From Candidatus Rokuibacteriota bacterium (GTDB lineage: Bacteria; Methylomirabilota; Methylomirabilia; Rokubacteriales; CSP1-6), in assembly GCA_003220615.1 (NCBI GenBank), contig QHTB01000161.1:1-64000 (forward strand): a stretch of 64,000 nucleotides of DNA, in the 5' to 3' direction. The notes under the pieces are model-generated. The model was not told the origin of the DNA. It saw only the letters and a list, made by a program, of their open reading frames with translations, and searched no databases. This document shows, in pieces, positions 1-64,000 of the stretch. The number at the start of each line of letters is the position of its first letter. The first letter of the stretch is position 1. Made by a program: the position numbers and the translations under genes.

Positions 1-125
1 ACACGCCGTGCGCGTCGGTGGACAGTGGCGCCGCGATTCGCGGTACGGGACGGCGCTCCCCACTCACAGTGGCGCGACCGTGCCGGTCTCGGCCTTGGAG
101 CCTCACCGGCTTCCCTCAACCTCCG
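1..125 (-). promoter_or_regulatory. Cobalamin riboswitch, truncated by the window edge
   Basis: Read on the minus strand, this stretch has the landmarks of a cobalamin riboswitch: a GGGAAGCCGGTGAGG block (plus 101-115), a GCGCCACTGTGA block (plus 64-75), then GGGGAG, then a second GCGCCACTGTCC block (plus 25-36), which corresponds to the B12 box. The 3' part, including the expected GGGAAGGC and AGGAGACC segments, lies beyond position 1. It sits directly downstream of btuD on the same strand, so it should control the next gene to the left, which is not visible. The block order matches the complete riboswitch near 5868-6022, which supports the call. Confidence 0.8.
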
Positions 126-133
126 GGCGGTAA

Positions 134-970
134 TCACGCGCGATTCCCGGTCTCACCTCCCCTGGCCACGGGCTCCGGCCACCTCACCTGCACGAGCGGG
201 CGGCCCGTCAGCGCGTTGTCTGACACCGTGACGTCGCAACCGTAGACGGCGCTCAGCCGGCCTGCGTCGAGAACGTCGGACGGCGGGCCGACGCGCACCA
301 CCCGCCCGGCGGCGAGCAGCAGCAGGCGATCGCAGACCTCGGCGGCGAGATTCAGATCGTGAGAGACGAGGATCACAGTGGTCCCGCGATCGCGGTTGAT
401 CCGGCGCAGCAAGCCGATGCACTCGGCCTGATAGCGGAGGTCGAGGTGCGCCGTCGGCTCGTCGAGGATGAGCACGCGCGGTTCCTGGGCGAGCGCGCGC
501 GCGAGCATCACCCGCTGCCGCTCGCCACCGCTCAGCGCCTGGACCGGCGTTCGGGCGAGCTCGCCGACGCCGGTCTCCACCATCGCGGCACGCGCGGCCG
601 CCAGGTCCGCCGGCGTCTCGAAGAACCGACGGGGCGCGTGAGGATATCGCCCCATGAGGACGAGCTGCTCGACCGTGAACGGCAACGCCGCCGGCATGTC
701 CTGGGGCACGACGGCGACGTGGCGGGCGAGCTCCCAGCGGCTCCAGCCGGCCAGTGAGATGCCGTCGAAGACGATCTCGCCGCGCGACGGACTGACGACC
801 TTGGTCAGCAACCGGATGATCGTCGTCTTGCCAGCGCTGTTCGGCCCGATCACGCCGAGGATCTCCCCGCTCTCCACGGTCAGCCTCAGGTTCGCGAGCG
901 CGAGGCGCCGGCCGACTGGCGCGCCGGGATAGGCGAAGTCCACGTCGTCGACGGCGACGAGCGCGCTCAC
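134..970 (-). CDS. btuD: Cobalamin-type ABC transporter ATP-binding protein
   Basis: A cytoplasmic ATPase of 278 residues that would power BtuC-type import of corrinoids, or possibly a siderophore, through the inner membrane. Visible motifs are a Walker A GPNSAGKTT (Ser where Gly is usual), a Q-loop, the ABC signature LSGGERQR, Walker B VLILDEPTAHLD and the switch His in VSHDLN. The GTG start at 970 overlaps the btuC stop in a GTGA junction, which fixes the start. It is the last gene of the cobU-cobT-cobB-btuFCD operon under the riboswitch at 5868-6022. Family members transport vitamin B12, haem or ferric siderophores. The cobalamin assignment rests on the operon and riboswitch rather than on the ATPase sequence. 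Confidence 0.9.
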   Translation of the reverse strand: MSALVAVDDVDFAYPGAPVGRRLALANLRLTVESGEILGVIGPNSAGKTTIIRLLTKVVSPSRGEIVFDGISLAGWSRWELARHVAVVPQDMPAALPFTVEQLVLMGRYPHAPRRFFETPADLAAARAAMVETGVGELARTPVQALSGGERQRVMLARALAQEPRVLILDEPTAHLDLRYQAECIGLLRRINRDRGTTVILVSHDLNLAAEVCDRLLLLAAGRVVRVGPPSDVLDAGRLSAVYGCDVTVSDNALTGRPLVQVRWPEPVARGGETGNRA

Positions 971-1980
971 AGGCCGGCCCGATACCGCGTGCGCAGGAGA
1001 TAGATGAAGAAGGGCGCCCCGCACAGCGACGTGAGAACGCCCACCGACAGCTCGGCGGGAGCCACGACGTTGCGCGCCAGCGTGTCGGCGACCAGCAGGA
1101 AGATCGCACCGCCCAGGAGGGTCGCGGGTACCAGGAGGCGGTGGTCGGGACCGACGACCATTCGGACGCTGTGAGGCACGATGAGCCCGACGAATCCGAT
1201 CGGCCCCGCGAAGGCGACGACGCAGGCGGTGAGCAGCGCCGAGCCCACGAACACGCGGAGCTTCAGCCGCTCGGCGTTGACGCCGAGCTGCAGCGCCGCC
1301 TCCTCGCCGAGCGCGAGCACATTGAGCTGACGCGCCTGTCCGGCGATGAGCCAGAAGCCGACCGTCCCCAGCATCGCGAACACGGCGAGCCCTCGTGGCG
1401 GGATCGCGCTGACGTTGCCGAGGAGCCAGTGGACGATGCCGCCCAGGCGATTGATGTCCACCAGCGAGGTGACCACGGTGATGGCGGCCGCGAAGAACAG
1501 CCCGACGATCACCCCGGCGAGCACGAGTGTCTGCACGGGCAGCCCGGCGCCCGTGGCGGCGATGAAATAGACGATCACGCCCGCCGCCAGAGCGCCGGCG
1601 AACCCGAAGATCGTCAGGCGCAACGCATCGGTGACGCCACTGGCCGGGCCCATGAGCTGGGCGACCACGACACCGAGCGCGGCACCGCTCGACACGCCGA
1701 GAACCGATGGCTCCGCGAGCGGATTGCGTGTCAGCCCCTGGAAGCCGGCGCCGGCCACGGCCAGCGCGCCGCCGGCCAGAACGGCCGCCGCGATGCGCGG
1801 CAGCCGCACGCCCCAGATCACCACGCTCTCGGTGCGCGAGGCATCGGTGCGGCCGGTGAGCACCGCGAGGACATCGGCCGGTGACAGGCGTGCGCTGCCG
1901 AGAAAGATCGCCGCGATCACGACGAGGGCGAGCACCCCGGTGAGAGCCGCCAGAACGACGACGAGACGCCGCCGCTCCAT
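967..1980 (-). CDS. btuC: FecCD/BtuC-family ABC transporter permease
   Basis: An integral membrane permease of 337 residues, the usual length for BtuC/FecC/FhuB-type subunits, with about ten hydrophobic segments starting at an N-terminal one around residues 8-30. Family signatures are visible: GGALAVAGAGFQGLTRNPLAEP near residue 75 and the cytoplasmic coupling stretch GPIGFVGLIVPH around residue 255. Its ATG at 1980 shares a base with the btuF stop (TGATG), so the three transporter genes are translationally coupled. It would form a homodimeric channel with BtuD and receive substrate from BtuF. Substrate specificity is inferred from the neighbouring cobalamin genes. Confidence 0.92.
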   Translation of the reverse strand: MERRRLVVVLAALTGVLALVVIAAIFLGSARLSPADVLAVLTGRTDASRTESVVIWGVRLPRIAAAVLAGGALAVAGAGFQGLTRNPLAEPSVLGVSSGAALGVVVAQLMGPASGVTDALRLTIFGFAGALAAGVIVYFIAATGAGLPVQTLVLAGVIVGLFFAAAITVVTSLVDINRLGGIVHWLLGNVSAIPPRGLAVFAMLGTVGFWLIAGQARQLNVLALGEEAALQLGVNAERLKLRVFVGSALLTACVVAFAGPIGFVGLIVPHSVRMVVGPDHRLLVPATLLGGAIFLLVADTLARNVVAPAELSVGVLTSLCGAPFFIYLLRTRYRAGL

Positions 1981-2861
1981 CACCGGAATACCTCTGGATG
2001 GATCGCGCGCGCGAGCTGCTCGACGCCGTCGGCCAGGCGCGGGCCATAGCGATGCATCAAGTTGCCGTCGACGGCGTGGACGCGCCCGGACTTGATCGCC
2101 GGCAGGCTGACGAGCCGATCCCACTTGTCGCGAGCGATCGGCCCCGAGCCCGTGCCATGGCGAGCGAGGATGATCACTTCGGGCGCGTGCGCCACCGCCG
2201 CCTCGACGCTGTACCGCGGATAGTCGTTGCGCTCGTTGGCCGTGATGGAGTCGCCCCCGGCGAGACCGATCAGCTCGGTGACGATGGCGTCGCGGCCCGG
2301 CACGATGAGGGGCTCGGGCCACAGGACATAGAGCACGCGCGGTCGCGGCGCCGCGGCGACGGCGGCGGCCACCGCGCGGATGCGCGCATCGAAGCGGTCG
2401 ACGAGCGGAGCGACAGACGTCTCCCGGCCGGTGAGGATGCCGAGCCGAGCCGTGACCTCCCGCATTTCGGCGAGGCGATTGGCGTGAACCATGAAGACGG
2501 GAATTCGGAGCCGGTCGAGCTGCGCGACGGTCTCCTGGCGATTGCCGGAGTCGGTGGCGATGACGAGGTCGGGCCGCAGCGTGACGATCGTCTCGAGGCT
2601 CGGCGAAATCATCCCACCGACACTCGGCTTGCGCTTGGCGTCGGCGGGCCAGTCGCAGAAGTCGGTGACGCCAACGAGCCGCTCCTGGCCTCCGAGGGCG
2701 AAGATCAGCTCGGTCACGCTCGGCACTAGCGAGATGATCCGCTGGGGGGGCGCTGGCAGCGTCAACGCACGCCCGCCCATGTCGGCGACGGTGAACGGCC
2801 ACGCCGACGGCGCGGTGGCGACGACGATGATCGAGGCCAGCAGGACGGCTCGCGCTAGCAC
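1980..2861 (-). CDS. btuF: BtuF-type cobalamin-binding periplasmic protein
   Basis: A solute-binding protein of the helical-backbone class (about 293 residues) that would deliver corrinoid to BtuCD. The N-terminus is a Sec signal peptide (a hydrophobic run over residues 5-20 followed by an Ala-rich cleavage region). The mature part begins with RIISLVPSVTE, a hallmark of BtuF-like proteins, followed by GVTDFCDWP and the PDLVIA segment. The GTG start at 2861 is chosen because it gives a clean signal peptide. It lies 7 bases inside the end of cobB, as expected for coupled translation. Longer in-frame extensions upstream would run through cobB and add no recognisable sequence. Confidence 0.88.
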   Translation of the reverse strand: MLARAVLLASIIVVATAPSAWPFTVADMGGRALTLPAPPQRIISLVPSVTELIFALGGQERLVGVTDFCDWPADAKRKPSVGGMISPSLETIVTLRPDLVIATDSGNRQETVAQLDRLRIPVFMVHANRLAEMREVTARLGILTGRETSVAPLVDRFDARIRAVAAAVAAAPRPRVLYVLWPEPLIVPGRDAIVTELIGLAGGDSITANERNDYPRYSVEAAVAHAPEVIILARHGTGSGPIARDKWDRLVSLPAIKSGRVHAVDGNLMHRYGPRLADGVEQLARAIHPEVFR

Positions 2862-4222
2862 GTGCGCTCGGAGGCGGCAGCGCAGGCCGCGACGAAATTG
2901 ACGGCCAGCGCCGGATTCGAACCGAAGTGGAGATGTACGTAGCTGAGGAGTGTGCGGCCGATGAGGAAGCCCTCGGCGTGCTCGTCGCGGCCGCGGCCGC
3001 GCACGCGATAGGCGCGCTTCACCTGCGGCGAGACCTCGCCGAGCGTCGAGCAGTGGAACTCGTGGCCGCGCGCCGTGGTGCCGGCCGCGCCGAGTGGCGT
3101 GTCGGCCACGAAGCGCACCTCGCTGTAACCGAGCGTCAACCGCGGCGAACGCATGCTGACGGCTGCCGGGAGCACACCGACCATTGAATGAAGCATCCCG
3201 TCGGCGTCCTCCAGGCCGGCGGCCAGATACATGAGGCCACCGCACTCGGCGTAGATCGGCGTGCCGGCGCCGGCTCGATCGGCGAGAGCCTTGACGACGC
3301 CCACGTTCTCGGCGAGCGCCCGAGCGTGGATCTCTGGATACCCGCCCCCGAAATAGAACCCCGCCACGTCCGGCACGTCACGGTCGGCCAGAGGACTCCA
3401 GAAGACGATCTCGGCGCCGGCCGCGCGTAAGAGGTCGAGGTTCTCGCGGTAGTAGAACTGGAACGCGGCGTCGTGGGCGACGCCAATGCTCGCTCGGAGG
3501 GCTCCCTCGATGGGGGCGGCAACGCCGCCGCTCGGCAGCGGCGAGGCGATCGCGAGCAGACGATCGAGATCGACCGATCGCTCGATCGTCGTCGCCAGAC
3601 GTTCTCGCCGCTCGCCGGTGAGGACGCCCTCGATCGCCGTGACGAGTCCGAGGTGGCGTTCGGGCAGCTCGAGCGCCGGATCACGCGGGATCCCGCCCAC
3701 CAACTCCGCCCGACACGACCCCCGCATCGCCTCCCTGATCAGTCGTGCGTGAGCCTCGCCGCCCAGGCGATTGGCGATGATGGCGGCGACGCCCAGATCG
3801 GGATCGAAGGACTCGAAGCCGCGCACCACCGCGGCCGAGCTCCGCGCCTGGGCGCTCGCGTCGATCACGAGCACGACCGGCGCGTGGAGCCACTTCGCGA
3901 CCTGTGCGGTCGAGCCATCGTCGCTCGTCGGGTCCGCGCCATCGAAGCAGCCCATCACACCTTCGACGAGAACGAGGTCGACATCCGCCGCGTGACGCGC
4001 CACCGTCGCCCTGACGTGGTCGCGCCCGCACATCCAGCCGTCGAGGCTGTAGGAGGGCCGTCCGCTCACGAGCTCGTGAAACCCCGGATCGATGAAATCG
4101 GGGCCGACCTTGAACGCCTGCACGACGAGGCCGCGGCGGCGGAAGGCTTCGAGCAATCCGAGGGTGATGGTCGTCTTCCCGACTCCGCTCGCGGTTCCGG
4201 CCACGACGAGGATGCGCGCCAC
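2855..4222 (-). CDS. cobB: Cobyrinate a,c-diamide synthase
   Basis: A CobB/CbiA-type enzyme (455 residues) that amidates the a and c side chains of cobyrinate, or the hydrogenobyrinate equivalent, using ATP and glutamine. The N-terminal dethiobiotin-synthetase-like domain carries the P-loop GTASGVGKTT at residues 9-18 and KVGPDFIDPGFH. The C-terminal type I glutamine amidotransferase domain has the nucleophile Cys in YAECGGLMYL and a later His in ARGHEFHCS. It starts with GTG immediately after the cobT stop. Its presence indicates some de novo corrin work rather than only salvage. Other corrin-ring genes are not in the window. Confidence 0.93.
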   Translation of the reverse strand: MARILVVAGTASGVGKTTITLGLLEAFRRRGLVVQAFKVGPDFIDPGFHELVSGRPSYSLDGWMCGRDHVRATVARHAADVDLVLVEGVMGCFDGADPTSDDGSTAQVAKWLHAPVVLVIDASAQARSSAAVVRGFESFDPDLGVAAIIANRLGGEAHARLIREAMRGSCRAELVGGIPRDPALELPERHLGLVTAIEGVLTGERRERLATTIERSVDLDRLLAIASPLPSGGVAAPIEGALRASIGVAHDAAFQFYYRENLDLLRAAGAEIVFWSPLADRDVPDVAGFYFGGGYPEIHARALAENVGVVKALADRAGAGTPIYAECGGLMYLAAGLEDADGMLHSMVGVLPAAVSMRSPRLTLGYSEVRFVADTPLGAAGTTARGHEFHCSTLGEVSPQVKRAYRVRGRGRDEHAEGFLIGRTLLSYVHLHFGSNPALAVNFVAACAAASERTC

Positions 4223-5275
4223 TCAGGGCTCCAGCGGTCCGCTGACGCCGGCCGACTTGAAGGTGGCCATCTCGCTGTAGATCGCCGCCGCCGCCCGGGC
4301 CACGGGGATGAAGAGCGCGCCGCCAGTCCCCTCGCCGAGCCGGAGGCCCAGGTCGAGATACGGCTCGAGGCCGAGATGGGCGAGCGCGATCGCGTGGCCG
4401 GGCTCGACCGATCGATGCGAGGCGAACAGGGCGTGGCGGGCGTTCGGCGCCAGCGTCGCGGCCACGAGCGCGGCCGCCGTCGTGATGAAGCCGTCGAGGA
4501 CGACGGGCACGCGATGAGCGGCGCCGGCCAGGATCACCCCGGCGAGGCCCCCGATCTCGAACCCGCCGACGCTCGCCAGCACCTCGACGCCGTCCGCTGC
4601 GTTGGGCCGGTTGACGGCGAGAGCACGACGGACGACATCGACCTTGTGTCGCCATCCGCCATCGTCGATACCGGTGCCGCGGCCGGTCGTCGCGGCCGGG
4701 TCAGCGCCAGTCACCACCGCGGTGGTCGCGCTGGCCGCCGTCGTGTTGCCGATCCCCATCTCACCGGTCACGAGCAGGTCGGCCCCATCGGCGATCGCCG
4801 CTTCGGCCAGCGCCGCGCCTCGCTCGATGGCCAGGATCGCCTGCTCCGTGCTCATCGCCGGTCCGCGCGCAATGTTGTCGGTGCCGCGCGCGAGCGCGCA
4901 GTCGATCAGGCCGGCCGATCGAGGCAACGGACCGGCGACCCCGAAGTCAGCGACGACGACGCGCGCGCCGGCCTGCCGCGCCAGCACGTTGATGGCGGCG
5001 CCTCCAGCCAGAAAGTTCTCGACCATCTGCGCCGTCACGATCTGGGGGTACGCGCTCACGCCCTCGGCGACGACGCCGTGGTCCGCCGCGAACACGAAGA
5101 CGACCGGACGCTCGACGCGCGGCGGGCCCCCGCGGACCACGGCGAGCCTCACCGCGATCTCCTCGAGGCGGCCGAGGCTCCCCGGCGGCTTCGTCAGATG
5201 ATCGAGATGACGCCGCGCCGACGCGCCGGTGTCCGCCACCGGCGCCGCAATGGCGTCACGGAGCTTGCTGAGCAA
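4223..5275 (-). CDS. cobT: Nicotinate-nucleotide--dimethylbenzimidazole phosphoribosyltransferase
   Basis: This 350-residue enzyme makes alpha-ribazole phosphate from nicotinate mononucleotide and a lower-ligand base, a nucleotide-loop assembly step. Family features include LDHLTKPPGSLGRLEEIA near residue 25, FAADHGV, GEMGIGNTT and the catalytic Glu region RLGEGTGGAL near residue 315. Length matches typical CobT. Its 5' end overlaps the cobU 3' end by 20 bases, and its stop abuts the cobB GTG start. It belongs to the riboswitch-controlled operon. Confidence 0.95.
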   Translation of the reverse strand: MLSKLRDAIAAPVADTGASARRHLDHLTKPPGSLGRLEEIAVRLAVVRGGPPRVERPVVFVFAADHGVVAEGVSAYPQIVTAQMVENFLAGGAAINVLARQAGARVVVADFGVAGPLPRSAGLIDCALARGTDNIARGPAMSTEQAILAIERGAALAEAAIADGADLLVTGEMGIGNTTAASATTAVVTGADPAATTGRGTGIDDGGWRHKVDVVRRALAVNRPNAADGVEVLASVGGFEIGGLAGVILAGAAHRVPVVLDGFITTAAALVAATLAPNARHALFASHRSVEPGHAIALAHLGLEPYLDLGLRLGEGTGGALFIPVARAAAAIYSEMATFKSAGVSGPLEP

Positions 5276-5822
5276 CGTCGGATCGCGAGGCGCCCGTGGC
5301 CACCGGCGCTTTGATCGTGAGAGGGAGGCCCGCCACCATGAGCGTCACCTGGTCGCACGCGGCGGCCAGTCGCTGGTTCACGAGGCCGAGGAAATCGCGG
5401 AAGCGAAGCCCCTGCGCGGTCTCGGGATGGACACCCTCGCCGACTTCGTTGCTGACGAGGACGACATCCCAAGGGCGGCGGCCGATGAACGCCGCCAGCG
5501 CCGCGCCCTGGCCCAGGATCACCTCGTCGGCGTCGCCGCGCAGCAGGCGATTGGCCACCCAGACCGTCACGCAGTCGATGAGTACCGCGTCGGCCCGGCC
5601 GTCGAGCTTGTCGAGCGCACCAACCAGGTCGAGCGGTTCCTCGATCGTCTCCCAGTGCGGTGGCCGGTCCGCGCGGTGGCGCTGGATGCGCTGGGCCATG
5701 TCGCGGTCGCCGGCCTGAGCGGTGGCGACGAAGGCCACGCGCGAGCGGGACACGAGCTGAGCGACGGCAAAACGGCTCTTGCCGCTGCGGGCCCCGCCGA
5801 GAATCAGATGAGACAGTCGCAC
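5256..5822 (-). CDS. cobU: Adenosylcobinamide kinase / guanylyltransferase
   Basis: A bifunctional enzyme (188 residues) that phosphorylates adenosylcobinamide and then transfers GMP to give adenosylcobinamide-GDP for CobS. The P-loop GGARSGKS lies at residues 9-16, followed by VAFVATAQ and the RADRPPHWETIEEP segment, which contains the catalytic-His region of the family. It starts with GTG at 5822 and is the first gene after the cobalamin riboswitch. Its 3' end overlaps cobT by 20 bases. The acceptor and partner genes cobS and cobC lie about 5 kb away in a separate minus-strand pair. Confidence 0.94.
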   Translation of the reverse strand: MRLSHLILGGARSGKSRFAVAQLVSRSRVAFVATAQAGDRDMAQRIQRHRADRPPHWETIEEPLDLVGALDKLDGRADAVLIDCVTVWVANRLLRGDADEVILGQGAALAAFIGRRPWDVVLVSNEVGEGVHPETAQGLRFRDFLGLVNQRLAAACDQVTLMVAGLPLTIKAPVATGASRSDVAQQAP

Positions 5823-5867
5823 GGTTCCCGGATCCTCCCTCGAAGACCGGTGATGGTGGTGCGCGCC

Positions 5868-6022
5868 CGGGCAGGTCTCCTGGCTCTCGGATCGTCCTAC
5901 TCCCCGCGCCTTCCCGGCCTCACGGCCAGTGGCTTTCGCGGGTTTCGTCCCCGATCACAGTGACGGGGTCGCGGCGGTTTCGCACCGCCTTCCCTGGGCT
6001 CTTTCGAGCACCCTGGGCGCCA
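5868..6022 (-). promoter_or_regulatory. Cobalamin riboswitch upstream of cobU
   Basis: The minus-strand RNA shows the conserved blocks in order. They are a GGGAAGGCGGTGCGAAACC region, CGTCACTGTGATCGGGGA, the B12 box AAGCCACTGGCC (plus 5924-5935), GGGAAGGC, a GGACGATCC segment and the closing AGGAGACCTGCC (plus 5870-5881). It ends about 45 bases before the cobU GTG start, a position suited to control of translation or termination for the whole cobU-to-btuD operon. Coordinates are approximate because the outer P1 stem was judged by eye. Confidence 0.93.
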
Positions 6023-6114
6023 ACGACGCGCAGACGGTAGCAGAAAGCCCGAGGGCCCGCAACGCGCGACAGCGCCGCGTGGTAGAGTGAGCGCGCCAAC
6101 GGGAGGGACGGATC

Positions 6115-6966
6115 ATGGACCGACGTGACTTCCTCAAGGCCAGCGCGGCCGCGACGCTCACGCTCGCCGCGGACACGACGTGGGCCCAGAACGCGAAGAC
6201 GGAAATTCACTGGCTCGGCCAGGCCACCGCCAAGATCACCACGCCGAGTGGCAAGGTGATCGTCATCGATCCATGGCTCGTCAACAATCCGAAAACGCCG
6301 GCTGACTATAAGAACCTGGACAAGCTCGGAAAGGTCGACGTGATCCTCGTCACCCACGCTCACGGTGATCACGTGGGCACGCTCGGCCGTTCCGATGGCA
6401 CGAGTGACACGGCCGATCTCGCCAAGCGCACGGGCGCCAAGGTGTTCGGACCGGCCGGGCTGATCCAGACGATGATCGACCTGGGCTGGGTCACCGGCGA
6501 GCAGGGTGTCCGCTTCGGCAAGGGCGGTACCGTGACGCCGCTCGGGCCGCAGATCAAGATCACGCAGGTGCGCGCCGAGCACTCGTCGGAGCTCACCCTC
6601 GTCGATCCGACGACGAAGAAGAGCCAGACGTACCCGGGCGGCGAGCCGGCGGGCTTCATCATCGAAGTCGAGAACGGCCTCAAGGTCTACCACATGGGTG
6701 ACACCGGGCTGTTCGGCGACATGCGGCTCATCGGCGACTACTACAAGCCCGACGTGATCCTGATGCCGATCGGCGGGCACTTCGTGATGGACCCCCGCGA
6801 CGCCGCGTACGCGACCCGGGAGATGCTCCGGCCGAAGCACGTCATTCCGATCCACTACGGAACGACGCCGGTCCTCAAGGGCACGCCCCAGGAATACCAA
6901 CAGTTCCTCGGGCAGACGACGACGCAGGTCCATCCGATCAGCCCGGGCGACCGGCTCACCTTCTGA
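6115..6966 (+). CDS. Exported metallo-beta-lactamase-fold hydrolase (UlaG-like)
   Basis: A 283-residue protein with a twin-arginine-type leader (RRDFLKASAA at residues 3-12) followed by Ala-rich sequence to about residue 25, so it is probably exported folded with its metals. The metallo-beta-lactamase motif THAHGDHVG lies near residue 80. Later metal ligands are in HMGDTGLFG and the HVIPIHYG segment. The closest family is the UlaG/UPF0173 type of metal-dependent hydrolase, whose substrates vary, so none is assigned. An AGGGA-type ribosome site precedes the ATG. It is divergent from the riboswitch and cobU, so 6023-6114 should hold promoters for both directions. Confidence 0.85.
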   Translation: MDRRDFLKASAAATLTLAADTTWAQNAKTEIHWLGQATAKITTPSGKVIVIDPWLVNNPKTPADYKNLDKLGKVDVILVTHAHGDHVGTLGRSDGTSDTADLAKRTGAKVFGPAGLIQTMIDLGWVTGEQGVRFGKGGTVTPLGPQIKITQVRAEHSSELTLVDPTTKKSQTYPGGEPAGFIIEVENGLKVYHMGDTGLFGDMRLIGDYYKPDVILMPIGGHFVMDPRDAAYATREMLRPKHVIPIHYGTTPVLKGTPQEYQQFLGQTTTQVHPISPGDRLTF

Positions 6967-7034
6967 TCGATTCGCGATCCGATCGAAGGCCCGCCGCGGT
7001 CGGCGTCGGTGCGTTGCTGACCGTCGGCGGCCAA

Positions 7035-7409
<375 letters not shown>

Positions 7410-7441
7410 CCGCGCGACGGTATCATAGGCGCCGACCAGCC

Positions 7442-8995
7442 ATGACGTGGGAACCGGAGATCGAGGAGCTGAAGCGACGCCAGCAGCTCGCCCGGCAGAT
7501 GGGCGGGGCCGAGAACGTCGAGCGCCAGCACAAGGCGGGGCGACTCACCGTGCGCGAGCGCATCGAGCGCCTGCTCGACGCCTCGTCGTTCCACGAGACC
7601 GGCGCGCTGGCCGGCGCGCCCACGTATCAGGATGGAACGCTCACCGCGATTCGCCCGGCCAACTTCGTGATGGGGACGGGACGGATCAACGGCCGCCGCG
7701 TCGTCGTCGGCGGCGACGATTTCACGGTGCGGGGCGGCGCCAACGACGCCTCCATCGGCGGCAAGCAGGGTTACGCCGAGAAGATGGCGCGTGAATTGCG
7801 GCTGCCGCTCGTCAGGCTGGTCGACGGCACCGGAGGCGGCGGCAGCGTGAAGACGTACGAGATCACCGGACGCACGTACGTGCCGGGCAATCCCACCTGG
7901 GACGTCATCGCCACGGCGCTGAGTGAGATCCCGGTGATCGCCGCCGCGCTGGGCCCCGTCGCCGGCCTCGGCGCGGCGCGCGTCGCCTGCTCGCACTTTT
8001 CGGTGATGGTGCGCGGCATCTCGCAGGTGTTCGTCGCCGGCCCGCCGGTGGTCCAGCGCGCCTTCGGCACGCCGATCGACAAGGAAGCGCTCGGCGGCTC
8101 CCAGATCCAGATCAGCGCCGGTGGCGTCGACAACGTCGTGGACTCGGAGGACGAGGCGTTCGATCAGATCCGGCGCTTCCTCGCCTACCTGCCCCGGAAC
8201 GTGTGGGAGATGCCGGAGCGCGTGACCCCCGACGACGACCCGCAGCGCCGTGACCAGGACTTGCTCTCGATCATTCCGCGCAACCGCCGACGTCCCTACA
8301 ACGTGCGCCAGGTGCTGACGCACGTCCTCGATCACGATTCATTCTTCGAGATCGCGCCGAAGTATGGGCCCTCGCTCGTGGCCGGAGTGGCGCGGCTCGA
8401 CGGGTATCCGGTCGGCGTGATGGCCAACGATCCGATGCACTCGGGCGGCGCCCTGACCGCGGCCGGTGCCGAGAAGATGACGAAGATGGTGGACCTCTGC
8501 GACACGTTCCATCTGCCGGTCGTGAACTTCGTGGACAACCCCGGCTTCCTCATCGGGACCCAGGCCGAGAAGGACGGCACCATCCGGCGCGGCGTACGCG
8601 CGCTCCAGGCGATCTATCAGGCGACGGTCCCCTGGGTCACCATCATCGTGCGTCGCGTGTTCGGCGTCGCCGGCGCCGGTCACGCCAACGTCCAGGCCCT
8701 CAATCTGCGTTACGCCTGGCCGTCGGGTGACTGGGGCTCGCTGCCGCTCGAGGGGGGCATCGAGGCCGCCTACCGCCGCGAGCTCGACGCGGCTCCCGAT
8801 CGCGCGGCCCTGCTGGCCGAGATCGAACGGCGGCTCAACGCCGTGCGCAGCCCGTTCCGAACCGCCGAAGCCTTCGGTATCGAGGAGATCATCGATCCGC
8901 GCGACACCCGCCCGCTGCTGACCGACTGGGTCGCGCTCGCTTACGAGAATGAACGGACGCGGCTGGGCGTCAAAACCCGTGGGATGCGGCCGTAA
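7442..8995 (+). CDS. Acyl-CoA carboxylase carboxyltransferase (beta) subunit
   Basis: A 517-residue carboxyltransferase of the propionyl-/methylcrotonyl-CoA carboxylase beta family. Its two crotonase-like halves are visible from RLTVRERIERLLD near residue 35 and from a second half beginning about residue 275. The second half carries oxyanion-hole Gly-rich stretches and FVDNPGFLIGTQAE. It transfers CO2 from biotin to an acyl-CoA and needs a biotin carboxylase/BCCP subunit, which is not adjacent. A 9-residue Gly/Ser stretch (GTGGGGSV) follows the LVRLVD strand. It is distinct from the second carboxylase at 15794-17323, and the two probably use different acyl-CoAs. The stop runs straight into the next gene's ATG. 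Confidence 0.88.
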   Translation: MTWEPEIEELKRRQQLARQMGGAENVERQHKAGRLTVRERIERLLDASSFHETGALAGAPTYQDGTLTAIRPANFVMGTGRINGRRVVVGGDDFTVRGGANDASIGGKQGYAEKMARELRLPLVRLVDGTGGGGSVKTYEITGRTYVPGNPTWDVIATALSEIPVIAAALGPVAGLGAARVACSHFSVMVRGISQVFVAGPPVVQRAFGTPIDKEALGGSQIQISAGGVDNVVDSEDEAFDQIRRFLAYLPRNVWEMPERVTPDDDPQRRDQDLLSIIPRNRRRPYNVRQVLTHVLDHDSFFEIAPKYGPSLVAGVARLDGYPVGVMANDPMHSGGALTAAGAEKMTKMVDLCDTFHLPVVNFVDNPGFLIGTQAEKDGTIRRGVRALQAIYQATVPWVTIIVRRVFGVAGAGHANVQALNLRYAWPSGDWGSLPLEGGIEAAYRRELDAAPDRAALLAEIERRLNAVRSPFRTAEAFGIEEIIDPRDTRPLLTDWVALAYENERTRLGVKTRGMRP

Positions 8996-9673
8996 ATGAG
9001 GATCCTCCGAGTCCTCCTGTGTGCCGTCCTCGTATTCACCGCGCTGAGCGCCGCCGTTGCGGCCGACCTCTTCCTCGTCGAGGACTGGTCGAAGATTCCT
9101 GTCGGCACCACGGGCATCCCCCCCGGCTGGAAGGGGCAGGACTGGGGCAGCCCCTCGTACGATCTGGCCCTCGTCGAGGACGAGGGCCAGCACGTGCTCC
9201 GTCTCCGGAGCAAGGACGACAGCTCGACGATCGCGAAGGACATCAAGGGCAAGATCAACCTCAAGGAGACGCCCATGCTCGAATGGGCCTGGAAGTCGAC
9301 GGTCCTCCCCACGGGCGGAAACTCCTGTCGGAAGGCCACCGACGATCAGGCCGGACAGCTCTTCGTGGTGTGGCCGCGCTTCCCGGAGGCCTTGCGCTCG
9401 CGGATCATCGGCTACGTGTGGGACACCACGCAGCCCGTCGGCACGATCTGCAAGAGCGAGAAGACCGGGACGGTGACGTACGTCGTGGTCCGTTCGGGCA
9501 CGGCCGACGCCGGCAAGTGGTTCACCGAGCGCCGCAACGTCGCCGAGGACTTCAAGAAGATCTATGGTGACGCCCCGGACAACCCTGCGGCCGTCTCACT
9601 CTCGATCGACTCGAACGACACCCATAGCTCGTCGGAAGCGTTCTTCGGCAAGATCCTCTTCCGCGGGCCCTGA
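8996..9673 (+). CDS. Exported DUF3047-like protein
   Basis: A 225-residue protein with a Sec signal peptide (residues 1-22, cleavage likely after AVAA) and then a beta-rich body. Sequence features such as the LEWAWK segment, the FVVWP strand and a C-terminal DSNDTHSSSEAFFGKI are typical of the DUF3047 family, whose function is not known. The ATG directly follows the TAA of the carboxylase, so the pair is probably cotranscribed. No catalytic motif is evident. The periplasmic location is inferred from the leader. Confidence 0.75.
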   Translation: MRILRVLLCAVLVFTALSAAVAADLFLVEDWSKIPVGTTGIPPGWKGQDWGSPSYDLALVEDEGQHVLRLRSKDDSSTIAKDIKGKINLKETPMLEWAWKSTVLPTGGNSCRKATDDQAGQLFVVWPRFPEALRSRIIGYVWDTTQPVGTICKSEKTGTVTYVVVRSGTADAGKWFTERRNVAEDFKKIYGDAPDNPAAVSLSIDSNDTHSSSEAFFGKILFRGP

Positions 9674-9921
9674 CGTCCTCGACCACGCCGCCAACCAGCC
9701 AGGCTTGGCACGCGACCTGCCAGGGACTGAACGAGCGGGTCACGATTGCCTGATCGCGGGCGCCGCGCCCGTGCCGATCGAGGCCAATACCGCCGCCGGC
9801 GGCAACACTGGCCGCCCACGCGCGATCGACGCGACCGGGAACTGGTCGGCGTGCAGGACGTCGTGGGCGGTCAAGATCGCCCGGGGCGTGGCCGATAACA
9901 GGGGCAGGAGGGCACGAGCCC

Positions 9922-10467
9922 ATGAATGCCGCGATCGAGATCATCTCCGTCAAGGCGCTGTTCACGGAGGCGCTGCGGGAGAGCTTCGACGACCTCGACA
10001 TTGCCGACAAGGGCGCGACGGGCTACCTGGCCGACCTCCTCGCCCGCTTCGCGGCGACCACCGAGATGCTGCCGGAGGGCGTCACGGGCGAGCGGCTCCA
10101 GTCGATCGCCGAGCGGATGGCGGAAATTCAACGCTCGTGGTCGATCGATGCCGAGCAGTTCGATCCCGCGCGCGAGCTCCAGATTCGCCGGTCGCTCGCC
10201 GACTACACGCTGTTCATGAGTGGGTTCTTCTGGGAAGCCGTCAAGGAACGCTCGGTCACGCGTCACTACGTGCGTGAGGGCAAGCGGGCCTACCGCTTCC
10301 TGGCCGAATACCACCGGGCACAGGGTCAACCCGACGCCGCGCTGTATCAGACACTCAGCGCCCGCTTCGAGACCTACGCCGCCGTCATCAGCTACATGCG
10401 GGACGTCCACCTCGGCGCCGAGTTCGCGCCGTGGCCGCATCCCGTGTTCGCCCGGATCATTCAGTAG
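9922..10467 (+). CDS. Conserved-looking hypothetical helical protein
   Basis: A 181-residue protein that I do not recognise. It is predicted to be mostly alpha-helical and acidic, with no signal peptide, membrane segment or metal motif. The ATG at 9922 is preceded by GGGCAGGAGGGC, a good ribosome site. The 248 bases upstream (9674-9921) contain no convincing gene, only GC-rich sequence. It converges with cobC, with an 80-base gap. Codon use resembles its neighbours, so a real gene is likely. Confidence 0.6.
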   Translation: MNAAIEIISVKALFTEALRESFDDLDIADKGATGYLADLLARFAATTEMLPEGVTGERLQSIAERMAEIQRSWSIDAEQFDPARELQIRRSLADYTLFMSGFFWEAVKERSVTRHYVREGKRAYRFLAEYHRAQGQPDAALYQTLSARFETYAAVISYMRDVHLGAEFAPWPHPVFARIIQ

Positions 10468-10547
10468 CACCCGCTTACGAATCGTGGCGCCAGGCCAATC
10501 ACAGCGGCCGCCGACGCCCGCGCCCGTCGCTCACGCGTTGGGGACGC

Positions 10548-11159
10548 TCAGTCCGGTTGCTCGTTGAGCACGCGCAGCCGCCAGGCGCCATCGATGGTCT
10601 CGAGCACGGTCAGCGCAGCGTAGTCCTGGCCGAACGCGAGCAGGCGCGCGAGGGGCAGACCGAGCGCGCGACAGAGGATCGCGCGATTCGTGCCGCCGTG
10701 GGCGACGATGGCAATCGATTGCGCATGGTGTTTCGTCACGATGGCGGCAACGGCGGGCCACACCCGTGCGACGAGATCCGGAACGCTTTCTCCACCGGGA
10801 AAGGGGAACTCACCGATCTGCGCCATCCATTTCTCGAACGCCTGGGGCTCACGCTCCGCGATCTCGGCGCCGGTCAGGCCGTCCCAGCGGCCCATGTCCA
10901 TCTCACGCAACGCGGGCACGACGGTGGGAACGAGGCCATGGGCCGCGCCGATGATCGTGCCGGTCACGCGGGCTCGGCTGAGATCGCTCGTGTAGATCGC
11001 GGTCAGGGGAACCTGACCGAGACGAGCGGCCTGGATGCGCGACTGGGACTCCCCACGCGGTGAGAGCGCCACGTCGAGATGCCCGATGAAGCGCCGCGTC
11101 TGGGCGCCCATCACCTCGCCGTGGCGGAGCAGGTAGATCAGCGTGGCACGTGCGTCCAC
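10548..11159 (-). CDS. cobC: Alpha-ribazole phosphatase-like histidine phosphatase
   Basis: A histidine-phosphatase-fold protein of about 203 residues with the catalytic LLRHGE near residue 10, the RFIGHLDVALSPRG segment and the second catalytic His in VAHGGTNR. Proteins of this family next to cobS usually dephosphorylate alpha-ribazole-5-phosphate or adenosylcobalamin-5-phosphate in the last steps of cobalamin synthesis. The GTG at 11159 is chosen because it places the first beta-strand (LIYLLRHG) at the usual position. It lies 22 bases inside the end of cobS. A general phosphoglycerate-mutase-like phosphatase is the alternative if the context is misleading. Confidence 0.82.
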   Translation of the reverse strand: MDARATLIYLLRHGEVMGAQTRRFIGHLDVALSPRGESQSRIQAARLGQVPLTAIYTSDLSRARVTGTIIGAAHGLVPTVVPALREMDMGRWDGLTGAEIAEREPQAFEKWMAQIGEFPFPGGESVPDLVARVWPAVAAIVTKHHAQSIAIVAHGGTNRAILCRALGLPLARLLAFGQDYAALTVLETIDGAWRLRVLNEQPD

Positions 11160-11881
11160 GCGGAAACGGTCAGGAGCACCGCCAGCTCGGTCAGCTCGAC
11201 GGCGGCACCGAGAACGTCGCCGGTCACGCCGCCCAGGCGCGTGGTCATGAAGCGCGCGACGGCCACGCTCGTGAGTCCGGCGACCACGACCGCCGCGATG
11301 CCCGCGACGCCCAGCACAGCGACGGAGGCGACGACCGCGCACCCGAGCGCGACGGCCACGGCTCGCGGCGTCACATCCGCCTGGAACCGGGCGCCCTGCC
11401 CCTCGCTCCGAGCCGAGGGAAACCACCGGGCGAGAAGGGCCGGCATCGCGCGCGCCACGCAGGGCGCCGTCAGCAACGCTCGCCAGCGTGGCGCCGACGC
11501 CAGCTCTGCGACGGCCGCGAGCTCCAGCAGCAGGAACAAGATCAATCCGATGGCGCCGAAGGCGCCGATGCGGCTGTCGCGCATGATCATCAGCCGCTGC
11601 GAGGGATCGTGGCCGCCGAGCGCGTCCAGGCAGTCGGCGAGCCCATCCAGATGGAGTCCACCGGTCATCAGCTTCCACGTGGTCACGGTCAACAGCGCGG
11701 CGAGCAGCATCGGGAAGGCCCACGCGACGAGACGGTCGACGAGGACGAGGACGCCGCCGATCAGGAGTCCGATCGCAGGGAACCAGGCCACGGCCCGACC
11801 GGGCGCCGCGCCAACGGTGGTGCGCCGGCCACCGACCGGAACGATGGTCAGGTAGCGGGCGGCCTCCAGGGCGCCCTTCAC
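11138..11881 (-). CDS. cobS: Adenosylcobinamide-GDP ribazoletransferase (cobalamin synthase)
   Basis: An integral membrane enzyme (247 residues) that joins adenosylcobinamide-GDP with alpha-ribazole (phosphate). Family landmarks are FFPA-like WFPAIG near residue 33, the metal-binding GGLHLDGLADCLDALGG at about 72-88, the MRDSRIGAFG stretch at about 99-108, and RLGGVTGDVLGA near the C-terminus. Several hydrophobic helices follow. It starts with GTG at 11881 and overlaps cobC by 22 bases. It is divergent from pckG, with 143 bases between them. No riboswitch is apparent in that gap, so cobS-cobC seem to be regulated separately from the cobU operon. Confidence 0.93.
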   Translation of the reverse strand: MKGALEAARYLTIVPVGGRRTTVGAAPGRAVAWFPAIGLLIGGVLVLVDRLVAWAFPMLLAALLTVTTWKLMTGGLHLDGLADCLDALGGHDPSQRLMIMRDSRIGAFGAIGLILFLLLELAAVAELASAPRWRALLTAPCVARAMPALLARWFPSARSEGQGARFQADVTPRAVAVALGCAVVASVAVLGVAGIAAVVVAGLTSVAVARFMTTRLGGVTGDVLGAAVELTELAVLLTVSAWTHVPR

Positions 11882-12024
11882 GGCGACTCTCGCACGTTTG
11901 GCTTGACGACCGCCGTGACCCGGCGCACGCTAGGCGGCATCACGGCCTCACACGCCCGATCGTTCGCCCGGGACAGCTGCGAAGTCATGAAAAACATTTC
12001 CTACCTCACCGCGAGGATACGCGC

Positions 12025-13770
12025 ATGAGCCTGACTAGCGTGGTCGAAAAGTGGGTCGACGAAGTCGCCGCACTCACCCAGCCTTCCCGGACCATCTGGT
12101 GCGATGGGTCCAAGACCGAATACGACGGCCTCGTCGAGGCGATGCTCCGGGACGGCACGTTGTTGCCGTTGAATAGCCGCACGTATCCCAATTGCTACCT
12201 GCACCGCAGCCATCCTCAGGACGTCGCCCGCACCGAGCAGCTCACCTACATCTGCGCGCGGGAGCGTGAGGGCGCGGGGCCGACCAACAACTGGATGTCG
12301 CCGTCGGACGCGAAGGCCAAGGCCACGCCGTGGTTCCGCGGGAGCATGCGCTCGCGCACCATGTACGTCATCCCGTATCTGATGGGGCCGGCCGGCTCGG
12401 CGATGAGCCGCGCGGGTGTGATGGTCACCGACAGCGCATACGTCGTGGCCAGCATGCACCTCATGACGCGCGTCGGCTCGGTCGCGACCCAGCACATGCG
12501 GGCTGACGACGACTTCATCGCCGGGCTGCACTCGATCGGCGATCTCTCGCCCGACCGTCGACTCATCCTCCACTTTCCCGAGGAGAAGCTGATCTGGAGC
12601 GTGGGCTCCGGCTATGGCGGCAACGCGTTGCTCGGCAAGAAGTGCCACGCGCTTCGGATCGGCTCCTCGCAAGCGCGGCAGGAGGGCTGGCTGGCCGAGC
12701 ACATGCTCATCATCGGTGTCGAAGACCCGGAAGGCCGCGTCACCTATCTGGCGGCGGCCATGCCGAGCGCGTCCGGCAAGACGAACCTGGCCATGGTCGT
12801 CTCATCGCTGCCGGGTTGGCGAGCGTGGACGCTCGGCGACGACATCGCCTGGATGTGGGTGGACGCCCAGGGCCAACTGCGCGCCATCAATCCGGAGCGC
12901 GGCTTCTTCGGTGTCGCGCCGAACACCAGCCCCAAGACGAATCCCAATGGCACCGCGATGGTGCGCTCGAACACGATCTTCACCAACGTCGCGCTGACGC
13001 CGTCGGGCGAGCCGTGGTGGGAAGGCCTCACGCCCGAGCCGCCGGCGGGACTGGTGGACTGGCAGGGGCGCCCGTGGCAACCGGCGAGCGGACCGGCGGC
13101 GCATCCCAACTCGCGGTTCACCGTGCTCGCGTCGCAGTGCCCGTCGATCGCGCCCAACTGGGAGGACCCGCAGGGCGTGCCCATCTCGGGGTTGGTCTTC
13201 GGCTCACGGCGCTCGGCGGTGATCCCGCTCGTGTTCGAGGCGTTCGACTGGACCCACGGCGTCTTCCTCGGCTCGGCCATGAGCACCGAGACGACCGCCG
13301 CCATCACGGGGAAGGTCGGTGTCGTGCGCCGCGATCCCATGGCGATGTTGCCGTTCTGTGGTTACAACATGGCCGACTACTTCTCTCACTGGCTGGGCAT
13401 CGGCCAACGTCTCGCCAAGCCACCCAAGATCTTCCGGGTGAACTGGTTCCGGCGTGGGTCTGACGGCTCGTTCCTCTGGCCGGGATACGGCGAGAACATG
13501 CGCGTCCTCAAGTGGATGGTGGAGCGCATCCGCGGGACCGCGCGCGCCGCGGAAACACCGATCGGTTCGATTCCGGCTCCGGGGAGCCTCGACCTGCAGG
13601 GGCTCACGATGCCGGCGGATCGCCTGGCGCGCGCGCTCAACGTGGATTCGGCCGAGTGGTTGAGCGCGCTCGACGATCTCGACGAGTTCTACGGCCAGTT
13701 CGGAGGGCGTCTGCCCGAGACCATCTCGAAGACCCTCTCCCAGACGCGCCGCAAGCTCGGCGCGCACTGA
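12025..13770 (+). CDS. pckG: Phosphoenolpyruvate carboxykinase (GTP)
   Basis: A 581-residue GTP-type PEPCK converting oxaloacetate plus GTP to PEP, GDP and CO2 in gluconeogenesis or anaplerosis. Visible features are the start RTIWCDGSKTEYD, the oxaloacetate-region RSRTMYVIPYLMGP, the P-loop stretch PSASGKTNLAM near residue 250, GDDIAWM and GFFGVAPNTSPKTNPN. Length and motif order fit the GTP family rather than the ATP family. The usual reactive Cys of the P-loop (ACGKTN) is Ser here. A GAGGA ribosome site precedes the ATG. The gene converges on the response-regulator gene, and the IS481 element has landed between the two 3' ends. Confidence 0.95.
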   Translation: MSLTSVVEKWVDEVAALTQPSRTIWCDGSKTEYDGLVEAMLRDGTLLPLNSRTYPNCYLHRSHPQDVARTEQLTYICAREREGAGPTNNWMSPSDAKAKATPWFRGSMRSRTMYVIPYLMGPAGSAMSRAGVMVTDSAYVVASMHLMTRVGSVATQHMRADDDFIAGLHSIGDLSPDRRLILHFPEEKLIWSVGSGYGGNALLGKKCHALRIGSSQARQEGWLAEHMLIIGVEDPEGRVTYLAAAMPSASGKTNLAMVVSSLPGWRAWTLGDDIAWMWVDAQGQLRAINPERGFFGVAPNTSPKTNPNGTAMVRSNTIFTNVALTPSGEPWWEGLTPEPPAGLVDWQGRPWQPASGPAAHPNSRFTVLASQCPSIAPNWEDPQGVPISGLVFGSRRSAVIPLVFEAFDWTHGVFLGSAMSTETTAAITGKVGVVRRDPMAMLPFCGYNMADYFSHWLGIGQRLAKPPKIFRVNWFRRGSDGSFLWPGYGENMRVLKWMVERIRGTARAAETPIGSIPAPGSLDLQGLTMPADRLARALNVDSAEWLSALDDLDEFYGQFGGRLPETISKTLSQTRRKLGAH

Positions 13771-13779
13771 CGGGAGCCG

Positions 13780-13785
13780 TCTAGC
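13780..13785. repeat. Left target-site duplication TCTAGC
   Basis: This 6-bp TCTAGC is repeated exactly at 14829-14834. It fits the NCTAGN target preference known for IS481-type elements. On the minus strand it supplies the TAG that ends the transposase reading frame. Confidence 0.95.
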
Positions 13786-14725
13786 TGTGAAGTCTCACCA
13801 GGTTGTCCGCAGAGACGACGACCCGGGTGATCGGGGCGTGGCCACCGAGGCTGGTGTGGCGCCGATGCCAATTGTAGTGATGCAACCATGCGGCGAGATC
13901 GAGCCGCCGCTCGCGAGAGTGAGGAAACCGGCGGGCATAGGCCCACTCGTGGAGGGCGGTCTTGATGAAGCGCTCGGCCTTGCCGTTCGTGCGCGGAGTG
14001 TACGGCCGCGTGAAGAGGTGGCGAATCCCGAGCCGCTGACAGGCCTGGCGAAAGCGCCGCGCTCGATAGCACGAGCCGTTATCCGTCATGACGGCCCGCA
14101 CGCGCACCCCGAGGCCGGCCAGGCAGCGCACCGTGCGGTGCAGAAAGCCGACGGCGGTGCCGCCCCGCTCATCCGGCAGGACATCGGCCGTGGCCCAGCG
14201 CGTGGCATCGTCGATGGCCACGTGCGTGAATTCCCAGCCGGCGCCGCGGACCGTGTCACGACGGTTCCCACTGATGCGATGGCCGGGGCGCACGATGCGG
14301 CCCAGCTTCTTGATGTCGAGATGCACCAGCGCGCCGCTGTCGCTGCGTTCATAGCGAATGACGGGGACGGGATCGATCAGCGGCAGGCGCGACCACCCGC
14401 AGCGGCCGACGATGCGCGCCACCGTCGCGCGGCTCACGCCGACTTCCGCCGCGATCTGGTGGCAGAAGCGCCGATGCCGGTGGCGCAGGACCTTGATGCG
14501 CAACGCTTGGGCCGGCGCGGTCGCCCGGGGCGAGTGCGTCGGTCGCGACGAGCGATCGCCCGCGCTGCCGACAGCGGCCATCCGAGCCACCCACTTGCGC
14601 ACCGTCTTTTCCGAGACCGCCAATGTCCGCGCGACCTGGCGCGCCGACTGTCCGAGCATCGTCACGCGGCGGACGGCGTCCTCTCGACCTCGCGGCGTCA
14701 ACCGGGCATTCTTGTGGATGTTCAT
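13781..14725 (-). CDS. IS481-family transposase
   Basis: A 314-residue DDE transposase. The N-terminal part (residues 5-60) holds a helix-turn-helix with SARQVARTLAVSEKTVRKW. A linker rich in Arg follows, then an rve-type catalytic core with the three acidic residues in LVHLDIKKLG, RAVMTDNGSCYR and NGKAERFIKTAL. The ATG at 14725 is preceded by GAGGAGG. The frame ends ...VRLHS followed by TAG. The last two bases of the Ser codon and the whole TAG lie in the target duplication rather than in the element, so the stop is acquired on insertion into a CTAG target. No frameshift or premature stop is seen. Confidence 0.95.
   Translation of the reverse strand: MNIHKNARLTPRGREDAVRRVTMLGQSARQVARTLAVSEKTVRKWVARMAAVGSAGDRSSRPTHSPRATAPAQALRIKVLRHRHRRFCHQIAAEVGVSRATVARIVGRCGWSRLPLIDPVPVIRYERSDSGALVHLDIKKLGRIVRPGHRISGNRRDTVRGAGWEFTHVAIDDATRWATADVLPDERGGTAVGFLHRTVRCLAGLGVRVRAVMTDNGSCYRARRFRQACQRLGIRHLFTRPYTPRTNGKAERFIKTALHEWAYARRFPHSRERRLDLAAWLHHYNWHRRHTSLGGHAPITRVVVSADNLVRLHS
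13786..13814. repeat. Left terminal inverted repeat of the IS481-family element
   Basis: It begins TGTGAAGTCTCACCAGGTTG and pairs with 14800-14828 in inverse orientation, with six mismatches in 29 bases. The transposase C-terminal codons lie within it. Confidence 0.93.
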
Positions 14726-14799
14726 CCGGGCCTCCTCATCGGGATTTCTGGTTGCTTGGCAGCCCCAGATTCCCTTGAGTCGGTCCGGATGGACAATCC

Positions 14800-14828
14800 C
14801 CCTGCAGACAACCTCTTGAGCCTTCACG
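14800..14828. repeat. Right terminal inverted repeat of the IS481-family element
   Basis: Read on the minus strand it begins CGTGAAGGCTCAAGAGGTTG, the partner of the left repeat. It lies upstream of the transposase start and probably overlaps its promoter region. Confidence 0.93.
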
Positions 14829-14834
14829 TCTAGC
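14829..14834. repeat. Right target-site duplication TCTAGC
   Basis: An exact copy of 13780-13785. The CTAG core was the original stop codon (TAG on the minus strand) of the response-regulator gene, which therefore remains intact after the insertion. Confidence 0.95.
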
Positions 14835-15258
14835 GGCGAACGACGCTGGCCACGGTTCGACACAGCTCCCAGGGATCGATAGGTTTCCTGAGATGAGCCT
14901 GGAACCCGGCCGACAGCGTCCGGTGCGGACCGTGCTCGTCGCCGTAGGCGGTGATGGCGATGGCCGGAACGTTTCCGCCGTCTTCCGCGCTTCGCGCACG
15001 AACCTGCTCGACCAACCAATAGCCGTCATTGGTCGGCATCGCGATGTCTGTCACGATCGCGTCCGGGGTGACCCGCTGGAGGATTCGCAACGCCTCGCGG
15101 GCCGACCCCACGGCGGTGGCGAGTGCTCCACAGTACTCGAGCACGGTCTTCAAGAGCGCGCGCGAATCCCGGTCGTCGTCCACGATGAGCACGTGGACAC
15201 CGATGAGCGCATCGGCCGGAAGCTGATCACGCCGGCCCACGACGTGTCCCCGCCCCAT
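14830..15258 (-). CDS. Single-domain response regulator (CheY-like receiver)
   Basis: A stand-alone receiver domain of 142 residues. The acidic pocket is in VLIVDDDRDS near residue 27, the phospho-acceptor Asp in AIVTDIAMPTNDG near residue 70, the conserved Thr in AIAITAYG, and the conserved Lys in HLRKPIDPW. It lacks an output domain, so it probably acts by protein contact or as a phosphate relay. The ATG at 15258 gives an N-terminal extension of about 20 residues. A GTG at the VHVLIVDDD strand is an alternative start. Its stop codon is the IS481 target site. No histidine kinase is nearby. It is a paralogue of the degenerate receiver just upstream. Confidence 0.88.
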   Translation of the reverse strand: MGRGHVVGRRDQLPADALIGVHVLIVDDDRDSRALLKTVLEYCGALATAVGSAREALRILQRVTPDAIVTDIAMPTNDGYWLVEQVRARSAEDGGNVPAIAITAYGDEHGPHRTLSAGFQAHLRKPIDPWELCRTVASVVRR

Positions 15259-15344
15259 GCAACCGTGCTGCCGGAAGTTCCATTCCAGCGCCGATCATCG
15301 GGCCGCCGCTGGGCGAGCCCGGCCAGGGTTGCTGCGACGGTCGA

Positions 15345-15752
15345 TTAGCCGCTCACGAGACTGGAGATCAGCCGGCACAGCATCCACGGGTCGAGGGGCA
15401 TCGCGATGAAGGCATCGAACCCCGCCGCCCGGGCTTGATCTTCGGTCACGCCACTGCCGGCCGTCGCGACGGCGACGACGAGAATGACACCGCCGGCCTC
15501 AGGCTTCAGCGTCCTGACGCGGCGGACGACCCTCATCGTTGCGCCTTTCGGACGTACGCGCACCACCAGCACGTTCGCCTTCACCACCTCCATGACCTCG
15601 AGCGCTTCGGCCGGCGACCCGACCTCGGTCACGAGCGCGCCACAGTAGCGGAGGATGGCCGCGACGATCTCACGGCCACCGGTGTCGGGGTCGACGACGA
15701 GTAGATGAAGGCCATTGAGAGAATCTACCGAGTAAAAACCGCCTCGTGCCAT
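15345..15752 (-). CDS. Degenerate (pseudo-)receiver domain protein
   Basis: A 135-residue protein that aligns along its length with the receiver at 14830-15258: LHLLVVDPDTG for the acidic strand, RYCGALVTEVGSPAEAL for the next helix and LDPWMLCRLISSLV for the C-terminus. The phospho-acceptor position reads NVLVVRVRPKG with no Asp, and the conserved Lys-Pro is Met-Pro (AMPLDPW). It therefore cannot use the normal phosphorylation chemistry and may be a constitutive or decoy partner of its neighbour. The ATG at 15752 is the only reasonable start. The gene lies 86 bases upstream of the intact paralogue and 41 bases downstream of the carboxylase stop. Confidence 0.8.
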   Translation of the reverse strand: MARGGFYSVDSLNGLHLLVVDPDTGGREIVAAILRYCGALVTEVGSPAEALEVMEVVKANVLVVRVRPKGATMRVVRRVRTLKPEAGGVILVVAVATAGSGVTEDQARAAGFDAFIAMPLDPWMLCRLISSLVSG

Positions 15753-15793
15753 GCCGTCTGATTTTTGCAAGGGCGCTGCCAGTGCGAGCCAGT

Positions 15794-17323
15794 CTACACC
15801 GGGTAGACACCGTTGCGCCGCGCCGGGAATTCGTGGGCTTTCGTCTCCGCGTACGCTAGACGCTTGATGAGTTCCGCCCGCAGGGCGTTGCCGGCCACGA
15901 TGTCGTCGACCAGCATCTCGGAGGCGAGCTTGTAGATGTCCACGTCTTCGGCGTACTCGTCGCGCTTCTGCTTCACGTACGCGGCGCGCTCGCCTTCTGG
16001 CAGCTCCATGATCTTGTTGTAGTACACCGCGTTCACGGCGGGTTCCGGGCCCATGATGGCGATCTGGCCCTGGGGCAGGCTGAGCGCGGCGTCGGGTTCG
16101 AAGGCGGGGCCGCACATCGCGTACAACCCGGCGCCGTAGCACTTGCGGACGACGACGGAGATCTTGGGCACCGTCGCCTGCGACGTGGCGAAGACCATCT
16201 TGGCGCCGTGACGGATGATGCCCTCGCGCTCGACCTTGGTGCCGACCATGAAGCCGGCGACGTCGGCGAGGTACACGAGCGGCACGTTGAACGCGTTGCA
16301 CAGCCAGATGAAGCGCGCCGCCTTGTCCGAGGAATCGACGAACAGCACCCCGCCCTTGACCTTCGGCTGGTTCGCGACGATGCCGATTGTCCGGCCCCCG
16401 ATCCGCGCGAAGCCGGTGATGATTTCCTGGGCGAAGAGCCGCTTCAGCTCGAACCACGAGCCGGCGTCGATCACCCGGTCGATCACTTCGTACATGTCGA
16501 ACCACTTCCGCTGGTCGTACGGCACGATCTCGTCGATCGCGCGCCCGGGCTTCGGGTCGGCCGGTTGCGCGCGGGCGGGGAGCTCGCGATACGACGACGG
16601 CATGTAGCTCAGGTACTGCTTGGCGATCTCGATGGCCTCCTCGTCGGAGCCGGCCAGGATGTCACCGCAGCCGGACACCGTGCAGTGCATGCGCGCACCG
16701 CCGAGATCCTCCAGCGTGGTCTTCTCGCCGATCGCCATCTCCACCATGCGCGGGCTGCCGACGTAGAGCGAGGCCTTGCCGTCGACCATGATGACGACGT
16801 CGGTGAGCGCAGGGAGATAGGCCGACCCGGCCGGTGACGGCCCGAAGAGAATGCAGACCTGCGGCACGACGCCCGAAAGCTGAACTTCGTTGTAGAAGAT
16901 CCGCCCCGCGTGGAACCGGCCGGGAAAGATCCGGATCTGCTCGGAGATCCGCCCCCCGGCGGCGTCCACCATATAAAGGAGGGGGATGTTCAGCCGGGCG
17001 GCCTTCTCCTGGATGCGAATGATCTTCTGCACCGTCTTCTCGCCCCACGAGCCGGCCTTGACCGTGTAGTCGTTGGCCATGATGCAGACGGGGCGGCCGC
17101 CCACGCGACCGACGCCGGTGACGACGCCGTCGGCCGGTGTGTCCGCCTCCTGGGACCGGGCGAACAGCCAGTCCTCCTCGAAATCACTGCCGGGATCGAG
17201 CAGGCGCTTGAGCCGCTCACGGACGAAGAGCTTGCCCTCGGCCTTCAGCTTGTCGCGATATTTGACGTGCCCCTGCTCGATGCGGGCCCGTTCCTGCTGG
17301 TAGCGCTCCTCGCCCGCGCTCAC
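15794..17323 (-). CDS. Acyl-CoA carboxylase carboxyltransferase (beta) subunit
   Basis: A 509-residue carboxyltransferase of the acetyl-/propionyl-CoA carboxylase beta family. The N-half carries DKLKAEGKLFVRERLKRLLDPG-type sequence, MANDYTVKAGSWGEKTVQK and MVDAAGGRISEQ. The C-half has GFARIGGRTIGIVANQP, YLADVAGFMVGTKVERE and an oxyanion segment YGAGLYAMCGPAFEPD. The start is set at GTG 17323 because it overlaps the sigma-factor stop in a GTGA junction. A GTG at 17353 would lengthen it by 10 residues. It is divergent in sequence from the carboxylase at 7442, so the two are not a recent duplication. No biotin subunit lies next to it. Confidence 0.88.
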   Translation of the reverse strand: MSAGEERYQQERARIEQGHVKYRDKLKAEGKLFVRERLKRLLDPGSDFEEDWLFARSQEADTPADGVVTGVGRVGGRPVCIMANDYTVKAGSWGEKTVQKIIRIQEKAARLNIPLLYMVDAAGGRISEQIRIFPGRFHAGRIFYNEVQLSGVVPQVCILFGPSPAGSAYLPALTDVVIMVDGKASLYVGSPRMVEMAIGEKTTLEDLGGARMHCTVSGCGDILAGSDEEAIEIAKQYLSYMPSSYRELPARAQPADPKPGRAIDEIVPYDQRKWFDMYEVIDRVIDAGSWFELKRLFAQEIITGFARIGGRTIGIVANQPKVKGGVLFVDSSDKAARFIWLCNAFNVPLVYLADVAGFMVGTKVEREGIIRHGAKMVFATSQATVPKISVVVRKCYGAGLYAMCGPAFEPDAALSLPQGQIAIMGPEPAVNAVYYNKIMELPEGERAAYVKQKRDEYAEDVDIYKLASEMLVDDIVAGNALRAELIKRLAYAETKAHEFPARRNGVYPV

Positions 17324-18369
17324 GGTCGGCGGGTCGGGTTGGCGTTGGCCCACACGACGATGATCAGGACACCGTCGGCGTGCTTGGGGCCACCGATGAC
17401 GGCGGGATTTCCCGACGCCGCCTGGATGCTGGTGTTCACCTCGGCGCGACCGTTACGCTCGAGTCGCACCCGCAACCTCACCGAGTTCCCGTCCACGCCT
17501 TCCGGCGTGACCTCGAGCTGGCGCTCCCCGGGCACCGGCCAGCGCTGCGTCGCGCCGACGGGCACTTCGGCCCGATACCGCTCGAGCGAGGTGTACTCCT
17601 GATAGCGGAAGAGCTGGCGCAGGCGCGGAAGGAACTGCGCGAGTCGATCGTCGACCTCCGGAGGCGCCGCGCGCGTGGCCAACGAGGGTGGGCCATCGGT
17701 GGCGAGGAGGACGCGACACCCGAACCGCACGACCTGCTGGGCGTGGGCGACGAGGGGCACGCCGAGGAGGCCGAGCGCGAGGACGACGATCAGGAGACGT
17801 CCGAGGATGTCGCGCAGACGCTTCCGCGCATTGTGCAGTCGGGACATGACCGTTCCCATCGGAATGTCGAGCACCTCAGCGATCTCGCGGTACGAGAGAC
17901 CTTCGAGATCGCTCAACATGATAATCGCGCGATGATGCTCCGGCAAAGCATCGAGGCCGCGCCGGATGCGCTCGCGCTGTTCGGCTCGCGACGCCGCGGC
18001 GTCGGGTCCTCCGCCCGGTTCCACCAGCACCCGATCCCAGTCTTCCTCGGGCACGGCCTCGGTTCCGAGCGCCCGGCCACGGGACGATCGCTGCCGCGCG
18101 CGATCGGTCGCCACGTTGATGACGATGCGGAACAACCACGTGTAGAACGCCGACTGGCCGCGGAACGAGGGGAGCGCCTGCCAGGCCCGGATGAACGCGT
18201 CCTGTGCGACGTCCCAGGCTTCCTCGCGGTCGCGCAGATAGTTGTAGGCGAGCCGCCAGACCCGCTCGCGATACTTCTCCACCAGCGGCTCGAAGGCAGC
18301 GACATCGCCGTTTCGGCATCGTTCAACCAGCGTCTGATCGTCAGTATCCACGGGGCGTTCGTTGGCCAC
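17320..18369 (-). CDS. ECF-type sigma factor fused to a signal-like segment and a C-terminal domain
   Basis: One continuous 349-residue frame. Residues 1-95 form a sigma-70 region 2 (ERVWRLAYNYLRDREEAWDV, FYTWLFRIVINVATD). Residues 133-189 form region 4 with a helix-turn-helix (LSYREIAEVLDIPMGTVMSRL). Immediately after comes a hydrophobic run at 191-206 ending VAHAQQ, which looks like a signal peptide or membrane anchor. Residues 211-349 form a beta-rich domain with no family I recognise. An internal ATG at residue 175 (17847) would give a free protein whose signal peptide n-region is the sigma region 4 tail. So this may be a membrane-tethered sigma factor or two nested products. It starts with GTG. 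The stop overlaps the carboxylase GTG. Confidence 0.8.
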   Translation of the reverse strand: MANERPVDTDDQTLVERCRNGDVAAFEPLVEKYRERVWRLAYNYLRDREEAWDVAQDAFIRAWQALPSFRGQSAFYTWLFRIVINVATDRARQRSSRGRALGTEAVPEEDWDRVLVEPGGGPDAAASRAEQRERIRRGLDALPEHHRAIIMLSDLEGLSYREIAEVLDIPMGTVMSRLHNARKRLRDILGRLLIVVLALGLLGVPLVAHAQQVVRFGCRVLLATDGPPSLATRAAPPEVDDRLAQFLPRLRQLFRYQEYTSLERYRAEVPVGATQRWPVPGERQLEVTPEGVDGNSVRLRVRLERNGRAEVNTSIQAASGNPAVIGGPKHADGVLIIVVWANANPTRRP

Positions 18370-18465
18370 CCCGCCGTCACATGTTGGACGTCGAGGTGAG
18401 CGGACCGATTCACTCGTGTCGGGCCAGCGGCCCTTTCTTCACCGGTGTGCAGCGTGGTGCAGGGT

Positions 18466-18990
18466 TCATCGACGCGAGCCACGCCGGCCCGGCGCTTGCC
18501 GACCACGCGCCGGGCGAGGCACCGGTGAGCCGGCCCGTCGAGGCGGCTGACGCGCGTCGTTCATCGTGAGGAGCGCGTCGATGCCCAGCACATAACTCTC
18601 CGGTCCGAAGCCCGAGATCTGCCCCCGGCTCACGGCCGCGATCACCGAATGCCGGCGGAATTCCTCGCGGCCGTGGATGTTGGAGAGGTGGACCTCGACG
18701 ACCGGGACCCGGATGGCCGCGACGGCATCGCGCAACGCAATCGAATAGTGCGTGAACGCGCCCGGGTTGAACACCACGCCGCCGTAGCCCTCGCGCTCGG
18801 CCCCCTGCAGCCACGTGACCAGTTGCCCTTCGAGGTTCGACTGGCGGCAATCGACGACGACGCCGCGCCGCTGACCATGCTGGCGCAGCGCTCGGTCGAC
18901 CTCGGGCAACGACACAGAGCCGTACACGGCGGGCTCACGCGTGCCGAGCAGGTTGAGGTTGGGGCCGTGCAACACCAGCAAGCGCTTCAT
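18466..18990 (-). CDS. aroQ: 3-dehydroquinate dehydratase, type II
   Basis: A shikimate-pathway enzyme (174 residues) dehydrating 3-dehydroquinate. The type II signature is complete: LLVLHGPNLNLLGTREP at the N-terminus, the active-site Tyr in YGSVSL, RQSNLEGQLV, NPGAFTHYSIALRDA and VEVHLSNIHGREEFR. The C-terminus carries about 25 extra Arg/Pro-rich residues beyond the usual end near GIDAL. The frame may simply have drifted past the ancestral stop. It lies 96 bases upstream of the sigma-factor start on the same strand, and that gap holds nothing recognisable. Confidence 0.95.
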   Translation of the reverse strand: MKRLLVLHGPNLNLLGTREPAVYGSVSLPEVDRALRQHGQRRGVVVDCRQSNLEGQLVTWLQGAEREGYGGVVFNPGAFTHYSIALRDAVAAIRVPVVEVHLSNIHGREEFRRHSVIAAVSRGQISGFGPESYVLGIDALLTMNDARQPPRRAGSPVPRPARGRQAPGRRGSRR

Positions 18991-19005
18991 GCCCGGGAGG
19001 ATATC

Positions 19006-19746
19006 TCAGGGACGGTGGCCGCCGCCAAATTCACCGAGCGTCCAGTCGGCGGCGGCGAAGAGCACGAGGCCGGCGAAGACCGTCCACGCCAGCGCCGCGC
19101 TGCCCTCGCGATTCACCTCGGGAATGAGATCGGAGGCCGCCACGTACACGGTCACGCCCGCGGACAGCGCCAGCGCGATGGCGAGATGCGCCCCGGCCAG
19201 GAGCGTCGTGAGGACGGCGCCCACGATGGTGCAAGCCCCCAGCGCGAGTCCGGCGCCGACGGCGGCGGTCCGCGAGCGACCGCTGGCGAGCACGATCGAC
19301 GCGATGGTGAATCCCTCGGGCAGCTTGTGGATCAGCACGGCCAGGAACAGGACGGCGCCGAGTGACGGCGCGATCATGAACCCGGCCGCGATGGCCACAC
19401 CGTCGAAGAGCGTGTGGACGCCGAGACCGAGGATGGCCAGATAGCCGGCCGACGGCCGCAAGAAGGCGTCGGCGTGCGTCTCTTCACCGAAATGGAAATG
19501 CGGCGCGATGGCGTGCTCGAACAGGTGCACCCCGAAGTAGCCGACGAGCACGAAGAGGAACGCGTGCGGTGCCTGCATGCTCTCCGGCAGCATGCGCACG
19601 AACGCGGCGGCCAGCATGAAGCCGGCGCCGGCGGCGACGAAGTAACGGAGCGGCGCCCGTCCACGCTGGTGGGCCTTCGTGACGAACGCCGCGCCGGCCA
19701 CGTCGGCGGCAGCCGCGACGGCCACAAAAACCCACTGTGCTAACAT
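19006..19746 (-). CDS. ZIP-family metal transporter
   Basis: A membrane protein of 246 residues with about seven to eight hydrophobic segments, probably moving Zn2+ or another divalent metal. The ZIP-type metal sites in the paired helices are visible as GVHTLFDGVAIAAGF and VLIHKLPEGFTIAS. A His-rich loop HFHFGEETHAD precedes them. The ATG at 19746 is divergent from gspE, with only 18 bases between the starts, so their promoters must overlap neighbouring coding sequence. Direction and substrate cannot be told from the sequence. Confidence 0.85.
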   Translation of the reverse strand: MLAQWVFVAVAAAADVAGAAFVTKAHQRGRAPLRYFVAAGAGFMLAAAFVRMLPESMQAPHAFLFVLVGYFGVHLFEHAIAPHFHFGEETHADAFLRPSAGYLAILGLGVHTLFDGVAIAAGFMIAPSLGAVLFLAVLIHKLPEGFTIASIVLASGRSRTAAVGAGLALGACTIVGAVLTTLLAGAHLAIALALSAGVTVYVAASDLIPEVNREGSAALAWTVFAGLVLFAAADWTLGEFGGGHRP

Positions 19747-19764
19747 GGTGGGCTGGAGCATAGC

Positions 19765-21459
19765 ATGTCGCTCATCACTGGAACCCGGCTGCTCGGAGAG
19801 ATTCTGGTCGCCGACGGCGTCACGACGCCGGAGATGATCACGGCCGCTCTCAATCGGATGCAGACCACGGGCGAGCGGCTGGGCGAGGCGCTGGTGGCCC
19901 TCAGCGCCGTGACCAAGGACGACGTGCTCAAAGCCTTGGCGGTCCAGAACAATTTGCCCTACCTCTTCCGTGGCGAGTTGCCCTCTCCGCTGCCGGTGGT
20001 CAAAAACCTGTCGCCCAAATATCTGCGCCAGTACGTCGTGTGCCCGATTGCCGTCGAGGGCGGATTGCTCACGGTCGCGACCGCCGATCCGCTCAATCCG
20101 ATGATCGTCGACGACCTTCGCCAGTCCACCGGCCTGGACGTCCGCATCGTGGTGAGCCCGGGGGAAGGCATCCTGGAGGCGATCGACCGCACCTACGACG
20201 GCGCGGCCACGCCGCTTCAGCGCATCGTGGAAGGCCTCGAGGAAGAGCGCGGCCCTGAGGGCGAGGAAGACGTCAACCACCTGCGCGACATGGCGTTCGA
20301 AGCGCCGGTCATCCGGTTGGTCAACCTCCTCGTCGAGAGCGCCATCGCTGCCGAGGCTTCCGACATCCACATCGAGCCGTTCGAGGACACGCTGCGCGTC
20401 CGCTACCGGATCGACGGCATCCTGTTCGACCAGGAGTCGCCGCCGCGGCGCCTGCGGGACGCGGTCACCTCGCGCATCAAGCTGATGGCCGAGATGAACA
20501 TCGCCGAGCGGCGGCTGCCTCAGGACGGACGGATCCGCGTCTCGCTGCACGGCCGGCGCGTGGACATCCGCGTCTCCACGATCCCGACCGTGCATGGTGA
20601 ATCGATCGTCATGCGACTCCTCGATCGGGCCAGCGTGTTCCTGCCGCTGGAGAAGCTCGGCTTCGGCGCCGACACGCTGAAGCATTTCGAGGCGCTCATC
20701 CAGCGGCCGCACGGCATCCTGCTGGTAACCGGTCCCACCGGCTCCGGCAAGACCACCACGCTCTACGCGGCGCTCGAGAAGATCAACTCGCCCGACCGCA
20801 AGATCCTCACCATCGAGGATCCCGTCGAATACCAGCTGAAGGGCGTGAATCAGATCCCGGTGAAGCCGAAGATCGGGCTGTCCTTCGCCACCGGCCTGCG
20901 GCACATCGTCCGCCAGGACCCCGACGTCATCCTGGTCGGCGAGATCCGCGACCTGGAGACGGTCGACATCGCCATCCAGGCCGCCCTCACCGGACACATG
21001 GTCTTCTCCACGCTGCACACCAACGACGCCCCGGGCGCCATTCCGCGACTGCAAGACATGGGCGCCGAGCCGTATCTGATCGCCTCCGTGCTGGAGGGCG
21101 TGCTCGCCCAGCGGCTCGTGCGGCGGATCTGCCAGGCCTGCCGGGCCCCGGAAACCCCGTCGGCGGCCGACATCGAGGCCCTGGGCGTGGAAGCTCCGCC
21201 CGGCGTGACGCTCTATCGCGGCCTCGGGTGCGACGAGTGTCGCAACACCGGGTACCGCGGCCGAACCGCCATCTACGAGTTGTTCACGATCACCGAGGAC
21301 GTTCGCAGTCTCATTCTCAGGCGCGCGTCGAGCCGCGAGATCCGTCGCTTGGCCGTCGAGGCCGGCATGACGACGCTGCGCATGGACGGCTGGTCGAGAG
21401 CCTGCGAAGGCGTCACCACCGTCGAGGAAGTGCTGCGAGTCACGCAGGAAGACGCCTGA
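19765..21459 (+). CDS. gspE: Type II secretion ATPase GspE
   Basis: A 564-residue cytoplasmic hexameric ATPase driving pseudopilus assembly. An N1E/MshEN-type domain (about residues 5-150) binds GspL/GspF. The catalytic part has the Walker A GPTGSGKTTT at 323-332, the Asp box LTIEDPVEYQL, Walker B DPDVILVGEIRD, the His box STLHTNDA, and a tetracysteine zinc site formed by RRICQACRAPE and GCDECRNTGY. This is the first gene of the secretion operon. GspF starts 8 bases after the stop. The presence of gspC and gspD in the same operon supports type II secretion over type IV pilus. Confidence 0.96.
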   Translation: MSLITGTRLLGEILVADGVTTPEMITAALNRMQTTGERLGEALVALSAVTKDDVLKALAVQNNLPYLFRGELPSPLPVVKNLSPKYLRQYVVCPIAVEGGLLTVATADPLNPMIVDDLRQSTGLDVRIVVSPGEGILEAIDRTYDGAATPLQRIVEGLEEERGPEGEEDVNHLRDMAFEAPVIRLVNLLVESAIAAEASDIHIEPFEDTLRVRYRIDGILFDQESPPRRLRDAVTSRIKLMAEMNIAERRLPQDGRIRVSLHGRRVDIRVSTIPTVHGESIVMRLLDRASVFLPLEKLGFGADTLKHFEALIQRPHGILLVTGPTGSGKTTTLYAALEKINSPDRKILTIEDPVEYQLKGVNQIPVKPKIGLSFATGLRHIVRQDPDVILVGEIRDLETVDIAIQAALTGHMVFSTLHTNDAPGAIPRLQDMGAEPYLIASVLEGVLAQRLVRRICQACRAPETPSAADIEALGVEAPPGVTLYRGLGCDECRNTGYRGRTAIYELFTITEDVRSLILRRASSREIRRLAVEAGMTTLRMDGWSRACEGVTTVEEVLRVTQEDA

Positions 21460-21466
21460 GCCGCTG

Positions 21467-22678
21467 ATGCCGGTCTTCATGTATCGGGCCGCCGACCGGC
21501 GGGGTCAAACCATCGACGGCGTCATGGAAGCCCCCGATGCGCGCGCCGTCATCGAGCGGCTTCACCGCGAGGCCTACTATCCCATTCGAGTCGCCGCGCA
21601 CGCGGAGCGGCAAGGCTGGCTCAGCGCGCCCGCCTCGGGACGCGTCCGGCAGCGCGACCTCCTCGCCTTCACCCAGCAGCTGGCCACGTTGTTCGAAGCC
21701 GGCGTCCCGCTCGACCGCGCGCTCGCCATCCTCGAAGACCTGGCGCTGGGGCCACGGCTGCGCGTCATCGTCTCCGACCTCTTGCGCAGCGTCCGAGGCG
21801 GCGCCTCGTTGTCGGAAGCGCTGGCCAAGCATCATCCGCGACCGTTCTCACGCCTCTACATCAACATGGTGCGCGCGGGTGAGAAGGGCGGCGTCCTCGA
21901 GGTCACGCTGCGCCGGCTCGCCGAGTTCCTCGAATCGAGAGCGGCGTTCACCGAGGCCATCCTCTCGGCGCTGGCCTATCCGCTGGTGGTCACGGCCGTG
22001 GGAGGCGCCGCCGTCGTCTTCCTGCTGACGTTCGTCATCCCCCGCTTCGCCACGATCTTCTCGGATCTCAAACAGGCGATCCCGCTCCCCACGCAGATCC
22101 TCATGGCCGTCAGCAGCACGCTGCGCGAGTACTGGTGGGTGGGCGCGATCGTCATCTTCGCCGGTATCTTCGCCTGGCGGGTCTGGACGCGCAGCCCGGA
22201 GGGACGGCTCCAGTGGGACCGCACGCTCCTCGGCATGCCGCACGTCGGCTCGCTCGTCATGAAGATCGAGGCGGCGCGGTTCGCACGCACGCTCGGCACG
22301 ATGCTGAAGAGCGGCGTGCCCGTGCTCGGCGCGCTGGCAGTCGTGGGCGACATGATGTCGAACCAGGTCGTCGGCCGCGCCGTCGATCGACTCGGGGAAA
22401 CCGTCAAGCGCGGCGGAACGCTGGCCAGCGGACTGGCCGAGCACGCGAACTTTCCCCCGCTGGCCGTGCACATGGTTCGCGTCGGTGAGGAAACCGGGCG
22501 TCTCGAGGAGATGCTCCTCAAGACCGCGGAGACGTTCGAGACCGACGTGCGGACCGAGCTCAAGCGCCTGATCGGTCTGCTCGAGCCCGCGATCATCCTG
22601 CTCATGGGGGTACTCGTGGCCTTCATCGTCGTGGCGATGCTGATGGCGATCTTCTCGATCAACGAGATACCACTGTAA
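21467..22678 (+). CDS. gspF: Type II secretion inner-membrane platform protein GspF
   Basis: A 403-residue platform protein with the duplicated GspF domain. Cytoplasmic halves at about 65-190 and 265-390 each begin with a LLAFTQQLATLFEAGVPL-like or FARTLGTMLKSGVPVL motif. Three transmembrane segments lie near 168-190, 222-242 and 376-398. It starts with MPVFMYRAADRRGQ, typical for the family. The stop TAA overlaps the ATG at 22678 of a possible longer gspG frame. It couples GspE motion to the pseudopilins. Confidence 0.95.
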   Translation: MPVFMYRAADRRGQTIDGVMEAPDARAVIERLHREAYYPIRVAAHAERQGWLSAPASGRVRQRDLLAFTQQLATLFEAGVPLDRALAILEDLALGPRLRVIVSDLLRSVRGGASLSEALAKHHPRPFSRLYINMVRAGEKGGVLEVTLRRLAEFLESRAAFTEAILSALAYPLVVTAVGGAAVVFLLTFVIPRFATIFSDLKQAIPLPTQILMAVSSTLREYWWVGAIVIFAGIFAWRVWTRSPEGRLQWDRTLLGMPHVGSLVMKIEAARFARTLGTMLKSGVPVLGALAVVGDMMSNQVVGRAVDRLGETVKRGGTLASGLAEHANFPPLAVHMVRVGEETGRLEEMLLKTAETFETDVRTELKRLIGLLEPAIILLMGVLVAFIVVAMLMAIFSINEIPL

Positions 22679-22695
22679 TGGGCATGGGCGCCCGG

Positions 22696-22773
22696 ATGAC
22701 TGAACAGGGCGCGGGCCCCCGGGCCATGATTCAACAGGGCACGGGCACCCGGTCTCACGACGCGCCCGTGCCC
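22696..22773. repeat. 30-bp tandem duplication followed by a GC-rich hairpin
   Basis: Two imperfect 30-bp copies lie at 22696-22725 and 22726-22755 (each ATGA, then AACAGGGC, then CGGGC and CCCGG). They are followed by a perfect 10-bp stem, GGGCACGGGC at 22737-22746 paired with GCCCGTGCCC at 22764-22773. This structure sits between gspF and the likely gspG start. It looks like an intercistronic RNA element, for example one that stabilises or attenuates the pseudopilin message. No U-tract follows, so it is not a standard intrinsic terminator. Confidence 0.6.
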
Positions 22774-22809
22774 CGCCGCGACCGTCCGTGGCGGTTGTTT
22801 GCTCAGCCG

Positions 22810-23259
22810 ATGCGAGTCGCGACCCCGCGAGACTCGGTCAGCCTCCGTAACGAAGCGGGGTTCACGCTGATCGAGCTGCTCGTGGTCATCATCGTTCTCG
22901 GCTTGCTCGTCGGCCTGGTGGGGCCTCGTCTCTTCGGCCGCGTCGGCCAGTCCAAGCAGGCAGCGGCGCGAGCCCAGATCGAGCTGCTCGGTGCCGGCCT
23001 CGACGGCTATCGGTTGGACGTCGGGAAGTATCCGGATGGCGCCCAGGGGCTGGACGCGCTCCAGCGCAACCCCAACGTGCCCAACTGGAACGGGCCCTAC
23101 CTCAAGAAGGAAGTGCCCAAGGACCCGTGGGGCAATCCGTACCGGTATCGCTGCTGCCCCGGGCAGCACGGCGAATACGACCTGTGGTCGGAGGGCGGCG
23201 ACGGCGCACCGGGCGGCGAAGGTGAGAACGCCGATGTGACGTCATGGTCTCAAAGGTAA
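22810..23259 (+). CDS. gspG: Type II secretion major pseudopilin GspG
   Basis: The major pseudopilin (149 residues from ATG 22810) with a 17-residue leader ending NEAG, followed by the prepilin-peptidase site G/FTLIEL, Glu at mature position 5, and a hydrophobic helix. The C-terminal half has the calcium-loop sequence of GspG: LQRNP, WNGPYLKKEVPKDPWGNPY and YDLWSEGGDG. The frame is open back to 22678, but that would give a 61-residue leader rich in Gly and Arg crossing a tandem repeat and hairpin, so 22810 is preferred. The 3' end overlaps gspH by 16 bases. Confidence 0.93.
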   Translation: MRVATPRDSVSLRNEAGFTLIELLVVIIVLGLLVGLVGPRLFGRVGQSKQAAARAQIELLGAGLDGYRLDVGKYPDGAQGLDALQRNPNVPNWNGPYLKKEVPKDPWGNPYRYRCCPGQHGEYDLWSEGGDGAPGGEGENADVTSWSQR

Positions 23260-23684
23260 ACGCGCGCGGCTTTACCCTCATCGAGCTGGTTGTCACCCTG
23301 CTGGTGCTGGCCATCGCCGTGGCTGTCGTGACACCGACCATCGGTCGAAGCACGGAGAACCTGAGGGCACGGGCCCAGGTCGCCCGCCTCACCGCGATGT
23401 TGCGGCATGCGCGCGAGCAGGCCATCACGACGCGCCGGACTCACGCGCTCGTCGTGGACCCGGCCGCTCACCGCCTGACCATCATGGCCGGCGAGGACGT
23501 CACCGCGACGCGAACGCTCCCGGCCGATGTCATGATCGAGGCGTTTCCGCCCCCGGCGCTGACGGTACGCTTCGAGCCCTACGGCGTGTCGAACGGCGGT
23601 GATTTCCGCGTGCAGTCAGGGCCCGTGCGCTATCGGGTGGTCGTGGACGGCCTCACCGGGCGCGTGAAGGTCGACCGAGAGTGA
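23244..23684 (+). CDS. gspH: Type II secretion minor pseudopilin GspH
   Basis: A minor pseudopilin of 146 residues with a short leader (MVSKVNARG), the cleavage site G/FTLIEL and a hydrophobic N-terminal helix. The C-terminal globular part is beta-rich, with the GspH-type core RFEPYGVSNGGDFRV. It starts within the last codons of gspG and overlaps the GTG start of gspI in a GTGA junction. Confidence 0.9.
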   Translation: MVSKVNARGFTLIELVVTLLVLAIAVAVVTPTIGRSTENLRARAQVARLTAMLRHAREQAITTRRTHALVVDPAAHRLTIMAGEDVTATRTLPADVMIEAFPPPALTVRFEPYGVSNGGDFRVQSGPVRYRVVVDGLTGRVKVDRE

Positions 23685-24136
23685 AGCGCGCCGACGCCGG
23701 CTTCACGTTGCTCGAGGTCATCGTGGCCCTCGCCATCTTGAGCCTGGCCGTCGTCGCCGCCATTCAGGGCTTCGCCCAGGGTCTGCGTCTGCTGAAGCTC
23801 GCTGGCGACCATCAGCGTGCGATGCTGCTCGCCGACGAGAAGGCGCGTGAGGTCGTCGACCCCGAGGAGGGGCGCGAGCAGGGGACCGAGGGCAACTTCC
23901 GCTGGGAGCGGCAGACGACCGTGATCCCCGCCCCCGATCTGGTCCCCACGGTCGGCGTTCCGCGCTGGCGCATATACGAGATCGACGTGAAGGTATTCTG
24001 GGACGAGCGACGTCAGGTCGAAATCAACATGCTGCGTACGATGCCGCTCACGGTCGTGGCCACCACACCGACGACGCCGACCCCTGGCTCGCGCCCAGCG
24101 ACACCGGCGACGCCGCCAGTGCCGGCGCCACGCTGA
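23681..24136 (+). CDS. gspI: Type II secretion minor pseudopilin GspI
   Basis: A 151-residue minor pseudopilin: leader MKRADAG, cleavage G/FTLLEV, Glu5 present, then the hydrophobic helix LAILSLAVVAAIQ. GspI is expected to nucleate the tip complex with GspJ and GspK. The C-terminus is a Thr/Pro/Ala-rich tail of about 25 residues after VVATTP, which is unusual and looks like a linker. It begins with GTG inside the gspH stop and ends on the first base of gspJ. Confidence 0.9.
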   Translation: MKRADAGFTLLEVIVALAILSLAVVAAIQGFAQGLRLLKLAGDHQRAMLLADEKAREVVDPEEGREQGTEGNFRWERQTTVIPAPDLVPTVGVPRWRIYEIDVKVFWDERRQVEINMLRTMPLTVVATTPTTPTPGSRPATPATPPVPAPR

Positions 24137-24750
24137 TGCGCCGTCGCAGCGAACGCGGCTTCACGCTGCTGGAGTTGATCATTGCCCTGTCCATCGTGGG
24201 CGCCCTGCTCATCGTCGCCTTCGGCGGCTTGCGCGTCGGGATCGCCGCGTGGGGTCAAGGCGAGAACCGGGCCGAGGCCCACGCCCAGCTTCGCGGCCTC
24301 GCGGTGACCTTGAGTCGGGCCCTCGGCTCGACCTACCCGTACCGCGCGTCCCTGGGTCAGGCGCCCGATTCGGTGCTCCTCTTCCGAGGCACCGAGTCGC
24401 GCCTCGAGTTCGTCACCCAGACGCCGCCGTTTCCGCCGCCGATTCCGGTGGCCTTCACGGCCGTCGTGCTGGCGACGGAGAATGAAAACGGCCCGGCGCT
24501 CGTGGTCAGGCAACGTGTGCTCCCCAATCGCGAGCCCTTCACCGAAGCGGCCGTCGTCCTGCGCGATACGGCAGTCCAGCAGATGGCGTTCCGTTATCTC
24601 AACGATACCGGGTCCTGGCAGGACACCTGGGACGCCGACGTGGAGAACGGCCTGCCGCGCGCCGTCCAGGCCACGATCACCACGATCCGTCAGGGCCGGA
24701 CGGAAACCATGCCTCCGTTGACGGTCGCGATCAAGACGGCCATCCAATGA
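24136..24750 (+). CDS. gspJ: Type II secretion minor pseudopilin GspJ
   Basis: A 204-residue minor pseudopilin with leader MRRRSERG, cleavage G/FTLLEL, Glu5 and a hydrophobic helix to about residue 31. The globular region contains the FRYLNDTGSWQDTW segment, matching the GspJ Y-x-W-type loop. Its last bases overlap the gspK ATG (ATGA). With GspI and GspK it should form the pseudopilus tip. Confidence 0.9.
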   Translation: MRRRSERGFTLLELIIALSIVGALLIVAFGGLRVGIAAWGQGENRAEAHAQLRGLAVTLSRALGSTYPYRASLGQAPDSVLLFRGTESRLEFVTQTPPFPPPIPVAFTAVVLATENENGPALVVRQRVLPNREPFTEAAVVLRDTAVQQMAFRYLNDTGSWQDTWDADVENGLPRAVQATITTIRQGRTETMPPLTVAIKTAIQ

Positions 24751-25688
24751 CGACACCGGCGTCGATGACCAATCGCGGCTTCGCGCTCGTTGCCGTGCTG
24801 CTGGTGCTCGGCATGCTCGGCCTGATCGGGGCCGAGTTCGCGTACTCGATGCGGCTCGAGGCGACCGCGGCGCGGACCTACAAGGAGGGGATTGCCGCGG
24901 CCCACCTGGCCGAGGCCGGGGTGGAGCAGGCGATCCGGGAAATCGCCGCCGACTCTGCGTTCGTCGTGGTCGACGACCAGGGGGTCATGACGTTCTACGG
25001 CCGGGACGGGAGGGCCCTGCCCCGATTGCCGCGGACGCGCGTGCCGCTCGGCACCATGGGGACCTTCTCCTATCGCCTCAGCGACGAGGAGGCCCGGCTC
25101 AACCTCAACACGTCGCCGCCCGACCGGCTCGACCAGTTGCTCCACGGCTTCGGGCTCGCCAAGTCCAACCGCGACACCATCAACGACTCGCTGCAGGACT
25201 GGCGCGATGCCAACGACGAGCACCGGTTGAATGGCGCCGAGAGCGACGACTACTACTTGAAGCTCCCCGTCCCGTACCGTGCCCACAACGCGAACCTCGA
25301 GTCGGTGTCGGAGCTCCTCCAGATCAAAGGGGTGACGCCCGAGATCTACAACGGCCGCGAGGGAAAACCGGGGCTGGCGGATCTCGTCACCGTCAAGACG
25401 CCGGGCCAGATCAACATGAACACCGCCGGCCCCGAGGTTCTGCGGGCCCAGGGCCTCTCGGACGCCGAGATCATCGACATCGTCCAGGCCCGCCGCGATG
25501 GTCCGTTCATCCAGGTGCCCGGACGCTTCGGCGGCAAGGGGCTCATGGTCAACACGCGGACGTTCCGGATCGAGGCCGAGGGCCTGGTCGACGGCCAGCC
25601 GCGTGCCCGTCTGACCGCGATCGTCCAGCGCCGGCAGGACGGGAGCCGTCAGCCGATGGTGATCCTCGAGTGGTCGGGGGTCCGCTGA
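24747..25688 (+). CDS. gspK: Type II secretion minor pseudopilin GspK
   Basis: The large tip pseudopilin (313 residues). The leader ends TNRG, and the mature helix begins FALVAVLLVLG without the Glu at position 5, as is usual in GspK. The large insert domain has conserved DEEARLNLNT near residue 110, DWRDANDEHR and the repeated helix-hairpin-helix-like stretches GQINMNTAGPEVL and LSDAEIIDIVQARR. The downstream 87-base gap is the only real gap in the operon. Confidence 0.93.
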   Translation: MTTPASMTNRGFALVAVLLVLGMLGLIGAEFAYSMRLEATAARTYKEGIAAAHLAEAGVEQAIREIAADSAFVVVDDQGVMTFYGRDGRALPRLPRTRVPLGTMGTFSYRLSDEEARLNLNTSPPDRLDQLLHGFGLAKSNRDTINDSLQDWRDANDEHRLNGAESDDYYLKLPVPYRAHNANLESVSELLQIKGVTPEIYNGREGKPGLADLVTVKTPGQINMNTAGPEVLRAQGLSDAEIIDIVQARRDGPFIQVPGRFGGKGLMVNTRTFRIEAEGLVDGQPRARLTAIVQRRQDGSRQPMVILEWSGVR

Positions 25689-25775
25689 TTCAAATTCACC
25701 GCCCAATATCTGGGCGACTTTCGTAATCACGACAAGTAGTTGCTACGCGGGACGCGTTCAGCGTAATCTGATTTT
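25689..25775 (+). promoter_or_regulatory. Intra-operon gap with hairpin and possible promoter
   Basis: This gap is noticeably more AT-rich than its surroundings. A small hairpin CGCCCA-ATATC-TGGGCG lies near 25701-25717. A possible sigma-70 promoter follows, with TTGCTA at 25740-25745 and TAATCT at 25764-25769 (18-base spacing). The implied transcript start would be at or within a few bases of the gspL start codon. It may give gspL-M-C-D their own expression level. This is eye-based and unproven. Confidence 0.4.
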
Positions 25776-27218
25776 GTGATGCTTGCTCGGGCTCACTTTG
25801 CTGTTCTTCTGCTCGGCGATCGTCTCGTTGCTGCCGCAATGCAACGAGGGCGCGTCGAGGTCTTCGTCGTGAGCGCGGAGAATCCCGTCGAGGCGCTCCG
25901 CGCGGAGATCGAGCAGCGTCGCTTACCCGTCCGCACGATCGCGCTCGCCCTGCCTCGCGCGTCGGTCACCGTGAAGCCGATCGAGTTGCCCGCGCTCGGA
26001 GGCGAAGTGCGCGAGATGATCAGCTTCGAGCTCGAGCGGCACTTGCCGTTTCCGAGCGACGACGCTACGTTCGATTACCTCCTGCTTCCCGACGAGCGTA
26101 ACGGCGCCACGCCGCCCGCAGGTCGTCAGGTCGTGATCGCAGCCGCCGATCGCCGCGTCGTGGAGGGCGCGCTTCGCGTCGCCGAGGAAGTGAAGCTTCG
26201 CCCCGTGTCGTTGACCGTCGCCGCTCACAACCTTCCCGCGCTGGTCGGACGTCGCCCGCGCCAGGAAAAGGTCGTGTGGATCCATCGCGCGGGCGACACG
26301 AGCGATCTCCTGTTCCTCGTCGGAGGCACGATCGCGCTGAGCCGCAGTGTCGCGAGCACCGATGCCGCCACGGTGGTCGGCGAGATCCAGCGCAGCTTCA
26401 CGCTCGTTCGCTGGCGCGGTTGTGACGCCGTGTGGGTGTCGGGTGACGGTCAACCCGAAGTCACCTCGGCGCTGACCGAACGCGGGATGACGGTCACCGA
26501 ACCGCCGTACACGCCTCGCGCCCGCGGGCTACTTGCCGCTGTCACAGAGACGCCCCGGGGTGCACTCGACCTGGCGGTGGCCGTGGCCGCGGGTCGGCTC
26601 CGTCCGCTCGAGCTGTTGCCGGTGGGGTTGCGCCCGCGGCAGATCACGCGCCCCCAGCTCGTCACCGCCGGCTTCGCCGCGGCGACCATCTTGCTGGCCT
26701 TGGGCGCCCTGCTGGCCCCCGGCTGGCGAGAGACGCGGCGACTGGCCGACCTCAACGCGCGAATCACGCGGCTCGACACCGACGTGCGGGCGACCGAGCG
26801 CGTGCTCCAGGATCTCGAGCGGAACCGCCGGTTGCTCGCCACGATCCAGTCTCTGGAGAACAGCAGCGTCCGGCCGCTGCCCCTACTCCGCGAGCTGACC
26901 GAGCTCCTGCCGAACGACGCGTGGCTCACACTGCTCTCCGCCGACACGAAGGGCGTGGAGCTCACCGGCCAGGCCTCGGCCGCCGCCGCCCTCATCCCGC
27001 TCCTCGAGAACTCGCCACGCCTCGAGCGCGTGGAGTTCTCGTCGCCGGTCACACGCGGACGGGACAAGGAACAATTCCGGATTCGCGCGTCGTGGGAGGG
27101 TTCGCCCGGCGCGGTGGCGGCATCCGTGACGGCCCCCGCCACGCCGGCACCGGTCCCGGCTGGCATTCAGCCCCGACGTCCATCTTCGGCACCTCCCGCC
27201 GCGAGTCCCGCGCGATGA
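25776..27218 (+). CDS. gspL: Type II secretion protein GspL (PilM/PilN-like fusion)
   Basis: A 480-residue inner-membrane protein. Residues 1-250 form an actin-like ATPase-fold cytoplasmic domain resembling PilM/GspL (FELERHLPFPSDDATFDYLLLP is characteristic). A single transmembrane helix lies near 295-315 (GFAAATILLALGALLAPGW). The periplasmic part (about 325-445) is PilN-like with a coiled-coil start (LNARITRLDTDVRATERVLQ). The tail after residue 445 is Ala/Pro-rich. The start is GTG 25776 or ATG 25779. It would recruit GspE to the membrane. The stop overlaps gspM (ATGA). Confidence 0.88.
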   Translation: MMLARAHFAVLLLGDRLVAAAMQRGRVEVFVVSAENPVEALRAEIEQRRLPVRTIALALPRASVTVKPIELPALGGEVREMISFELERHLPFPSDDATFDYLLLPDERNGATPPAGRQVVIAAADRRVVEGALRVAEEVKLRPVSLTVAAHNLPALVGRRPRQEKVVWIHRAGDTSDLLFLVGGTIALSRSVASTDAATVVGEIQRSFTLVRWRGCDAVWVSGDGQPEVTSALTERGMTVTEPPYTPRARGLLAAVTETPRGALDLAVAVAAGRLRPLELLPVGLRPRQITRPQLVTAGFAAATILLALGALLAPGWRETRRLADLNARITRLDTDVRATERVLQDLERNRRLLATIQSLENSSVRPLPLLRELTELLPNDAWLTLLSADTKGVELTGQASAAAALIPLLENSPRLERVEFSSPVTRGRDKEQFRIRASWEGSPGAVAASVTAPATPAPVPAGIQPRRPSSAPPAASPAR

Positions 27219-27784
27219 TCGGCAACCTGTCGCACCGCGAGCGGATGTTGATCGGTGCCGCCGGCGGTATCGCTGTGATCGTGCTGGGTTGGGTCGTCGT
27301 CGTTCAGCCGATCCGCGAGGGCAATCGCACCGCGAGCGAGCTGGTGCCGGTGCGCGAGCAGGTGCTGACACGCCGTCAGGATCTCGTCGGGCGGAAGGCG
27401 GCGATTATCGCCGAGCTGGAGGCGACGAACCAGCGACTGGAGAGCCTGAGCGAGCGCTTCCTTCCCGCCGGCACGCCGGCCGTGGCAGCGTCGGAGCTCC
27501 AGAAGCTGCTGAAGGGCATGGCGGCCCAGGCGTCGACCGACGTGCGCAGCGAGCGCATCCTGCCGCCGGTCGAGCGCGGCGATCTGCTCGAGATCCCCAT
27601 CGAGATCGCGGTATCCGGTGAGATCCGCCAGCTCGTCGATCTGCTCGCGTTGATTGATCGCGCGCCGAAGCTCCTCGCCGTCCAGGATCTGAAGGTACGT
27701 GTGGTCAACATCACGCAGCCCAAGGAGCTCCTGGCCACCCTGACGCTCTCGGGCTTCATCCTTTCCGGGAAGCTTCGCACCTGA
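27215..27784 (+). CDS. gspM: Type II secretion protein GspM (PilO-like)
   Basis: A 189-residue bitopic protein: short cytoplasmic start MIGNLSHRERMLIGA, one transmembrane helix (residues 13-32), a coiled coil at about 38-80 (RQDLVGRKAAIIAELEATNQRLES), then a ferredoxin-like periplasmic domain ending LTLSGFILSG. This layout is that of GspM/PilO, the partner of GspL. It overlaps gspL by 4 bases and ends on the first base of gspC. Similarity is by architecture and context more than by strong motifs. Confidence 0.85.
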   Translation: MIGNLSHRERMLIGAAGGIAVIVLGWVVVVQPIREGNRTASELVPVREQVLTRRQDLVGRKAAIIAELEATNQRLESLSERFLPAGTPAVAASELQKLLKGMAAQASTDVRSERILPPVERGDLLEIPIEIAVSGEIRQLVDLLALIDRAPKLLAVQDLKVRVVNITQPKELLATLTLSGFILSGKLRT

Positions 27785-28500
27785 TGTCCAAGCGATTGCT
27801 CATGCTCAACGCCCTGCTCGTCGGCGCCTCCGCCGGCCTGATCGCGTACATCGGCTGGCAGGTCGCGAGCCCAAAGACCGATACACCAGGGCGCCGAGCG
27901 TCGAGTGCGCCCGTCGCGTCGACGGCCACCGCCCCCGCCGCCACGGACCGATCTGGCGGAGCGTTCGGCACCATTGCCAGCCGCAACCTCTTCAGCCCCG
28001 ATCGCACGGAGTCGGCGTCTGCCAACGCTTCGAACGCGCTGGCGGCCCTGCCGAAGCCCAGCCTCCACGGCGTGATTCTGCGGGACGGGGCGCCGGTGGC
28101 GTACCTCGAAGACCCCATCACCAAGCGTGTCGCCGGTTACCGGGTCGGTGACTCGGTCGCCGGTGGAACGTTGCAGTCGATCAGTGAGGATCGGGTGATT
28201 CTCACGCGACCGGAGGGCCAGGTGGACGTGCGGCTCCACGATCCGAGCCGCCCGCGTCCCCAGGCACCGCCCACGCCGGGTCAGGCCGAGGTGCAACCGG
28301 GAGTCCAGCGGCCAGCGTTCCCGATTCCGCAACCAGGAGTGCCTCAACCATTTCCCGGCGCGGCGCCGCAACCCGGTTTCCAGCCGCCGGTGACAACGAT
28401 GCAACCAGACCTTCAGGGACAGCAGCCGGGTCGTCGGCCGCTTCCCCCAAACCTTCTCCGCCGTGTGCCACCTGGGATGCCTGATGCGCCAAACCGCTGA
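27784..28500 (+). CDS. gspC: Type II secretion protein GspC
   Basis: A 238-residue bitopic protein linking the inner platform to the secretin. It has an N-terminal transmembrane segment (residues 8-27), a variable linker rich in Ala/Thr/Ser, and then the homology-region domain FGTIASRNLFSPD...LHGVILRDGAPVAYLED...YRVGDSVAGGTLQSI at about 60-150. There is no PDZ domain. Residues 155-238 are instead a Pro/Gln-rich low-complexity tail. The 3' end overlaps gspD by 17 bases. Its placement after gspM rather than at the operon head differs from the classic gspC-first order. Confidence 0.88.
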   Translation: MSKRLLMLNALLVGASAGLIAYIGWQVASPKTDTPGRRASSAPVASTATAPAATDRSGGAFGTIASRNLFSPDRTESASANASNALAALPKPSLHGVILRDGAPVAYLEDPITKRVAGYRVGDSVAGGTLQSISEDRVILTRPEGQVDVRLHDPSRPRPQAPPTPGQAEVQPGVQRPAFPIPQPGVPQPFPGAAPQPGFQPPVTTMQPDLQGQQPGRRPLPPNLLRRVPPGMPDAPNR

Positions 28501-30916
28501 GCGTCGTTTCGGCTGTCGCATTGTCGCGCTCGTCGCGCTGACCTCCTTCGTCACCGCCTGCGCGACGCCCGCGACGCGCCCGGCCCCACGAGCCGCGCGG
28601 CCCCCGCTGCCGCCGGCTGCACCAGCGGCACCGGCGCCGGGCGCGCCGCCACCTCCGCCGGCTCCGACGCCGTCGGTTGGGCCGCGTGAGGCCCAGGCGC
28701 CGCCGCCCGCTCCGCGTGTCGAGACGCCGCCGCCGACCCTGGCGCCACAACCGCCGACGGCCCCACCGGTGCCGCCCGCCCAGCGTGGCCGCTTCGTCGT
28801 CCTCAACTTCGACAACGCCGACATCGAGACCGTCGTGCACGCGGCCAGCGAGATCGTCGGGTTCAACTACGTGCTGGCTCCCGACGTGCGCGGCAAGGTG
28901 ACGGTGCAGACGTCGGGCCGCATCCCGCAGGAAGACGTGTTCGGTGTCCTGCTGGCCATCCTCGAGGTTCACGGGTTCACCGCGGTGAAGAGCGGCAACC
29001 TGTACAAGATCGTCCGCATCGAAGGTGCGCGTGAGCGCGCGGTGCCGACCATCGTCGGGCTCGAGCCCGACCCCAACCGCACGGCCGACGAGATCATCAC
29101 GCAGATCGTCCCCGTGCGCTTCTCGTCCGTCGCCGACCTGGCGACCCTGCTGCGGCCGCTCGTCTCCCAGCGCGGCAATCTCGTCGCCCACCGGGAGACG
29201 AACGTGCTGATGGTGACGGACTCCGCGAACAACGTGAGGCGTCTCCTCGACATCATCCGCATGGTCGACGTGGAGATCGCTCTCGACGAGCTGCAGATCA
29301 TCCAGATCCGATACGCGGACGCCGCCGATCTGGCGACGATCCTCAATCAGCTCTTCGCGAGCGGCCGCCTGCGCCGCGCGGCCGCCAGTGTGCCGGGTGT
29401 TCCGGCGGCGCCGACGCCGCCGGTGGCACCGCCGCCCGCGGCCCCGGGGGCTCCGGCCGCCGCCCGTCCGCCGGGAGCCGAGACGACCGGCGCCGAGCGC
29501 GCGCCGCTGATCGTCGCGGAGCGCCGGTCGAACTCGCTGATCGTCCACGCTCGCAAGCACGAGCTCGAGACCGTGCGGCGCTTGATCACGCAGCTCGACG
29601 TCAACATCTACGGTGGCCGGCGCGTCTTCATCTACTACGCCGAGAGCGGCAAGGCGAAGGACCTGGCGGCCACCCTCAACGCGATCTACGGCGCCCGCGA
29701 GACATCGCCCGGCGCAGGAGGACAGTCCTCGGCACAGCGCCCGGCCGGCTCGCCCCCGCCTCCGCCCTCGTCGCCGGCGACGGCGCCCGGGGCCGCACTC
29801 GCCGGCAGTGGCGTCGGCATCGGTGAGCTGGGCGTCCTCGAGGGCCAGATCCGGTTCATCGCCGACGAGCCGACGAACTCGGTCATCGTCACGACGTTCC
29901 CGCGCAACTGGCCGGAGATCGAGGCGACGATCAAGCAGCTCGACCGTCAGCCGCGCCAGGTCCTGGTCGAAGTGCTGGTGGCCGAGATCACGCTCACCGA
30001 CGACCTCCGGCTCGGCGTCGATTGGGCCGTCAAGTCGGGCAAGTTCAACCTCGCATCCCAGAGCATCTCGACGGCGTCGCCGTCGATCATCTCTCCGATC
30101 TCACGGACGCTGCCCATCGCGGAAGGCGCGGCGCTGACACTTCCCGGCTCGGGATTGACCGCGTTCGCGTTCGCCACCAATCAGTTCATGCTGCTGCTCA
30201 ACACGCTGGCCTCGATGGACCTTGTCAATGTGCTGTCCAACCCGCACGTGCTGACGTCGGAGAACAAGAAGGCCATCATCAACGTGTCCAACTCCATCCC
30301 GATCGTCACCAGCCAGCAGGTGCCCATCGGTGGGACGACGCAGGCCACGACGGGGACGACGACGACGCAGGCCATCGTTGGGACGCAGTCCGTCGAGTAT
30401 CGCGACGCCGGCGTGATCCTCACCGTGACGCCGCGCATCGGCGAGCACGGCACGGTGGCCCTCGACGTCAAGCAGGAGGTCAACGACGTCGGCGCTCCTG
30501 AAGCGCCCACCGGCTCGCGCAGCATCATCAAGCGAGAGGCGGAGACCTCGGTGGTCTTGATGAACAATCAGACGCTGGTGCTGGGCGGGCTGATCCGCGA
30601 CCGCGTCGAGACGCAGGACCGGGGCGTCCCGTTCATGAAGGACATCCCGATCATCGGTTACCTCTTCGGCGCCAAAGTACGCACCGTGCAGAAAACCGAG
30701 TTGCTGATGCTCATCACGCCGCGAGTCATCGGCACCGCGCTCGACGCCGCTCGCATCACCGACGAGATCCGGCGCTCGACGCCGGAGCTGGAGGATACGT
30801 TCCGGCGCTCGCCGCGCCAGCCGTCCTCGACGCCGATGCCGCCGGCCCCCTCGTCGGGCCTCCCGCCGGCGGTCCCTCAGACGACGTCCGAGCCGGTCGC
30901 GCCCCGCCCGAACTAG
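28484..30916 (+). CDS. gspD: Type II secretion outer-membrane secretin GspD
   Basis: The secretin, 810 residues from ATG 28484. The N-terminus is a lipoprotein-type signal (LTSFVTAC, Cys near residue 26) followed by about 75 Pro/Ala-rich residues. N0, N1, N2 and N3 domains follow (FVVLNFDNADIETVV; VPVRFSSVADLATLL; IQIRYADAADLATIL; IYYAESGKAKDLAATL), with low-complexity Pro/Ala inserts inside N2 and N3. The C-terminal secretin core contains VLSNPHVLTSENKKA, VEYRDAGVILTVTPRI and the VPFMKDIPIIGYLFG gate. A GTG at 28463 would add 7 residues but weaken the leader. The stop overlaps the convergent enoyl-CoA hydratase stop by 4 bases. Confidence 0.95.
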   Translation: MRQTAERRFGCRIVALVALTSFVTACATPATRPAPRAARPPLPPAAPAAPAPGAPPPPPAPTPSVGPREAQAPPPAPRVETPPPTLAPQPPTAPPVPPAQRGRFVVLNFDNADIETVVHAASEIVGFNYVLAPDVRGKVTVQTSGRIPQEDVFGVLLAILEVHGFTAVKSGNLYKIVRIEGARERAVPTIVGLEPDPNRTADEIITQIVPVRFSSVADLATLLRPLVSQRGNLVAHRETNVLMVTDSANNVRRLLDIIRMVDVEIALDELQIIQIRYADAADLATILNQLFASGRLRRAAASVPGVPAAPTPPVAPPPAAPGAPAAARPPGAETTGAERAPLIVAERRSNSLIVHARKHELETVRRLITQLDVNIYGGRRVFIYYAESGKAKDLAATLNAIYGARETSPGAGGQSSAQRPAGSPPPPPSSPATAPGAALAGSGVGIGELGVLEGQIRFIADEPTNSVIVTTFPRNWPEIEATIKQLDRQPRQVLVEVLVAEITLTDDLRLGVDWAVKSGKFNLASQSISTASPSIISPISRTLPIAEGAALTLPGSGLTAFAFATNQFMLLLNTLASMDLVNVLSNPHVLTSENKKAIINVSNSIPIVTSQQVPIGGTTQATTGTTTTQAIVGTQSVEYRDAGVILTVTPRIGEHGTVALDVKQEVNDVGAPEAPTGSRSIIKREAETSVVLMNNQTLVLGGLIRDRVETQDRGVPFMKDIPIIGYLFGAKVRTVQKTELLMLITPRVIGTALDAARITDEIRRSTPELEDTFRRSPRQPSSTPMPPAPSSGLPPAVPQTTSEPVAPRPN

Positions 30917-31698
30917 GCCCCGGTAAACCGCGGCGCGCGCTTCTCGAAGAAGGCGGCCAGGCCCTCCTGGTGGTCTTCGCTCGTGATGGCAATCGCCTGC
31001 GCGCCCGCCTCCGCGTCGAGAGCGCTGGCCAGATCCGACGTCGCCGCGCGGTTCACCATCTGCTTGGCGAGCCGAAGCGCCAGCGGCGGCCCGGTGGCGA
31101 TGCGCTCGGCGAGCGCTTGCGTCTCGGCGGCCAGATCGGCGGCCTTCACCACGCGATTGACGAGCCCGATGCGGTGCGCCTCGGCGGCCTCGATGATCTC
31201 GGCGGTGAAGATCAGCTCCTTCGCCCGGGCGAGTCCGACCACGCGTGACAGTAACCAGGTGCCGCCGCCGTCGGGCACCAGCCCGATCTTCCCGAAGACC
31301 TCCCCGAAGCGCGCGCGGTCGGCGGCCACGATGAGGTCGCAGCAGAGCGCGAGATTGCAGCCGGCCCCGACCGCGAAGCCGTCCACCTGGGCGATGGTCG
31401 GGCGCGGGAACTCGACGAGCCGTTGCACCATGCGGTTGAGCGACTCCACGCGCCGCCGCCCGTCCGCCGCGGTCTGACGCTTCGTACGCATCGTCTTCAC
31501 GTCACCACCGGCGCAGAAGTGGCCGCCGGCGCCGGTGAGGATCACCACGCGCGCCTGAGGATCCGCCTCGACCTCGTCCAGCGCGGACAGCAGCTCTCCG
31601 CGCATGACCAGATCGAGCGCATTGCGAGCGTCCGGGCGGTTGAGCGTGAGCGTGGCGATCGCGCCGGCCCGCTCCAGCAGCAGCGTCGTATAGCCCAT
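30913..31698 (-). CDS. Enoyl-CoA hydratase/isomerase family protein
   Basis: A crotonase-fold enzyme of 261 residues, acting on an enoyl-CoA or related thioester in fatty or aromatic acid breakdown. The CoA-binding and oxyanion-hole segments are LNRPDARNALD near residue 22, GHFCAGGDVKTM near 65, and VDGFAVGAGCNLALCCDLIVAAD near 110. The second catalytic position sits in KIGLVPDGGGTW, where Asp replaces the hydratase Glu, so isomerase or other activity is possible. The start at 31698 is set by a strong AGGAGG seven bases upstream. In-frame sequence further upstream is Arg-rich and unlike the family. Confidence 0.88.
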   Translation of the reverse strand: MGYTTLLLERAGAIATLTLNRPDARNALDLVMRGELLSALDEVEADPQARVVILTGAGGHFCAGGDVKTMRTKRQTAADGRRRVESLNRMVQRLVEFPRPTIAQVDGFAVGAGCNLALCCDLIVAADRARFGEVFGKIGLVPDGGGTWLLSRVVGLARAKELIFTAEIIEAAEAHRIGLVNRVVKAADLAAETQALAERIATGPPLALRLAKQMVNRAATSDLASALDAEAGAQAIAITSEDHQEGLAAFFEKRAPRFTGA

Positions 31699-31837
31699 GA
31701 TGTGACCTCCTGCCCGGCTCCTCGCGACGACGACCCGCGTCTTCACGGCGCGCGCGAACAACGGTCGTCGCATCGAGCAACGCCTGGGTGCGACCGACTA
31801 TAGCGGACGAGTGCGCGTGTTACAATTTGCTGCCCGC

Positions 31838-32617
31838 ATGCGTCTGGCCCGCACGCTGATCGGTATGGTCCACCTGCCACCGCTGCCCGGCAGCCCGCGG
31901 TGGGACGGTTCGATGGAGCGCGCGATCACGGCCGCCGTGACCGACGCCACCGTCCTCATCGAAGGCGGCATGGACGCGCTCCTCGTCGAGAATTACGGTG
32001 ACGTCCCCTTCACACCGGGCCGCGTCGAGCCCAGCACCGTCGCCGCGATGGCCGTCATCGTGGCCGCCATCCGTCGCGCCGTCCCGCGCGTAGCCCTCGG
32101 GGTGAACGTGTTGAAGAACGACGCGCGGGCGGCGCTGGCCGTCGCCTGTGCGGGAGGCGCCCAGTTCATCCGGGTCAACGTCCACGCCGGGGCCGTCGTG
32201 GCCGATCAGGGCATCGTGCAGTCCGAGGCGTATCACACGCTGCGCGACCGGCGTCTGCTCGGCGCCGACGTGAAGATCTTCGCCGACGTCCAGGGCAAGC
32301 ACGCGGCGCCGGTGGCGGCCGTCGAGCTCGAGCAGGAGGCGCGTGACCTCGTCCATCGGGGCCTGGCCGATGCGCTCGTCGTCTCGGGCAAGGCCACCGG
32401 TGAAGCGACGGCCATCGGCGATATCAAGCGCGTGCGGAGCGCGGTCCCGACCGTGCCCGTGCTCGTCGGCAGTGGCGTCACCGCCGACAGCGTGTCCGAG
32501 CTCCTGTCCGTGGCGGAAGGCGTGATCGTCGGCACGTTCGTCAAGCGCGACGGCAGCGTCCGCCAGCCGGTGGATTCCGAGCGCGTGCGGAGGCTGGTCG
32601 CGGCCGCTCGTGGCTAG
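31838..32617 (+). CDS. BtpA/SgcQ-family TIM-barrel protein
   Basis: A 259-residue protein of the BtpA family: LIGMVHLPPLPGSP at the start, GGMDALLVENYGDVPF, the LGVNVLKND strand and the C-terminal phosphate-binding-like PVLVGSGVTADSVSELL. BtpA was linked to photosystem I assembly in cyanobacteria, but in other bacteria the family sits with nucleoside or sugar genes and its reaction is unclear. The ATG at 31838 fits the conserved N-terminus. A GTG at 31811 is also open. TACAAT at 31821-31826 looks like a -10 box very close to the start. The gene overlaps nagZ by 8 bases. Confidence 0.85.
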   Translation: MRLARTLIGMVHLPPLPGSPRWDGSMERAITAAVTDATVLIEGGMDALLVENYGDVPFTPGRVEPSTVAAMAVIVAAIRRAVPRVALGVNVLKNDARAALAVACAGGAQFIRVNVHAGAVVADQGIVQSEAYHTLRDRRLLGADVKIFADVQGKHAAPVAAVELEQEARDLVHRGLADALVVSGKATGEATAIGDIKRVRSAVPTVPVLVGSGVTADSVSELLSVAEGVIVGTFVKRDGSVRQPVDSERVRRLVAAARG

Positions 32618-33731
32618 CCGGCGCGCGCTCGGCGCGTTCCTCGCGCTCGGTCTCGCCGCCGTCCTCGCCGCGTGCCGGACCCTGGCGCCTCCGGATCCTG
32701 CCCGCATCGGGCCGCTCGCCGCCGACGCCGGCGAGCTCCTGCTCGTCGGATTCCGCGGCACCGAGCCCGCGGGTAACGAGGACCTCGACCATCTGCTCTG
32801 CGAGGCGAAGGTGGGCGGGATCATCCTCTTCGCCCACAACATCGTCGATCACGACCAGATCGCCCGTCTCACACGGGCCGCCGACGAGCGCGCGCTGGCC
32901 TGCACGGGACGTCGGCTCCTCGTGGCCATCGACGCGGAGGGCGGCTCCGTGATGCGCCTCGGCCCCAAGGTGGGGTACACGCCGACGCTCTCTGCCGAAG
33001 AGCTGGGCCAGCGCAACGATCTCGTGCTGACCGAGCTGGAAGCCCGGCGCATCGGCACCATGCTGCGGGGGGCCGGCATCCGGTGGAACCTGGCGCCGGT
33101 GGTCGACGTCGGATTCAATCCGGCCAACCCGGTCATCGTCGGCCGGAGCCGGAGCTACGGCGACAACGCGGCGATCGTCATCGACCACGCCCGCGCCTTC
33201 ATCCGCGGCATGCACGAGGCGGGGGTGGTGACGACGCTCAAGCATTTCCCCGGGCACGGATCGTCCTATACCGATTCGCACAAAGGATTCGTGGACGTCA
33301 CCGACACGGCCCACCTCGACGTCGAGTTGAAGCCCTATCGCGTGTTGATGGCCGAGCAGATGGTGGACACGGTCATGACGGCGCACGTCTTCAACCGCTC
33401 GCTCGACCGCCGACGGCCGGCCACGCTCTCGCGCCCGACGATCGACGGCCTGCTCCGTGGTGAGCTCGGCTGGCGCGGCGTCGTGGTGAGCGACGACATG
33501 CGGATGGGCGCGATCGAGCAGCACTACGGCCTCGACGACGCGACCATCTTGACGCTCGCCGCCGGGGTGGACGTCGTGCTGATCGCCGCCGACCACTTGC
33601 CCGACGGCCGTTCGGCCTCGACCGAGGCCCTGGCCGCCATTCGCACCGCGCTCGCCAGGGGCCGCCTCGACCCCGCCCGCATCGAGTCGGCGCTGGCCCG
33701 CATCCGCCAGCTCAAGTCGCGCATGCGCTGA
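32610..33731 (+). CDS. nagZ: Lipoprotein beta-N-acetylhexosaminidase (GH3, NagZ-like)
   Basis: A glycoside hydrolase family 3 enzyme of 373 residues that would release N-acetylglucosamine from peptidoglycan fragments. The NagZ hallmarks are all present: FDAEGG-like AIDAEGGSVMRL, LKHFPGHGSSYTDSHK with the His/Asp pair on the flexible loop, MTAHV and the nucleophile Asp in VVVSDDMRMGAI. Unlike cytoplasmic NagZ, it starts with a lipoprotein leader (LAAVLAAC, Cys at about 22), so it probably acts in the periplasm. It starts with GTG inside the end of the BtpA-like gene. Confidence 0.92.
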   Translation: MASRRALGAFLALGLAAVLAACRTLAPPDPARIGPLAADAGELLLVGFRGTEPAGNEDLDHLLCEAKVGGIILFAHNIVDHDQIARLTRAADERALACTGRRLLVAIDAEGGSVMRLGPKVGYTPTLSAEELGQRNDLVLTELEARRIGTMLRGAGIRWNLAPVVDVGFNPANPVIVGRSRSYGDNAAIVIDHARAFIRGMHEAGVVTTLKHFPGHGSSYTDSHKGFVDVTDTAHLDVELKPYRVLMAEQMVDTVMTAHVFNRSLDRRRPATLSRPTIDGLLRGELGWRGVVVSDDMRMGAIEQHYGLDDATILTLAAGVDVVLIAADHLPDGRSASTEALAAIRTALARGRLDPARIESALARIRQLKSRMR

Positions 33732-33772
33732 TTCCACCCTCCACCCGGCGTGACGCGTATACCGGTCGCGTC

Positions 33773-34762
33773 ATGGTGGACACCGCGTCGCCGGCACGGC
33801 CTCCGGACCGGGAAGCGCTCGGCTTCGTCGCATCGCTGGTCTTCACCGCGATGGCCGCCGTCCGGGACGTCTACTTCGCCGGCGTCTTTCAAGAGGTGAG
33901 CCCGCTCCTCGTCGGTGTGGTCGCGTTCTCGCTCTGCTCGATCGTCTTCCTCCCGATCGCGCTGGTCAGAAGTCCCGCCAGCGTCGGCCGCCTGCTGCGG
34001 CGTCCACGCGAGCTCGTCTGGGTGAATGCGACGACGGCGCTGGCCTGGATCGCGTTCTTCTATGCGCTGAGGACGACCGAGCCGCTTCTGGTCCAGGTCC
34101 TGTTCTCCGGGATCGGACCGCTGACCATCGTGTGCCTGGACGGCCACGACCGCTCGCGCGGCGAACGCGTGGGCCATTGGGGACTGATGGCGACGATGGC
34201 CCTGGCCGCCGCCGTGGTGCTCGCCGGCCTGTCCGGCGGACCTCCGCAGCCGTTCGGCTTCGCCCTCCTCGGCGTCGTGCTCGCGCTCTTCGCCGGCTTC
34301 TCGATCAGCGTGAGCACCATGCTGTCGCGTCGTCTCAACGACGCCGGCATCGATCCGACGGCGTTGGTGGCGTTGCGCTTCCTGGGCGCGACGCTCATGG
34401 CCGCGGCCCTCACCTTGCCGGCCGGCCAACGCCTCGCGGCGGTCGCTGCACGCGAGACGATCCTCGGCGTTGCCGGCGCGTCACTGCTCCTGATCGTCGT
34501 GCCGATCTACGTGAACCAGGTGGGAATCGCGCTCGCGTCACCGTTGACCGTGCGGGTGGCTCTCGCCGTGGGTCCCGTTCTGATCTTCGTCCTTCAACTC
34601 GTCGAAGGCCGCCTGTCGTCCTCGCCCTACTCGCTCACCTGCGCGGTCCTGTACGGTGTGGTCGCGATCACCGCCGCGGTGCTCCGGCGGCGCGCCTTCT
34701 CCACGATCATCCTCCCGTCTGAGGATCGAGGGCGTCGCGCAAGCCGTCACCCAGCAGGTTGA
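33773..34762 (+). CDS. EamA/DMT-family transporter
   Basis: A 329-residue inner-membrane protein with about ten hydrophobic helices arranged as two EamA repeats (about residues 17-145 and 165-300), typical of drug/metabolite exporters. The second repeat ends near VVAITAAVLRRRAF. The last roughly 20 residues are hydrophilic, and their DNA is antisense to a remnant of a dipeptide-permease gene (34707-34775), so the tail is probably an accident of rearrangement. No substrate can be assigned. Confidence 0.85.
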   Translation: MVDTASPARPPDREALGFVASLVFTAMAAVRDVYFAGVFQEVSPLLVGVVAFSLCSIVFLPIALVRSPASVGRLLRRPRELVWVNATTALAWIAFFYALRTTEPLLVQVLFSGIGPLTIVCLDGHDRSRGERVGHWGLMATMALAAAVVLAGLSGGPPQPFGFALLGVVLALFAGFSISVSTMLSRRLNDAGIDPTALVALRFLGATLMAAALTLPAGQRLAAVAARETILGVAGASLLLIVVPIYVNQVGIALASPLTVRVALAVGPVLIFVLQLVEGRLSSSPYSLTCAVLYGVVAITAAVLRRRAFSTIILPSEDRGRRASRHPAG

Positions 34763-34775
34763 GCCCACGCATGGC
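34707..34775 (-). pseudogene. 3' remnant of a DppC-like oligopeptide ABC permease gene
   Basis: The minus strand reads MRGLNLLGDGLRDALDPQTG and then a stop at 34707. NLLGDGLRDALDP is the highly conserved C-terminus of DppC/OppC-type permeases. Nothing upstream on that strand resembles the rest of such a gene. The SDR gene ends 15 bases away. Only the last 20 or so codons survive, overlapping the 3' end of the EamA gene in antisense. Confidence 0.72.
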
Positions 34776-34786
34776 GCTCGCTCCGT

Positions 34787-35548
34787 TCATCCCATCACCC
34801 ACCCACCACTCGGGTGCAGGATCTGGCCGGTCAGATAGCCGGCGTCTGCGGAGGCCAGCAGGACGGCGCAATACGCGACGTCGTCCACGCTGCCGAAGCG
34901 CCGCAGCGGCAGCTCGCGCAGCCGGCGCTCGCGATATTCCTCGGTCATCACGGCCTTGCTCATGTCCGTCTCGATGCCACCCGGGGAGATGGCGTTCACC
35001 GTGATCCCGTGCTGGCCGCACTCCTCCGCCAGCGCCCGCGTGAGTGCCTCCACGGCGCCCTTGGTGGCGGCGTAGGCCGCGAAGCCCCCACGGCCGACCG
35101 AGCGCTGGGCGAGCTGGGACGACAGATTGATGATCCGGCCGTACCGTCGCTCGATCATCGTGGGCAGGACGTGGTGGGTACACAGCATCGTGCCCGTCAC
35201 GTTGATGGCGAACATCCGGTCGTGGGCGTCGACCCGAGTCTCGTGGAACAACCCCCGCGTCATGATGCCGGCGTTGTTCACGAGGATGTCGATGCGGCCG
35301 AAGTGACGGCGAGTGGCGTCGATCATCGCCTTGACCTCGTCGTCACGGGCCACGTCGGCCTTCAGTGCGATGGCGCGCCGGCCGAGCTTCTCGAGCGCTT
35401 TCACGACCTCACCCGCCGGGCCCGCGCTCGCCTGATAGTTGACCGCCACGTCGGCGCCTTCCTCACCGAAGGCGAGCGCGATCGCGCGCCCGAACCCACG
35501 GCCCGCACCCGTCACGAGGGCGACCCGTCCGTCGAGACGCCCGCTCAT
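34787..35548 (-). CDS. Short-chain dehydrogenase/reductase
   Basis: A classical SDR of 253 residues using NAD(P)H. The nucleotide-binding TGAGRGFG lies at residues 13-20, followed by NNAG, the active-site Ser in INLSSQLAQR and the Tyr-x-x-x-Lys in YAATKGAV. The C-terminal LTGQILHPSGGW matches FabG-like reductases. The start ATG at 35548 overlaps the deacetylase stop (ATGA), so the two are coupled. A keto or hydroxy substrate cannot be named. Arg rather than Asp after the Rossmann motif would favour NADPH, but this region is not diagnostic. Confidence 0.88.
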   Translation of the reverse strand: MSGRLDGRVALVTGAGRGFGRAIALAFGEEGADVAVNYQASAGPAGEVVKALEKLGRRAIALKADVARDDEVKAMIDATRRHFGRIDILVNNAGIMTRGLFHETRVDAHDRMFAINVTGTMLCTHHVLPTMIERRYGRIINLSSQLAQRSVGRGGFAAYAATKGAVEALTRALAEECGQHGITVNAISPGGIETDMSKAVMTEEYRERRLRELPLRRFGSVDDVAYCAVLLASADAGYLTGQILHPSGGWVMG

Positions 35549-36369
35549 CGCTGGGACAGGTAGTGCTCGGCGATCTCGATCGGCCGCGCGATCCAGACAT
35601 CGCCCTTGCCCAGGATCAGCTCGAGCAGCCGCGACACCATCCGCATGCGCGACGGCCGGCCGACGACTTGCGGATGGCCCATGAGGTTGAAGAAGCCGCC
35701 TTCCTCCCACGCGCCCTCGAACTCTTCCTTCCACACCTCGAACACGTCCTCCTGGCTCCAGATGCCGTTGCCGACGGGCGGCACGGCGCTGAAGCCGAAG
35801 AACGGCCAGTCGTTGTTGCACCACGCCGTCGGCAGCTCCACCAGCTCGCCGTGAGGCGTCGTGTGGCAGTAGGGCAGGTCGCTGTCCATGAAGTTCGAGT
35901 GATAGACGAAGCCGTGCTTCTTGAGCAGGCCCATGGAGTGCTTCGACGGATCGGCCGACGGCACGCGCGAGCCGAGCGGGCGCACGTCGAGGACTTTCTT
36001 GAAGACGTCGAGCGTCTTCAGCAGGAGCTGCTCTTCCTCCTCGACGCCGCCCTGCAGGAAGAACGGCTTCTCGTGCAGGTAGCCGTGCTGGCCCACCTCG
36101 TGACCACGGCGCACGATCTCACGGCAGAGCTCGGGATAGCGCTCGATGATCCAGCCCGGAATGTACCAGCCCGCCTTGATGCCGTAGCGATCCAGCACGT
36201 TCAGGATGCGCGGCGCGCCGGTCTTCGGACCGTACGCGCCCATGGCCATGTGCAGCGGCCGCTCGGCCAACGCAGGGTCGCGATGGATCCACGGGCTCTC
36301 CCCGTCGAGATCGAACGAGATGGCGAACGCGCATCGCTTCCCCTTCGGCCACCTGATCTGCCGCTCCAT
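35545..36369 (-). CDS. Polysaccharide deacetylase family protein (PuuE-like)
   Basis: A NodB-fold metal-dependent hydrolase of 274 residues. The catalytic Asp pair is in ISFDLDGESPW near residue 19, and the metal His pair is in EVGQHGYLHEKP near residue 93. Arg-containing SRVPSADPSKHS and the late His in FNLMGHPQVVGRP complete the motifs. The organisation resembles the PuuE/allantoinase-like branch that acts on small amides rather than on cell-wall glycans. There is no signal peptide, so it is cytoplasmic. A GGAGGTAGGC ribosome site precedes the ATG. It is cotranscribed with the SDR downstream. Confidence 0.85.
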   Translation of the reverse strand: MERQIRWPKGKRCAFAISFDLDGESPWIHRDPALAERPLHMAMGAYGPKTGAPRILNVLDRYGIKAGWYIPGWIIERYPELCREIVRRGHEVGQHGYLHEKPFFLQGGVEEEEQLLLKTLDVFKKVLDVRPLGSRVPSADPSKHSMGLLKKHGFVYHSNFMDSDLPYCHTTPHGELVELPTAWCNNDWPFFGFSAVPPVGNGIWSQEDVFEVWKEEFEGAWEEGGFFNLMGHPQVVGRPSRMRMVSRLLELILGKGDVWIARPIEIAEHYLSQR

Positions 36370-36446
36370 GCCTACCTCCTGTCAGCGATCGACGCTCTGA
36401 AGCTGAAAAAATGATCGGACGATGAACGATCACGCGCGATGGTATC

Positions 36447-37364
36447 TCAACTCCTCAGGAGCCGCTCGACCTCGGCCCGTCGTGGCAGCGACGGCTGGGC
36501 GCCTCGCGCCGTGCAGGCGAGCGCCGCCGCCGCGTTGGCGAAGGCGAGCGCGGCCGCGAGCTCTCGCCGCTCGCCCAACGCCACCGCCAGGGCTCCGCTG
36601 AACGCGTCGCCAGCGCCCGTGGTGTCCACGACGGTCACGCGGCGGCCGGCCACGTGGGTCACGCCCTCATGGCCGATCCCGAGGGCCCCGTCTTCCCCGA
36701 GCGTCACGATCACGGTTGCTGCACCGCGGGCGCGGAGCGTTGACGCCGCCTTCTCGGCACCGTCGCGGCCGTCACCACCGATGCCGCTCAAGCGTGCGGC
36801 CTCACCGGCGTTGGGCGTCAGGTAGTCCACGAGCGGCAGCAGGTCGAGCGGGGCATCGGGCACGGGGGCTGGATTCAGGATCGTGATCGCGCCGTGCCTG
36901 TGCGCGGTCTCCAGCGCCCACGCGACCGTCGCCAGCGGAGTCTCGAGCTGGCAGGCAACGATCTGAGCCCAGGCGAAGTCGTCGGCCCGCGCCTTCACCT
37001 GCTCGATGGTCAGCAGGCGGTTGGCGCCGGGAGCGACCGCGATCTGGTTGCGGCCCTCACGGTCCACGGCGATCAGCGCGGTTCCCGTCGCGCCGTCCGC
37101 GGTGAGCGTCACACCATCGGTGACGATGCCCTCGCCGCCGAGAGCTGCGAGCACCGCGCGGCCCGACGCGTCGTCGCCGAGGCAGCCGATGAATCTGACG
37201 TCTGCGCCGAGCCGGCGGGCGGCGACGGCCTGGTTCGCGCCCTTGCCGCCGTGGGCCACCGTCAGCGTGCCTTCGGACACGGTCTCGCCCGGCCGGGGCA
37301 GGCGGGACAGCGCGACGATGTAATCGACGTTGGCCGAGCCGACGATCAGCACGCGCGGGCTCAC
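36447..37364 (-). CDS. rbsK: Ribokinase (PfkB family)
   Basis: A 305-residue sugar kinase phosphorylating ribose at O5. The N-terminal sugar-binding GSANVDYI, the GGKGANQAVAARRLGADV signature and the C-terminal DTTGAGDAFSGALAVAL with the catalytic Asp are all present. It starts with GTG, overlapping the nucleoside hydrolase stop (GTGA). Ribose freed by that hydrolase would be trapped as ribose-5-phosphate, so the two genes form a nucleoside salvage pair. Confidence 0.93.
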   Translation of the reverse strand: MSPRVLIVGSANVDYIVALSRLPRPGETVSEGTLTVAHGGKGANQAVAARRLGADVRFIGCLGDDASGRAVLAALGGEGIVTDGVTLTADGATGTALIAVDREGRNQIAVAPGANRLLTIEQVKARADDFAWAQIVACQLETPLATVAWALETAHRHGAITILNPAPVPDAPLDLLPLVDYLTPNAGEAARLSGIGGDGRDGAEKAASTLRARGAATVIVTLGEDGALGIGHEGVTHVAGRRVTVVDTTGAGDAFSGALAVALGERRELAAALAFANAAAALACTARGAQPSLPRRAEVERLLRS

Positions 37365-38245
37365 AAGCGCTCCAGGAGCAAGCGCACGAAGCGCGCCGTG
37401 TCGACGCCGACGGCGACGCGACAGTTGGGAGGGCCGGGAGTGCGCCGCGTCTCTCCGTCGCTGCCGATCGTGAGCCGCGCTGGCTCCCACTCCATCAAGG
37501 TCTCGTCGATAGCCGCGCCGATGGCGAGCGGGTCGTGCAGGCTCAGCCGGCCGCCCTCGCGCGCGAACGCGTGTCGGGTGAATGCCAGCACGCGCGTCGC
37601 CACGGGTCCCGGCCGCGCGCCCAGCGCGCGCTCGAGCTCCGCGCGCGTCACCGTGGCCCGACGGGTCGCGTCGAGCGGCACGAGGTCCAGCGAGAGGCCC
37701 GCGTCCAGCACGCGCGCCGCCGCCTCGGGGTCGACGTGGACGTTGAACTCCGCCGTCGGCGTCACGTTGCCCCGGACGTCCACCGCCCCGCCCATCGCGA
37801 CGACGCGCCCGATCCGTCTCATCGCCGCGGGATCGGCTTCGCAGGCCAGGGCGATGTTGGTCAACGGCCCGAGAGCGACGAGCGTCAGCCGGGCGCCGTG
37901 GTGCCGCGCCTTTTCCACGAGGAGCTCGACCGCACCAGATGGCCCCGGCCTGGCCTCGACCTCCGGCCAGTCGCCGAGGGCGCCCAGGCCGTCGGCGCCG
38001 TGATAACCCTCGGCCGTCTTGAGCGGGCGCGCGAGCGGCGCCTCGGCGCCGGCGGCGACGAGCGGCCACGGCTCCGGGCGGCGCAGGGCGAGCAGGCGGA
38101 ACAGGTTGACCGTGCACTGGCCGAGCGGGACGTTGCCGGCCACCGTCGTGATCGCCTCCACCCTCACCCCCGGCGATCCCCACGCCAGGAGTAGTGCAAG
38201 CGCATCATCCACGCCGGGATCGGTGTCGATGACGAGGAGCGTCAA
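37361..38245 (-). CDS. Inosine-uridine-preferring nucleoside hydrolase
   Basis: A nucleoside hydrolase of about 294 residues. The Ca2+-binding Asp cluster is in VIDTDPGVDDALALLLA at the N-terminus, with NVPLGQ, LVALGPLTNIALA and EFNVHVDPEAA as further family motifs, and a final active-site Asp in LHDPLAIG. It cleaves nucleosides to base and ribose. The TTG at 38245 puts the first strand where the family starts. The frame is open to a GTG at 38305, which would add 20 unconserved residues and run into the promoter side of the selenoprotein gene. It is coupled to ribokinase. Confidence 0.85.
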   Translation of the reverse strand: MTLLVIDTDPGVDDALALLLAWGSPGVRVEAITTVAGNVPLGQCTVNLFRLLALRRPEPWPLVAAGAEAPLARPLKTAEGYHGADGLGALGDWPEVEARPGPSGAVELLVEKARHHGARLTLVALGPLTNIALACEADPAAMRRIGRVVAMGGAVDVRGNVTPTAEFNVHVDPEAAARVLDAGLSLDLVPLDATRRATVTRAELERALGARPGPVATRVLAFTRHAFAREGGRLSLHDPLAIGAAIDETLMEWEPARLTIGSDGETRRTPGPPNCRVAVGVDTARFVRLLLERL

Positions 38246-38333
38246 AGAATCGCTGCCTGCCGTCGAAGCATCGCAAGAGACGATGATAGAATCGACCCGC
38301 GACACATCACGCGGGAAACCAAGGAGGAGCCGG

Positions 38334-38561
38334 ATGGACCTTCGGATCTTGTACTGCGGAGAGTGAAACTACCTCCCCCAGGCCTCCAGTTTGCAGGCCG
38401 CCATCAAGGACAAGTACGGCATCACCGCGACGCTCGTCGAGGGCGCGGGCGGGATCTTCGAGGTCTTCATCGACGGGACCACGGTCTACTCCAACCAGAC
38501 GACCTACCGTTTCCCGGAGAACGAGGAGATCTTCGCCAAGATCGACGCCGCTAAGAAGTAA
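38334..38561 (+). CDS. selW: SelW/Rdx-type selenoprotein read through an in-frame TGA
   Basis: A 75-residue thioredoxin-like redox protein if the TGA at 38364-38366 is read as selenocysteine (U). The frame begins MDLRILYCGEU, the C-x-x-U redox motif of SelW, with Cys8 and U11 just after the first beta-strand. It continues open to TAA at 38559 through a plausible Rdx body (QAAIKDKYG, GGIFEVFIDG, YRFPENEEIFAKIDAA). AAGGAGG lies 6 bases before the ATG. TAGAAT at 38287-38292 may be a -10 box. A SECIS-like hairpin follows the TGA at 38381-38399. The 3' end overlaps the convergent CoA hydrolase by 11 bases. SelA/SelB/tRNA-Sec are outside the window. Confidence 0.85.
38381..38399 (+). promoter_or_regulatory. 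SECIS-like hairpin of the SelW gene
   Basis: Stem GGCCT (38381-38385) pairs with AGGCC (38395-38399). Inside, a C-C mismatch is followed by a C-G pair closing an AGTTT apical loop (38388-38392). The loop lies 21-25 bases after the TGA and has G among its first two bases, which matches the general bacterial SECIS model. The distance and loop rules are known. The fold itself was judged by eye. Confidence 0.6.
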
Positions 38562-39816
38562 CACCGCGCTCCAGCTCCTCTCGAAACCTCGGGTGCGCCA
38601 CGGCGATCAGCGCCGCCGCCCGGGCCCTGTCTCCCTTTCCGCGTAGCTCGGCCACTCCGAACTCCGTCACCACCCGGTCGGTCAGGTAGCGTGGTGTCGT
38701 CACCGCCGCGCCCGCGCTGAGGCGCGTCACGATGCGGGACACCGTGCCGTCGCGCCCCGTGGACGGCATCGCGATGACCGACACGCCCCCGCGCGAGCGC
38801 GACGCGCCCAGCACGAAGTCGAACTGGCCGCCGATGCCCGCGACCTGGCGCGGCCCCAGGCTCTCGGCCGTCACCTGACCCGTGAGGTCGATCTCCAGCG
38901 CCGAATTCACGGCGACGAAGCGGTCGATCTGGGCGATGACGCTCGGATCGTGGACGAAGGCCGACGATTCCATGTTGACGAGCACGTTGTCGTGGACGAA
39001 GTCAAAGAGGCGGCGCGTGCCCATCGCCTCGGCGATGTCCATGCGTCCGCGATGGAAGCGCTTGGCCACGTTCGTCACGACACCGCGCTCGACGAGCGCC
39101 ACCGACGCGTCGACGAGGAGCGAGTGAAGGCCGAGGTCCCGATGATCACCGAGGGCTTCGAGCACGGCTTGCGGGATGGCGCCGACGCCCACCTGCACGG
39201 TGGCGCGGTCGGGCACGACGCTCGCCACGTGGCGGCCGATCGCACGCTCGAGATCGGTGATCGCGGGGGGCGGATACTCGAGCAGCGGGGCATCGACCTC
39301 GACCCACCGGTCGATCTGGCTCCGATGCAGGGACGCATTGCCGCGGGTACGCGGCATGTTGGGATTGACCTGCGCGATCACGAGCGGAGCACGTCGCGCG
39401 GCTGGCAGGACGACGCCGACGGACACGCCGAGGCTCAGGTAGCCGTGATCGTCGGGAGGAGCGCAGTGCACGAGGACGGCGTCGGCGGCCCACTCGCCGC
39501 CCGCCGCGAACTCGCTGACGGCCTCGAAGTACCGCACGGGAACGAAGTCCACGCGGCCACGGCTGCGCGCGTCCTCGAGACGCGGCGACATGTGCCAGGT
39601 CGCGACGCGCAAGCCAGACGACTCGGGGCGAGCGTAGGGGTAGTCGCCGAGATGGATGCCGCCCATGAGCGTGAGATCGGCGAGCCGCGCCGCTTGACGG
39701 GCGATCTCCTCCACCAGCGCGACCGGCTCGCCACAGCCGGGAGGCATCAGTACCCTCATCCCCGGCCCGAGCGCCCCGACGGCGCCGGAGAGCGTGGTCT
39801 TGTCGAACGCGCGCAT
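38551..39816 (-). CDS. Acetyl-CoA hydrolase/transferase family protein
   Basis: A 421-residue CoA transferase/hydrolase of the 4-hydroxybutyrate CoA-transferase type. Motifs include GVGAIPQAVLEAL near 205, a long helix region with RLFDFVHDNVLVNMESS, the catalytic-Glu region VNSALEIDLTGQV near 310, and GIGGQFDFVLGA. It would move CoA between an acyl-CoA and acetate or another acid, or hydrolyse it. It starts with ATG at 39816. The 3' end overlaps the selW end by 11 bases in convergent orientation. Confidence 0.88.
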   Translation of the reverse strand: MRAFDKTTLSGAVGALGPGMRVLMPPGCGEPVALVEEIARQAARLADLTLMGGIHLGDYPYARPESSGLRVATWHMSPRLEDARSRGRVDFVPVRYFEAVSEFAAGGEWAADAVLVHCAPPDDHGYLSLGVSVGVVLPAARRAPLVIAQVNPNMPRTRGNASLHRSQIDRWVEVDAPLLEYPPPAITDLERAIGRHVASVVPDRATVQVGVGAIPQAVLEALGDHRDLGLHSLLVDASVALVERGVVTNVAKRFHRGRMDIAEAMGTRRLFDFVHDNVLVNMESSAFVHDPSVIAQIDRFVAVNSALEIDLTGQVTAESLGPRQVAGIGGQFDFVLGASRSRGGVSVIAMPSTGRDGTVSRIVTRLSAGAAVTTPRYLTDRVVTEFGVAELRGKGDRARAAALIAVAHPRFREELERGVTS

Positions 39817-39856
39817 GAGTGGCCAGTTATACCCGAACGGACGCTAGAATGGCGCC

Positions 39857-40024
39857 ATGAACGCCGCTCCCTTCCTCGTGCTCGCCGTTGTCCTCGTCAC
39901 GATCGCCGGGTGTGGCTCCGGTCCCAACATGGGCTGGCGCACGGGCTGCTACAGCGACCGGAACGTGCCCGACGCCGATACGCCTCCTCCCGCGTTCTTC
40001 CTCGTCTGCCGCCAGTCGCCATGA
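39857..40024 (+). CDS. Small lipoprotein (55 residues)
   Basis: A short gene: MNAAPFLVLAVVLV followed by the lipobox TIAGC, which gives a lipid-anchored mature peptide of about 36 residues starting CGSGPNMGWRTG and ending VCRQSP. Two further Cys are present (Tyr-flanked GCYSD and LVCRQ). Its TGA overlaps the ATG of the SDR (ATGA), which supports it as the first gene of the operon. TAGAAT at 39845-39850 lies only 6 bases before the ATG, so the transcript might be leaderless. No family recognised. Confidence 0.65.
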   Translation: MNAAPFLVLAVVLVTIAGCGSGPNMGWRTGCYSDRNVPDADTPPPAFFLVCRQSP

Positions 40025-40800
40025 CGATGCGCGTCGCGCTCGTGACCGGTGGCGGCCGCGGCATCGGACGCGCCATCGCCGAAGCGCTGGCCGGCGAGGG
40101 ACTGGCCGTCGCGGTCGCCGCGCGCACCGTCGGCCAGGTCGAGGAGACCGCTGCGGCCATTCGTGGGAGCGGCCGCATGGCTCTGGCGCGAGGGCTCGAC
40201 GTCACTGACGCCGACGCGATCGCGCGGGCCGTGGCCGACGTCGAGCACGCGCTGGGGCCGATCGACGTCCTCGTCAACAACGCGGGCATCGCTGAAGCCG
40301 CGCCGCTGGCGAGAACCGACCTGGCGTCGTGGCAGCGACACCTGAGCGTGAACGTCACCGGCCCGTTCCTGCTCACGCGCCAGGTGCTCGCCGGCATGCT
40401 CGAACGCGGCTGGGGCCGGGTGATCAACGTGGCATCGATGGCCGGCCTGATGGGCGCGCCCTACGTCAGTGCCTACACCGCGTCCAAGCACGCGCTGGTC
40501 GGGCTCACCCGCGCTCTGGCCGCGGAGGTCGGAGCGAAAGGCGTCACCGTGAACGCGATCTGCCCGGCCTACGTCGCCACCGACATGGTGTGGAACGGCG
40601 CCCGGAACATCGCGGCGAAAACGGGCCGCTCCTTCGACGAGGCCGTGGCGGCGATGGCGAAGATGAACCCCGGAGGCCGCCTGATCGAGCCGGAGGAGGT
40701 CGCGGCCGCCGCGCTGCGCTGCCTCCGGGACGGCGGCCTCAACGGCGAGATCGTCGTGCTGGACGGCACTCAATCGCAACCCCGGGAGGCACGGTCATGA
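40021..40800 (+). CDS. Short-chain dehydrogenase/reductase
   Basis: A 259-residue SDR with TGGGRGIG at residues 9-16, NNAG, the Ser in INVASMAGLMG and YTASKHAL as the active-site Tyr/Lys. The C-terminus (GRLIEPEEVAAAALRCL and GEIVVLDGTQ) resembles 3-hydroxyacyl-CoA dehydrogenase-type SDRs. In this operon it could oxidise a hydroxyacyl-CoA made from the ligase product. It starts MTMRVALVTGG inside the lipoprotein stop and overlaps ridA by 4 bases. Confidence 0.88.
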   Translation: MTMRVALVTGGGRGIGRAIAEALAGEGLAVAVAARTVGQVEETAAAIRGSGRMALARGLDVTDADAIARAVADVEHALGPIDVLVNNAGIAEAAPLARTDLASWQRHLSVNVTGPFLLTRQVLAGMLERGWGRVINVASMAGLMGAPYVSAYTASKHALVGLTRALAAEVGAKGVTVNAICPAYVATDMVWNGARNIAAKTGRSFDEAVAAMAKMNPGGRLIEPEEVAAAALRCLRDGGLNGEIVVLDGTQSQPREARS

Positions 40801-41210
40801 GCCGCTTCATCGAGCCCGTCAACCCCAGCACTCTGATGCCCGCCGTCGGCTTCTCTCACGGCTTCGAGGCGCGTGGTGGCCGCACGCTCTTCATCGCGGG
40901 TCAGGTGGCCAAGGATGCCAGGGGCGCCGTTGTCGGCAAGGGCGACATCGTCGCCCAGTTTCGTCAGGTGTGCGAGAACCTCAAGACCATGGTCACCAGC
41001 GCCGGCGGCGCCATGACGGACATCGTCAAGCTGACCATCTACGTCCTCGACGTTGCCGGCTACAAGGCTCAGCTCCGCCCGATCGGCGCCGTGTACCGCG
41101 AGTACTTCGGTAAGCACTTTCCGGCCATGACGCTCGTCGGCGCGCGGGATCTCTTCGACGCGTCCGAGGGCTGTCTCATCGAGATCGAGGGCATCGCCGT
41201 CCTGCCATGA
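40797..41210 (+). CDS. ridA: RidA-family enamine/imine deaminase
   Basis: A 137-residue YjgF/YER057c/UK114 family protein. The fold markers are GGRTLFIAGQVAKDARGAVV, QVCENLKTMVTSAGG, IVKLTIYV and the C-terminal CLIEIEGIAV with the conserved Glu. RidA enzymes hydrolyse reactive enamines and imines. In an aminobenzoyl-CoA setting such a step would release ammonia from an enamine intermediate. Both ends overlap the neighbouring genes by 4 bases (ATGA). Confidence 0.88.
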   Translation: MSRFIEPVNPSTLMPAVGFSHGFEARGGRTLFIAGQVAKDARGAVVGKGDIVAQFRQVCENLKTMVTSAGGAMTDIVKLTIYVLDVAGYKAQLRPIGAVYREYFGKHFPAMTLVGARDLFDASEGCLIEIEGIAVLP

Positions 41211-42850
41211 TCCCCGACGTCCGGGACTCGCTTCCGCCGCCGTCGCTCATGCCCGACCGCATCTACACGTTGCCCGAGCTGCGTTATCCCGAGCATCTGA
41301 ACGTCGGCGAAGCGCTGCTCGACGCCAACGCCGACGGCGACCACGGCGGCCGGGTGGCGATCCAGGCCGGTGAGCGCCACCTGAGCTACGCCGAGCTGGC
41401 CAAGCAGGTGAACCGCCTCTGCCACGGCCTGCGCAGCGCCGGCCTCGACACGGGTGACCGCGTCCTGCTGCGCATGCCCAACGTCCCCGAGTTCATCGTG
41501 ACGTGGCTCGCCTGCCAGAAGCTCGGCATCGTGACGGTCGGCACGATGCCGATGCTACGCGCGCGGGAGCTCGCCTACATCGCCGAGGACGCGGGCACGA
41601 AGACCGCCGTCGTGTGGGGCGACCTGCGCGACGAGCTCGAGCGCGCCCGCGCGCAGGCGCCCGTCCTCGAGCGCCTCATCGTCGTCGGCAAGGCCAGCGA
41701 CACGGACACGACGCTGGCCTCGCTGATGATCGGGCGGCCCGAGAAGTTCGGCGCGGTGACGACCGGCCGTGACGATCTCGCGATGATCGCCTACACGTCG
41801 GGCTCGACCGGCGTGCCCAAGGGCTGCGTCCACTTCCACCGCGACATCCTCGCCTCGGCCGACGCCTACGCCCGCTCCGTGCTGGCGCCGTCCCCGGAGG
41901 ACCGCTTCGGTGGCCATCCGACGCTGGCGTTCACGTTCGGGACGGGAGGCTTGCTCGTCTTCCCGTTCCGCTTCGGCGCCACCACGGTGCTCTCGGGAGG
42001 GTTCACGCCGGAGTCGATGCTCGAGACCTTCGCGCGGCAGCGCGTGACGATCTGCTTCTGCGCCCCGACGTCGTATCGCCTGATGCTCGACGTCCCGGAG
42101 ATGAGGAAGCGCTTCGATCTCGGCGCGCTCCGCCTCGGCGTCTCGGCGGCCGAGCCGCTGCCGGCCGCCACCTTCAAGCACTGGCGCGAGGCCACCGGCA
42201 TCGAGCTGCTCGACGGCATCGGCTCCACGGAGATGTTCCACATCTTCATCTCGTCGCAGCGCGGGCGCGTGCGGCCCGGCGCCACTGGCGTCCCCGTCCG
42301 CGGCTACGACTGTCGCGTGGTCGACGAGTCCGGCCGCGAGCTGCCGCCGGGCGAGGCCGGGCTCATCGCGATCAAGGGCCCGACGGGCTGCAAGTACTGG
42401 CGCAAGCCGGACCGGCAAGCGGAGTACGTGCGATGGAACGGGTGGAACGTCACCGGCGACGTGTACACGATGGACGTGGACGGTTGCTTCACCTACCAGT
42501 GCCGTTCCGACGACATGATCGTGTCCGGTGGCTACAAGATCCCCGGTCCCGAAGTGGAGCACGTGCTCGAGGAGCACGCCGCCGTCGCCGAGTGCGCGGT
42601 CGTCGCCGCGCCCGACCGCACGCGCGGCTTCATCGTGAAGGCCTACGTGGTCCTCAAATCGGGGCAGCAGGCATCGGAGTCCCTCGTGACCCAGCTCCAG
42701 GATCACGTCAAGCACGAGCTGGCGCCCTACAAGTATCCGCGCGCCATCGAGTTCCTCTCGAAGCTGCCGCGCACCGAGACCGGGAAGATCCAGCGCTACA
42801 TCCTCCGTCAGTCCGACGTCGTTCCCTACGACCCGAAGGGTCAGGAGTGA
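41207..42850 (+). CDS. Benzoate/2-aminobenzoate-type CoA ligase
   Basis: A 547-residue adenylate-forming ligase. The AMP motifs are IAYTSGSTGVPKGC near residue 190, the GIGSTEMFHIF segment near 340, TGDVYTMDVDGCFTYQCRSDDMI, and the C-terminal Lys in PRTETGKIQR. The N-terminal DRIYTLPELRYPEHLN is typical of the benzoate-/2-aminobenzoate-CoA ligase subfamily rather than of acetyl-CoA synthetases. It would activate an aromatic acid at the start of a CoA-dependent pathway. The exact acid is inferred from context. It overlaps both neighbours by 4 bases. Confidence 0.85.
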   Translation: MIPDVRDSLPPPSLMPDRIYTLPELRYPEHLNVGEALLDANADGDHGGRVAIQAGERHLSYAELAKQVNRLCHGLRSAGLDTGDRVLLRMPNVPEFIVTWLACQKLGIVTVGTMPMLRARELAYIAEDAGTKTAVVWGDLRDELERARAQAPVLERLIVVGKASDTDTTLASLMIGRPEKFGAVTTGRDDLAMIAYTSGSTGVPKGCVHFHRDILASADAYARSVLAPSPEDRFGGHPTLAFTFGTGGLLVFPFRFGATTVLSGGFTPESMLETFARQRVTICFCAPTSYRLMLDVPEMRKRFDLGALRLGVSAAEPLPAATFKHWREATGIELLDGIGSTEMFHIFISSQRGRVRPGATGVPVRGYDCRVVDESGRELPPGEAGLIAIKGPTGCKYWRKPDRQAEYVRWNGWNVTGDVYTMDVDGCFTYQCRSDDMIVSGGYKIPGPEVEHVLEEHAAVAECAVVAAPDRTRGFIVKAYVVLKSGQQASESLVTQLQDHVKHELAPYKYPRAIEFLSKLPRTETGKIQRYILRQSDVVPYDPKGQE

Positions 42851-44328
42851 CCGAGCCGCGCATCAAGCATTCGATCCCCGACGCTCGCTGGCCGACGGAA
42901 GCCGAAGCCGCGGCCTCGTTGTGGTTCTCGCCCACCCACATCGGCCGCCTGGCCGTCGAGCAGCGAACGTGGGTGCCGGCGATGGTCCCGTGGCGCGCCA
43001 CCGAGGACGGCTTCGTCACCGCCGAGGTCCTCGACTGGTACGCACGGTTCGCCGAAGGGCGCCCGGGCGTTCTGGTCGTCGAGGCCACCGGCATCCGCGA
43101 CATCGCGAGCGGCCCGCTGCTCCGCATCGGCGACGATCGCTTCATCCCCGGGCTCCGCCGGCTCGTCGAGACCGTCCGCGAACAGAGCGCAGGCCACACG
43201 CGGCTCTTCATCCAGATCCTCGACTTCCTCACGGTCCGCCGGCGCCCCGAGCCCGCGACGTTCTTCGCGAGATATCTGCCGATCAGCTCGCCGCTGCGCG
43301 AGCGACTGGCTCGAGCGCTCACCGACGAGCGCTGGCGGACCGCGGCCGAGGGCGACGTCCGCGCGCGCCTCGCGGCGGCCGAACGGTCACTGGTAGAGGC
43401 CGTGCTCGACGAGCGCGAGCTGGAATCGCTCGACTACGGCTATCGCGAGCGAGTCTGGGACACCCACTTGCCGTGGATCCGCGACCTTCCTCGCGTGCTG
43501 CCCGCGCTCTTCGCGGCGGCCGCGCGGCGCGCCCGCGACGCGGGCTTCGACGGCGTCGAGCTGCACTACGCCCATGCCTACACGATGGCGTCCTTCCTCT
43601 CGCGGCTGAACGATCGCGCCGATGGCTACGGCGGCTCGCGCGAGCAGCGGGTGCGCGTGCCGCTCGAAGCGCTGGCCGCCGTGCGTCGAAGCGTGGGCGA
43701 CGAGTACGTCGTCGGGATCCGGTTTCTCGGCGACGATGTCGTCGCCGGCGGGAGCCGGATCGACGACGCGATGTTCTACGGTGTCGAGCTCGCCGCCGCT
43801 GGTGCCAACTATCTGTCGGTCTCCAAGGGCGGGCGCTTCGAGGACGCGCGCCAGCCGAAGATCGGCGAGGCCGTGTATCCCTACACCGGCGCCTCCGGCT
43901 ACGAGTGCATGCCCACGGTGCTCGGCGACGCGCGGGGCCCGTTCGGACGGAACGTGCCGCTGGCCGCCGCGATTCGCCGCGCCGTTCGCGAGGCCGGTCA
44001 CGAGACGCCCGTCGTGACGAGCGGAGGCATCCACTCGTTCGAGCAGGCCGAGGGCATTCTCCGCCGCGGCGAGGCCGACTTCGTCGGCGCCGCCCGTCAG
44101 ACGCTGGCCGACCCCGACTGGTTCCGGAAGATCCGGCTCGGCCTTGGGCCCCAGGTGCGACGCTGCCAGTTCACGAACTACTGCGAGGGCCTCGATCAGC
44201 GCCACAAGCAGGTGACGTGCAAGCTCTGGGACCGTGACGTCGCGCCGGGCGAGCGCGACGTTCGGATGTCACTCGACGGCAAGCGACGGCTCGAGCCGCC
44301 GGCCTGGCGCCCGCCCACCCCGTCCTGA
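42847..44328 (+). CDS. Old-yellow-enzyme-like FMN oxidoreductase
   Basis: A 493-residue TIM-barrel flavoprotein related to the NADH:flavin oxidoreductase/2,4-dienoyl-CoA reductase family. Features are GVELHYAHAYTMASFLSRLNDR followed by DGYGGS near residue 245, the phosphate-binding region TSGGIHSFEQAEGILRRGEADFVGAAR near 395, and a C-terminal Cys cluster in RRCQFTNYC and VTCKLW. The Cys spacing departs from the usual four-Cys iron-sulphur motif, so the cluster may be absent or altered. It starts with GTG in a GTGA junction with the ligase. A role in reducing an unsaturated acyl-CoA is plausible but unproven. Confidence 0.83.
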   Translation: MTEPRIKHSIPDARWPTEAEAAASLWFSPTHIGRLAVEQRTWVPAMVPWRATEDGFVTAEVLDWYARFAEGRPGVLVVEATGIRDIASGPLLRIGDDRFIPGLRRLVETVREQSAGHTRLFIQILDFLTVRRRPEPATFFARYLPISSPLRERLARALTDERWRTAAEGDVRARLAAAERSLVEAVLDERELESLDYGYRERVWDTHLPWIRDLPRVLPALFAAAARRARDAGFDGVELHYAHAYTMASFLSRLNDRADGYGGSREQRVRVPLEALAAVRRSVGDEYVVGIRFLGDDVVAGGSRIDDAMFYGVELAAAGANYLSVSKGGRFEDARQPKIGEAVYPYTGASGYECMPTVLGDARGPFGRNVPLAAAIRRAVREAGHETPVVTSGGIHSFEQAEGILRRGEADFVGAARQTLADPDWFRKIRLGLGPQVRRCQFTNYCEGLDQRHKQVTCKLWDRDVAPGERDVRMSLDGKRRLEPPAWRPPTPS

Positions 44329-44349
44329 CTGCGCAACCCAACCGTAGTC

Positions 44350-44399
44350 GGCCACTCGCCCCCAATAGGTCAATCACTTGCACACGGGTGCGAGTGGCC
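44350..44399. repeat. 10-bp perfect inverted repeat upstream of the NRPS genes
   Basis: GGCCACTCGC at 44350-44359 is repeated in inverse orientation (GCGAGTGGCC) at 44390-44399, 30 bases apart. It lies 22 bases after the oxidoreductase stop and about 100 bases before the NRPS start. It could be a terminator-like hairpin for the upstream operon or a binding site. It lacks a U-tract. Confidence 0.5.
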
Positions 44400-44466
44400 T
44401 GGCCCCGAGGTGCTCGAAACTCCCCGGAAACATGGCGGCAGCTGTCTATCGCGACGCGTCGGTCGT

Positions 44467-44481
44467 TGGCACCACCATTGC
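44467..44481 (+). promoter_or_regulatory. Sigma-54-like -24/-12 element
   Basis: TGGCAC (44467-44472) is followed after five bases by TTGC (44478-44481), so GG and GC are separated by 10 bases as in sigma-54 promoters. The implied start site (about 44493) falls only 6 bases before the ATG and downstream of the AAGGA ribosome site, which argues against simple use. Reported as a candidate only. Confidence 0.3.
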
Positions 44482-44498
44482 CCTATTGAAGGACGACA

Positions 44499-46283
44499 AT
44501 GGCTCACGACATCGTCCCGTCCGCGATTCACTCTCGATCCAGTGACGCTCCAACGCACATCGCCGTCACTGATCGCCGGCACGTCCTGACCTACGAGGCG
44601 CTCGACGTCCAGGCCCGGCGGCTCGCGCGCCGACTGCGCGAGCTCGGCGCCGGCCGCGACCTGCTGGTCGGCGTGGCGATCGATCGCTCCGCGGAGTTCG
44701 TCGTCGCCACGCTCGGCGCGCTCTACGCCGGTGCCGCGTACGTGCCGCTCGACTGTGAGTACCCGGCCGAGCGGATCGCCTTCATGCTCCAGGACGCCGC
44801 GCCCGCCGTCGTCGTCTCGAACGATCGGCTGGCCGCGCGCCTGCCCCGTGGCGCGTGGCACACGCTGATGATCGACGAGGCGGCCGGCGGCGACGCGCTC
44901 GCTGCCGAGGCCGTGGGTGGCGACGCGACGGCGGCCAGCCTCGCCTATGTCATCTATACGTCCGGCTCCACGGGGCGGCCGAAGGGCGTGGAAGTCACGC
45001 ACGCGAGCCTCGCCAATCTCGTGAGCTGGCATCGACGCGCGTTCGGCGTCACCGCGGAGGATCGCGCGAGCCAGCTCTCGAGCCCGGGCTTCGACGCCGC
45101 CGTGTGGGAGGTGTGGCCGTCTCTGGCGAGCGGCGCCACCGTGCACATCGCCGAGGACGAGCGCCGACTCGATCCCGCGGGGTTACGGAACTGGCTGGTG
45201 GAGCAGCGCATCACCGTCGGCTTCGTGCCGACGCCGGTCGCCGAGCGCCTGCTCGCGCTCGAGTGGCCGAAAGAAACCGCGCTGCGCGTGCTCCTGACCG
45301 GCGCCGACACGCTCCACCGCCATCCGCCCGCCGGCTTGCCGTTCACCCTGGTGAACAACTACGGCCCGACCGAAGCCGCTGTCGTGACGACGTCCGGCGC
45401 GATCGGATCCGCGCCGAACCACGGCCGGCCGTCGATCGGCGCGCCCATCGACAACGTCGACGTGCACATCCTCGACGAGCACCTGCGCCCCGTCCCCAAC
45501 GGCGCCGTGGGCGAGCTGTGCATCGGCGGCGCCGGCGTGGCCCGTGGCTATCGCAACCGGCCGGAGCTGACGGCCGGCCGGTTCGTGCCCGATCCGTTCA
45601 GCGCCCGGCCCGGCGCGCGGCTCTATCGCACCGGCGATCGCGCCCGCCGGCTTGCCAACGGTGACATCGCCTTTCTCGGCCGCATGGACGGCCAGCTCAA
45701 GGTCCGCGGTTTCCGGATCGAGCCCGCCGAGATCGTGGCCGCCCTCGATGCCGATTCCGCCATCGTGGCCAGCGCGGTCGCCGTCCACGACGACGGCGCG
45801 GGTGACCGTCGGCTCGTGGCCTACGTGGTCCCGGCGCCCGGCACCGAGCCGCTGCCCTCGATGCTGCGCGATCGGCTGAAAGCCTCGCTGCCCGAGTACA
45901 TGATCCCTGCGGTCTTCGTGCGGGTCGAGGCGCTTCCGCTGACGGCGAACGGCAAGATCGACCGCGACGCGCTGCCGGCGCCCGACGTCGCCGACGTCCT
46001 GCGTGACGAGCCGCTCACCGCGCCCCGCACGCCCGTGGAGCAACGGCTGGCGCTGATCGTGGCCTCCCTGCTCGACGCCTCCGACGTGGGCGTCACCGAC
46101 AACTTCTTCCTGCTCGGCGGACACTCCCTGCTCGGCACCCAGCTCATCGCGCGCGTGCGCGACGCCTTCGGCGTGGACTTGCCGCTCCGCGCGGTGTTCG
46201 ATCACCCGACGGTGGAAGCGCTGGCCGCCGAGGTGGAGCGCGCGATCCTCGCCCGTATCGAGGCCGCCGCTTCCACGCGATGA
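44499..46283 (+). CDS. NRPS loading module: adenylation and carrier domains
   Basis: A 594-residue two-domain NRPS protein. The A domain spans about 8-505 with A3 YVIYTSGSTGRPKG, A5 NNYGPTEAAV, A7 LYRTGDRARRL, A8 MDGQLKVRGFRIEPAE and A10 LTANGKIDR. The carrier domain follows, with the phosphopantetheine Ser543 in LLGGHSLLGT. Pocket residues taken from the A4-A5 region read D-A-W-F-L-G-N-V-V-K, which I recall as a leucine code. The stand-alone A-PCP layout next to a P450 is that of systems hydroxylating a carrier-bound amino acid. AAGGA precedes the ATG. The stop overlaps the P450 ATG. Confidence 0.9.
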   Translation: MAHDIVPSAIHSRSSDAPTHIAVTDRRHVLTYEALDVQARRLARRLRELGAGRDLLVGVAIDRSAEFVVATLGALYAGAAYVPLDCEYPAERIAFMLQDAAPAVVVSNDRLAARLPRGAWHTLMIDEAAGGDALAAEAVGGDATAASLAYVIYTSGSTGRPKGVEVTHASLANLVSWHRRAFGVTAEDRASQLSSPGFDAAVWEVWPSLASGATVHIAEDERRLDPAGLRNWLVEQRITVGFVPTPVAERLLALEWPKETALRVLLTGADTLHRHPPAGLPFTLVNNYGPTEAAVVTTSGAIGSAPNHGRPSIGAPIDNVDVHILDEHLRPVPNGAVGELCIGGAGVARGYRNRPELTAGRFVPDPFSARPGARLYRTGDRARRLANGDIAFLGRMDGQLKVRGFRIEPAEIVAALDADSAIVASAVAVHDDGAGDRRLVAYVVPAPGTEPLPSMLRDRLKASLPEYMIPAVFVRVEALPLTANGKIDRDALPAPDVADVLRDEPLTAPRTPVEQRLALIVASLLDASDVGVTDNFFLLGGHSLLGTQLIARVRDAFGVDLPLRAVFDHPTVEALAAEVERAILARIEAAASTR

Positions 46284-47533
46284 CTCCGGCCGGAACTGCC
46301 AGCCCGCCCGCGCAGGATCCCACGCTCAGCCTCTATCACCTGCTCGATCCGGAGGTCCTGGCGAATCCGTATCCGCTCTACCACCGTCTGCGCGCAGAGG
46401 ATCCCGTCCACTGGGATCCGTACCTGCACGCGTGGATCGTCACGCGCTACGCCGACGTGATCCAGGTGCTCCATCGGTTCGTCGCCGACCGGACGCCGAC
46501 GCCGGCGCAGCTCGACGCCATCGGGCTCCCCGAGCTCGGCCCGGTGGCCCAGGTGATGGTGCGGCAGATGCTCTTCATGGATGCGCCCGCCCACACGCGC
46601 ATTCGCGGCCTCGCCGCGCACGCCTTCACGCCGCGGCGGGTCGCCGTCCTGCGCTCGCACATCCAGGAAATCATGGACGGCCTGCTCGACGCGGCGATTC
46701 CGCGCGGTCGGATGGACGTCATCGGCGACATCGCCGAGCCGCTGCCCGCGATCGTGACGGCCGAGATGCTCGGCGTGCCGACCGAGGACCATCCAAAGCT
46801 CAAGAGCTGGTCGGCCGACTTCGCCGAGATCCTCGGCAACTTCCAGCACAACCCCGACCGCGCCGGTCGCGTGCTGCGCTCCACCGAGGAGATGTGCGCC
46901 TACTTCAAGGCGCGCATCGCCGAGCAGCGAACGACACCGCGCGAAGGGCTGATTCACGCCTTCATGACGGCGGAGGTCGACGGCGATCGGTTCACCGAGG
47001 AGGAGATCGTCGCCAACTGCATCGTCACGATGGTCGGCGGCCAGGAAACGACGACGAATCTCATCGGCAACGGCGTCCTGTCGCTGCTGCGACATCCCGA
47101 CGAGCTCCGGCGCCTGCGCGCCGATCTCTCGCTGATCCCGTCGGCGGTGGAGGAGCTGCTCCGCTACGAGAGCCCCAGCCAGCACACGGCGCGGCTGGCT
47201 CCCGACGACGTCGTGATCGGCGGCCGCGCGATCCGCAAGCGCCAGGCGGTGATCGCCGTGATGGGCGCGGCCAATCGCGATCCCGAGCGCTTCCCGGATC
47301 CCGACCGGCTCGACGTCACCCGGGCCGACAACCGGCACGTGGCCTTCGGCTGGGCCGCGCACTTCTGCTTCGGCGCGCCGCTGGCGCGCATCGAAGGCCA
47401 GGTCGTGCTCGAAACCCTGCTCCGCCGTCTGCCCGAGCTCCAGCTCGAGCCGGGGCCGCTCGTCTGGCGCCAGAACCTCGGCTTGCGCGGCCTCACCGCG
47501 CTGCCCGTGGCCTTCGGAGCCGCAGGCGTCTGA
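46280..47533 (+). CDS. Cytochrome P450
   Basis: A soluble bacterial P450 of 417 residues. The I-helix oxygen-activation segment is VGGQETTTNLIGNG near 255, the K-helix ExxR is in AVEELLRYESP near 295, and the haem ligand is Cys363 in FGWAAHFCFGAPLAR. It sits between an A-PCP protein and the C-A-PCP-TE protein with 4-base and 1-base overlaps, so it almost certainly acts in the same pathway. By analogy with NovI-type enzymes it could beta-hydroxylate the aminoacyl group on the upstream carrier. That is an inference from position. An electron-donor gene is not adjacent. Confidence 0.92.
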   Translation: MTPAGTASPPAQDPTLSLYHLLDPEVLANPYPLYHRLRAEDPVHWDPYLHAWIVTRYADVIQVLHRFVADRTPTPAQLDAIGLPELGPVAQVMVRQMLFMDAPAHTRIRGLAAHAFTPRRVAVLRSHIQEIMDGLLDAAIPRGRMDVIGDIAEPLPAIVTAEMLGVPTEDHPKLKSWSADFAEILGNFQHNPDRAGRVLRSTEEMCAYFKARIAEQRTTPREGLIHAFMTAEVDGDRFTEEEIVANCIVTMVGGQETTTNLIGNGVLSLLRHPDELRRLRADLSLIPSAVEELLRYESPSQHTARLAPDDVVIGGRAIRKRQAVIAVMGAANRDPERFPDPDRLDVTRADNRHVAFGWAAHFCFGAPLARIEGQVVLETLLRRLPELQLEPGPLVWRQNLGLRGLTALPVAFGAAGV

Positions 47534-50500
47534 TGAGCTCGGCGGTTCCCGCGGCCGATGACAAGCGTCGCCGCCTCGTCAAAGCGTACCTCGAGCGCCG
47601 CGGCGATCGCGCGGGCACCGCCGATCCGATCCCGCACCGTCCGGCCGGCGCCCCGGCCCCGCTGTCGTGGGCCCAGCGCCAGGTCTGGTTGCACGCCCAG
47701 GTCGCGCCCGACGTCCCCGTCTACAACGAGCCGATCACGGTGCGCCGGCGCGGGCCACTCGACGTCGATGCGCTGGAGCGCGCGCTCTCCGAGATCGTGG
47801 CCCGTCACGAGATCTGGCGCACCGTCTTCGCGGTCGAGGACGGTGAGCCGGTGCAGCGAATCGCGCCGCCGTGGCGGTGGAGCGTGCCCGTCGTGGACCT
47901 GCGGGGGCTGCCCGCCGGCGTCCGGGAGGCCGAGGCCCTGCACCTCGCGCGCCTGGACGCGGTCCGTCCGTTCGATCTCGCACGCGGCCCGCTCGTGCGC
48001 GCGCTGCTCGTCCACGTCGATGACGACGATCACCGTCTGTTCCTGACGCTCCACCACATCGTCCACGATGGCGTCTCCGTGTTCGGGCTCCTCATCCCCG
48101 AGCTCACGGCGCTCTACGGCGCCTTCGTGGCCGGTGAGCGCTCGCCGCTGGTCGAGCTACCGATCCAGTACGGCGACTTCGCGCGCTGGGAGCGCTCCGT
48201 CCTCGATGGCGAGGCTCTCCAGCCTCACCTCGATTACTGGCAAGGCCGGCTGGGTGGCGACCGGCCGGCCACCGAGCTAACCAGCGACCGGCCGCGGCCG
48301 GCGCGCCAGAGCTTCCGCGGCGCGCGTCAGGCCTTCGCGCTGCCGCCGGCGCTCGGCGACGGCCTCAAAGTCCTGAGCGCCCAGGAACGCGTCACGCTGT
48401 TCATGACGCTCTTCGCCGCCTTCGCCGCGGTCGGATTCTTCGCCAACCCGCTGGCGCTCCGCGTCGTCACGGCCGGCGATCCGACCGTCCGCGAGCTGCT
48501 GCACCGCGTGCGCGACTCGGCCCTCGACGCCCTCGCTCACGACGAGGCGCCCATTGAGCAGGTGGTGAACGCGCTCAAGCTTCCGCGCGACCCGAGACGC
48601 AACCCGCTCTTCCAGCTCGTCTTCGCGCTGGAGGCGCCGCGGTCGGCCTTGCCCGCGGGCTGGGAGCTCAGCCACCTCGACGTCGATCCCGGCACGTCGA
48701 AGTTCGACCTCTATCTCGAGCTCGCCGATCACGGCCCGCACATGGTCGGCCGCTGCGTCTACCAGACCGATCTCTTCGACGCGCCCACGATCGGGAGGTT
48801 CGTCCAGCACTATCGACGCACGCTCGAGGCCTTCGTGGCCGATCCGGAGCAGCGGCTGTCCGCGCTGCCGCTGGTCGACGAGGTGGAGCGCGCGCGGCTC
48901 CTCGAGTGGGGCACGCGGCGCGGCTCGTATCCCGAGATGCCGATTCACCGGATCTTCGAGGCCCACGTGGCCCGCCGGCCGGACGCGGTGGCCCTGGTGG
49001 CCGACGACCGGCGGCTGACCTACGCGGAGCTCGATCGCTACGCCAACCAGCTCGCTCAGCGACTCCGCACGCTCGGCGCGCGGCCCGGCGTGCGGGTCGG
49101 CGTCCTCATGGAGCGCTCGCTCGAGATGGTGGTGGCCCTGCTCGGCGTGCTGAAGTCCGGCGCGGCCTACGTGCCGCTCGGCGCCGCCTATCCGAGAGAC
49201 CTCCTTGCCTTCATGCTCGAGGACGCCGACGTCGCCGCCGTGGTGACGGTCGATCGGCTGCGCATGGCGCTGCCCGACACGGCGCCGACCACGATCGTGC
49301 TCGACGCCGACGGCACGCTGGCCGGGCCGGCGCCGACCACGATCGTCGACGTCGGCCCCGATGACGTGGCCTACGTGATGTACACGTCGGGCTCCACCGG
49401 ACGGCCGAAGGGCGTCGCGGTGCCCCATCGCGGGATCGTGCGGCTGCTCTTCGGCCAGGACTACACGCGCTTCGCGCCCGACGAGGTCTTCGGTCACGTC
49501 TCCGCGTTCACGTTCGACGTCACGACGTTCGAGATCTGGGGCGCGCTCCTGCACGGGGCCCGCTGCGTGATGCTGCCGCCCGGCGTGCCGACGCCCGCCG
49601 TCGTCGCCGACACGATCGGCCGTCACGGCATCACCACGCTGTGGCTCACCGGCTCACTCTTCAACGGCCTGATCGAGGACGCGCCGGGCGCGCTCGCGGG
49701 CCTGCGTCGCCTGCTCGTCGGCGGCGAAGCGCTCTCGGTGCCCCACGTGCGCCGCGCGCTCGGGCTGCTGCGCGGCACGCAGCTCATCAACGGCTACGGC
49801 CCCACCGAGGCCTCGGTCTTCGCGTGCTGCCATCCCGTGCCGCGCGACCTGCCCGCCGACGCTCCGTCGGTGCCGATCGGACGGCCGATTACCAACACCG
49901 ACGCCTACGTGATGGACCGCCATGGCCAGCTCACGCCCATCGGCGTGCCGGGCGAGCTGCTCCTCGGCGGCCCCGGCGTTGCGCTCGGCTACGTCAATCG
50001 GCCCGACCTGACCAGGGAGAAGTTCATCCCCGATCCTTTCACCGGCGAGCCGGGCGCGCGGGTCTACCGGACCGGTGATCTCGTGCGCTGGCGGCCCGAC
50101 GGGACGCTCGAGTATCTCGGCCGGCTCGACAACCAGGTGAAGGTCCGCGGCTTCAGGATCGAGCCTGGCGAGGTGGAAGCGGCGATCGCCCAGCATCCGG
50201 AGGTCCGGGAGGTGGCCGTGGCGGCGCGACCCGACGGGCACGGCGGCAAGCGCCTGGTGGCGTACGTCGTCCCCCGCGCGGCGAGCGGCCCGCCGCTGAC
50301 CGAGCTGCGGCCATTCCTCGGAGAGCGACTGGCGCCGCACATGATCCCGTCGCTCTTCGTCACGCTGACGTCCTTGCCGCTCACGCCGAGCGGAAAGATC
50401 GATCGCCAGCGGTTGCCGGCGCCCGAAGCCCTGACCACGACGCCGTCCGGCGAGGCCGTCGAGCCCCGCGATGCCGTCGAGGGCCAGCTCGTCGAGCTCT

Positions 50501-51486
50501 GGGAAGACCTGCTCGGCGTTCGTGGGATCGGCGTCACCGACGATTTCTTCGATCTCGGTGGCCATTCCTTGCTGGCCGTCCGCATGCTCCAGCGGCTGGC
50601 GGAGTCGTATCGCGTCACGCTGCCGCTGGCGGCGCTCTACGCCAACTCCACGGTGGAGCGGCTGGCCGAGGCGCTCCGCCAGGGCGACGACCACGGCTTC
50701 CGCGCCCCGATGACCCGCTTGAATCCCGAGGGGCGCCAGTCTCCCCTCATCTTCTTCCACGGCGACCTGCACGGCGGCGGGCTCTACTGCGTGCGCCTGG
50801 GCCGACGGCTCGGGCCCGACCAGCCGCTCACCGTCGTCCATCCGCTCGGCCGCGCCGGCCGGCCCATGCCGCGGACGATCGAGGCGATGGCGGACGAGCA
50901 CCTCGAGGCGCTGCAGGCCCTGCCCCGCACCGGCGCCTGGCGGCTCGGCGGCTACTGCAACGGCGCGCTCGTCGCGTTCGAGATCGCCCGCCGCCTGACG
51001 GCCGCGGGCGAGAAGGTCGACCTGCTCGCGCTCATCGCCGCCGATGCCGACACGCGGATGTCGTCGCTGCACGCGGTGGCGTCACGCGTGGCGTCGGGCT
51101 CGGACTGGTTCGGACGGCTCCGCTCGTTCACGACGATGCTCGAGGGCCGCCCGCTCCGCGAGCGCATCAGCCTCACCTGGGACAAGGCGACGAACCTGAC
51201 GGCGGCGCCGCTCCGCCGCGCGCGCGGCAAGCCGACGCGCCCGCGTCGCGACGACGTGTATTCCCGCTACTTCCGCGCCGTCATGGGCTACGTGCCGCGG
51301 TACTTCTCCGGACGGGTAGTGCTCTTCTGGCCCGCCGACGAGCCGTGCCGCCACGTCGACGATCCGACGCACGGCTGGAGAGGCTTCGCCGACAGCGTGG
51401 AAGTCTTCACGGTGCCCGGCGACCACAGCACGATCATCACCGACCACATCGACGCGATCGCCGCCCAACTCGCCAACTACCTGTGA
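47533..51486 (+). CDS. NRPS module C-A-PCP-TE
   Basis: A 1317-residue terminal NRPS module. The condensation domain (about 48-455) shows C1 SWAQRQVW, C2 RHEIWRTVF, active-site HHIVHDG at 174-180, C4 YGDFARW, C5 GFFANPLALR and C7 RDPRRNPLF. About 30 residues usually found between C4 and C5 are missing at residues 297-301. The A domain (about 470-970) has TSGSTGRPKG, YGPTEAS and KVRGFRIEPGE, with pocket residues D-V-F-W-L-G-G-V-F-K, for which I make no substrate call. The carrier Ser1012 is in LGGHSLLAV. The thioesterase (about 1045-1317) has Cys1142 in GGYCNG instead of Ser, and His1298 in GDHST. It would condense two residues and release a dipeptide. Confidence 0.9.
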   Translation: MSSAVPAADDKRRRLVKAYLERRGDRAGTADPIPHRPAGAPAPLSWAQRQVWLHAQVAPDVPVYNEPITVRRRGPLDVDALERALSEIVARHEIWRTVFAVEDGEPVQRIAPPWRWSVPVVDLRGLPAGVREAEALHLARLDAVRPFDLARGPLVRALLVHVDDDDHRLFLTLHHIVHDGVSVFGLLIPELTALYGAFVAGERSPLVELPIQYGDFARWERSVLDGEALQPHLDYWQGRLGGDRPATELTSDRPRPARQSFRGARQAFALPPALGDGLKVLSAQERVTLFMTLFAAFAAVGFFANPLALRVVTAGDPTVRELLHRVRDSALDALAHDEAPIEQVVNALKLPRDPRRNPLFQLVFALEAPRSALPAGWELSHLDVDPGTSKFDLYLELADHGPHMVGRCVYQTDLFDAPTIGRFVQHYRRTLEAFVADPEQRLSALPLVDEVERARLLEWGTRRGSYPEMPIHRIFEAHVARRPDAVALVADDRRLTYAELDRYANQLAQRLRTLGARPGVRVGVLMERSLEMVVALLGVLKSGAAYVPLGAAYPRDLLAFMLEDADVAAVVTVDRLRMALPDTAPTTIVLDADGTLAGPAPTTIVDVGPDDVAYVMYTSGSTGRPKGVAVPHRGIVRLLFGQDYTRFAPDEVFGHVSAFTFDVTTFEIWGALLHGARCVMLPPGVPTPAVVADTIGRHGITTLWLTGSLFNGLIEDAPGALAGLRRLLVGGEALSVPHVRRALGLLRGTQLINGYGPTEASVFACCHPVPRDLPADAPSVPIGRPITNTDAYVMDRHGQLTPIGVPGELLLGGPGVALGYVNRPDLTREKFIPDPFTGEPGARVYRTGDLVRWRPDGTLEYLGRLDNQVKVRGFRIEPGEVEAAIAQHPEVREVAVAARPDGHGGKRLVAYVVPRAASGPPLTELRPFLGERLAPHMIPSLFVTLTSLPLTPSGKIDRQRLPAPEALTTTPSGEAVEPRDAVEGQLVELWEDLLGVRGIGVTDDFFDLGGHSLLAVRMLQRLAESYRVTLPLAALYANSTVERLAEALRQGDDHGFRAPMTRLNPEGRQSPLIFFHGDLHGGGLYCVRLGRRLGPDQPLTVVHPLGRAGRPMPRTIEAMADEHLEALQALPRTGAWRLGGYCNGALVAFEIARRLTAAGEKVDLLALIAADADTRMSSLHAVASRVASGSDWFGRLRSFTTMLEGRPLRERISLTWDKATNLTAAPLRRARGKPTRPRRDDVYSRYFRAVMGYVPRYFSGRVVLFWPADEPCRHVDDPTHGWRGFADSVEVFTVPGDHSTIITDHIDAIAAQLANYL

Positions 51487-52199
51487 TCCCCCTCGCGGGC
51501 TCGACCGTGCACCTCTGGCGGGTCGGGCTCGACGTGGAAGACAGCGTCGCGGTCGCGCTCGAGGCGTTGCTCGAGCCCGACGAGATCGCACAGAGCCGGC
51601 GCTTCCGTCCGAGCCGCCAGCGCCGGCGTTTCGTCGTCAGCCACGGGGTCCTGCGCCAGATCCTCGGCGCCTACCTCGATCGCGCTCCCGCCACGCTGCG
51701 CTTCGTCCCGGGGCTCCACGGCAAGCCGAGGCTCGCCGTACCGGCCTCCCCTGATCGGCTCGAGTTCAGCGTCTCGCGCTCCGCAGATCTCGCGCTCTAC
51801 GCCGTGGCCCGCGGGCGATCAGTCGGTGTCGACGTCGAGCGCGTGCGCCCGGACTTCGACTGGAGGCCGATCGCCGCGCGATATCAGGGGCGGCAGGAGC
51901 GCGAGCGCATCGCGGCGCTGCCGCCCGAGTCCCGGCTGGTCGCGTTCTTCGAGTGGTGGGCGCGCTCGGAGGCGTACGTCAAGGCGTGCGGCGAAGGCCT
52001 CGGCGCCGGCGAAGCTCGCCTCGGGGAGGAGCCCGATCCTCGGTGGTCGATCGTCGCGGTCGATGCCGGCCCGGGCTTCGCCGCGGCGCTCGCGATCGAC
52101 GGCCCTGACGTGCGGGTCGTCGCCTCCGACTGGCCGTTCACCGCTGACGGCTCAGCGGCGTTCGGCGGGAGGCAGCCCCAGGAAGTTCGTCGCGGGTGA
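51483..52199 (+). CDS. Sfp-type 4'-phosphopantetheinyl transferase
   Basis: A 238-residue enzyme that converts apo carrier domains to the holo form. The two signature regions are GVDVERVRP near 120 and FFEWWARSEAYVKACGEGL near 160, where the usual W-x-x-KEA reads W-A-R-SEA. It starts with GTG, overlapping the NRPS stop (GTGA), so carrier activation is coupled to NRPS synthesis. Its 3' end overlaps the convergent methyltransferase gene by 48 bases. Confidence 0.9.
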   Translation: MIPLAGSTVHLWRVGLDVEDSVAVALEALLEPDEIAQSRRFRPSRQRRRFVVSHGVLRQILGAYLDRAPATLRFVPGLHGKPRLAVPASPDRLEFSVSRSADLALYAVARGRSVGVDVERVRPDFDWRPIAARYQGRQERERIAALPPESRLVAFFEWWARSEAYVKACGEGLGAGEARLGEEPDPRWSIVAVDAGPGFAAALAIDGPDVRVVASDWPFTADGSAAFGGRQPQEVRRG

Positions 52200-53072
52200 G
52201 CGGACGAACTCGTCGCAGGAAAACGGGGGCCAAACGCGGACGACGTTGCCCAGCGGCTGGACCCGGTAGCCCGCGTCGCCCAGCAGGCTGAAGATCGCGC
52301 GCCGATCGCGCTGGGGCCACGCCTCGAACACCAGGAGGGGCCGCGCCTCGGTGAGGAGCCGCCGGGCGCCGCGAAGCACCGCCAGCTCGGTGCCCTCGAC
52401 GTCGATCTTCACCACGTCGGGGACGAGATCGCACTGCGTGGTGAACGCGTCGAGCGTGATCATCGCGACCTTGGTCGTCGTGACGTCGGCGCGGCCGCTC
52501 CAGCGCGCCTTCACGGCGTCATCGATGGTCCCCATGTACGTGGCCCCGCCGGGCACGGCGAGCTCGGCGGTGCCCGGACGAGCGCCGACGGCCGCAGTGA
52601 CGATCTCCGGAGTCACACTGTTCGCCGCGCACCACGCCTCGAAGTACGCGCGGCAGGCCGGGTTCGGCTCGAAGGCGACGACGCGGACGCCGTGCACCAG
52701 GAAGCGGATCGCGTGAGAGCCGTAGTTCGCGCCGACGTCGAACACGAGCCGGGGTGGGCGGCCCGAGGCGACGAGCTGCTCGTAGAACGCGTGGACCTCC
52801 GGGTCCCAGCCATGAAACGCGGTGGCCGCCTGCCACGACAGCGCGAACTCGCGCCGGAGCGGCAGCAGGATCGTCCGCCCGGCGAAGTCGAGCCTCCAGC
52901 CGCCGGTGACCGGATGCTCCATCTCGCCGAACGCGTGGAAGAAGCGACGCTTGCCGGCCAGGGTCAACCGCCGGTGGAGCGTGTTGATCAGCCAGAGGCC
53001 AGCCGGCGTCGAGAGCGCCGCGGGAAGTGCTCGACGAGTGAGCGGGAGGACGACGGACCGCGCGACTCCCAT
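52152..53072 (-). CDS. FkbM-family methyltransferase
   Basis: A SAM-dependent methyltransferase of about 306 residues. The SAM motif is LVFDVGANYGSHAIRFL near 110, followed by VVAFEPNPACRAYFE and the FkbM segment DVVKIDVEGTELAVLRGA near 215. FkbM proteins usually O-methylate hydroxyl groups of natural products or glycans. The N-terminal 75 residues do not resemble the family and may be a membrane-associating or dimerising part. ATG 53072 is preferred. A GTG at 53105 would add 11 residues. Convergent with the PPTase, it may tailor the NRPS product, but it is on the other strand and could belong elsewhere. Confidence 0.83.
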   Translation of the reverse strand: MGVARSVVLPLTRRALPAALSTPAGLWLINTLHRRLTLAGKRRFFHAFGEMEHPVTGGWRLDFAGRTILLPLRREFALSWQAATAFHGWDPEVHAFYEQLVASGRPPRLVFDVGANYGSHAIRFLVHGVRVVAFEPNPACRAYFEAWCAANSVTPEIVTAAVGARPGTAELAVPGGATYMGTIDDAVKARWSGRADVTTTKVAMITLDAFTTQCDLVPDVVKIDVEGTELAVLRGARRLLTEARPLLVFEAWPQRDRRAIFSLLGDAGYRVQPLGNVVRVWPPFSCDEFVRSPATNFLGLPPAERR

Positions 53073-53139
53073 CCCAGGACGTTTCCGTTGCGGGACACAT
53101 GCCACGTCCCTGCGACGTGAGACCTCGCGATTTCTCGGA

Positions 53140-55395
53140 TCAGCGCAGGCGCGGCGTGAAGCCTTTTACCGAAACGTACTGATCCGGCCACGCCACCTCG
53201 AAGCCCTGTTCCCACGCCGCGTGGCGCGTCCAGTACGGGTCGTAGAGATGGCCGCGGGCCAGCGCGCAGAGGTCGGCGCGGCCGGCCGCCAGGATCGAAT
53301 TGACGTCGGCGTACGACGCGACGGCGCCGACGGTCATCGTCGCGATCCCGGCCTCGTGACGGATGCGGTCGCTGAACGGCGTCTGGTAGAGCCGTCCGTA
53401 CGCCGGATGCTGGTGGGCCACCGTCTGGCCGGTCGAGACCGTGACGAGATCGCAGCCGTGAGCCTTGAGCCGGCGCGCAAACTCCACGGACTCCTCCGGC
53501 GTCACGCCGCCGTCGGCCCAGTCGGTGGCCGAGATCTTCACCGAGATCGGCCGGGCGGCGGGCCACACGGCGCGCACGGCGTCGAAGACGGCCAGCGGGT
53601 AGCGCAGGCGATTGTCGAGCGTCCCGCCGTACGCGTCGGTGCGCGTGTTGGTCAGCGGCGAGACGAACGACGCCAGCAAGTAGCCGTGGGCCATGTGCAG
53701 CTCGAGCATGTCGAAGCCCGCGGCCTCCGCCATCGACGCCGCCTTGACGAAGTCAGCCTGCACGCGCTCCATGTCGGCGCGGTCCATCGCCTTCGGGATC
53801 TGGCTGTGCGGGAAGTACGGGATCGCCGACGCCGAGATCAGCGGCCAGTTCCCCTCGGCCAGCGGCTCGTCGATACCTTCCCACAACCGGCGCGTGGAGC
53901 CCTTGCGCCCGGCGTGGGCGAGCTGAAGCGCGATCCGCGCCGGAGAATGCGCGTGAACGAAATCCACGACGCGCTTCCACGCCGTCACGTGCTCGGGCTT
54001 GTACATCCCCGTGCAGCCCGGGCTGATCCGGCCCTCGCGGCTCACGTCGGTCATCTCGGCGATGACGAGCCCCGCGCCGCCGACCGCGCGACTGCCGAGA
54101 TTCACCAGGTGCCAGTCGTTCGGCGTGCCGTCATCGGCCGAGTACTGGCACATCGGCGAGACGACGACCCGGTTGGCCAGGACGAGCTCGCGCAGCCGGA
54201 GCGGTATGAACATGGGCGGCGGCACCGGCTGGGCGGCAACGGACACCTTGCTCTGGTCGGCGGCCTTCGCCGCGAACCAGCGGTCCACCGTCTCGACGAA
54301 CTTGGCGTCGCGGACCTTGAGGTTGTCGTGCGTGACGCGCAGGCTGCGGGTGAGCAGGCTGAAGGCGAACTGGAGCGGCTCGAGCCGTCCGTGGTAGCGC
54401 TCGGTCTGCTCGAACCACTCGAGGCTCACCTGGGCCGCCCGCTGGATCGACTCCACCTGGGGCCGCCGCTCCTCCTCGTAGGCGTCGAGCGCGCCGGCGA
54501 CGTCGCGGTGACGGTGGAGCGCCGCGGCCAGCGCGATGGCGTCCTCCATCGCGAGCTTGGTCCCGGAGCCGATCGAGAAGTGCGCGGTGTGGGCGGCGTC
54601 ACCGATGAGCACGACGTTGTTCCAGTGCCAGTGCGCGTTCTTGACCGTCGGGAAGCTGCGCCACAGCGAGCGGTTCTTCAAGAGCCGATGGCCTTCGAGC
54701 TCGCGCGCGAAGAGCCGCTCGGCGAAGACGACGGTGTCGTCCTCGCTCACCTGGTCGAGGCCGGCGCGCCGCCACGTCGTCTCCGTCGTCTCCACGATGA
54801 ACGTCGAGTGTCGGGCGTCGTAGCGGTAGGCGTGGACGCGCCAGAGGCCGTGCGGGCTCTCCTTGAAGATGAAGGTGAAGGCGCGGAACGGAAACGTCGT
54901 GCCGAGCCACACGAACCGGTTCGGGCGCCAGTCCACGTGCGGCTGGAAGTGCTCGGCGTACTCGGAGCGGACCAGGCTGTTGACGCCGTCGGCGGCCAGC
55001 ACCAGATCGGCGTCGCGATACGGCGTGAGATCGGTGACGTCGGTCTGGAACCTCAGGGCCACGCCCAGCTCGGCGCAGCGTCGCTGGAGGATGTCGAGCA
55101 GGGCCTGGCGCGACATCCCCGAGAACCCGTGGCCGGTGGAGGCCAGAACCTGGCCCTGATAGTGGATGTCGATGTCGTCCCAGTGCGCGAAGGCGCGGGT
55201 GATCGCCTCGCCGGTGGGCCGGTCGGCCTCGATGAAGGTGTCGAGCGTGGCGTCGGAGAAGACCACCCCGAAGCCGAAGGTGTCGTCGGCCCGGTTGCGC
55301 TCGACGACGGTGACGTCGTGGCCGGGATCGGCCTTCTTCATCAGCAAGGCGAAGTAGAGCCCGGCCGGACCGCCGCCGATCGAGACGATCCTCAC
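53140..55395 (-). CDS. Fused FAD monooxygenase / OYE-type reductase (aminobenzoyl- or salicylyl-CoA type)
   Basis: A 751-residue bifunctional flavoenzyme. Residues 1-380 are a class A FAD monooxygenase: dinucleotide motif SIGGGPAGLYFALL at 5-18, later GDAAHTAHFSIGSGTKLAMEDA near 265. Residues about 395-751 are an old-yellow-enzyme barrel with VVSPMCQYSADDG, LELHMAHGYLLASFVSPLTN and the DLCALARGHLYDP end. This fusion matches 2-aminobenzoyl-CoA monooxygenase/reductase and salicylyl-CoA 5-hydroxylase, which hydroxylate (and for the former reduce) an aromatic acyl-CoA. It starts with GTG and is divergent from the alcohol dehydrogenase. With the CoA ligase, RidA and SDR at 40021-42850 it suggests aerobic aminobenzoate use. 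Confidence 0.9.
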   Translation of the reverse strand: MRIVSIGGGPAGLYFALLMKKADPGHDVTVVERNRADDTFGFGVVFSDATLDTFIEADRPTGEAITRAFAHWDDIDIHYQGQVLASTGHGFSGMSRQALLDILQRRCAELGVALRFQTDVTDLTPYRDADLVLAADGVNSLVRSEYAEHFQPHVDWRPNRFVWLGTTFPFRAFTFIFKESPHGLWRVHAYRYDARHSTFIVETTETTWRRAGLDQVSEDDTVVFAERLFARELEGHRLLKNRSLWRSFPTVKNAHWHWNNVVLIGDAAHTAHFSIGSGTKLAMEDAIALAAALHRHRDVAGALDAYEEERRPQVESIQRAAQVSLEWFEQTERYHGRLEPLQFAFSLLTRSLRVTHDNLKVRDAKFVETVDRWFAAKAADQSKVSVAAQPVPPPMFIPLRLRELVLANRVVVSPMCQYSADDGTPNDWHLVNLGSRAVGGAGLVIAEMTDVSREGRISPGCTGMYKPEHVTAWKRVVDFVHAHSPARIALQLAHAGRKGSTRRLWEGIDEPLAEGNWPLISASAIPYFPHSQIPKAMDRADMERVQADFVKAASMAEAAGFDMLELHMAHGYLLASFVSPLTNTRTDAYGGTLDNRLRYPLAVFDAVRAVWPAARPISVKISATDWADGGVTPEESVEFARRLKAHGCDLVTVSTGQTVAHQHPAYGRLYQTPFSDRIRHEAGIATMTVGAVASYADVNSILAAGRADLCALARGHLYDPYWTRHAAWEQGFEVAWPDQYVSVKGFTPRLR

Positions 55396-55536
55396 GCCTC
55401 GATTGTACCGAAAGCCCGTGGAGACCGACGCTCAATGCCGCCCTGGCGGCCCGATGCAGGCGACGCGTGGGCGGCCGATGCTGTATAAGATCGCCACCGA
55501 GCCATAACAGCGAGTTTCGAGCCCGAGGAGGCGGAG

Positions 55537-56640
55537 ATGAAAGCGACGGCGGCCGTGCTGTACGAGGTGAAGAAGCCCCTGGTGATCGAGGAGGTCGAGT
55601 TGCTCGAGCCCCGGGCCCACGAGGTGCTCGTCAAGTGGGTCGCCAACGGCGTCTGTCACAGCGACTATCACGTGATCAACGGCGACGTGCCGCATCCGCT
55701 GCCGGTCGTGCTGGGTCACGAGGCGGCGGGCGTGGTCGTGAGCGTCGGCCCCTTCGTCGAGAGCGTCAAGCCCGGCGATCACGTGTGCTCCTCCTACATC
55801 CCGTCCTGCGGCAAATGCGGCTACTGCATCGGCGGTCAGCCCACGATGTGCGCGCTGCGCGACAAGCCGCGCTGGCTGATGCTCGATGGCACCACCCGCT
55901 TTCGCAAGAACGGCACGAGCCTGAATCACTACCTTCAGGTCGGCGGCTACGCGACGCACTCCGTGCTGATGGAGGAGAGCGTCATCCCGATTCGCAAGGA
56001 CGCACCGCTCGACGTGGCGTGCCTCGTGTCCTGTGGCGTCCTGGCCGGCGCCGGGCCGGTGTTCAACCGCGCGAAGGTTCCGCCGGGGGCCAGCGTGGCG
56101 GTGTGGGGCTGCGGTGGTGTCGGGCTCAACACGATCCAGGCGGCGCGGCTCGTCGGCGCGGGCAAGATCATCGCCGTCGACGTGGTGCCTCAAAAGCTCG
56201 CGTGGGCCGAGGAGTTCGGCGCCACGCACGTCGTCAACGCCGCCACCGAGGATCCCGTCACGCGCGTCCAGGCGCTGAGCGGCACCGGAGGCGTTGACTT
56301 CGCCTTCGAGATCGTCGGCACGCAGGCGACGATCGAGCAGGCGGTGCTGGCCACTCACCGCGGCGGCACGTGCGTGGTCGTCGGCGTGTGCCCGGCGGGC
56401 ACCAGGATCTCGCTCGATCCGACGCTGTTCCTCCAGCAGCGCGTGCTCACGGGGAGCTCGTTCGGCGCGGGGCATCAGCGCACCGACGTGCCGATGCTGA
56501 TCGACCTCTTCATGGACGGCAAGTACAAGCTCGAGGAGTTGATCACTCGGAGGGTGCCGCTGACGGACGTCAACCTCGCCTACGACGCGATGCTCAAGGG
56601 CGAGGTCAAGCGCAGCGTGGTGGTGTACGACTCGCAGTAG
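55537..56640 (+). CDS. Zinc-dependent alcohol dehydrogenase (MDR family)
   Basis: A 367-residue medium-chain dehydrogenase. Catalytic zinc ligands are Cys in GVCHSDYH and the His/Glu in GHEAAG. The structural zinc loop is CGKCGYCIGGQPTMC near 90. The NAD(P) fold is WGCGGVGLNTIQAARLVGAGKIIAVD near 190. It is class III-like in overall layout but has a shortened insert. A GAGGAGG ribosome site precedes the ATG, and TATAAG at 55484-55489 may be a -10 box. It ends CAG TAG within a repeat shared with the convergent CoA ligase gene. Confidence 0.9.
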   Translation: MKATAAVLYEVKKPLVIEEVELLEPRAHEVLVKWVANGVCHSDYHVINGDVPHPLPVVLGHEAAGVVVSVGPFVESVKPGDHVCSSYIPSCGKCGYCIGGQPTMCALRDKPRWLMLDGTTRFRKNGTSLNHYLQVGGYATHSVLMEESVIPIRKDAPLDVACLVSCGVLAGAGPVFNRAKVPPGASVAVWGCGGVGLNTIQAARLVGAGKIIAVDVVPQKLAWAEEFGATHVVNAATEDPVTRVQALSGTGGVDFAFEIVGTQATIEQAVLATHRGGTCVVVGVCPAGTRISLDPTLFLQQRVLTGSSFGAGHQRTDVPMLIDLFMDGKYKLEELITRRVPLTDVNLAYDAMLKGEVKRSVVVYDSQ

Positions 56641-56670
56641 GAGGCGAGACTCGAGGGTGATGTGACCCTC
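56634..56670 (+). repeat. Left arm of a 37-bp inverted repeat with an internal hairpin
   Basis: It begins at the last Gln codon of the dehydrogenase and includes its TAG. It matches 56760-56796 in inverse orientation at 34 of 37 bases. The inner 21 bases (56650-56670) are identical. Within it, GAGGGT (56653-56658) pairs with ACCCTC (56665-56670) around a GATGTG loop, giving a terminator-like stem without a U-tract. Confidence 0.85.
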
Positions 56671-56759
56671 GTGAGACCCGTTCCCTCCGGGTCGGACGAG
56701 GCGCACCGTTGAGCGAGGAGACGACACAACGCGAGATCGCTTCAGGGCACGTGGTCGAA

Positions 56760-56796
56760 GAGGGTCACATCACCCTCGAGCGTCACCTCCTACTGC
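56760..56796 (-). repeat. Right arm of the 37-bp inverted repeat
   Basis: Read on the minus strand it covers the last Gln codon and TAG of the CoA-ligase gene and the following 30 bases. It carries the same GAGGGT-GATGTG-ACCCTC hairpin. Each convergent gene thus ends in the same sequence. The 89 bases between the arms hold no gene. Confidence 0.85.
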
Positions 56797-58076
56797 CGCC
56801 GGTCGATGAACCGTGGCGCCTTGACGCTGGCTTCGAACTCCCGGGCGAGCGTCCCGAGCGCCAGGACCTCGACCTCCGGCATCACCTCGAAGGTGTTCTT
56901 GACGGCCGCGGTCAGCGTGGCCCTGGTGGCGGCCGCGTCGGCACCGCGCACCACCTCGATCAGGAGCCTCAGCACCTCGCGGTCCTGACGCGTCACCAGC
57001 TCGGCGCGGAAATCGAGCACGCCCGCCTGCCGGAACATGAAGTCCTCGAGCTCGGTGTGATTCACGTTGACGCCGCGGAACTTGAAGAACCCGCTGGTGC
57101 GGTGGGCGTGCTTGAGAACCGGGAACACCGAGAAAGGATCGGCGTTGGGCTCGGGCCACCGCAACGTGACGATGTCACTGGAGAGCCAGCGCAGGAACGG
57201 GGTGGCCGTGTGGCTCCACAGCGGCGTCATCACGAGCGCGCCGGGCTCGCCGTCGGCCACGGGCTTGCCCGTCACTTCGTCGACGACCTCGACCAGGAAG
57301 AGATCGGCCCACAATCGCATCCCGTCGATGCCGTCGCGCTCGGACGCCATCATCGATCCCTCGGTCATGCCGAAGGTGTCGTAGACGCGGGCGCCCCACG
57401 CGCGCTCGAGCTTGGCGCGCTTGGCCGCGGTGAGCTGCTCGGCCGAGCACACGAGGGTGCGAACGCTGCTGGCCGCGAGATTCACGCCCTGGGCCTCGGC
57501 CAGGTTGGCCAGGTGCAGCGCGTAGCTCGACATCCCGGCCCACACCGTGGGCGCGAGCGACGCGATCAGCTCGAGCTGGAGCGCTGATGGCGTGGTCGTC
57601 CCCGCGCCCGCCCACACGACGCCCGCGCCGACGTCCTGGGCGCTCCGCGCGATCATCTGACCGATCGGGTGGATGCCCAGCGGAAACGAGTCGTGGACGA
57701 CGTCGCCGGCGCCGACGCCGATGCACTCCCAGATCCTGCGAAAGCCCAGCAGGCAATACCGGAGGTCTTCGGCGGTGCGCGGATAGAAGAGCGGGCGCCC
57801 GGTCGCGCCGCCCGAGCGCCAGAACTCGACGGCGGCGCTCGGCGGCTGAATGCAGAACGCCGAATAGAACGCGTCGGTATCGAGGGCTCGCAGCTCGTCC
57901 TTCGTCAGCGGCGGGATCTTCCTCCACTCGTCGGGATCGTCGAGCCGGTCGACGTCGACACCGGCCACGCGCGGGGCCAGGAACGACGAGCGCCGCGCGT
58001 GCTCGACGGCCACACGCTTGCGAGTGCGCTGGAGCGCGAAGAGCGCGTCGCGGGAGGCGGGCAAACGGACCGGCAC
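56790..58076 (-). CDS. Phenylacetate-CoA ligase-like adenylate-forming enzyme
   Basis: A 428-residue enzyme of the PaaK-like branch. The phosphate-binding loop is RSGGATGRPLFYPRT near residue 88, the acidic YDTFGMTEGSMMA near 235, and the DIVTLRW and FKFRGVNVNHTELEDFMF segments mark the C-terminal domain. PaaK enzymes activate arylacetic or other aromatic acids. The substrate here is open. It starts with GTG one base after the stop of the upstream Fe-S gene, and ends in the repeat shared with the dehydrogenase. Confidence 0.82.
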   Translation of the reverse strand: MPVRLPASRDALFALQRTRKRVAVEHARRSSFLAPRVAGVDVDRLDDPDEWRKIPPLTKDELRALDTDAFYSAFCIQPPSAAVEFWRSGGATGRPLFYPRTAEDLRYCLLGFRRIWECIGVGAGDVVHDSFPLGIHPIGQMIARSAQDVGAGVVWAGAGTTTPSALQLELIASLAPTVWAGMSSYALHLANLAEAQGVNLAASSVRTLVCSAEQLTAAKRAKLERAWGARVYDTFGMTEGSMMASERDGIDGMRLWADLFLVEVVDEVTGKPVADGEPGALVMTPLWSHTATPFLRWLSSDIVTLRWPEPNADPFSVFPVLKHAHRTSGFFKFRGVNVNHTELEDFMFRQAGVLDFRAELVTRQDREVLRLLIEVVRGADAAATRATLTAAVKNTFEVMPEVEVLALGTLAREFEASVKAPRFIDRRQ

Positions 58077-58077
58077 G

Positions 58078-59064
58078 TCAGGCCTTCGGCGCCACCGAGA
58101 TGTCGCCGATCCAGCGACACTGGGCCGTGTACGACGCGGGCCGGTCGCCGGCGCGCTCGGCCTCGACCATGGCGTCGAGCCGCGCCTGCTTGGCCGCAGT
58201 GTGCTCGGGAATGTCCTCCAGCGCGTCCTTCAGCATCGCCTCGTAGTCGGCGCCGACCGGACAGACGTCTTCGCAGCGACGGCAGCCCGTGATGACGCCG
58301 GCGCCACGCAGGATCGACTGCCAGAGATTGAAGCTCTCTTCGGAGCGGATCAGCGTCTTCTGCTTGGCGGCGTCAGGCTCGCTGACGATGCGCTCGAGAT
58401 GCTCGGCCAGCGTCGCGAAGCCGTGCGGCGAGCGATAGCGGTCGCACGTGGGCCAGTCGCGATCCCAGTGGCGGACGGTGTCGCCGGGACACGCCTTGAG
58501 GCAGCGGCCACAGGACGGGCCCAGGCAGAGCGCGGCCTCCCGGCGCTGGTCGGTGGCGCACGGGACCGAGCAGAGCACGGCGGTGAGAATCACGCGCGGG
58601 CCGAACTCGGGCGTCAAGAGCTGGAGGTTCAGGCCGAGCGTCCCGAGCCCGGCCTCGACGGCGGCGTGGGTCAGCGAGATCAGCGTCGTCTGATGGCGCT
58701 CGGGATCGCCGTCGTAACGCCAGGGATCCACGTGCGTGGGCGGGATCACGATGGCGGGGAAGCCGCGATCCTCGAGCCAGTACACCAGCTCGAGCGACGC
58801 GGTTTCGAGCAGGGTCAGCGCCAGCTCGTCGTTGTAATACTTGTGACGGTCGTTCCAGGCGAGGATCCGGGTCGAGCCGGCCGACACGCGCTTGGCCATC
58901 ACGATCACGCGGCCGGCGTCGAGCGCGGTGACGTCCGACGGCCGCCGCGGGTCGCGCGGGTCCGGTGGATGAGCGTCCATGACTTTCCCGTCGGCGATGC
59001 CGACGAGGTCGGCGCCCAGCTCACGGGCCCGCGCCTTGATCGCCTCCGCGGTCGGCGGCGCCAT
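58078..59064 (-). CDS. QueG-like double [4Fe-4S] protein (first paralogue)
   Basis: A 328-residue protein related to epoxyqueuosine reductase/reductive dehalogenase cores. Residues 140-165 carry AGLGTLGLNLQLLTPEFGPR. Two ferredoxin-type clusters follow, in CLGPSCGRCLKACP near 185 and CRRCEDVCPVGADY near 265. A cobalamin-binding role is possible because QueG binds B12. However, the sequence is too divergent to call it QueG, and queuosine genes are absent. It overlaps the second paralogue by 1 base (TGATG). There is no Tat leader or membrane anchor, unlike respiratory dehalogenases. Confidence 0.78.
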   Translation of the reverse strand: MAPPTAEAIKARARELGADLVGIADGKVMDAHPPDPRDPRRPSDVTALDAGRVIVMAKRVSAGSTRILAWNDRHKYYNDELALTLLETASLELVYWLEDRGFPAIVIPPTHVDPWRYDGDPERHQTTLISLTHAAVEAGLGTLGLNLQLLTPEFGPRVILTAVLCSVPCATDQRREAALCLGPSCGRCLKACPGDTVRHWDRDWPTCDRYRSPHGFATLAEHLERIVSEPDAAKQKTLIRSEESFNLWQSILRGAGVITGCRRCEDVCPVGADYEAMLKDALEDIPEHTAAKQARLDAMVEAERAGDRPASYTAQCRWIGDISVAPKA

Positions 59065-60056
59065 CAGCGCTTTTTCGCGTCGCGGAACGCCTGGAGCTGG
59101 CGCGCGACGAGCCCCTGGTAGCCTTCGGGCCCCACCCAGCGAACGTTCCAGCTGTTGAGGCCGTCACCGGGCGAGCCGTTCCGCCGTGCATCGAGATAGG
59201 CGCGGCCCTTGGCCACTTTCTCCGCCGTCTTCTCGGGGATGGTGCGTTGATGGTCGGCGAGGTGGGCGTGGTAATCGAAGCCGACCGGACAGACGGCGAG
59301 ACAGCGCGGGCAGTCGCCGAAGGAGCCGACGACGCGGAGCAGGCCCTGCCAGAAGCCGAACATGTCGCGTGAGCTCATCATCGCCGACTTACCTGCCCGA
59401 TCCGCCGCGACGAACTGCTCGAAGAACTGGAGGATCGTCGAGAACCCGAACTCCTGGGCGGCGCGCGCGCAGTCGCGCTTGTCGAGGCCGAAGTGGAGCA
59501 CGGCGTCGGTCGGGCACGAGTGCAGGCAGCGCGAGCACGTCTCGCCGATGCAGACCTGCTCCGTCATCGGATGATCCGGCTCCAGCGAGAGCTCGGTAAG
59601 AATGCCGGTCAGGTAGATGCGCGGCCCGAACTCGGGCGTGAGGATGTTGACGTCGAGCCCGAGCGTGCCGAGCCCGGCTTCGACACCCAGGTGGCGCGTC
59701 GAGAGCCGCCCGTACGACGCGCGCTTCAGTGCCCAGTCGGTCTCCTGGGCGGCGAGGATGAACGATGGATGCCCGGCGCGCTCGAGCGTGTCGGCCACCT
59801 GATAGGCCACGCGGTCCATCTTGCGCAGCACGAGCATGTCCATGTACTGCACGGGGACGTACGAGCGGCAGCGGAAGGCGCCGGCCGGGATGCGCTGGGC
59901 GACGACGATGACGCTCTTCACGTAGGGCGAGATGCGCTCGGGAGTCTGAGGCCACTTCGGATCGGGCGGGTGGGCGTTGAGCGTCGCCGCCGAGGCGACG
60001 CCCACGAGGTCGGCCCCGAGGTCCTTCGCGAGCTGCTTGACCTGCGCGGCATCCAC
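59064..60056 (-). CDS. QueG-like double [4Fe-4S] protein (second paralogue)
   Basis: A 330-residue paralogue of the downstream gene. It shares LGADLVGVA near the N-terminus, AHPPDPKWPQ, the AGLGTLGLDVNILTPEFGPRIYLTG core and two cluster motifs, CIGETCSRCLHSCP and CPRCLAVCPVGFDY. The GTG at 60056 aligns its start with the paralogue. It is the first gene of a three-gene minus-strand unit with the PaaK-like ligase. The unit is divergent from the Liv operon, with 51 bases between the starts. A heteromeric or sequential redox role with its partner is an inference. Confidence 0.78.
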   Translation of the reverse strand: MDAAQVKQLAKDLGADLVGVASAATLNAHPPDPKWPQTPERISPYVKSVIVVAQRIPAGAFRCRSYVPVQYMDMLVLRKMDRVAYQVADTLERAGHPSFILAAQETDWALKRASYGRLSTRHLGVEAGLGTLGLDVNILTPEFGPRIYLTGILTELSLEPDHPMTEQVCIGETCSRCLHSCPTDAVLHFGLDKRDCARAAQEFGFSTILQFFEQFVAADRAGKSAMMSSRDMFGFWQGLLRVVGSFGDCPRCLAVCPVGFDYHAHLADHQRTIPEKTAEKVAKGRAYLDARRNGSPGDGLNSWNVRWVGPEGYQGLVARQLQAFRDAKKR

Positions 60057-60107
60057 GGACCGGATTATAATCCGCCACGAATCCAACCAGCCGGGAGGAA
60101 CCCCATC

Positions 60108-61277
60108 GTGCCGAACGCCTTGATCATTCTCGTGCTCGCGGCCGTGCTCTCCGCGACTCCCGCGGCGGCCGCCGACCGCGTGAAAATCGGGTTCATCGCG
60201 ACGTTCTCGGGGCCGATCGGCGTGATCGGTCAGCACGGCCTCGACGGCTTTCTGCTCGGCGTCGAGCACGCCGGCGGCAAGCTCGGCGGCCTGACGACCG
60301 AGGTGATCAAGGAGGACGACCAGCTCAAGCCCGACGTCGGACTGCAAGTCGCCAAGAAACTCCTCGAGCGCGATCGCGTGGACTTCGTCGTCGGCACGAT
60401 CTTCTCGAACGTCATGATGGCGATCTACAAGCCCGTCGTGGACTCGAAGACCTTCCTCATCAGCCACAACGCGGGGCCCTCACCCATCGCCGGCAAGCAG
60501 TGCTCGCCGTTCTTCTTCTCCGCGTCGTGGCAGAACGACGGGCCGCACGAGGCGATGGGCAAGCACGTCAACGACAAGGGTCTGAAACGCGTGTACATCA
60601 TGGCGCCCAACTATCAGGCCGGCAAGGACGCCCTCGCCGGCTTCAAGCGCTATTACAAATCCGGCGAAGTCGTCGGCGAAGTCTACACGACCATCAACCA
60701 GCCCGATTATTCGGCGGAGCTCGCTCAGCTGCGCGCGGCCAAGCCGGACGCTGCCTACGTCTTCTATCCGGGCGGCATGGGCGTTCAGTTCGTGAAGCAG
60801 TACGTTCAGGCCGGGCTGCTCAAGGACGTGCCGCTCTTCTCGGCGTTCACGATCGACGAGACCAACCTGGCCGCGATCGGCGATGCGGCCGTCGGGACCT
60901 TCGGGACCGCGTTCTGGAACCCGGACCTCAAGAACCCGGCGAGCGAGCGCTTCGTCGCCGACTTCCAGAAGAAGTACGGCTACACGCCGTCGACGTATTC
61001 GGCCCAGGCCTACGACGCCGCGCTGCTCATCGACAGCGCGATCCGGGGCGTGCAGGGCCGCCTCGAGGACAAGGACGGCTTGCGAGCCGCGTTCCGTCGT
61101 GCCGACTTCAAGTCGGTGCGCGGCGCCTTCCGGTACAACACCAATGGTTTCCCGATCCAGAACTTCTACCTGCACGAGGTCGTCAAGGACGGGGCGGGCA
61201 AGCTCAAGTGGGCCAACCGCGGCGTCGTCTTCACCGACCACGGCGACCCCTACGCCAGCGAGTGCCCGATGAAGTAG
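60108..61277 (+). CDS. Liv-type ABC transporter substrate-binding protein
   Basis: A 389-residue periplasmic binding protein of the branched-chain amino-acid/aromatic-acid class (type I fold). The Sec leader ends AAAADR near residue 23. The mature part starts VKIGFIATFSGPIGVIGQHG, with later ISHNAGPSP, YIMAPNYQAG and TYSAQAYDAALLID segments typical of the family. It starts with GTG, with GGGAGGAA upstream, and TATAAT at 60066-60071 is a probable -10 box. Neighbouring aromatic-acid genes suggest an aromatic or amide ligand rather than leucine. This is inferred only from context. Confidence 0.87.
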   Translation: MPNALIILVLAAVLSATPAAAADRVKIGFIATFSGPIGVIGQHGLDGFLLGVEHAGGKLGGLTTEVIKEDDQLKPDVGLQVAKKLLERDRVDFVVGTIFSNVMMAIYKPVVDSKTFLISHNAGPSPIAGKQCSPFFFSASWQNDGPHEAMGKHVNDKGLKRVYIMAPNYQAGKDALAGFKRYYKSGEVVGEVYTTINQPDYSAELAQLRAAKPDAAYVFYPGGMGVQFVKQYVQAGLLKDVPLFSAFTIDETNLAAIGDAAVGTFGTAFWNPDLKNPASERFVADFQKKYGYTPSTYSAQAYDAALLIDSAIRGVQGRLEDKDGLRAAFRRADFKSVRGAFRYNTNGFPIQNFYLHEVVKDGAGKLKWANRGVVFTDHGDPYASECPMK

Positions 61278-61299
61278 CCACCCTCGGGGGAGATTCACG

Positions 61300-62451
61300 A
61301 TGAAGCGGAGCACCGATCGCATCCTGACCACGCACTGCGGGAGCCTGCCTCGACCGAAAGATTTGCTCGACCTGATGAAGGCGAAATGCAGCGGCGAGCC
61401 GTGCGACCAGGAGGTGTACGCCGGGCGGGTCCGGAGCGCCGTGGCCGAGATCGTCCAGAAGCAGATCGAGGCCGGCATCGACGTCCCCACCGACGGCGAG
61501 CAGGGCAAGCCGGGATTCTTCACCTACGTCTGCGAGCGGCTCAACGGCTTCGAGCCGAAGCCGGGCGCGACGTTCTCGCTGTTCGCGGCCGAGGTGGCGG
61601 CCTTCCCCGAGTACTACAAGCAGTACTTCAGCCAGGCCATGCTCGGCGGCGCGGCCGCCCCGATGGCGCCGGTGGTCTGCACCGGGCCCGTGAGCTATCG
61701 CGGCCAGGACGGCGTGCGCCGGGACATCGACAACCTCAAGGCGGCGCTCCAGGGCGTGCGCACGCAGGACGCGTTCATGCCGGCGGTGGCGCCGAGCGGT
61801 GTGGGCACGAACGCGTACTACCGGACGGAGGAGGAGTACTTCCACGCCGTCGCCGACGCGCTCCACGCCGAGTACCAGGCCATCGTCGAGGCCGGCTTCA
61901 CCCTCCAGATCGACGATCCGTTCCTGACCGACGTCTTCAGCTACTCGTTGCTCAGCCCGGCCGACCGGCGGAAGACCGCGGAGATGTACGTGGAAGCCGT
62001 CAACCACGCGCTGCGCGGGATCCCGTCGGAGAAGGTGCGCTGGCACACCTGCTACGGCATCAACGAAGGCCCGCGGGTCCACGACGCGCCGATCCGCGAC
62101 ATCCTCGACGTCATGTTCAAGGTCAACGCCGACGCCTATTCGTTCGAGGCCGCCAACCCGCGTCACGAGCACGAGTACCACGTCTTCGAGCACGTGAAGC
62201 TTCCGGCCGGGAAGCTCATCATCCCCGGCGTGATCACGCACGCCAGCAACATCGTCGAGCACCCCGAGCTGATCGCCGAGCGCATCGTCCGCTACGCGAA
62301 GCTGGTGGGGCGGGAGAACGTCATAGCCGGGGCCGACTGTGGATTTTCCTCCCAGGCGACCTACAACCCGGAGGTGCACCCGACCGTCGTGTGGGCGAAA
62401 TTCAAGGCGATGGCCGAGGGCGCGCGCCTGGCGACGAAGCAGCTCTGGTAG
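61300..62451 (+). CDS. MetE-like (cobalamin-independent) methyltransferase-fold protein
   Basis: A 383-residue protein resembling the C-terminal half of MetE. It starts RILTTHCGSLPRPKDLLDLM. Zinc-type ligands are visible as His-x-Cys in VRWHTCYG near residue 249 and Cys in GADCGF near 348, and DDPFLTDV near 207 is the conserved acidic strand. Such short MetE-like proteins are found outside methionine synthesis, and their methyl or thiol substrates are mostly unknown. It is placed between the binding protein and permease genes of a Liv transporter, so the imported compound is a likely substrate. Its end overlaps the livH frame. Confidence 0.8.
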   Translation: MKRSTDRILTTHCGSLPRPKDLLDLMKAKCSGEPCDQEVYAGRVRSAVAEIVQKQIEAGIDVPTDGEQGKPGFFTYVCERLNGFEPKPGATFSLFAAEVAAFPEYYKQYFSQAMLGGAAAPMAPVVCTGPVSYRGQDGVRRDIDNLKAALQGVRTQDAFMPAVAPSGVGTNAYYRTEEEYFHAVADALHAEYQAIVEAGFTLQIDDPFLTDVFSYSLLSPADRRKTAEMYVEAVNHALRGIPSEKVRWHTCYGINEGPRVHDAPIRDILDVMFKVNADAYSFEAANPRHEHEYHVFEHVKLPAGKLIIPGVITHASNIVEHPELIAERIVRYAKLVGRENVIAGADCGFSSQATYNPEVHPTVVWAKFKAMAEGARLATKQLW

Positions 62452-63371
62452 ATCCCGGCCTCCTCGTCGTCCAGGGCCTCAACGGCCTGCAGCTCGGCGT
62501 CATGCTCTTCCTCATGGCGGCCGGCCTGACCCTCGTGTTCGGGATCATGAACCTGGTCAACCTCGCCCATGGATCGCTCTACATGGTCGGCGCCTACTTC
62601 GCCGCGATCTTCGCGGCCCGGACCGGGTCGTTCGTGCTCGCGCTGCTTCTCGCCTTGCCGGCCACGGCGCTGGTCGGCATCGCCGTCGAGGTCGTCGTGC
62701 TGCGCACGCTCTATCGGCGCGACCATCTCGATCAGGTGCTGGCCACGTTCGGCCTCATCCTGTTCTTCAACGAGGGCGTCCGCCTCATCGGCGGCAAGGC
62801 CGCCCGGTACATGGCGCTGCCGCACGGCCTCGAGGGGAACGTGGCGCTGCTGCCGGGCCTTCGCTATCCCGCCTATCGCCTCGTCGTCATGGCCGTCGGA
62901 CTCGCCGTCGCCGTGTTCCTCTACCTCCTCGTCACGCGAACCCGGATGGGCATGCTGATCCGGGCCGGCGCCAGCAACCGCACGATGGTCGGCGCGCTCG
63001 GCATCAACATCACGCGGCTCTACACGCTCGTGTTCGGCCTCGGCGCCGCACTGGCCGGCGTGGCCGGCGTCATGGCCGGCCCCATCGTGGCCATCGAGTC
63101 GGGCATGGGCGAGCCGATCCTGATCCTCACCTTCGTCGTCATCGTCATCGGCGGCATCGGCTCGATCCGCGGTGCCTTCGCAGCCGCGCTGCTCGTCGGC
63201 CTCGTCGACACGATGGGCCGCGCCTTCCTTCCGCCGTTGCTGGTGAGCGTGCTGGGACCCCAGGCTGCGAACCAGGCCGGGCCGGCGCTCGCCTCGATGC
63301 TGATCTACGTCCTCATGGCCGGCGTGCTGGCGGTCCGGCCCGAGGGCCTCTTCCCCGCCCGGACCGGCTGA
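62391..63371 (+). CDS. livH: Liv-type ABC transporter permease (LivH-like)
   Basis: A membrane permease with about eight hydrophobic helices. The conserved core starts GLLVVQGLNGLQLGVMLFLMAAGLTLVFGIMNL, then NLAHGSLYM, TRTRMGMLIRA and VIVIGGIGSIRGAF. The start is uncertain. The family start would fall at about 62448, where the codon is GTA overlapping the MetE-like TAG, with CTG just before. The nearest ordinary start upstream is GTG 62391, which overlaps the previous gene by 61 bases. ATG 62502 would cut the first helix. The stop is followed by livM after one base. Confidence 0.85.
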   Translation: MGEIQGDGRGRAPGDEAALVDPGLLVVQGLNGLQLGVMLFLMAAGLTLVFGIMNLVNLAHGSLYMVGAYFAAIFAARTGSFVLALLLALPATALVGIAVEVVVLRTLYRRDHLDQVLATFGLILFFNEGVRLIGGKAARYMALPHGLEGNVALLPGLRYPAYRLVVMAVGLAVAVFLYLLVTRTRMGMLIRAGASNRTMVGALGINITRLYTLVFGLGAALAGVAGVMAGPIVAIESGMGEPILILTFVVIVIGGIGSIRGAFAAALLVGLVDTMGRAFLPPLLVSVLGPQAANQAGPALASMLIYVLMAGVLAVRPEGLFPARTG

Positions 63372-63372
63372 C

Positions 63373-64000
63373 GTGCGGCGATCCGTCGCGGCCGTCGTCC
63401 TCGCCCTCGGCGTCGCACTGCTCGTGGCGGTGCCGCTGCTCGCCCGCGCGCTCGACCAGCCGTTCTACGTGACGCTCTTCGGGCGGATCATGATCTGGGC
63501 CATCGCCGCGCTCAGCCTGAACCTGATCCTCGGCTACGGAGGGATGGTCTCCTTCGGCCACGCCGCCTACCTCGGCGTCGGCGTCTACACGGTCGGCATC
63601 CTGTCAGCGCACGGGATCGAGAACGGCTATGTGCAGTGGCCGCTGGCCATCGCGGCCAGCGCGCTCGTCGCGCTGGGCGTCGGCGCGGTGTCGCTCCGCA
63701 CCAGCGGCGTGTACTTCATCATGATCACGCTCGCCTTCGCGCAGATGCTCTACTTCCTGGGCGTGAGCCTGAAGGCGTACGGCGGCGACGACGGGATGAC
63801 GCTGGCGGCGCGCAGCCAGTTCGGTCACTGGCTCGACCTCGAGAACAGCGTCGTCTTCTACTACCTGGTGCTCGCCGTCCTGCTCGCGTTCCACGCGCTG
63901 GCCGCCCGGGTCGTCAACGCGCGCTTCGGCCTGGTCGTGCAGGGCGTGCGGGTCAACGAGCGGCGCATGCGGGCCATCGGCTTTCCCACCTTCCGCTACA
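63373..64000 (+). CDS. livM: Liv-type ABC transporter permease (LivM-like), truncated by window end
   Basis: The first 209 codons of the second permease, starting GTG at 63373. The N-terminus is hydrophobic. SLNLILGYGGMVSFGHAAYLGVG is the LivM signature near residue 47, followed by LRTSGVYFIMITLAFAQMLYF and the ARFGLVVQGVRVNERRMRAIGF coupling region. The frame is still open at the right edge. ATPase subunits LivG/LivF would be expected just beyond. Confidence 0.9.
   Translation, partial: MRRSVAAVVLALGVALLVAVPLLARALDQPFYVTLFGRIMIWAIAALSLNLILGYGGMVSFGHAAYLGVGVYTVGILSAHGIENGYVQWPLAIAASALVALGVGAVSLRTSGVYFIMITLAFAQMLYFLGVSLKAYGGDDGMTLAARSQFGHWLDLENSVVFYYLVLAVLLAFHALAARVVNARFGLVVQGVRVNERRMRAIGFPTFRY

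Follow-up and report, generated by a model that had tools for sequence, protein, structure and literature searches.

A single uninterrupted reading frame in the window (the whole stretch of 64,000 nucleotides that was analyzed) runs from the two domains of an ECF sigma factor through a hydrophobic segment resembling a signal peptide and on into a compact β domain. This fusion is real and is an old inherited state, not a frame error. Comparison with related genomes supports the view that it is the remnant of a three-gene cassette of sigma factor, anti-sigma factor and secreted domain, the middle gene of which appears to have been relocated and not lost. The conserved pattern at the junction is suggestive of export of the domain followed by its cleavage, with the sigma factor left anchored in the membrane on the leftover signal peptide. 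The model as a whole (a cassette remnant, a tethered and cut sigma factor, an unlinked inhibitor and two promoters) is, in our judgment, reasonably probable, and the support that sequence comparison lends it concerns the cassette ancestry, the relocation of the anti-sigma gene, the shared promoter class and the signal-peptidase pattern.

The Fused Gene and Its Parts

The following features of the window make up the fused gene:

17320..18369, minus strand: fused coding sequence (ECF sigma factor, signal-peptide-like segment and periplasmic-type β domain), 349 aa, GTG start
18085..18285, minus strand: sigma-70 region 2, residues 29-95 (Pfam Sigma70_r2, PF04542, 2e-19)
17815..17973, minus strand: sigma-70 region 4, residues 133-185 (Pfam Sigma70_r4_2, PF08281, 2e-17)
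17740..17814, minus strand: hydrophobic segment, residues 186-210, its probable origin being the signal peptide of the relatives' separate third gene
17323..17733, minus strand: C-terminal β domain, residues 213-349, no Pfam, NCBIfam or PDB match

Regions 2 and 4 are the only sigma regions present and both are intact, as is characteristic of ECF sigma factors (TIGR02937, 4e-35); the initial annotation had assigned residues 1-189 to a full region 2 plus region 4, and these profile matches bear it out. The hydrophobic stretch begins only about five residues past the region 4 helix. When the whole fused protein is scanned, hydrophobicity peaks at residues 188-210, in the very junction region where such a segment had been suspected, and the peak closes on AHA followed by QQ (residues 208-212); the same scan finds no second hydrophobic segment. 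In the AlphaFold2 model an unbroken helix extends from residue 171 to residue 210, such that the sigma-4 recognition helix runs on into the hydrophobic segment. A C-terminal membrane-spanning hydrophobic helix, a feature of the fused ECF sigma factors, is thereby predicted.

What follows the helix had been described as a β-rich domain of 139 residues. Its β-rich character stands, the AlphaFold2 model being confident here (pLDDT 87 when the domain is modeled alone), while its extent is to be corrected to some 137-139 residues, starting at about residue 211-213. A search with HMM profiles, as had been advised initially, gives no accepted Pfam or NCBIfam match for this part of the protein; a match to the Pfam secretin family (E 0.05) is weak and was not accepted. 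As for the fold, no PDB entry matches at E <= 0.001, with TM scores near 0.3, and a profile search of PDB sequences with the domain returned nothing convincing. With the stand-alone forms of the domain (see below) as query, one scan of genome contigs recovered eight loci, all within the candidate phylum Methylomirabilota/NC10, and nothing significant was found in the plasmids searched.

Conservation of the Fusion and of Its Neighborhood

The window comes from an uncultured bacterium of the candidate phylum Methylomirabilota, to judge from its relatives, which are NC10/Methylomirabilota MAGs, and the order is probably Rokubacteriales. The β domain is present in 53 of the 57 genomes of the family, the four without it being incomplete, and the sigma factor precedes it in frame wherever the contig allows. 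The fusion is likewise found in two neighboring families of the same order. The junction, which the initial annotation had noted to continue without a stop into the hydrophobic run, is open in essentially every family genome; stop codons that seem to lie inside some of the family matches are mostly normal gene ends. Because the same open fusion occurs in all 53 of the 57 genomes that hold the domain, a sequencing error is excluded. Sister families do carry separate genes, the very observation that had been named beforehand as the mark of two genes joined by a sequencing or assembly error, yet dozens of assemblies made independently show the same open fusion, the ancestral middle gene is absent from the locus, and that explanation is already refuted and retains next to no probability.

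Two neighbors flank the fused gene in the usual order aroQ – fused gene – carboxyltransferase:

18466..18990, minus strand: aroQ (type II dehydroquinase), conserved upstream neighbor
15794..17323, minus strand: acyl-CoA carboxylase carboxyltransferase, directly downstream neighbor, usually conserved

The likely GTG start of the carboxyltransferase overlaps the TGA stop of the fused gene (GTGA), and the two genes are in this sense coupled. The coupling to an acyl-CoA carboxylase that had been noted in the window is thus correct there and common elsewhere, but it is not universal; several genera have no carboxyltransferase at the fused locus. Farther along the window, at 13781-15019 on the minus strand and beside response-regulator-like genes, there lies an ORF that, as judged from its translation, resembles a transposase and contains a helix-turn-helix as well as DDE-like segments.

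Descent from a Three-Gene Cassette

Two families of the class, f8 and f9, have three separate genes, which encode the sigma factor, a ZAS-type anti-sigma factor with a single membrane helix, and the domain, equipped with a signal peptide of its own; two paralogous loci of family f1 have the same separate three-gene layout. This is the gene content and order of rpoE-rseA-rseB in E. coli, which encodes a sigma factor, a single-pass anti-sigma factor and a secreted periplasmic protein. Unlike that system, the domain has no Pfam match to MucB/RseB, either in the stand-alone proteins or in the fused form, and the order to which the window belongs has the sigma factor and the third protein in one chain, with an unlinked anti-sigma factor.

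One stand-alone protein has the signal peptide MKPLLLVLAAFLLLPVSLAYAQ, which is similar to the junction found in fused relatives, LGPLLVLLVALVALAAPLVVDAQ for example, and this likeness indicates that the fusion joined the C-terminus of the sigma factor to the signal peptide. In a tree of 65 sigma factors, the fused ones are monophyletic (100/100) and are nested in a group with the sigma factors of the cassettes (95/91), a position that makes the three-gene state the simpler ancestor. In the ancestor of the order, then, the third gene's signal peptide would have become continuous with the sigma C-terminus, while the anti-sigma gene would have taken up a different position, next to tol-pal. Two of the family's genomes (L078 and L079) possess the fused gene together with a paralogous, complete sigma/anti-sigma/domain cassette.

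An Unlinked Anti-Sigma Factor

The initial annotation had offered, as one of two readings, a tethered sigma factor with no separate anti-sigma factor. The lack of an anti-sigma was probably wrong, as the same genome carries, at another locus, an ortholog of the cassette anti-sigma gene under a promoter of the same class. That genome encodes 11 zf-HC2 proteins, nine of which adjoin a sigma factor of their own, and an orphan ZAS protein (L174:2062-2625, plus strand; G000, contig C117), whose gene is convergent with ybgF/pal, is the one that best matches the cassette anti-sigma. A clear ortholog of the orphan is found in about 50 of the 57 family genomes, always on a contig other than that of the fused gene; the seven genomes without a clear ortholog include some that are incomplete. 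In families f7-f9, it is the cassette's middle gene that matches the orphan best. The orphan's own surroundings are highly conserved: of 30 loci examined, all have ybgF of the tol-pal cluster adjoining it, and 28 have one and the same hydrolase on its opposite flank. In the anti-sigma tree, the orphans form a clade (97/96), the grouping of which with the cassette anti-sigmas is moderately supported (84/86).

Loss of the anti-sigma gene through the fusion was considered and rejected, since the orphan ZAS gene of the same genome is the cassette ortholog; these comparisons support relocation instead. The anti-sigma gene stands beside its sigma gene, as in RpoE-RseA-RseB, in the cassettes of the sister families and apart from it in this order. 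The unlinked protein is the likely cognate inhibitor of the fused sigma factor, which it would be expected to bind.

A Shared Class of ECF-Type Promoter

A promoter precedes the fused gene:

18384..18412, minus strand: ECF-type promoter of the fused gene, TGAAT-N17-CGTCCAA in the window, conserved in relatives

The pattern TGAAT-N17-CGTCTAA occurs in 42 of the 57 family genomes, 42 of its 44 matches being at the fused gene, and the reversed control pattern gives 0 matches. For the orphan anti-sigma gene, 29 of 30 loci have GAATA-N17/18-CGTCCAA within ~5 nt upstream of the start; the thirtieth locus begins at a contig end. As this promoter abuts the GTG start, the anti-sigma mRNA is predicted to be leaderless. 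Among the cassettes, the sigma gene of f9 is preceded by GAAT-N16-CGTCCAA; before those of f8 the strict motif was not found. The merged pattern GAAT-N17/18-CGTCYAA has 2-6 exact matches per genome in six genomes, and in one complete genome it matches just the fused gene and the anti-sigma gene.

Such a shared promoter class would tie the unlinked sigma and anti-sigma factors into one system. The GAAT-CGTC motif is assigned to the fused sigma factor by position and conservation, and the sigma factor is accordingly proposed to recognize it and, through GAAT-N17/18-CGTCYAA promoters, to activate its own gene and that of the anti-sigma factor. Any further regulon consists of single exact matches per genome, the sole recurring candidate being an exported DUF6600 protein in two species of one genus. 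Here the motif lies upstream of the gene in L230 and L224, at about position 1530 of the matched strand, and the protein is a possible regulon member in both species of this genus, which is that of the window. Another match, upstream of clpX in one genome (L211, position 1500-1600), sits where the preceding coding region ends and may be due to chance.

A Predicted Signal-Peptidase Site at the Junction

The statistics of the junction come from an alignment of 52 distinct fused genes that was built without regard to the motif. Position 208 (-3) admits small or aliphatic residues only, position 209 (-2) is free (3.4 bits), position 210 (-1) is Ala in 48/51, and position 211 (+1) is Gln in 42/52. 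Signal peptidase I substrates carry a hydrophobic stretch of 15-20 residues followed by small residues at positions -3 and -1; the junction has this pattern, and cleavage is thus predicted. A mere membrane anchor would be unlikely to keep the -3/-1 pattern, which makes cutting by signal peptidase I likely. The genome itself encodes two signal peptidases I, together with an RseP-like M50 protease and Prc.

In the proposed mechanism, the signal peptide would insert the fused sigma factor in the cytoplasmic membrane, with the sigma regions on the cytoplasmic side and the domain on the outer side. A cut after Ala210 would probably then be made by signal peptidase I, freeing the domain, and the cut sigma factor would stay anchored by the leftover helix until released by an RseP-type protease. 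A role in envelope stress would be in keeping with such a scheme. Of the tethered sigma factor lacking an anti-sigma that had been envisaged at the outset, the tether is favored by the conserved fusion and the inherited signal peptide, and it is the lack of an anti-sigma that has to be given up.

An Internal Promoter and a Candidate Internal Start

Within the sigma coding region there are two further features:

17918..17946, minus strand: internal sigma70-type promoter, TTGCCG-N17-TATCAT, kept by rare codons
17845..17847, minus strand: Met175, candidate internal start, with codon bias nearby

The fused genes, and these only, show a deep synonymous-codon dip at codons 146-156, for which the sequence TTGCCG-N17-TATCAT accounts. 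The form TTG(C/T)C-N17-TATCAT is kept, by rare codons, in 44 of the 52 distinct fused genes, as against 7% that are promoter-like in synonymous resampling, and it is the only promoter-like site in 1.4 kb, where 0.1 would be expected. Met175, which had been suggested as an internal start for a secreted protein, lies ~70 nt downstream. One may thus envisage a nested gene, in which the internal promoter and Met175 yield a secreted domain with the sigma tail as the n-region of its signal peptide, the full-length fused sigma factor being made from the ECF promoter, hence two products from one frame. Codon usage around the start is in keeping with this. Gly172 is GGA in 23/52 genes versus ~8% elsewhere, placing an SD-like GGA 6 nt before ATG175, and there are rare Arg codons at 177.

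Several observations pull the other way, however. The promoter tracks the downstream carboxylase, being present in 42/44 genes with it and 2/8 without (about three independent changes); GGR codons persist where the promoter is absent; and Met175 is found in the unfused cassette sigmas too. SD strength is no greater than in other sigma factors and was rejected, as not specific, as proof of an internal start. Because the internal promoter goes with the presence of the carboxylase, it may well serve the acyl-CoA carboxylase gene downstream. The same transcript would carry Met175, and a nested, separately translated domain is possible on that account as well. We therefore treat the nested gene as a serious contender that is nonetheless the less probable account; were the internal start to make most of the domain, a membrane sigma factor held by its recognition helix may be a by-product. 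A more elaborate notion, which we think rather unlikely, is that the sigma factor has its own export signal as a switch, the full-length protein being processed in the manner of a secreted one and release of the sigma factor from the leftover signal peptide reporting the state of secretion or of the envelope, with the nested promoter and internal start giving a second dose of the domain.

Relation to Known Membrane-Bound Regulators

The tethered and cut sigma factor that we favor may also be set against a membrane one-component regulator that is never cut, of ToxR/CadC topology, with the sigma factor under the control of the periplasmic domain. A predicted N-inside orientation, one helix and a C-terminal periplasmic domain would suit such a regulator well. 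It is nevertheless improbable, as the conserved signal-peptidase pattern argues for cutting, the recognition helix merges into the hydrophobic helix with no linker by which to reach DNA and RNA polymerase, and a separate anti-sigma factor is retained.

There is less still to recommend a C-terminal part that is itself an anti-sigma domain, and we regard this reading as very improbable. The sigma-TM-periplasmic layout does resemble that of IutY and ECF52/53 (PMC8999054), and indeed ECF48/52/53/36 and the Pseudomonas putida protein IutY (ECF243) are membrane-tethered fused ECF sigma factors with an in-chain anti-sigma domain, and for IutY release through proteolysis by Prc and RseP has been shown (PMC8999054). 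The likeness lies in the combination of ECF sigma factor and membrane tether (here a predicted one) in one polypeptide. In the present protein, by contrast, Pfam and NCBIfam searches found neither a ZAS nor a FecR-like domain in the stretch of about five residues that separates region 4 from the helix, the helix appears to be a signal peptide that includes a cut site, and the gene for the ancestral cassette's ZAS protein lies at another locus. Tethered ECF sigma factors are already known, and what sets the present case apart is fusion through a signal peptide together with an unlinked anti-sigma factor: a sigma/anti-sigma/sensor operon seemingly rewired, with its outer genes fused via the signal peptide, its inhibitor moved and the same promoter class kept.

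A precedent for signal peptidase in the control of ECF sigma factors is provided by SigV-RsiV and SigP-RsiP, in which it is the site-1 protease acting on the anti-sigma factor (PMC8844934, PMC9044953). Here, too, a signal-peptidase site, in this case a predicted one, stands in the control chain, to be followed, as we propose, by a site-2 protease, but the site is on the sigma factor itself. If processing is as predicted, signal peptidase would act on the sigma factor instead of the anti-sigma factor, an arrangement of which we found no report in the literature searched. RseP clears leftover signal peptides in E. coli (PMC8144685), and by analogy the fused sigma factor would be detached from its anchor in this way.
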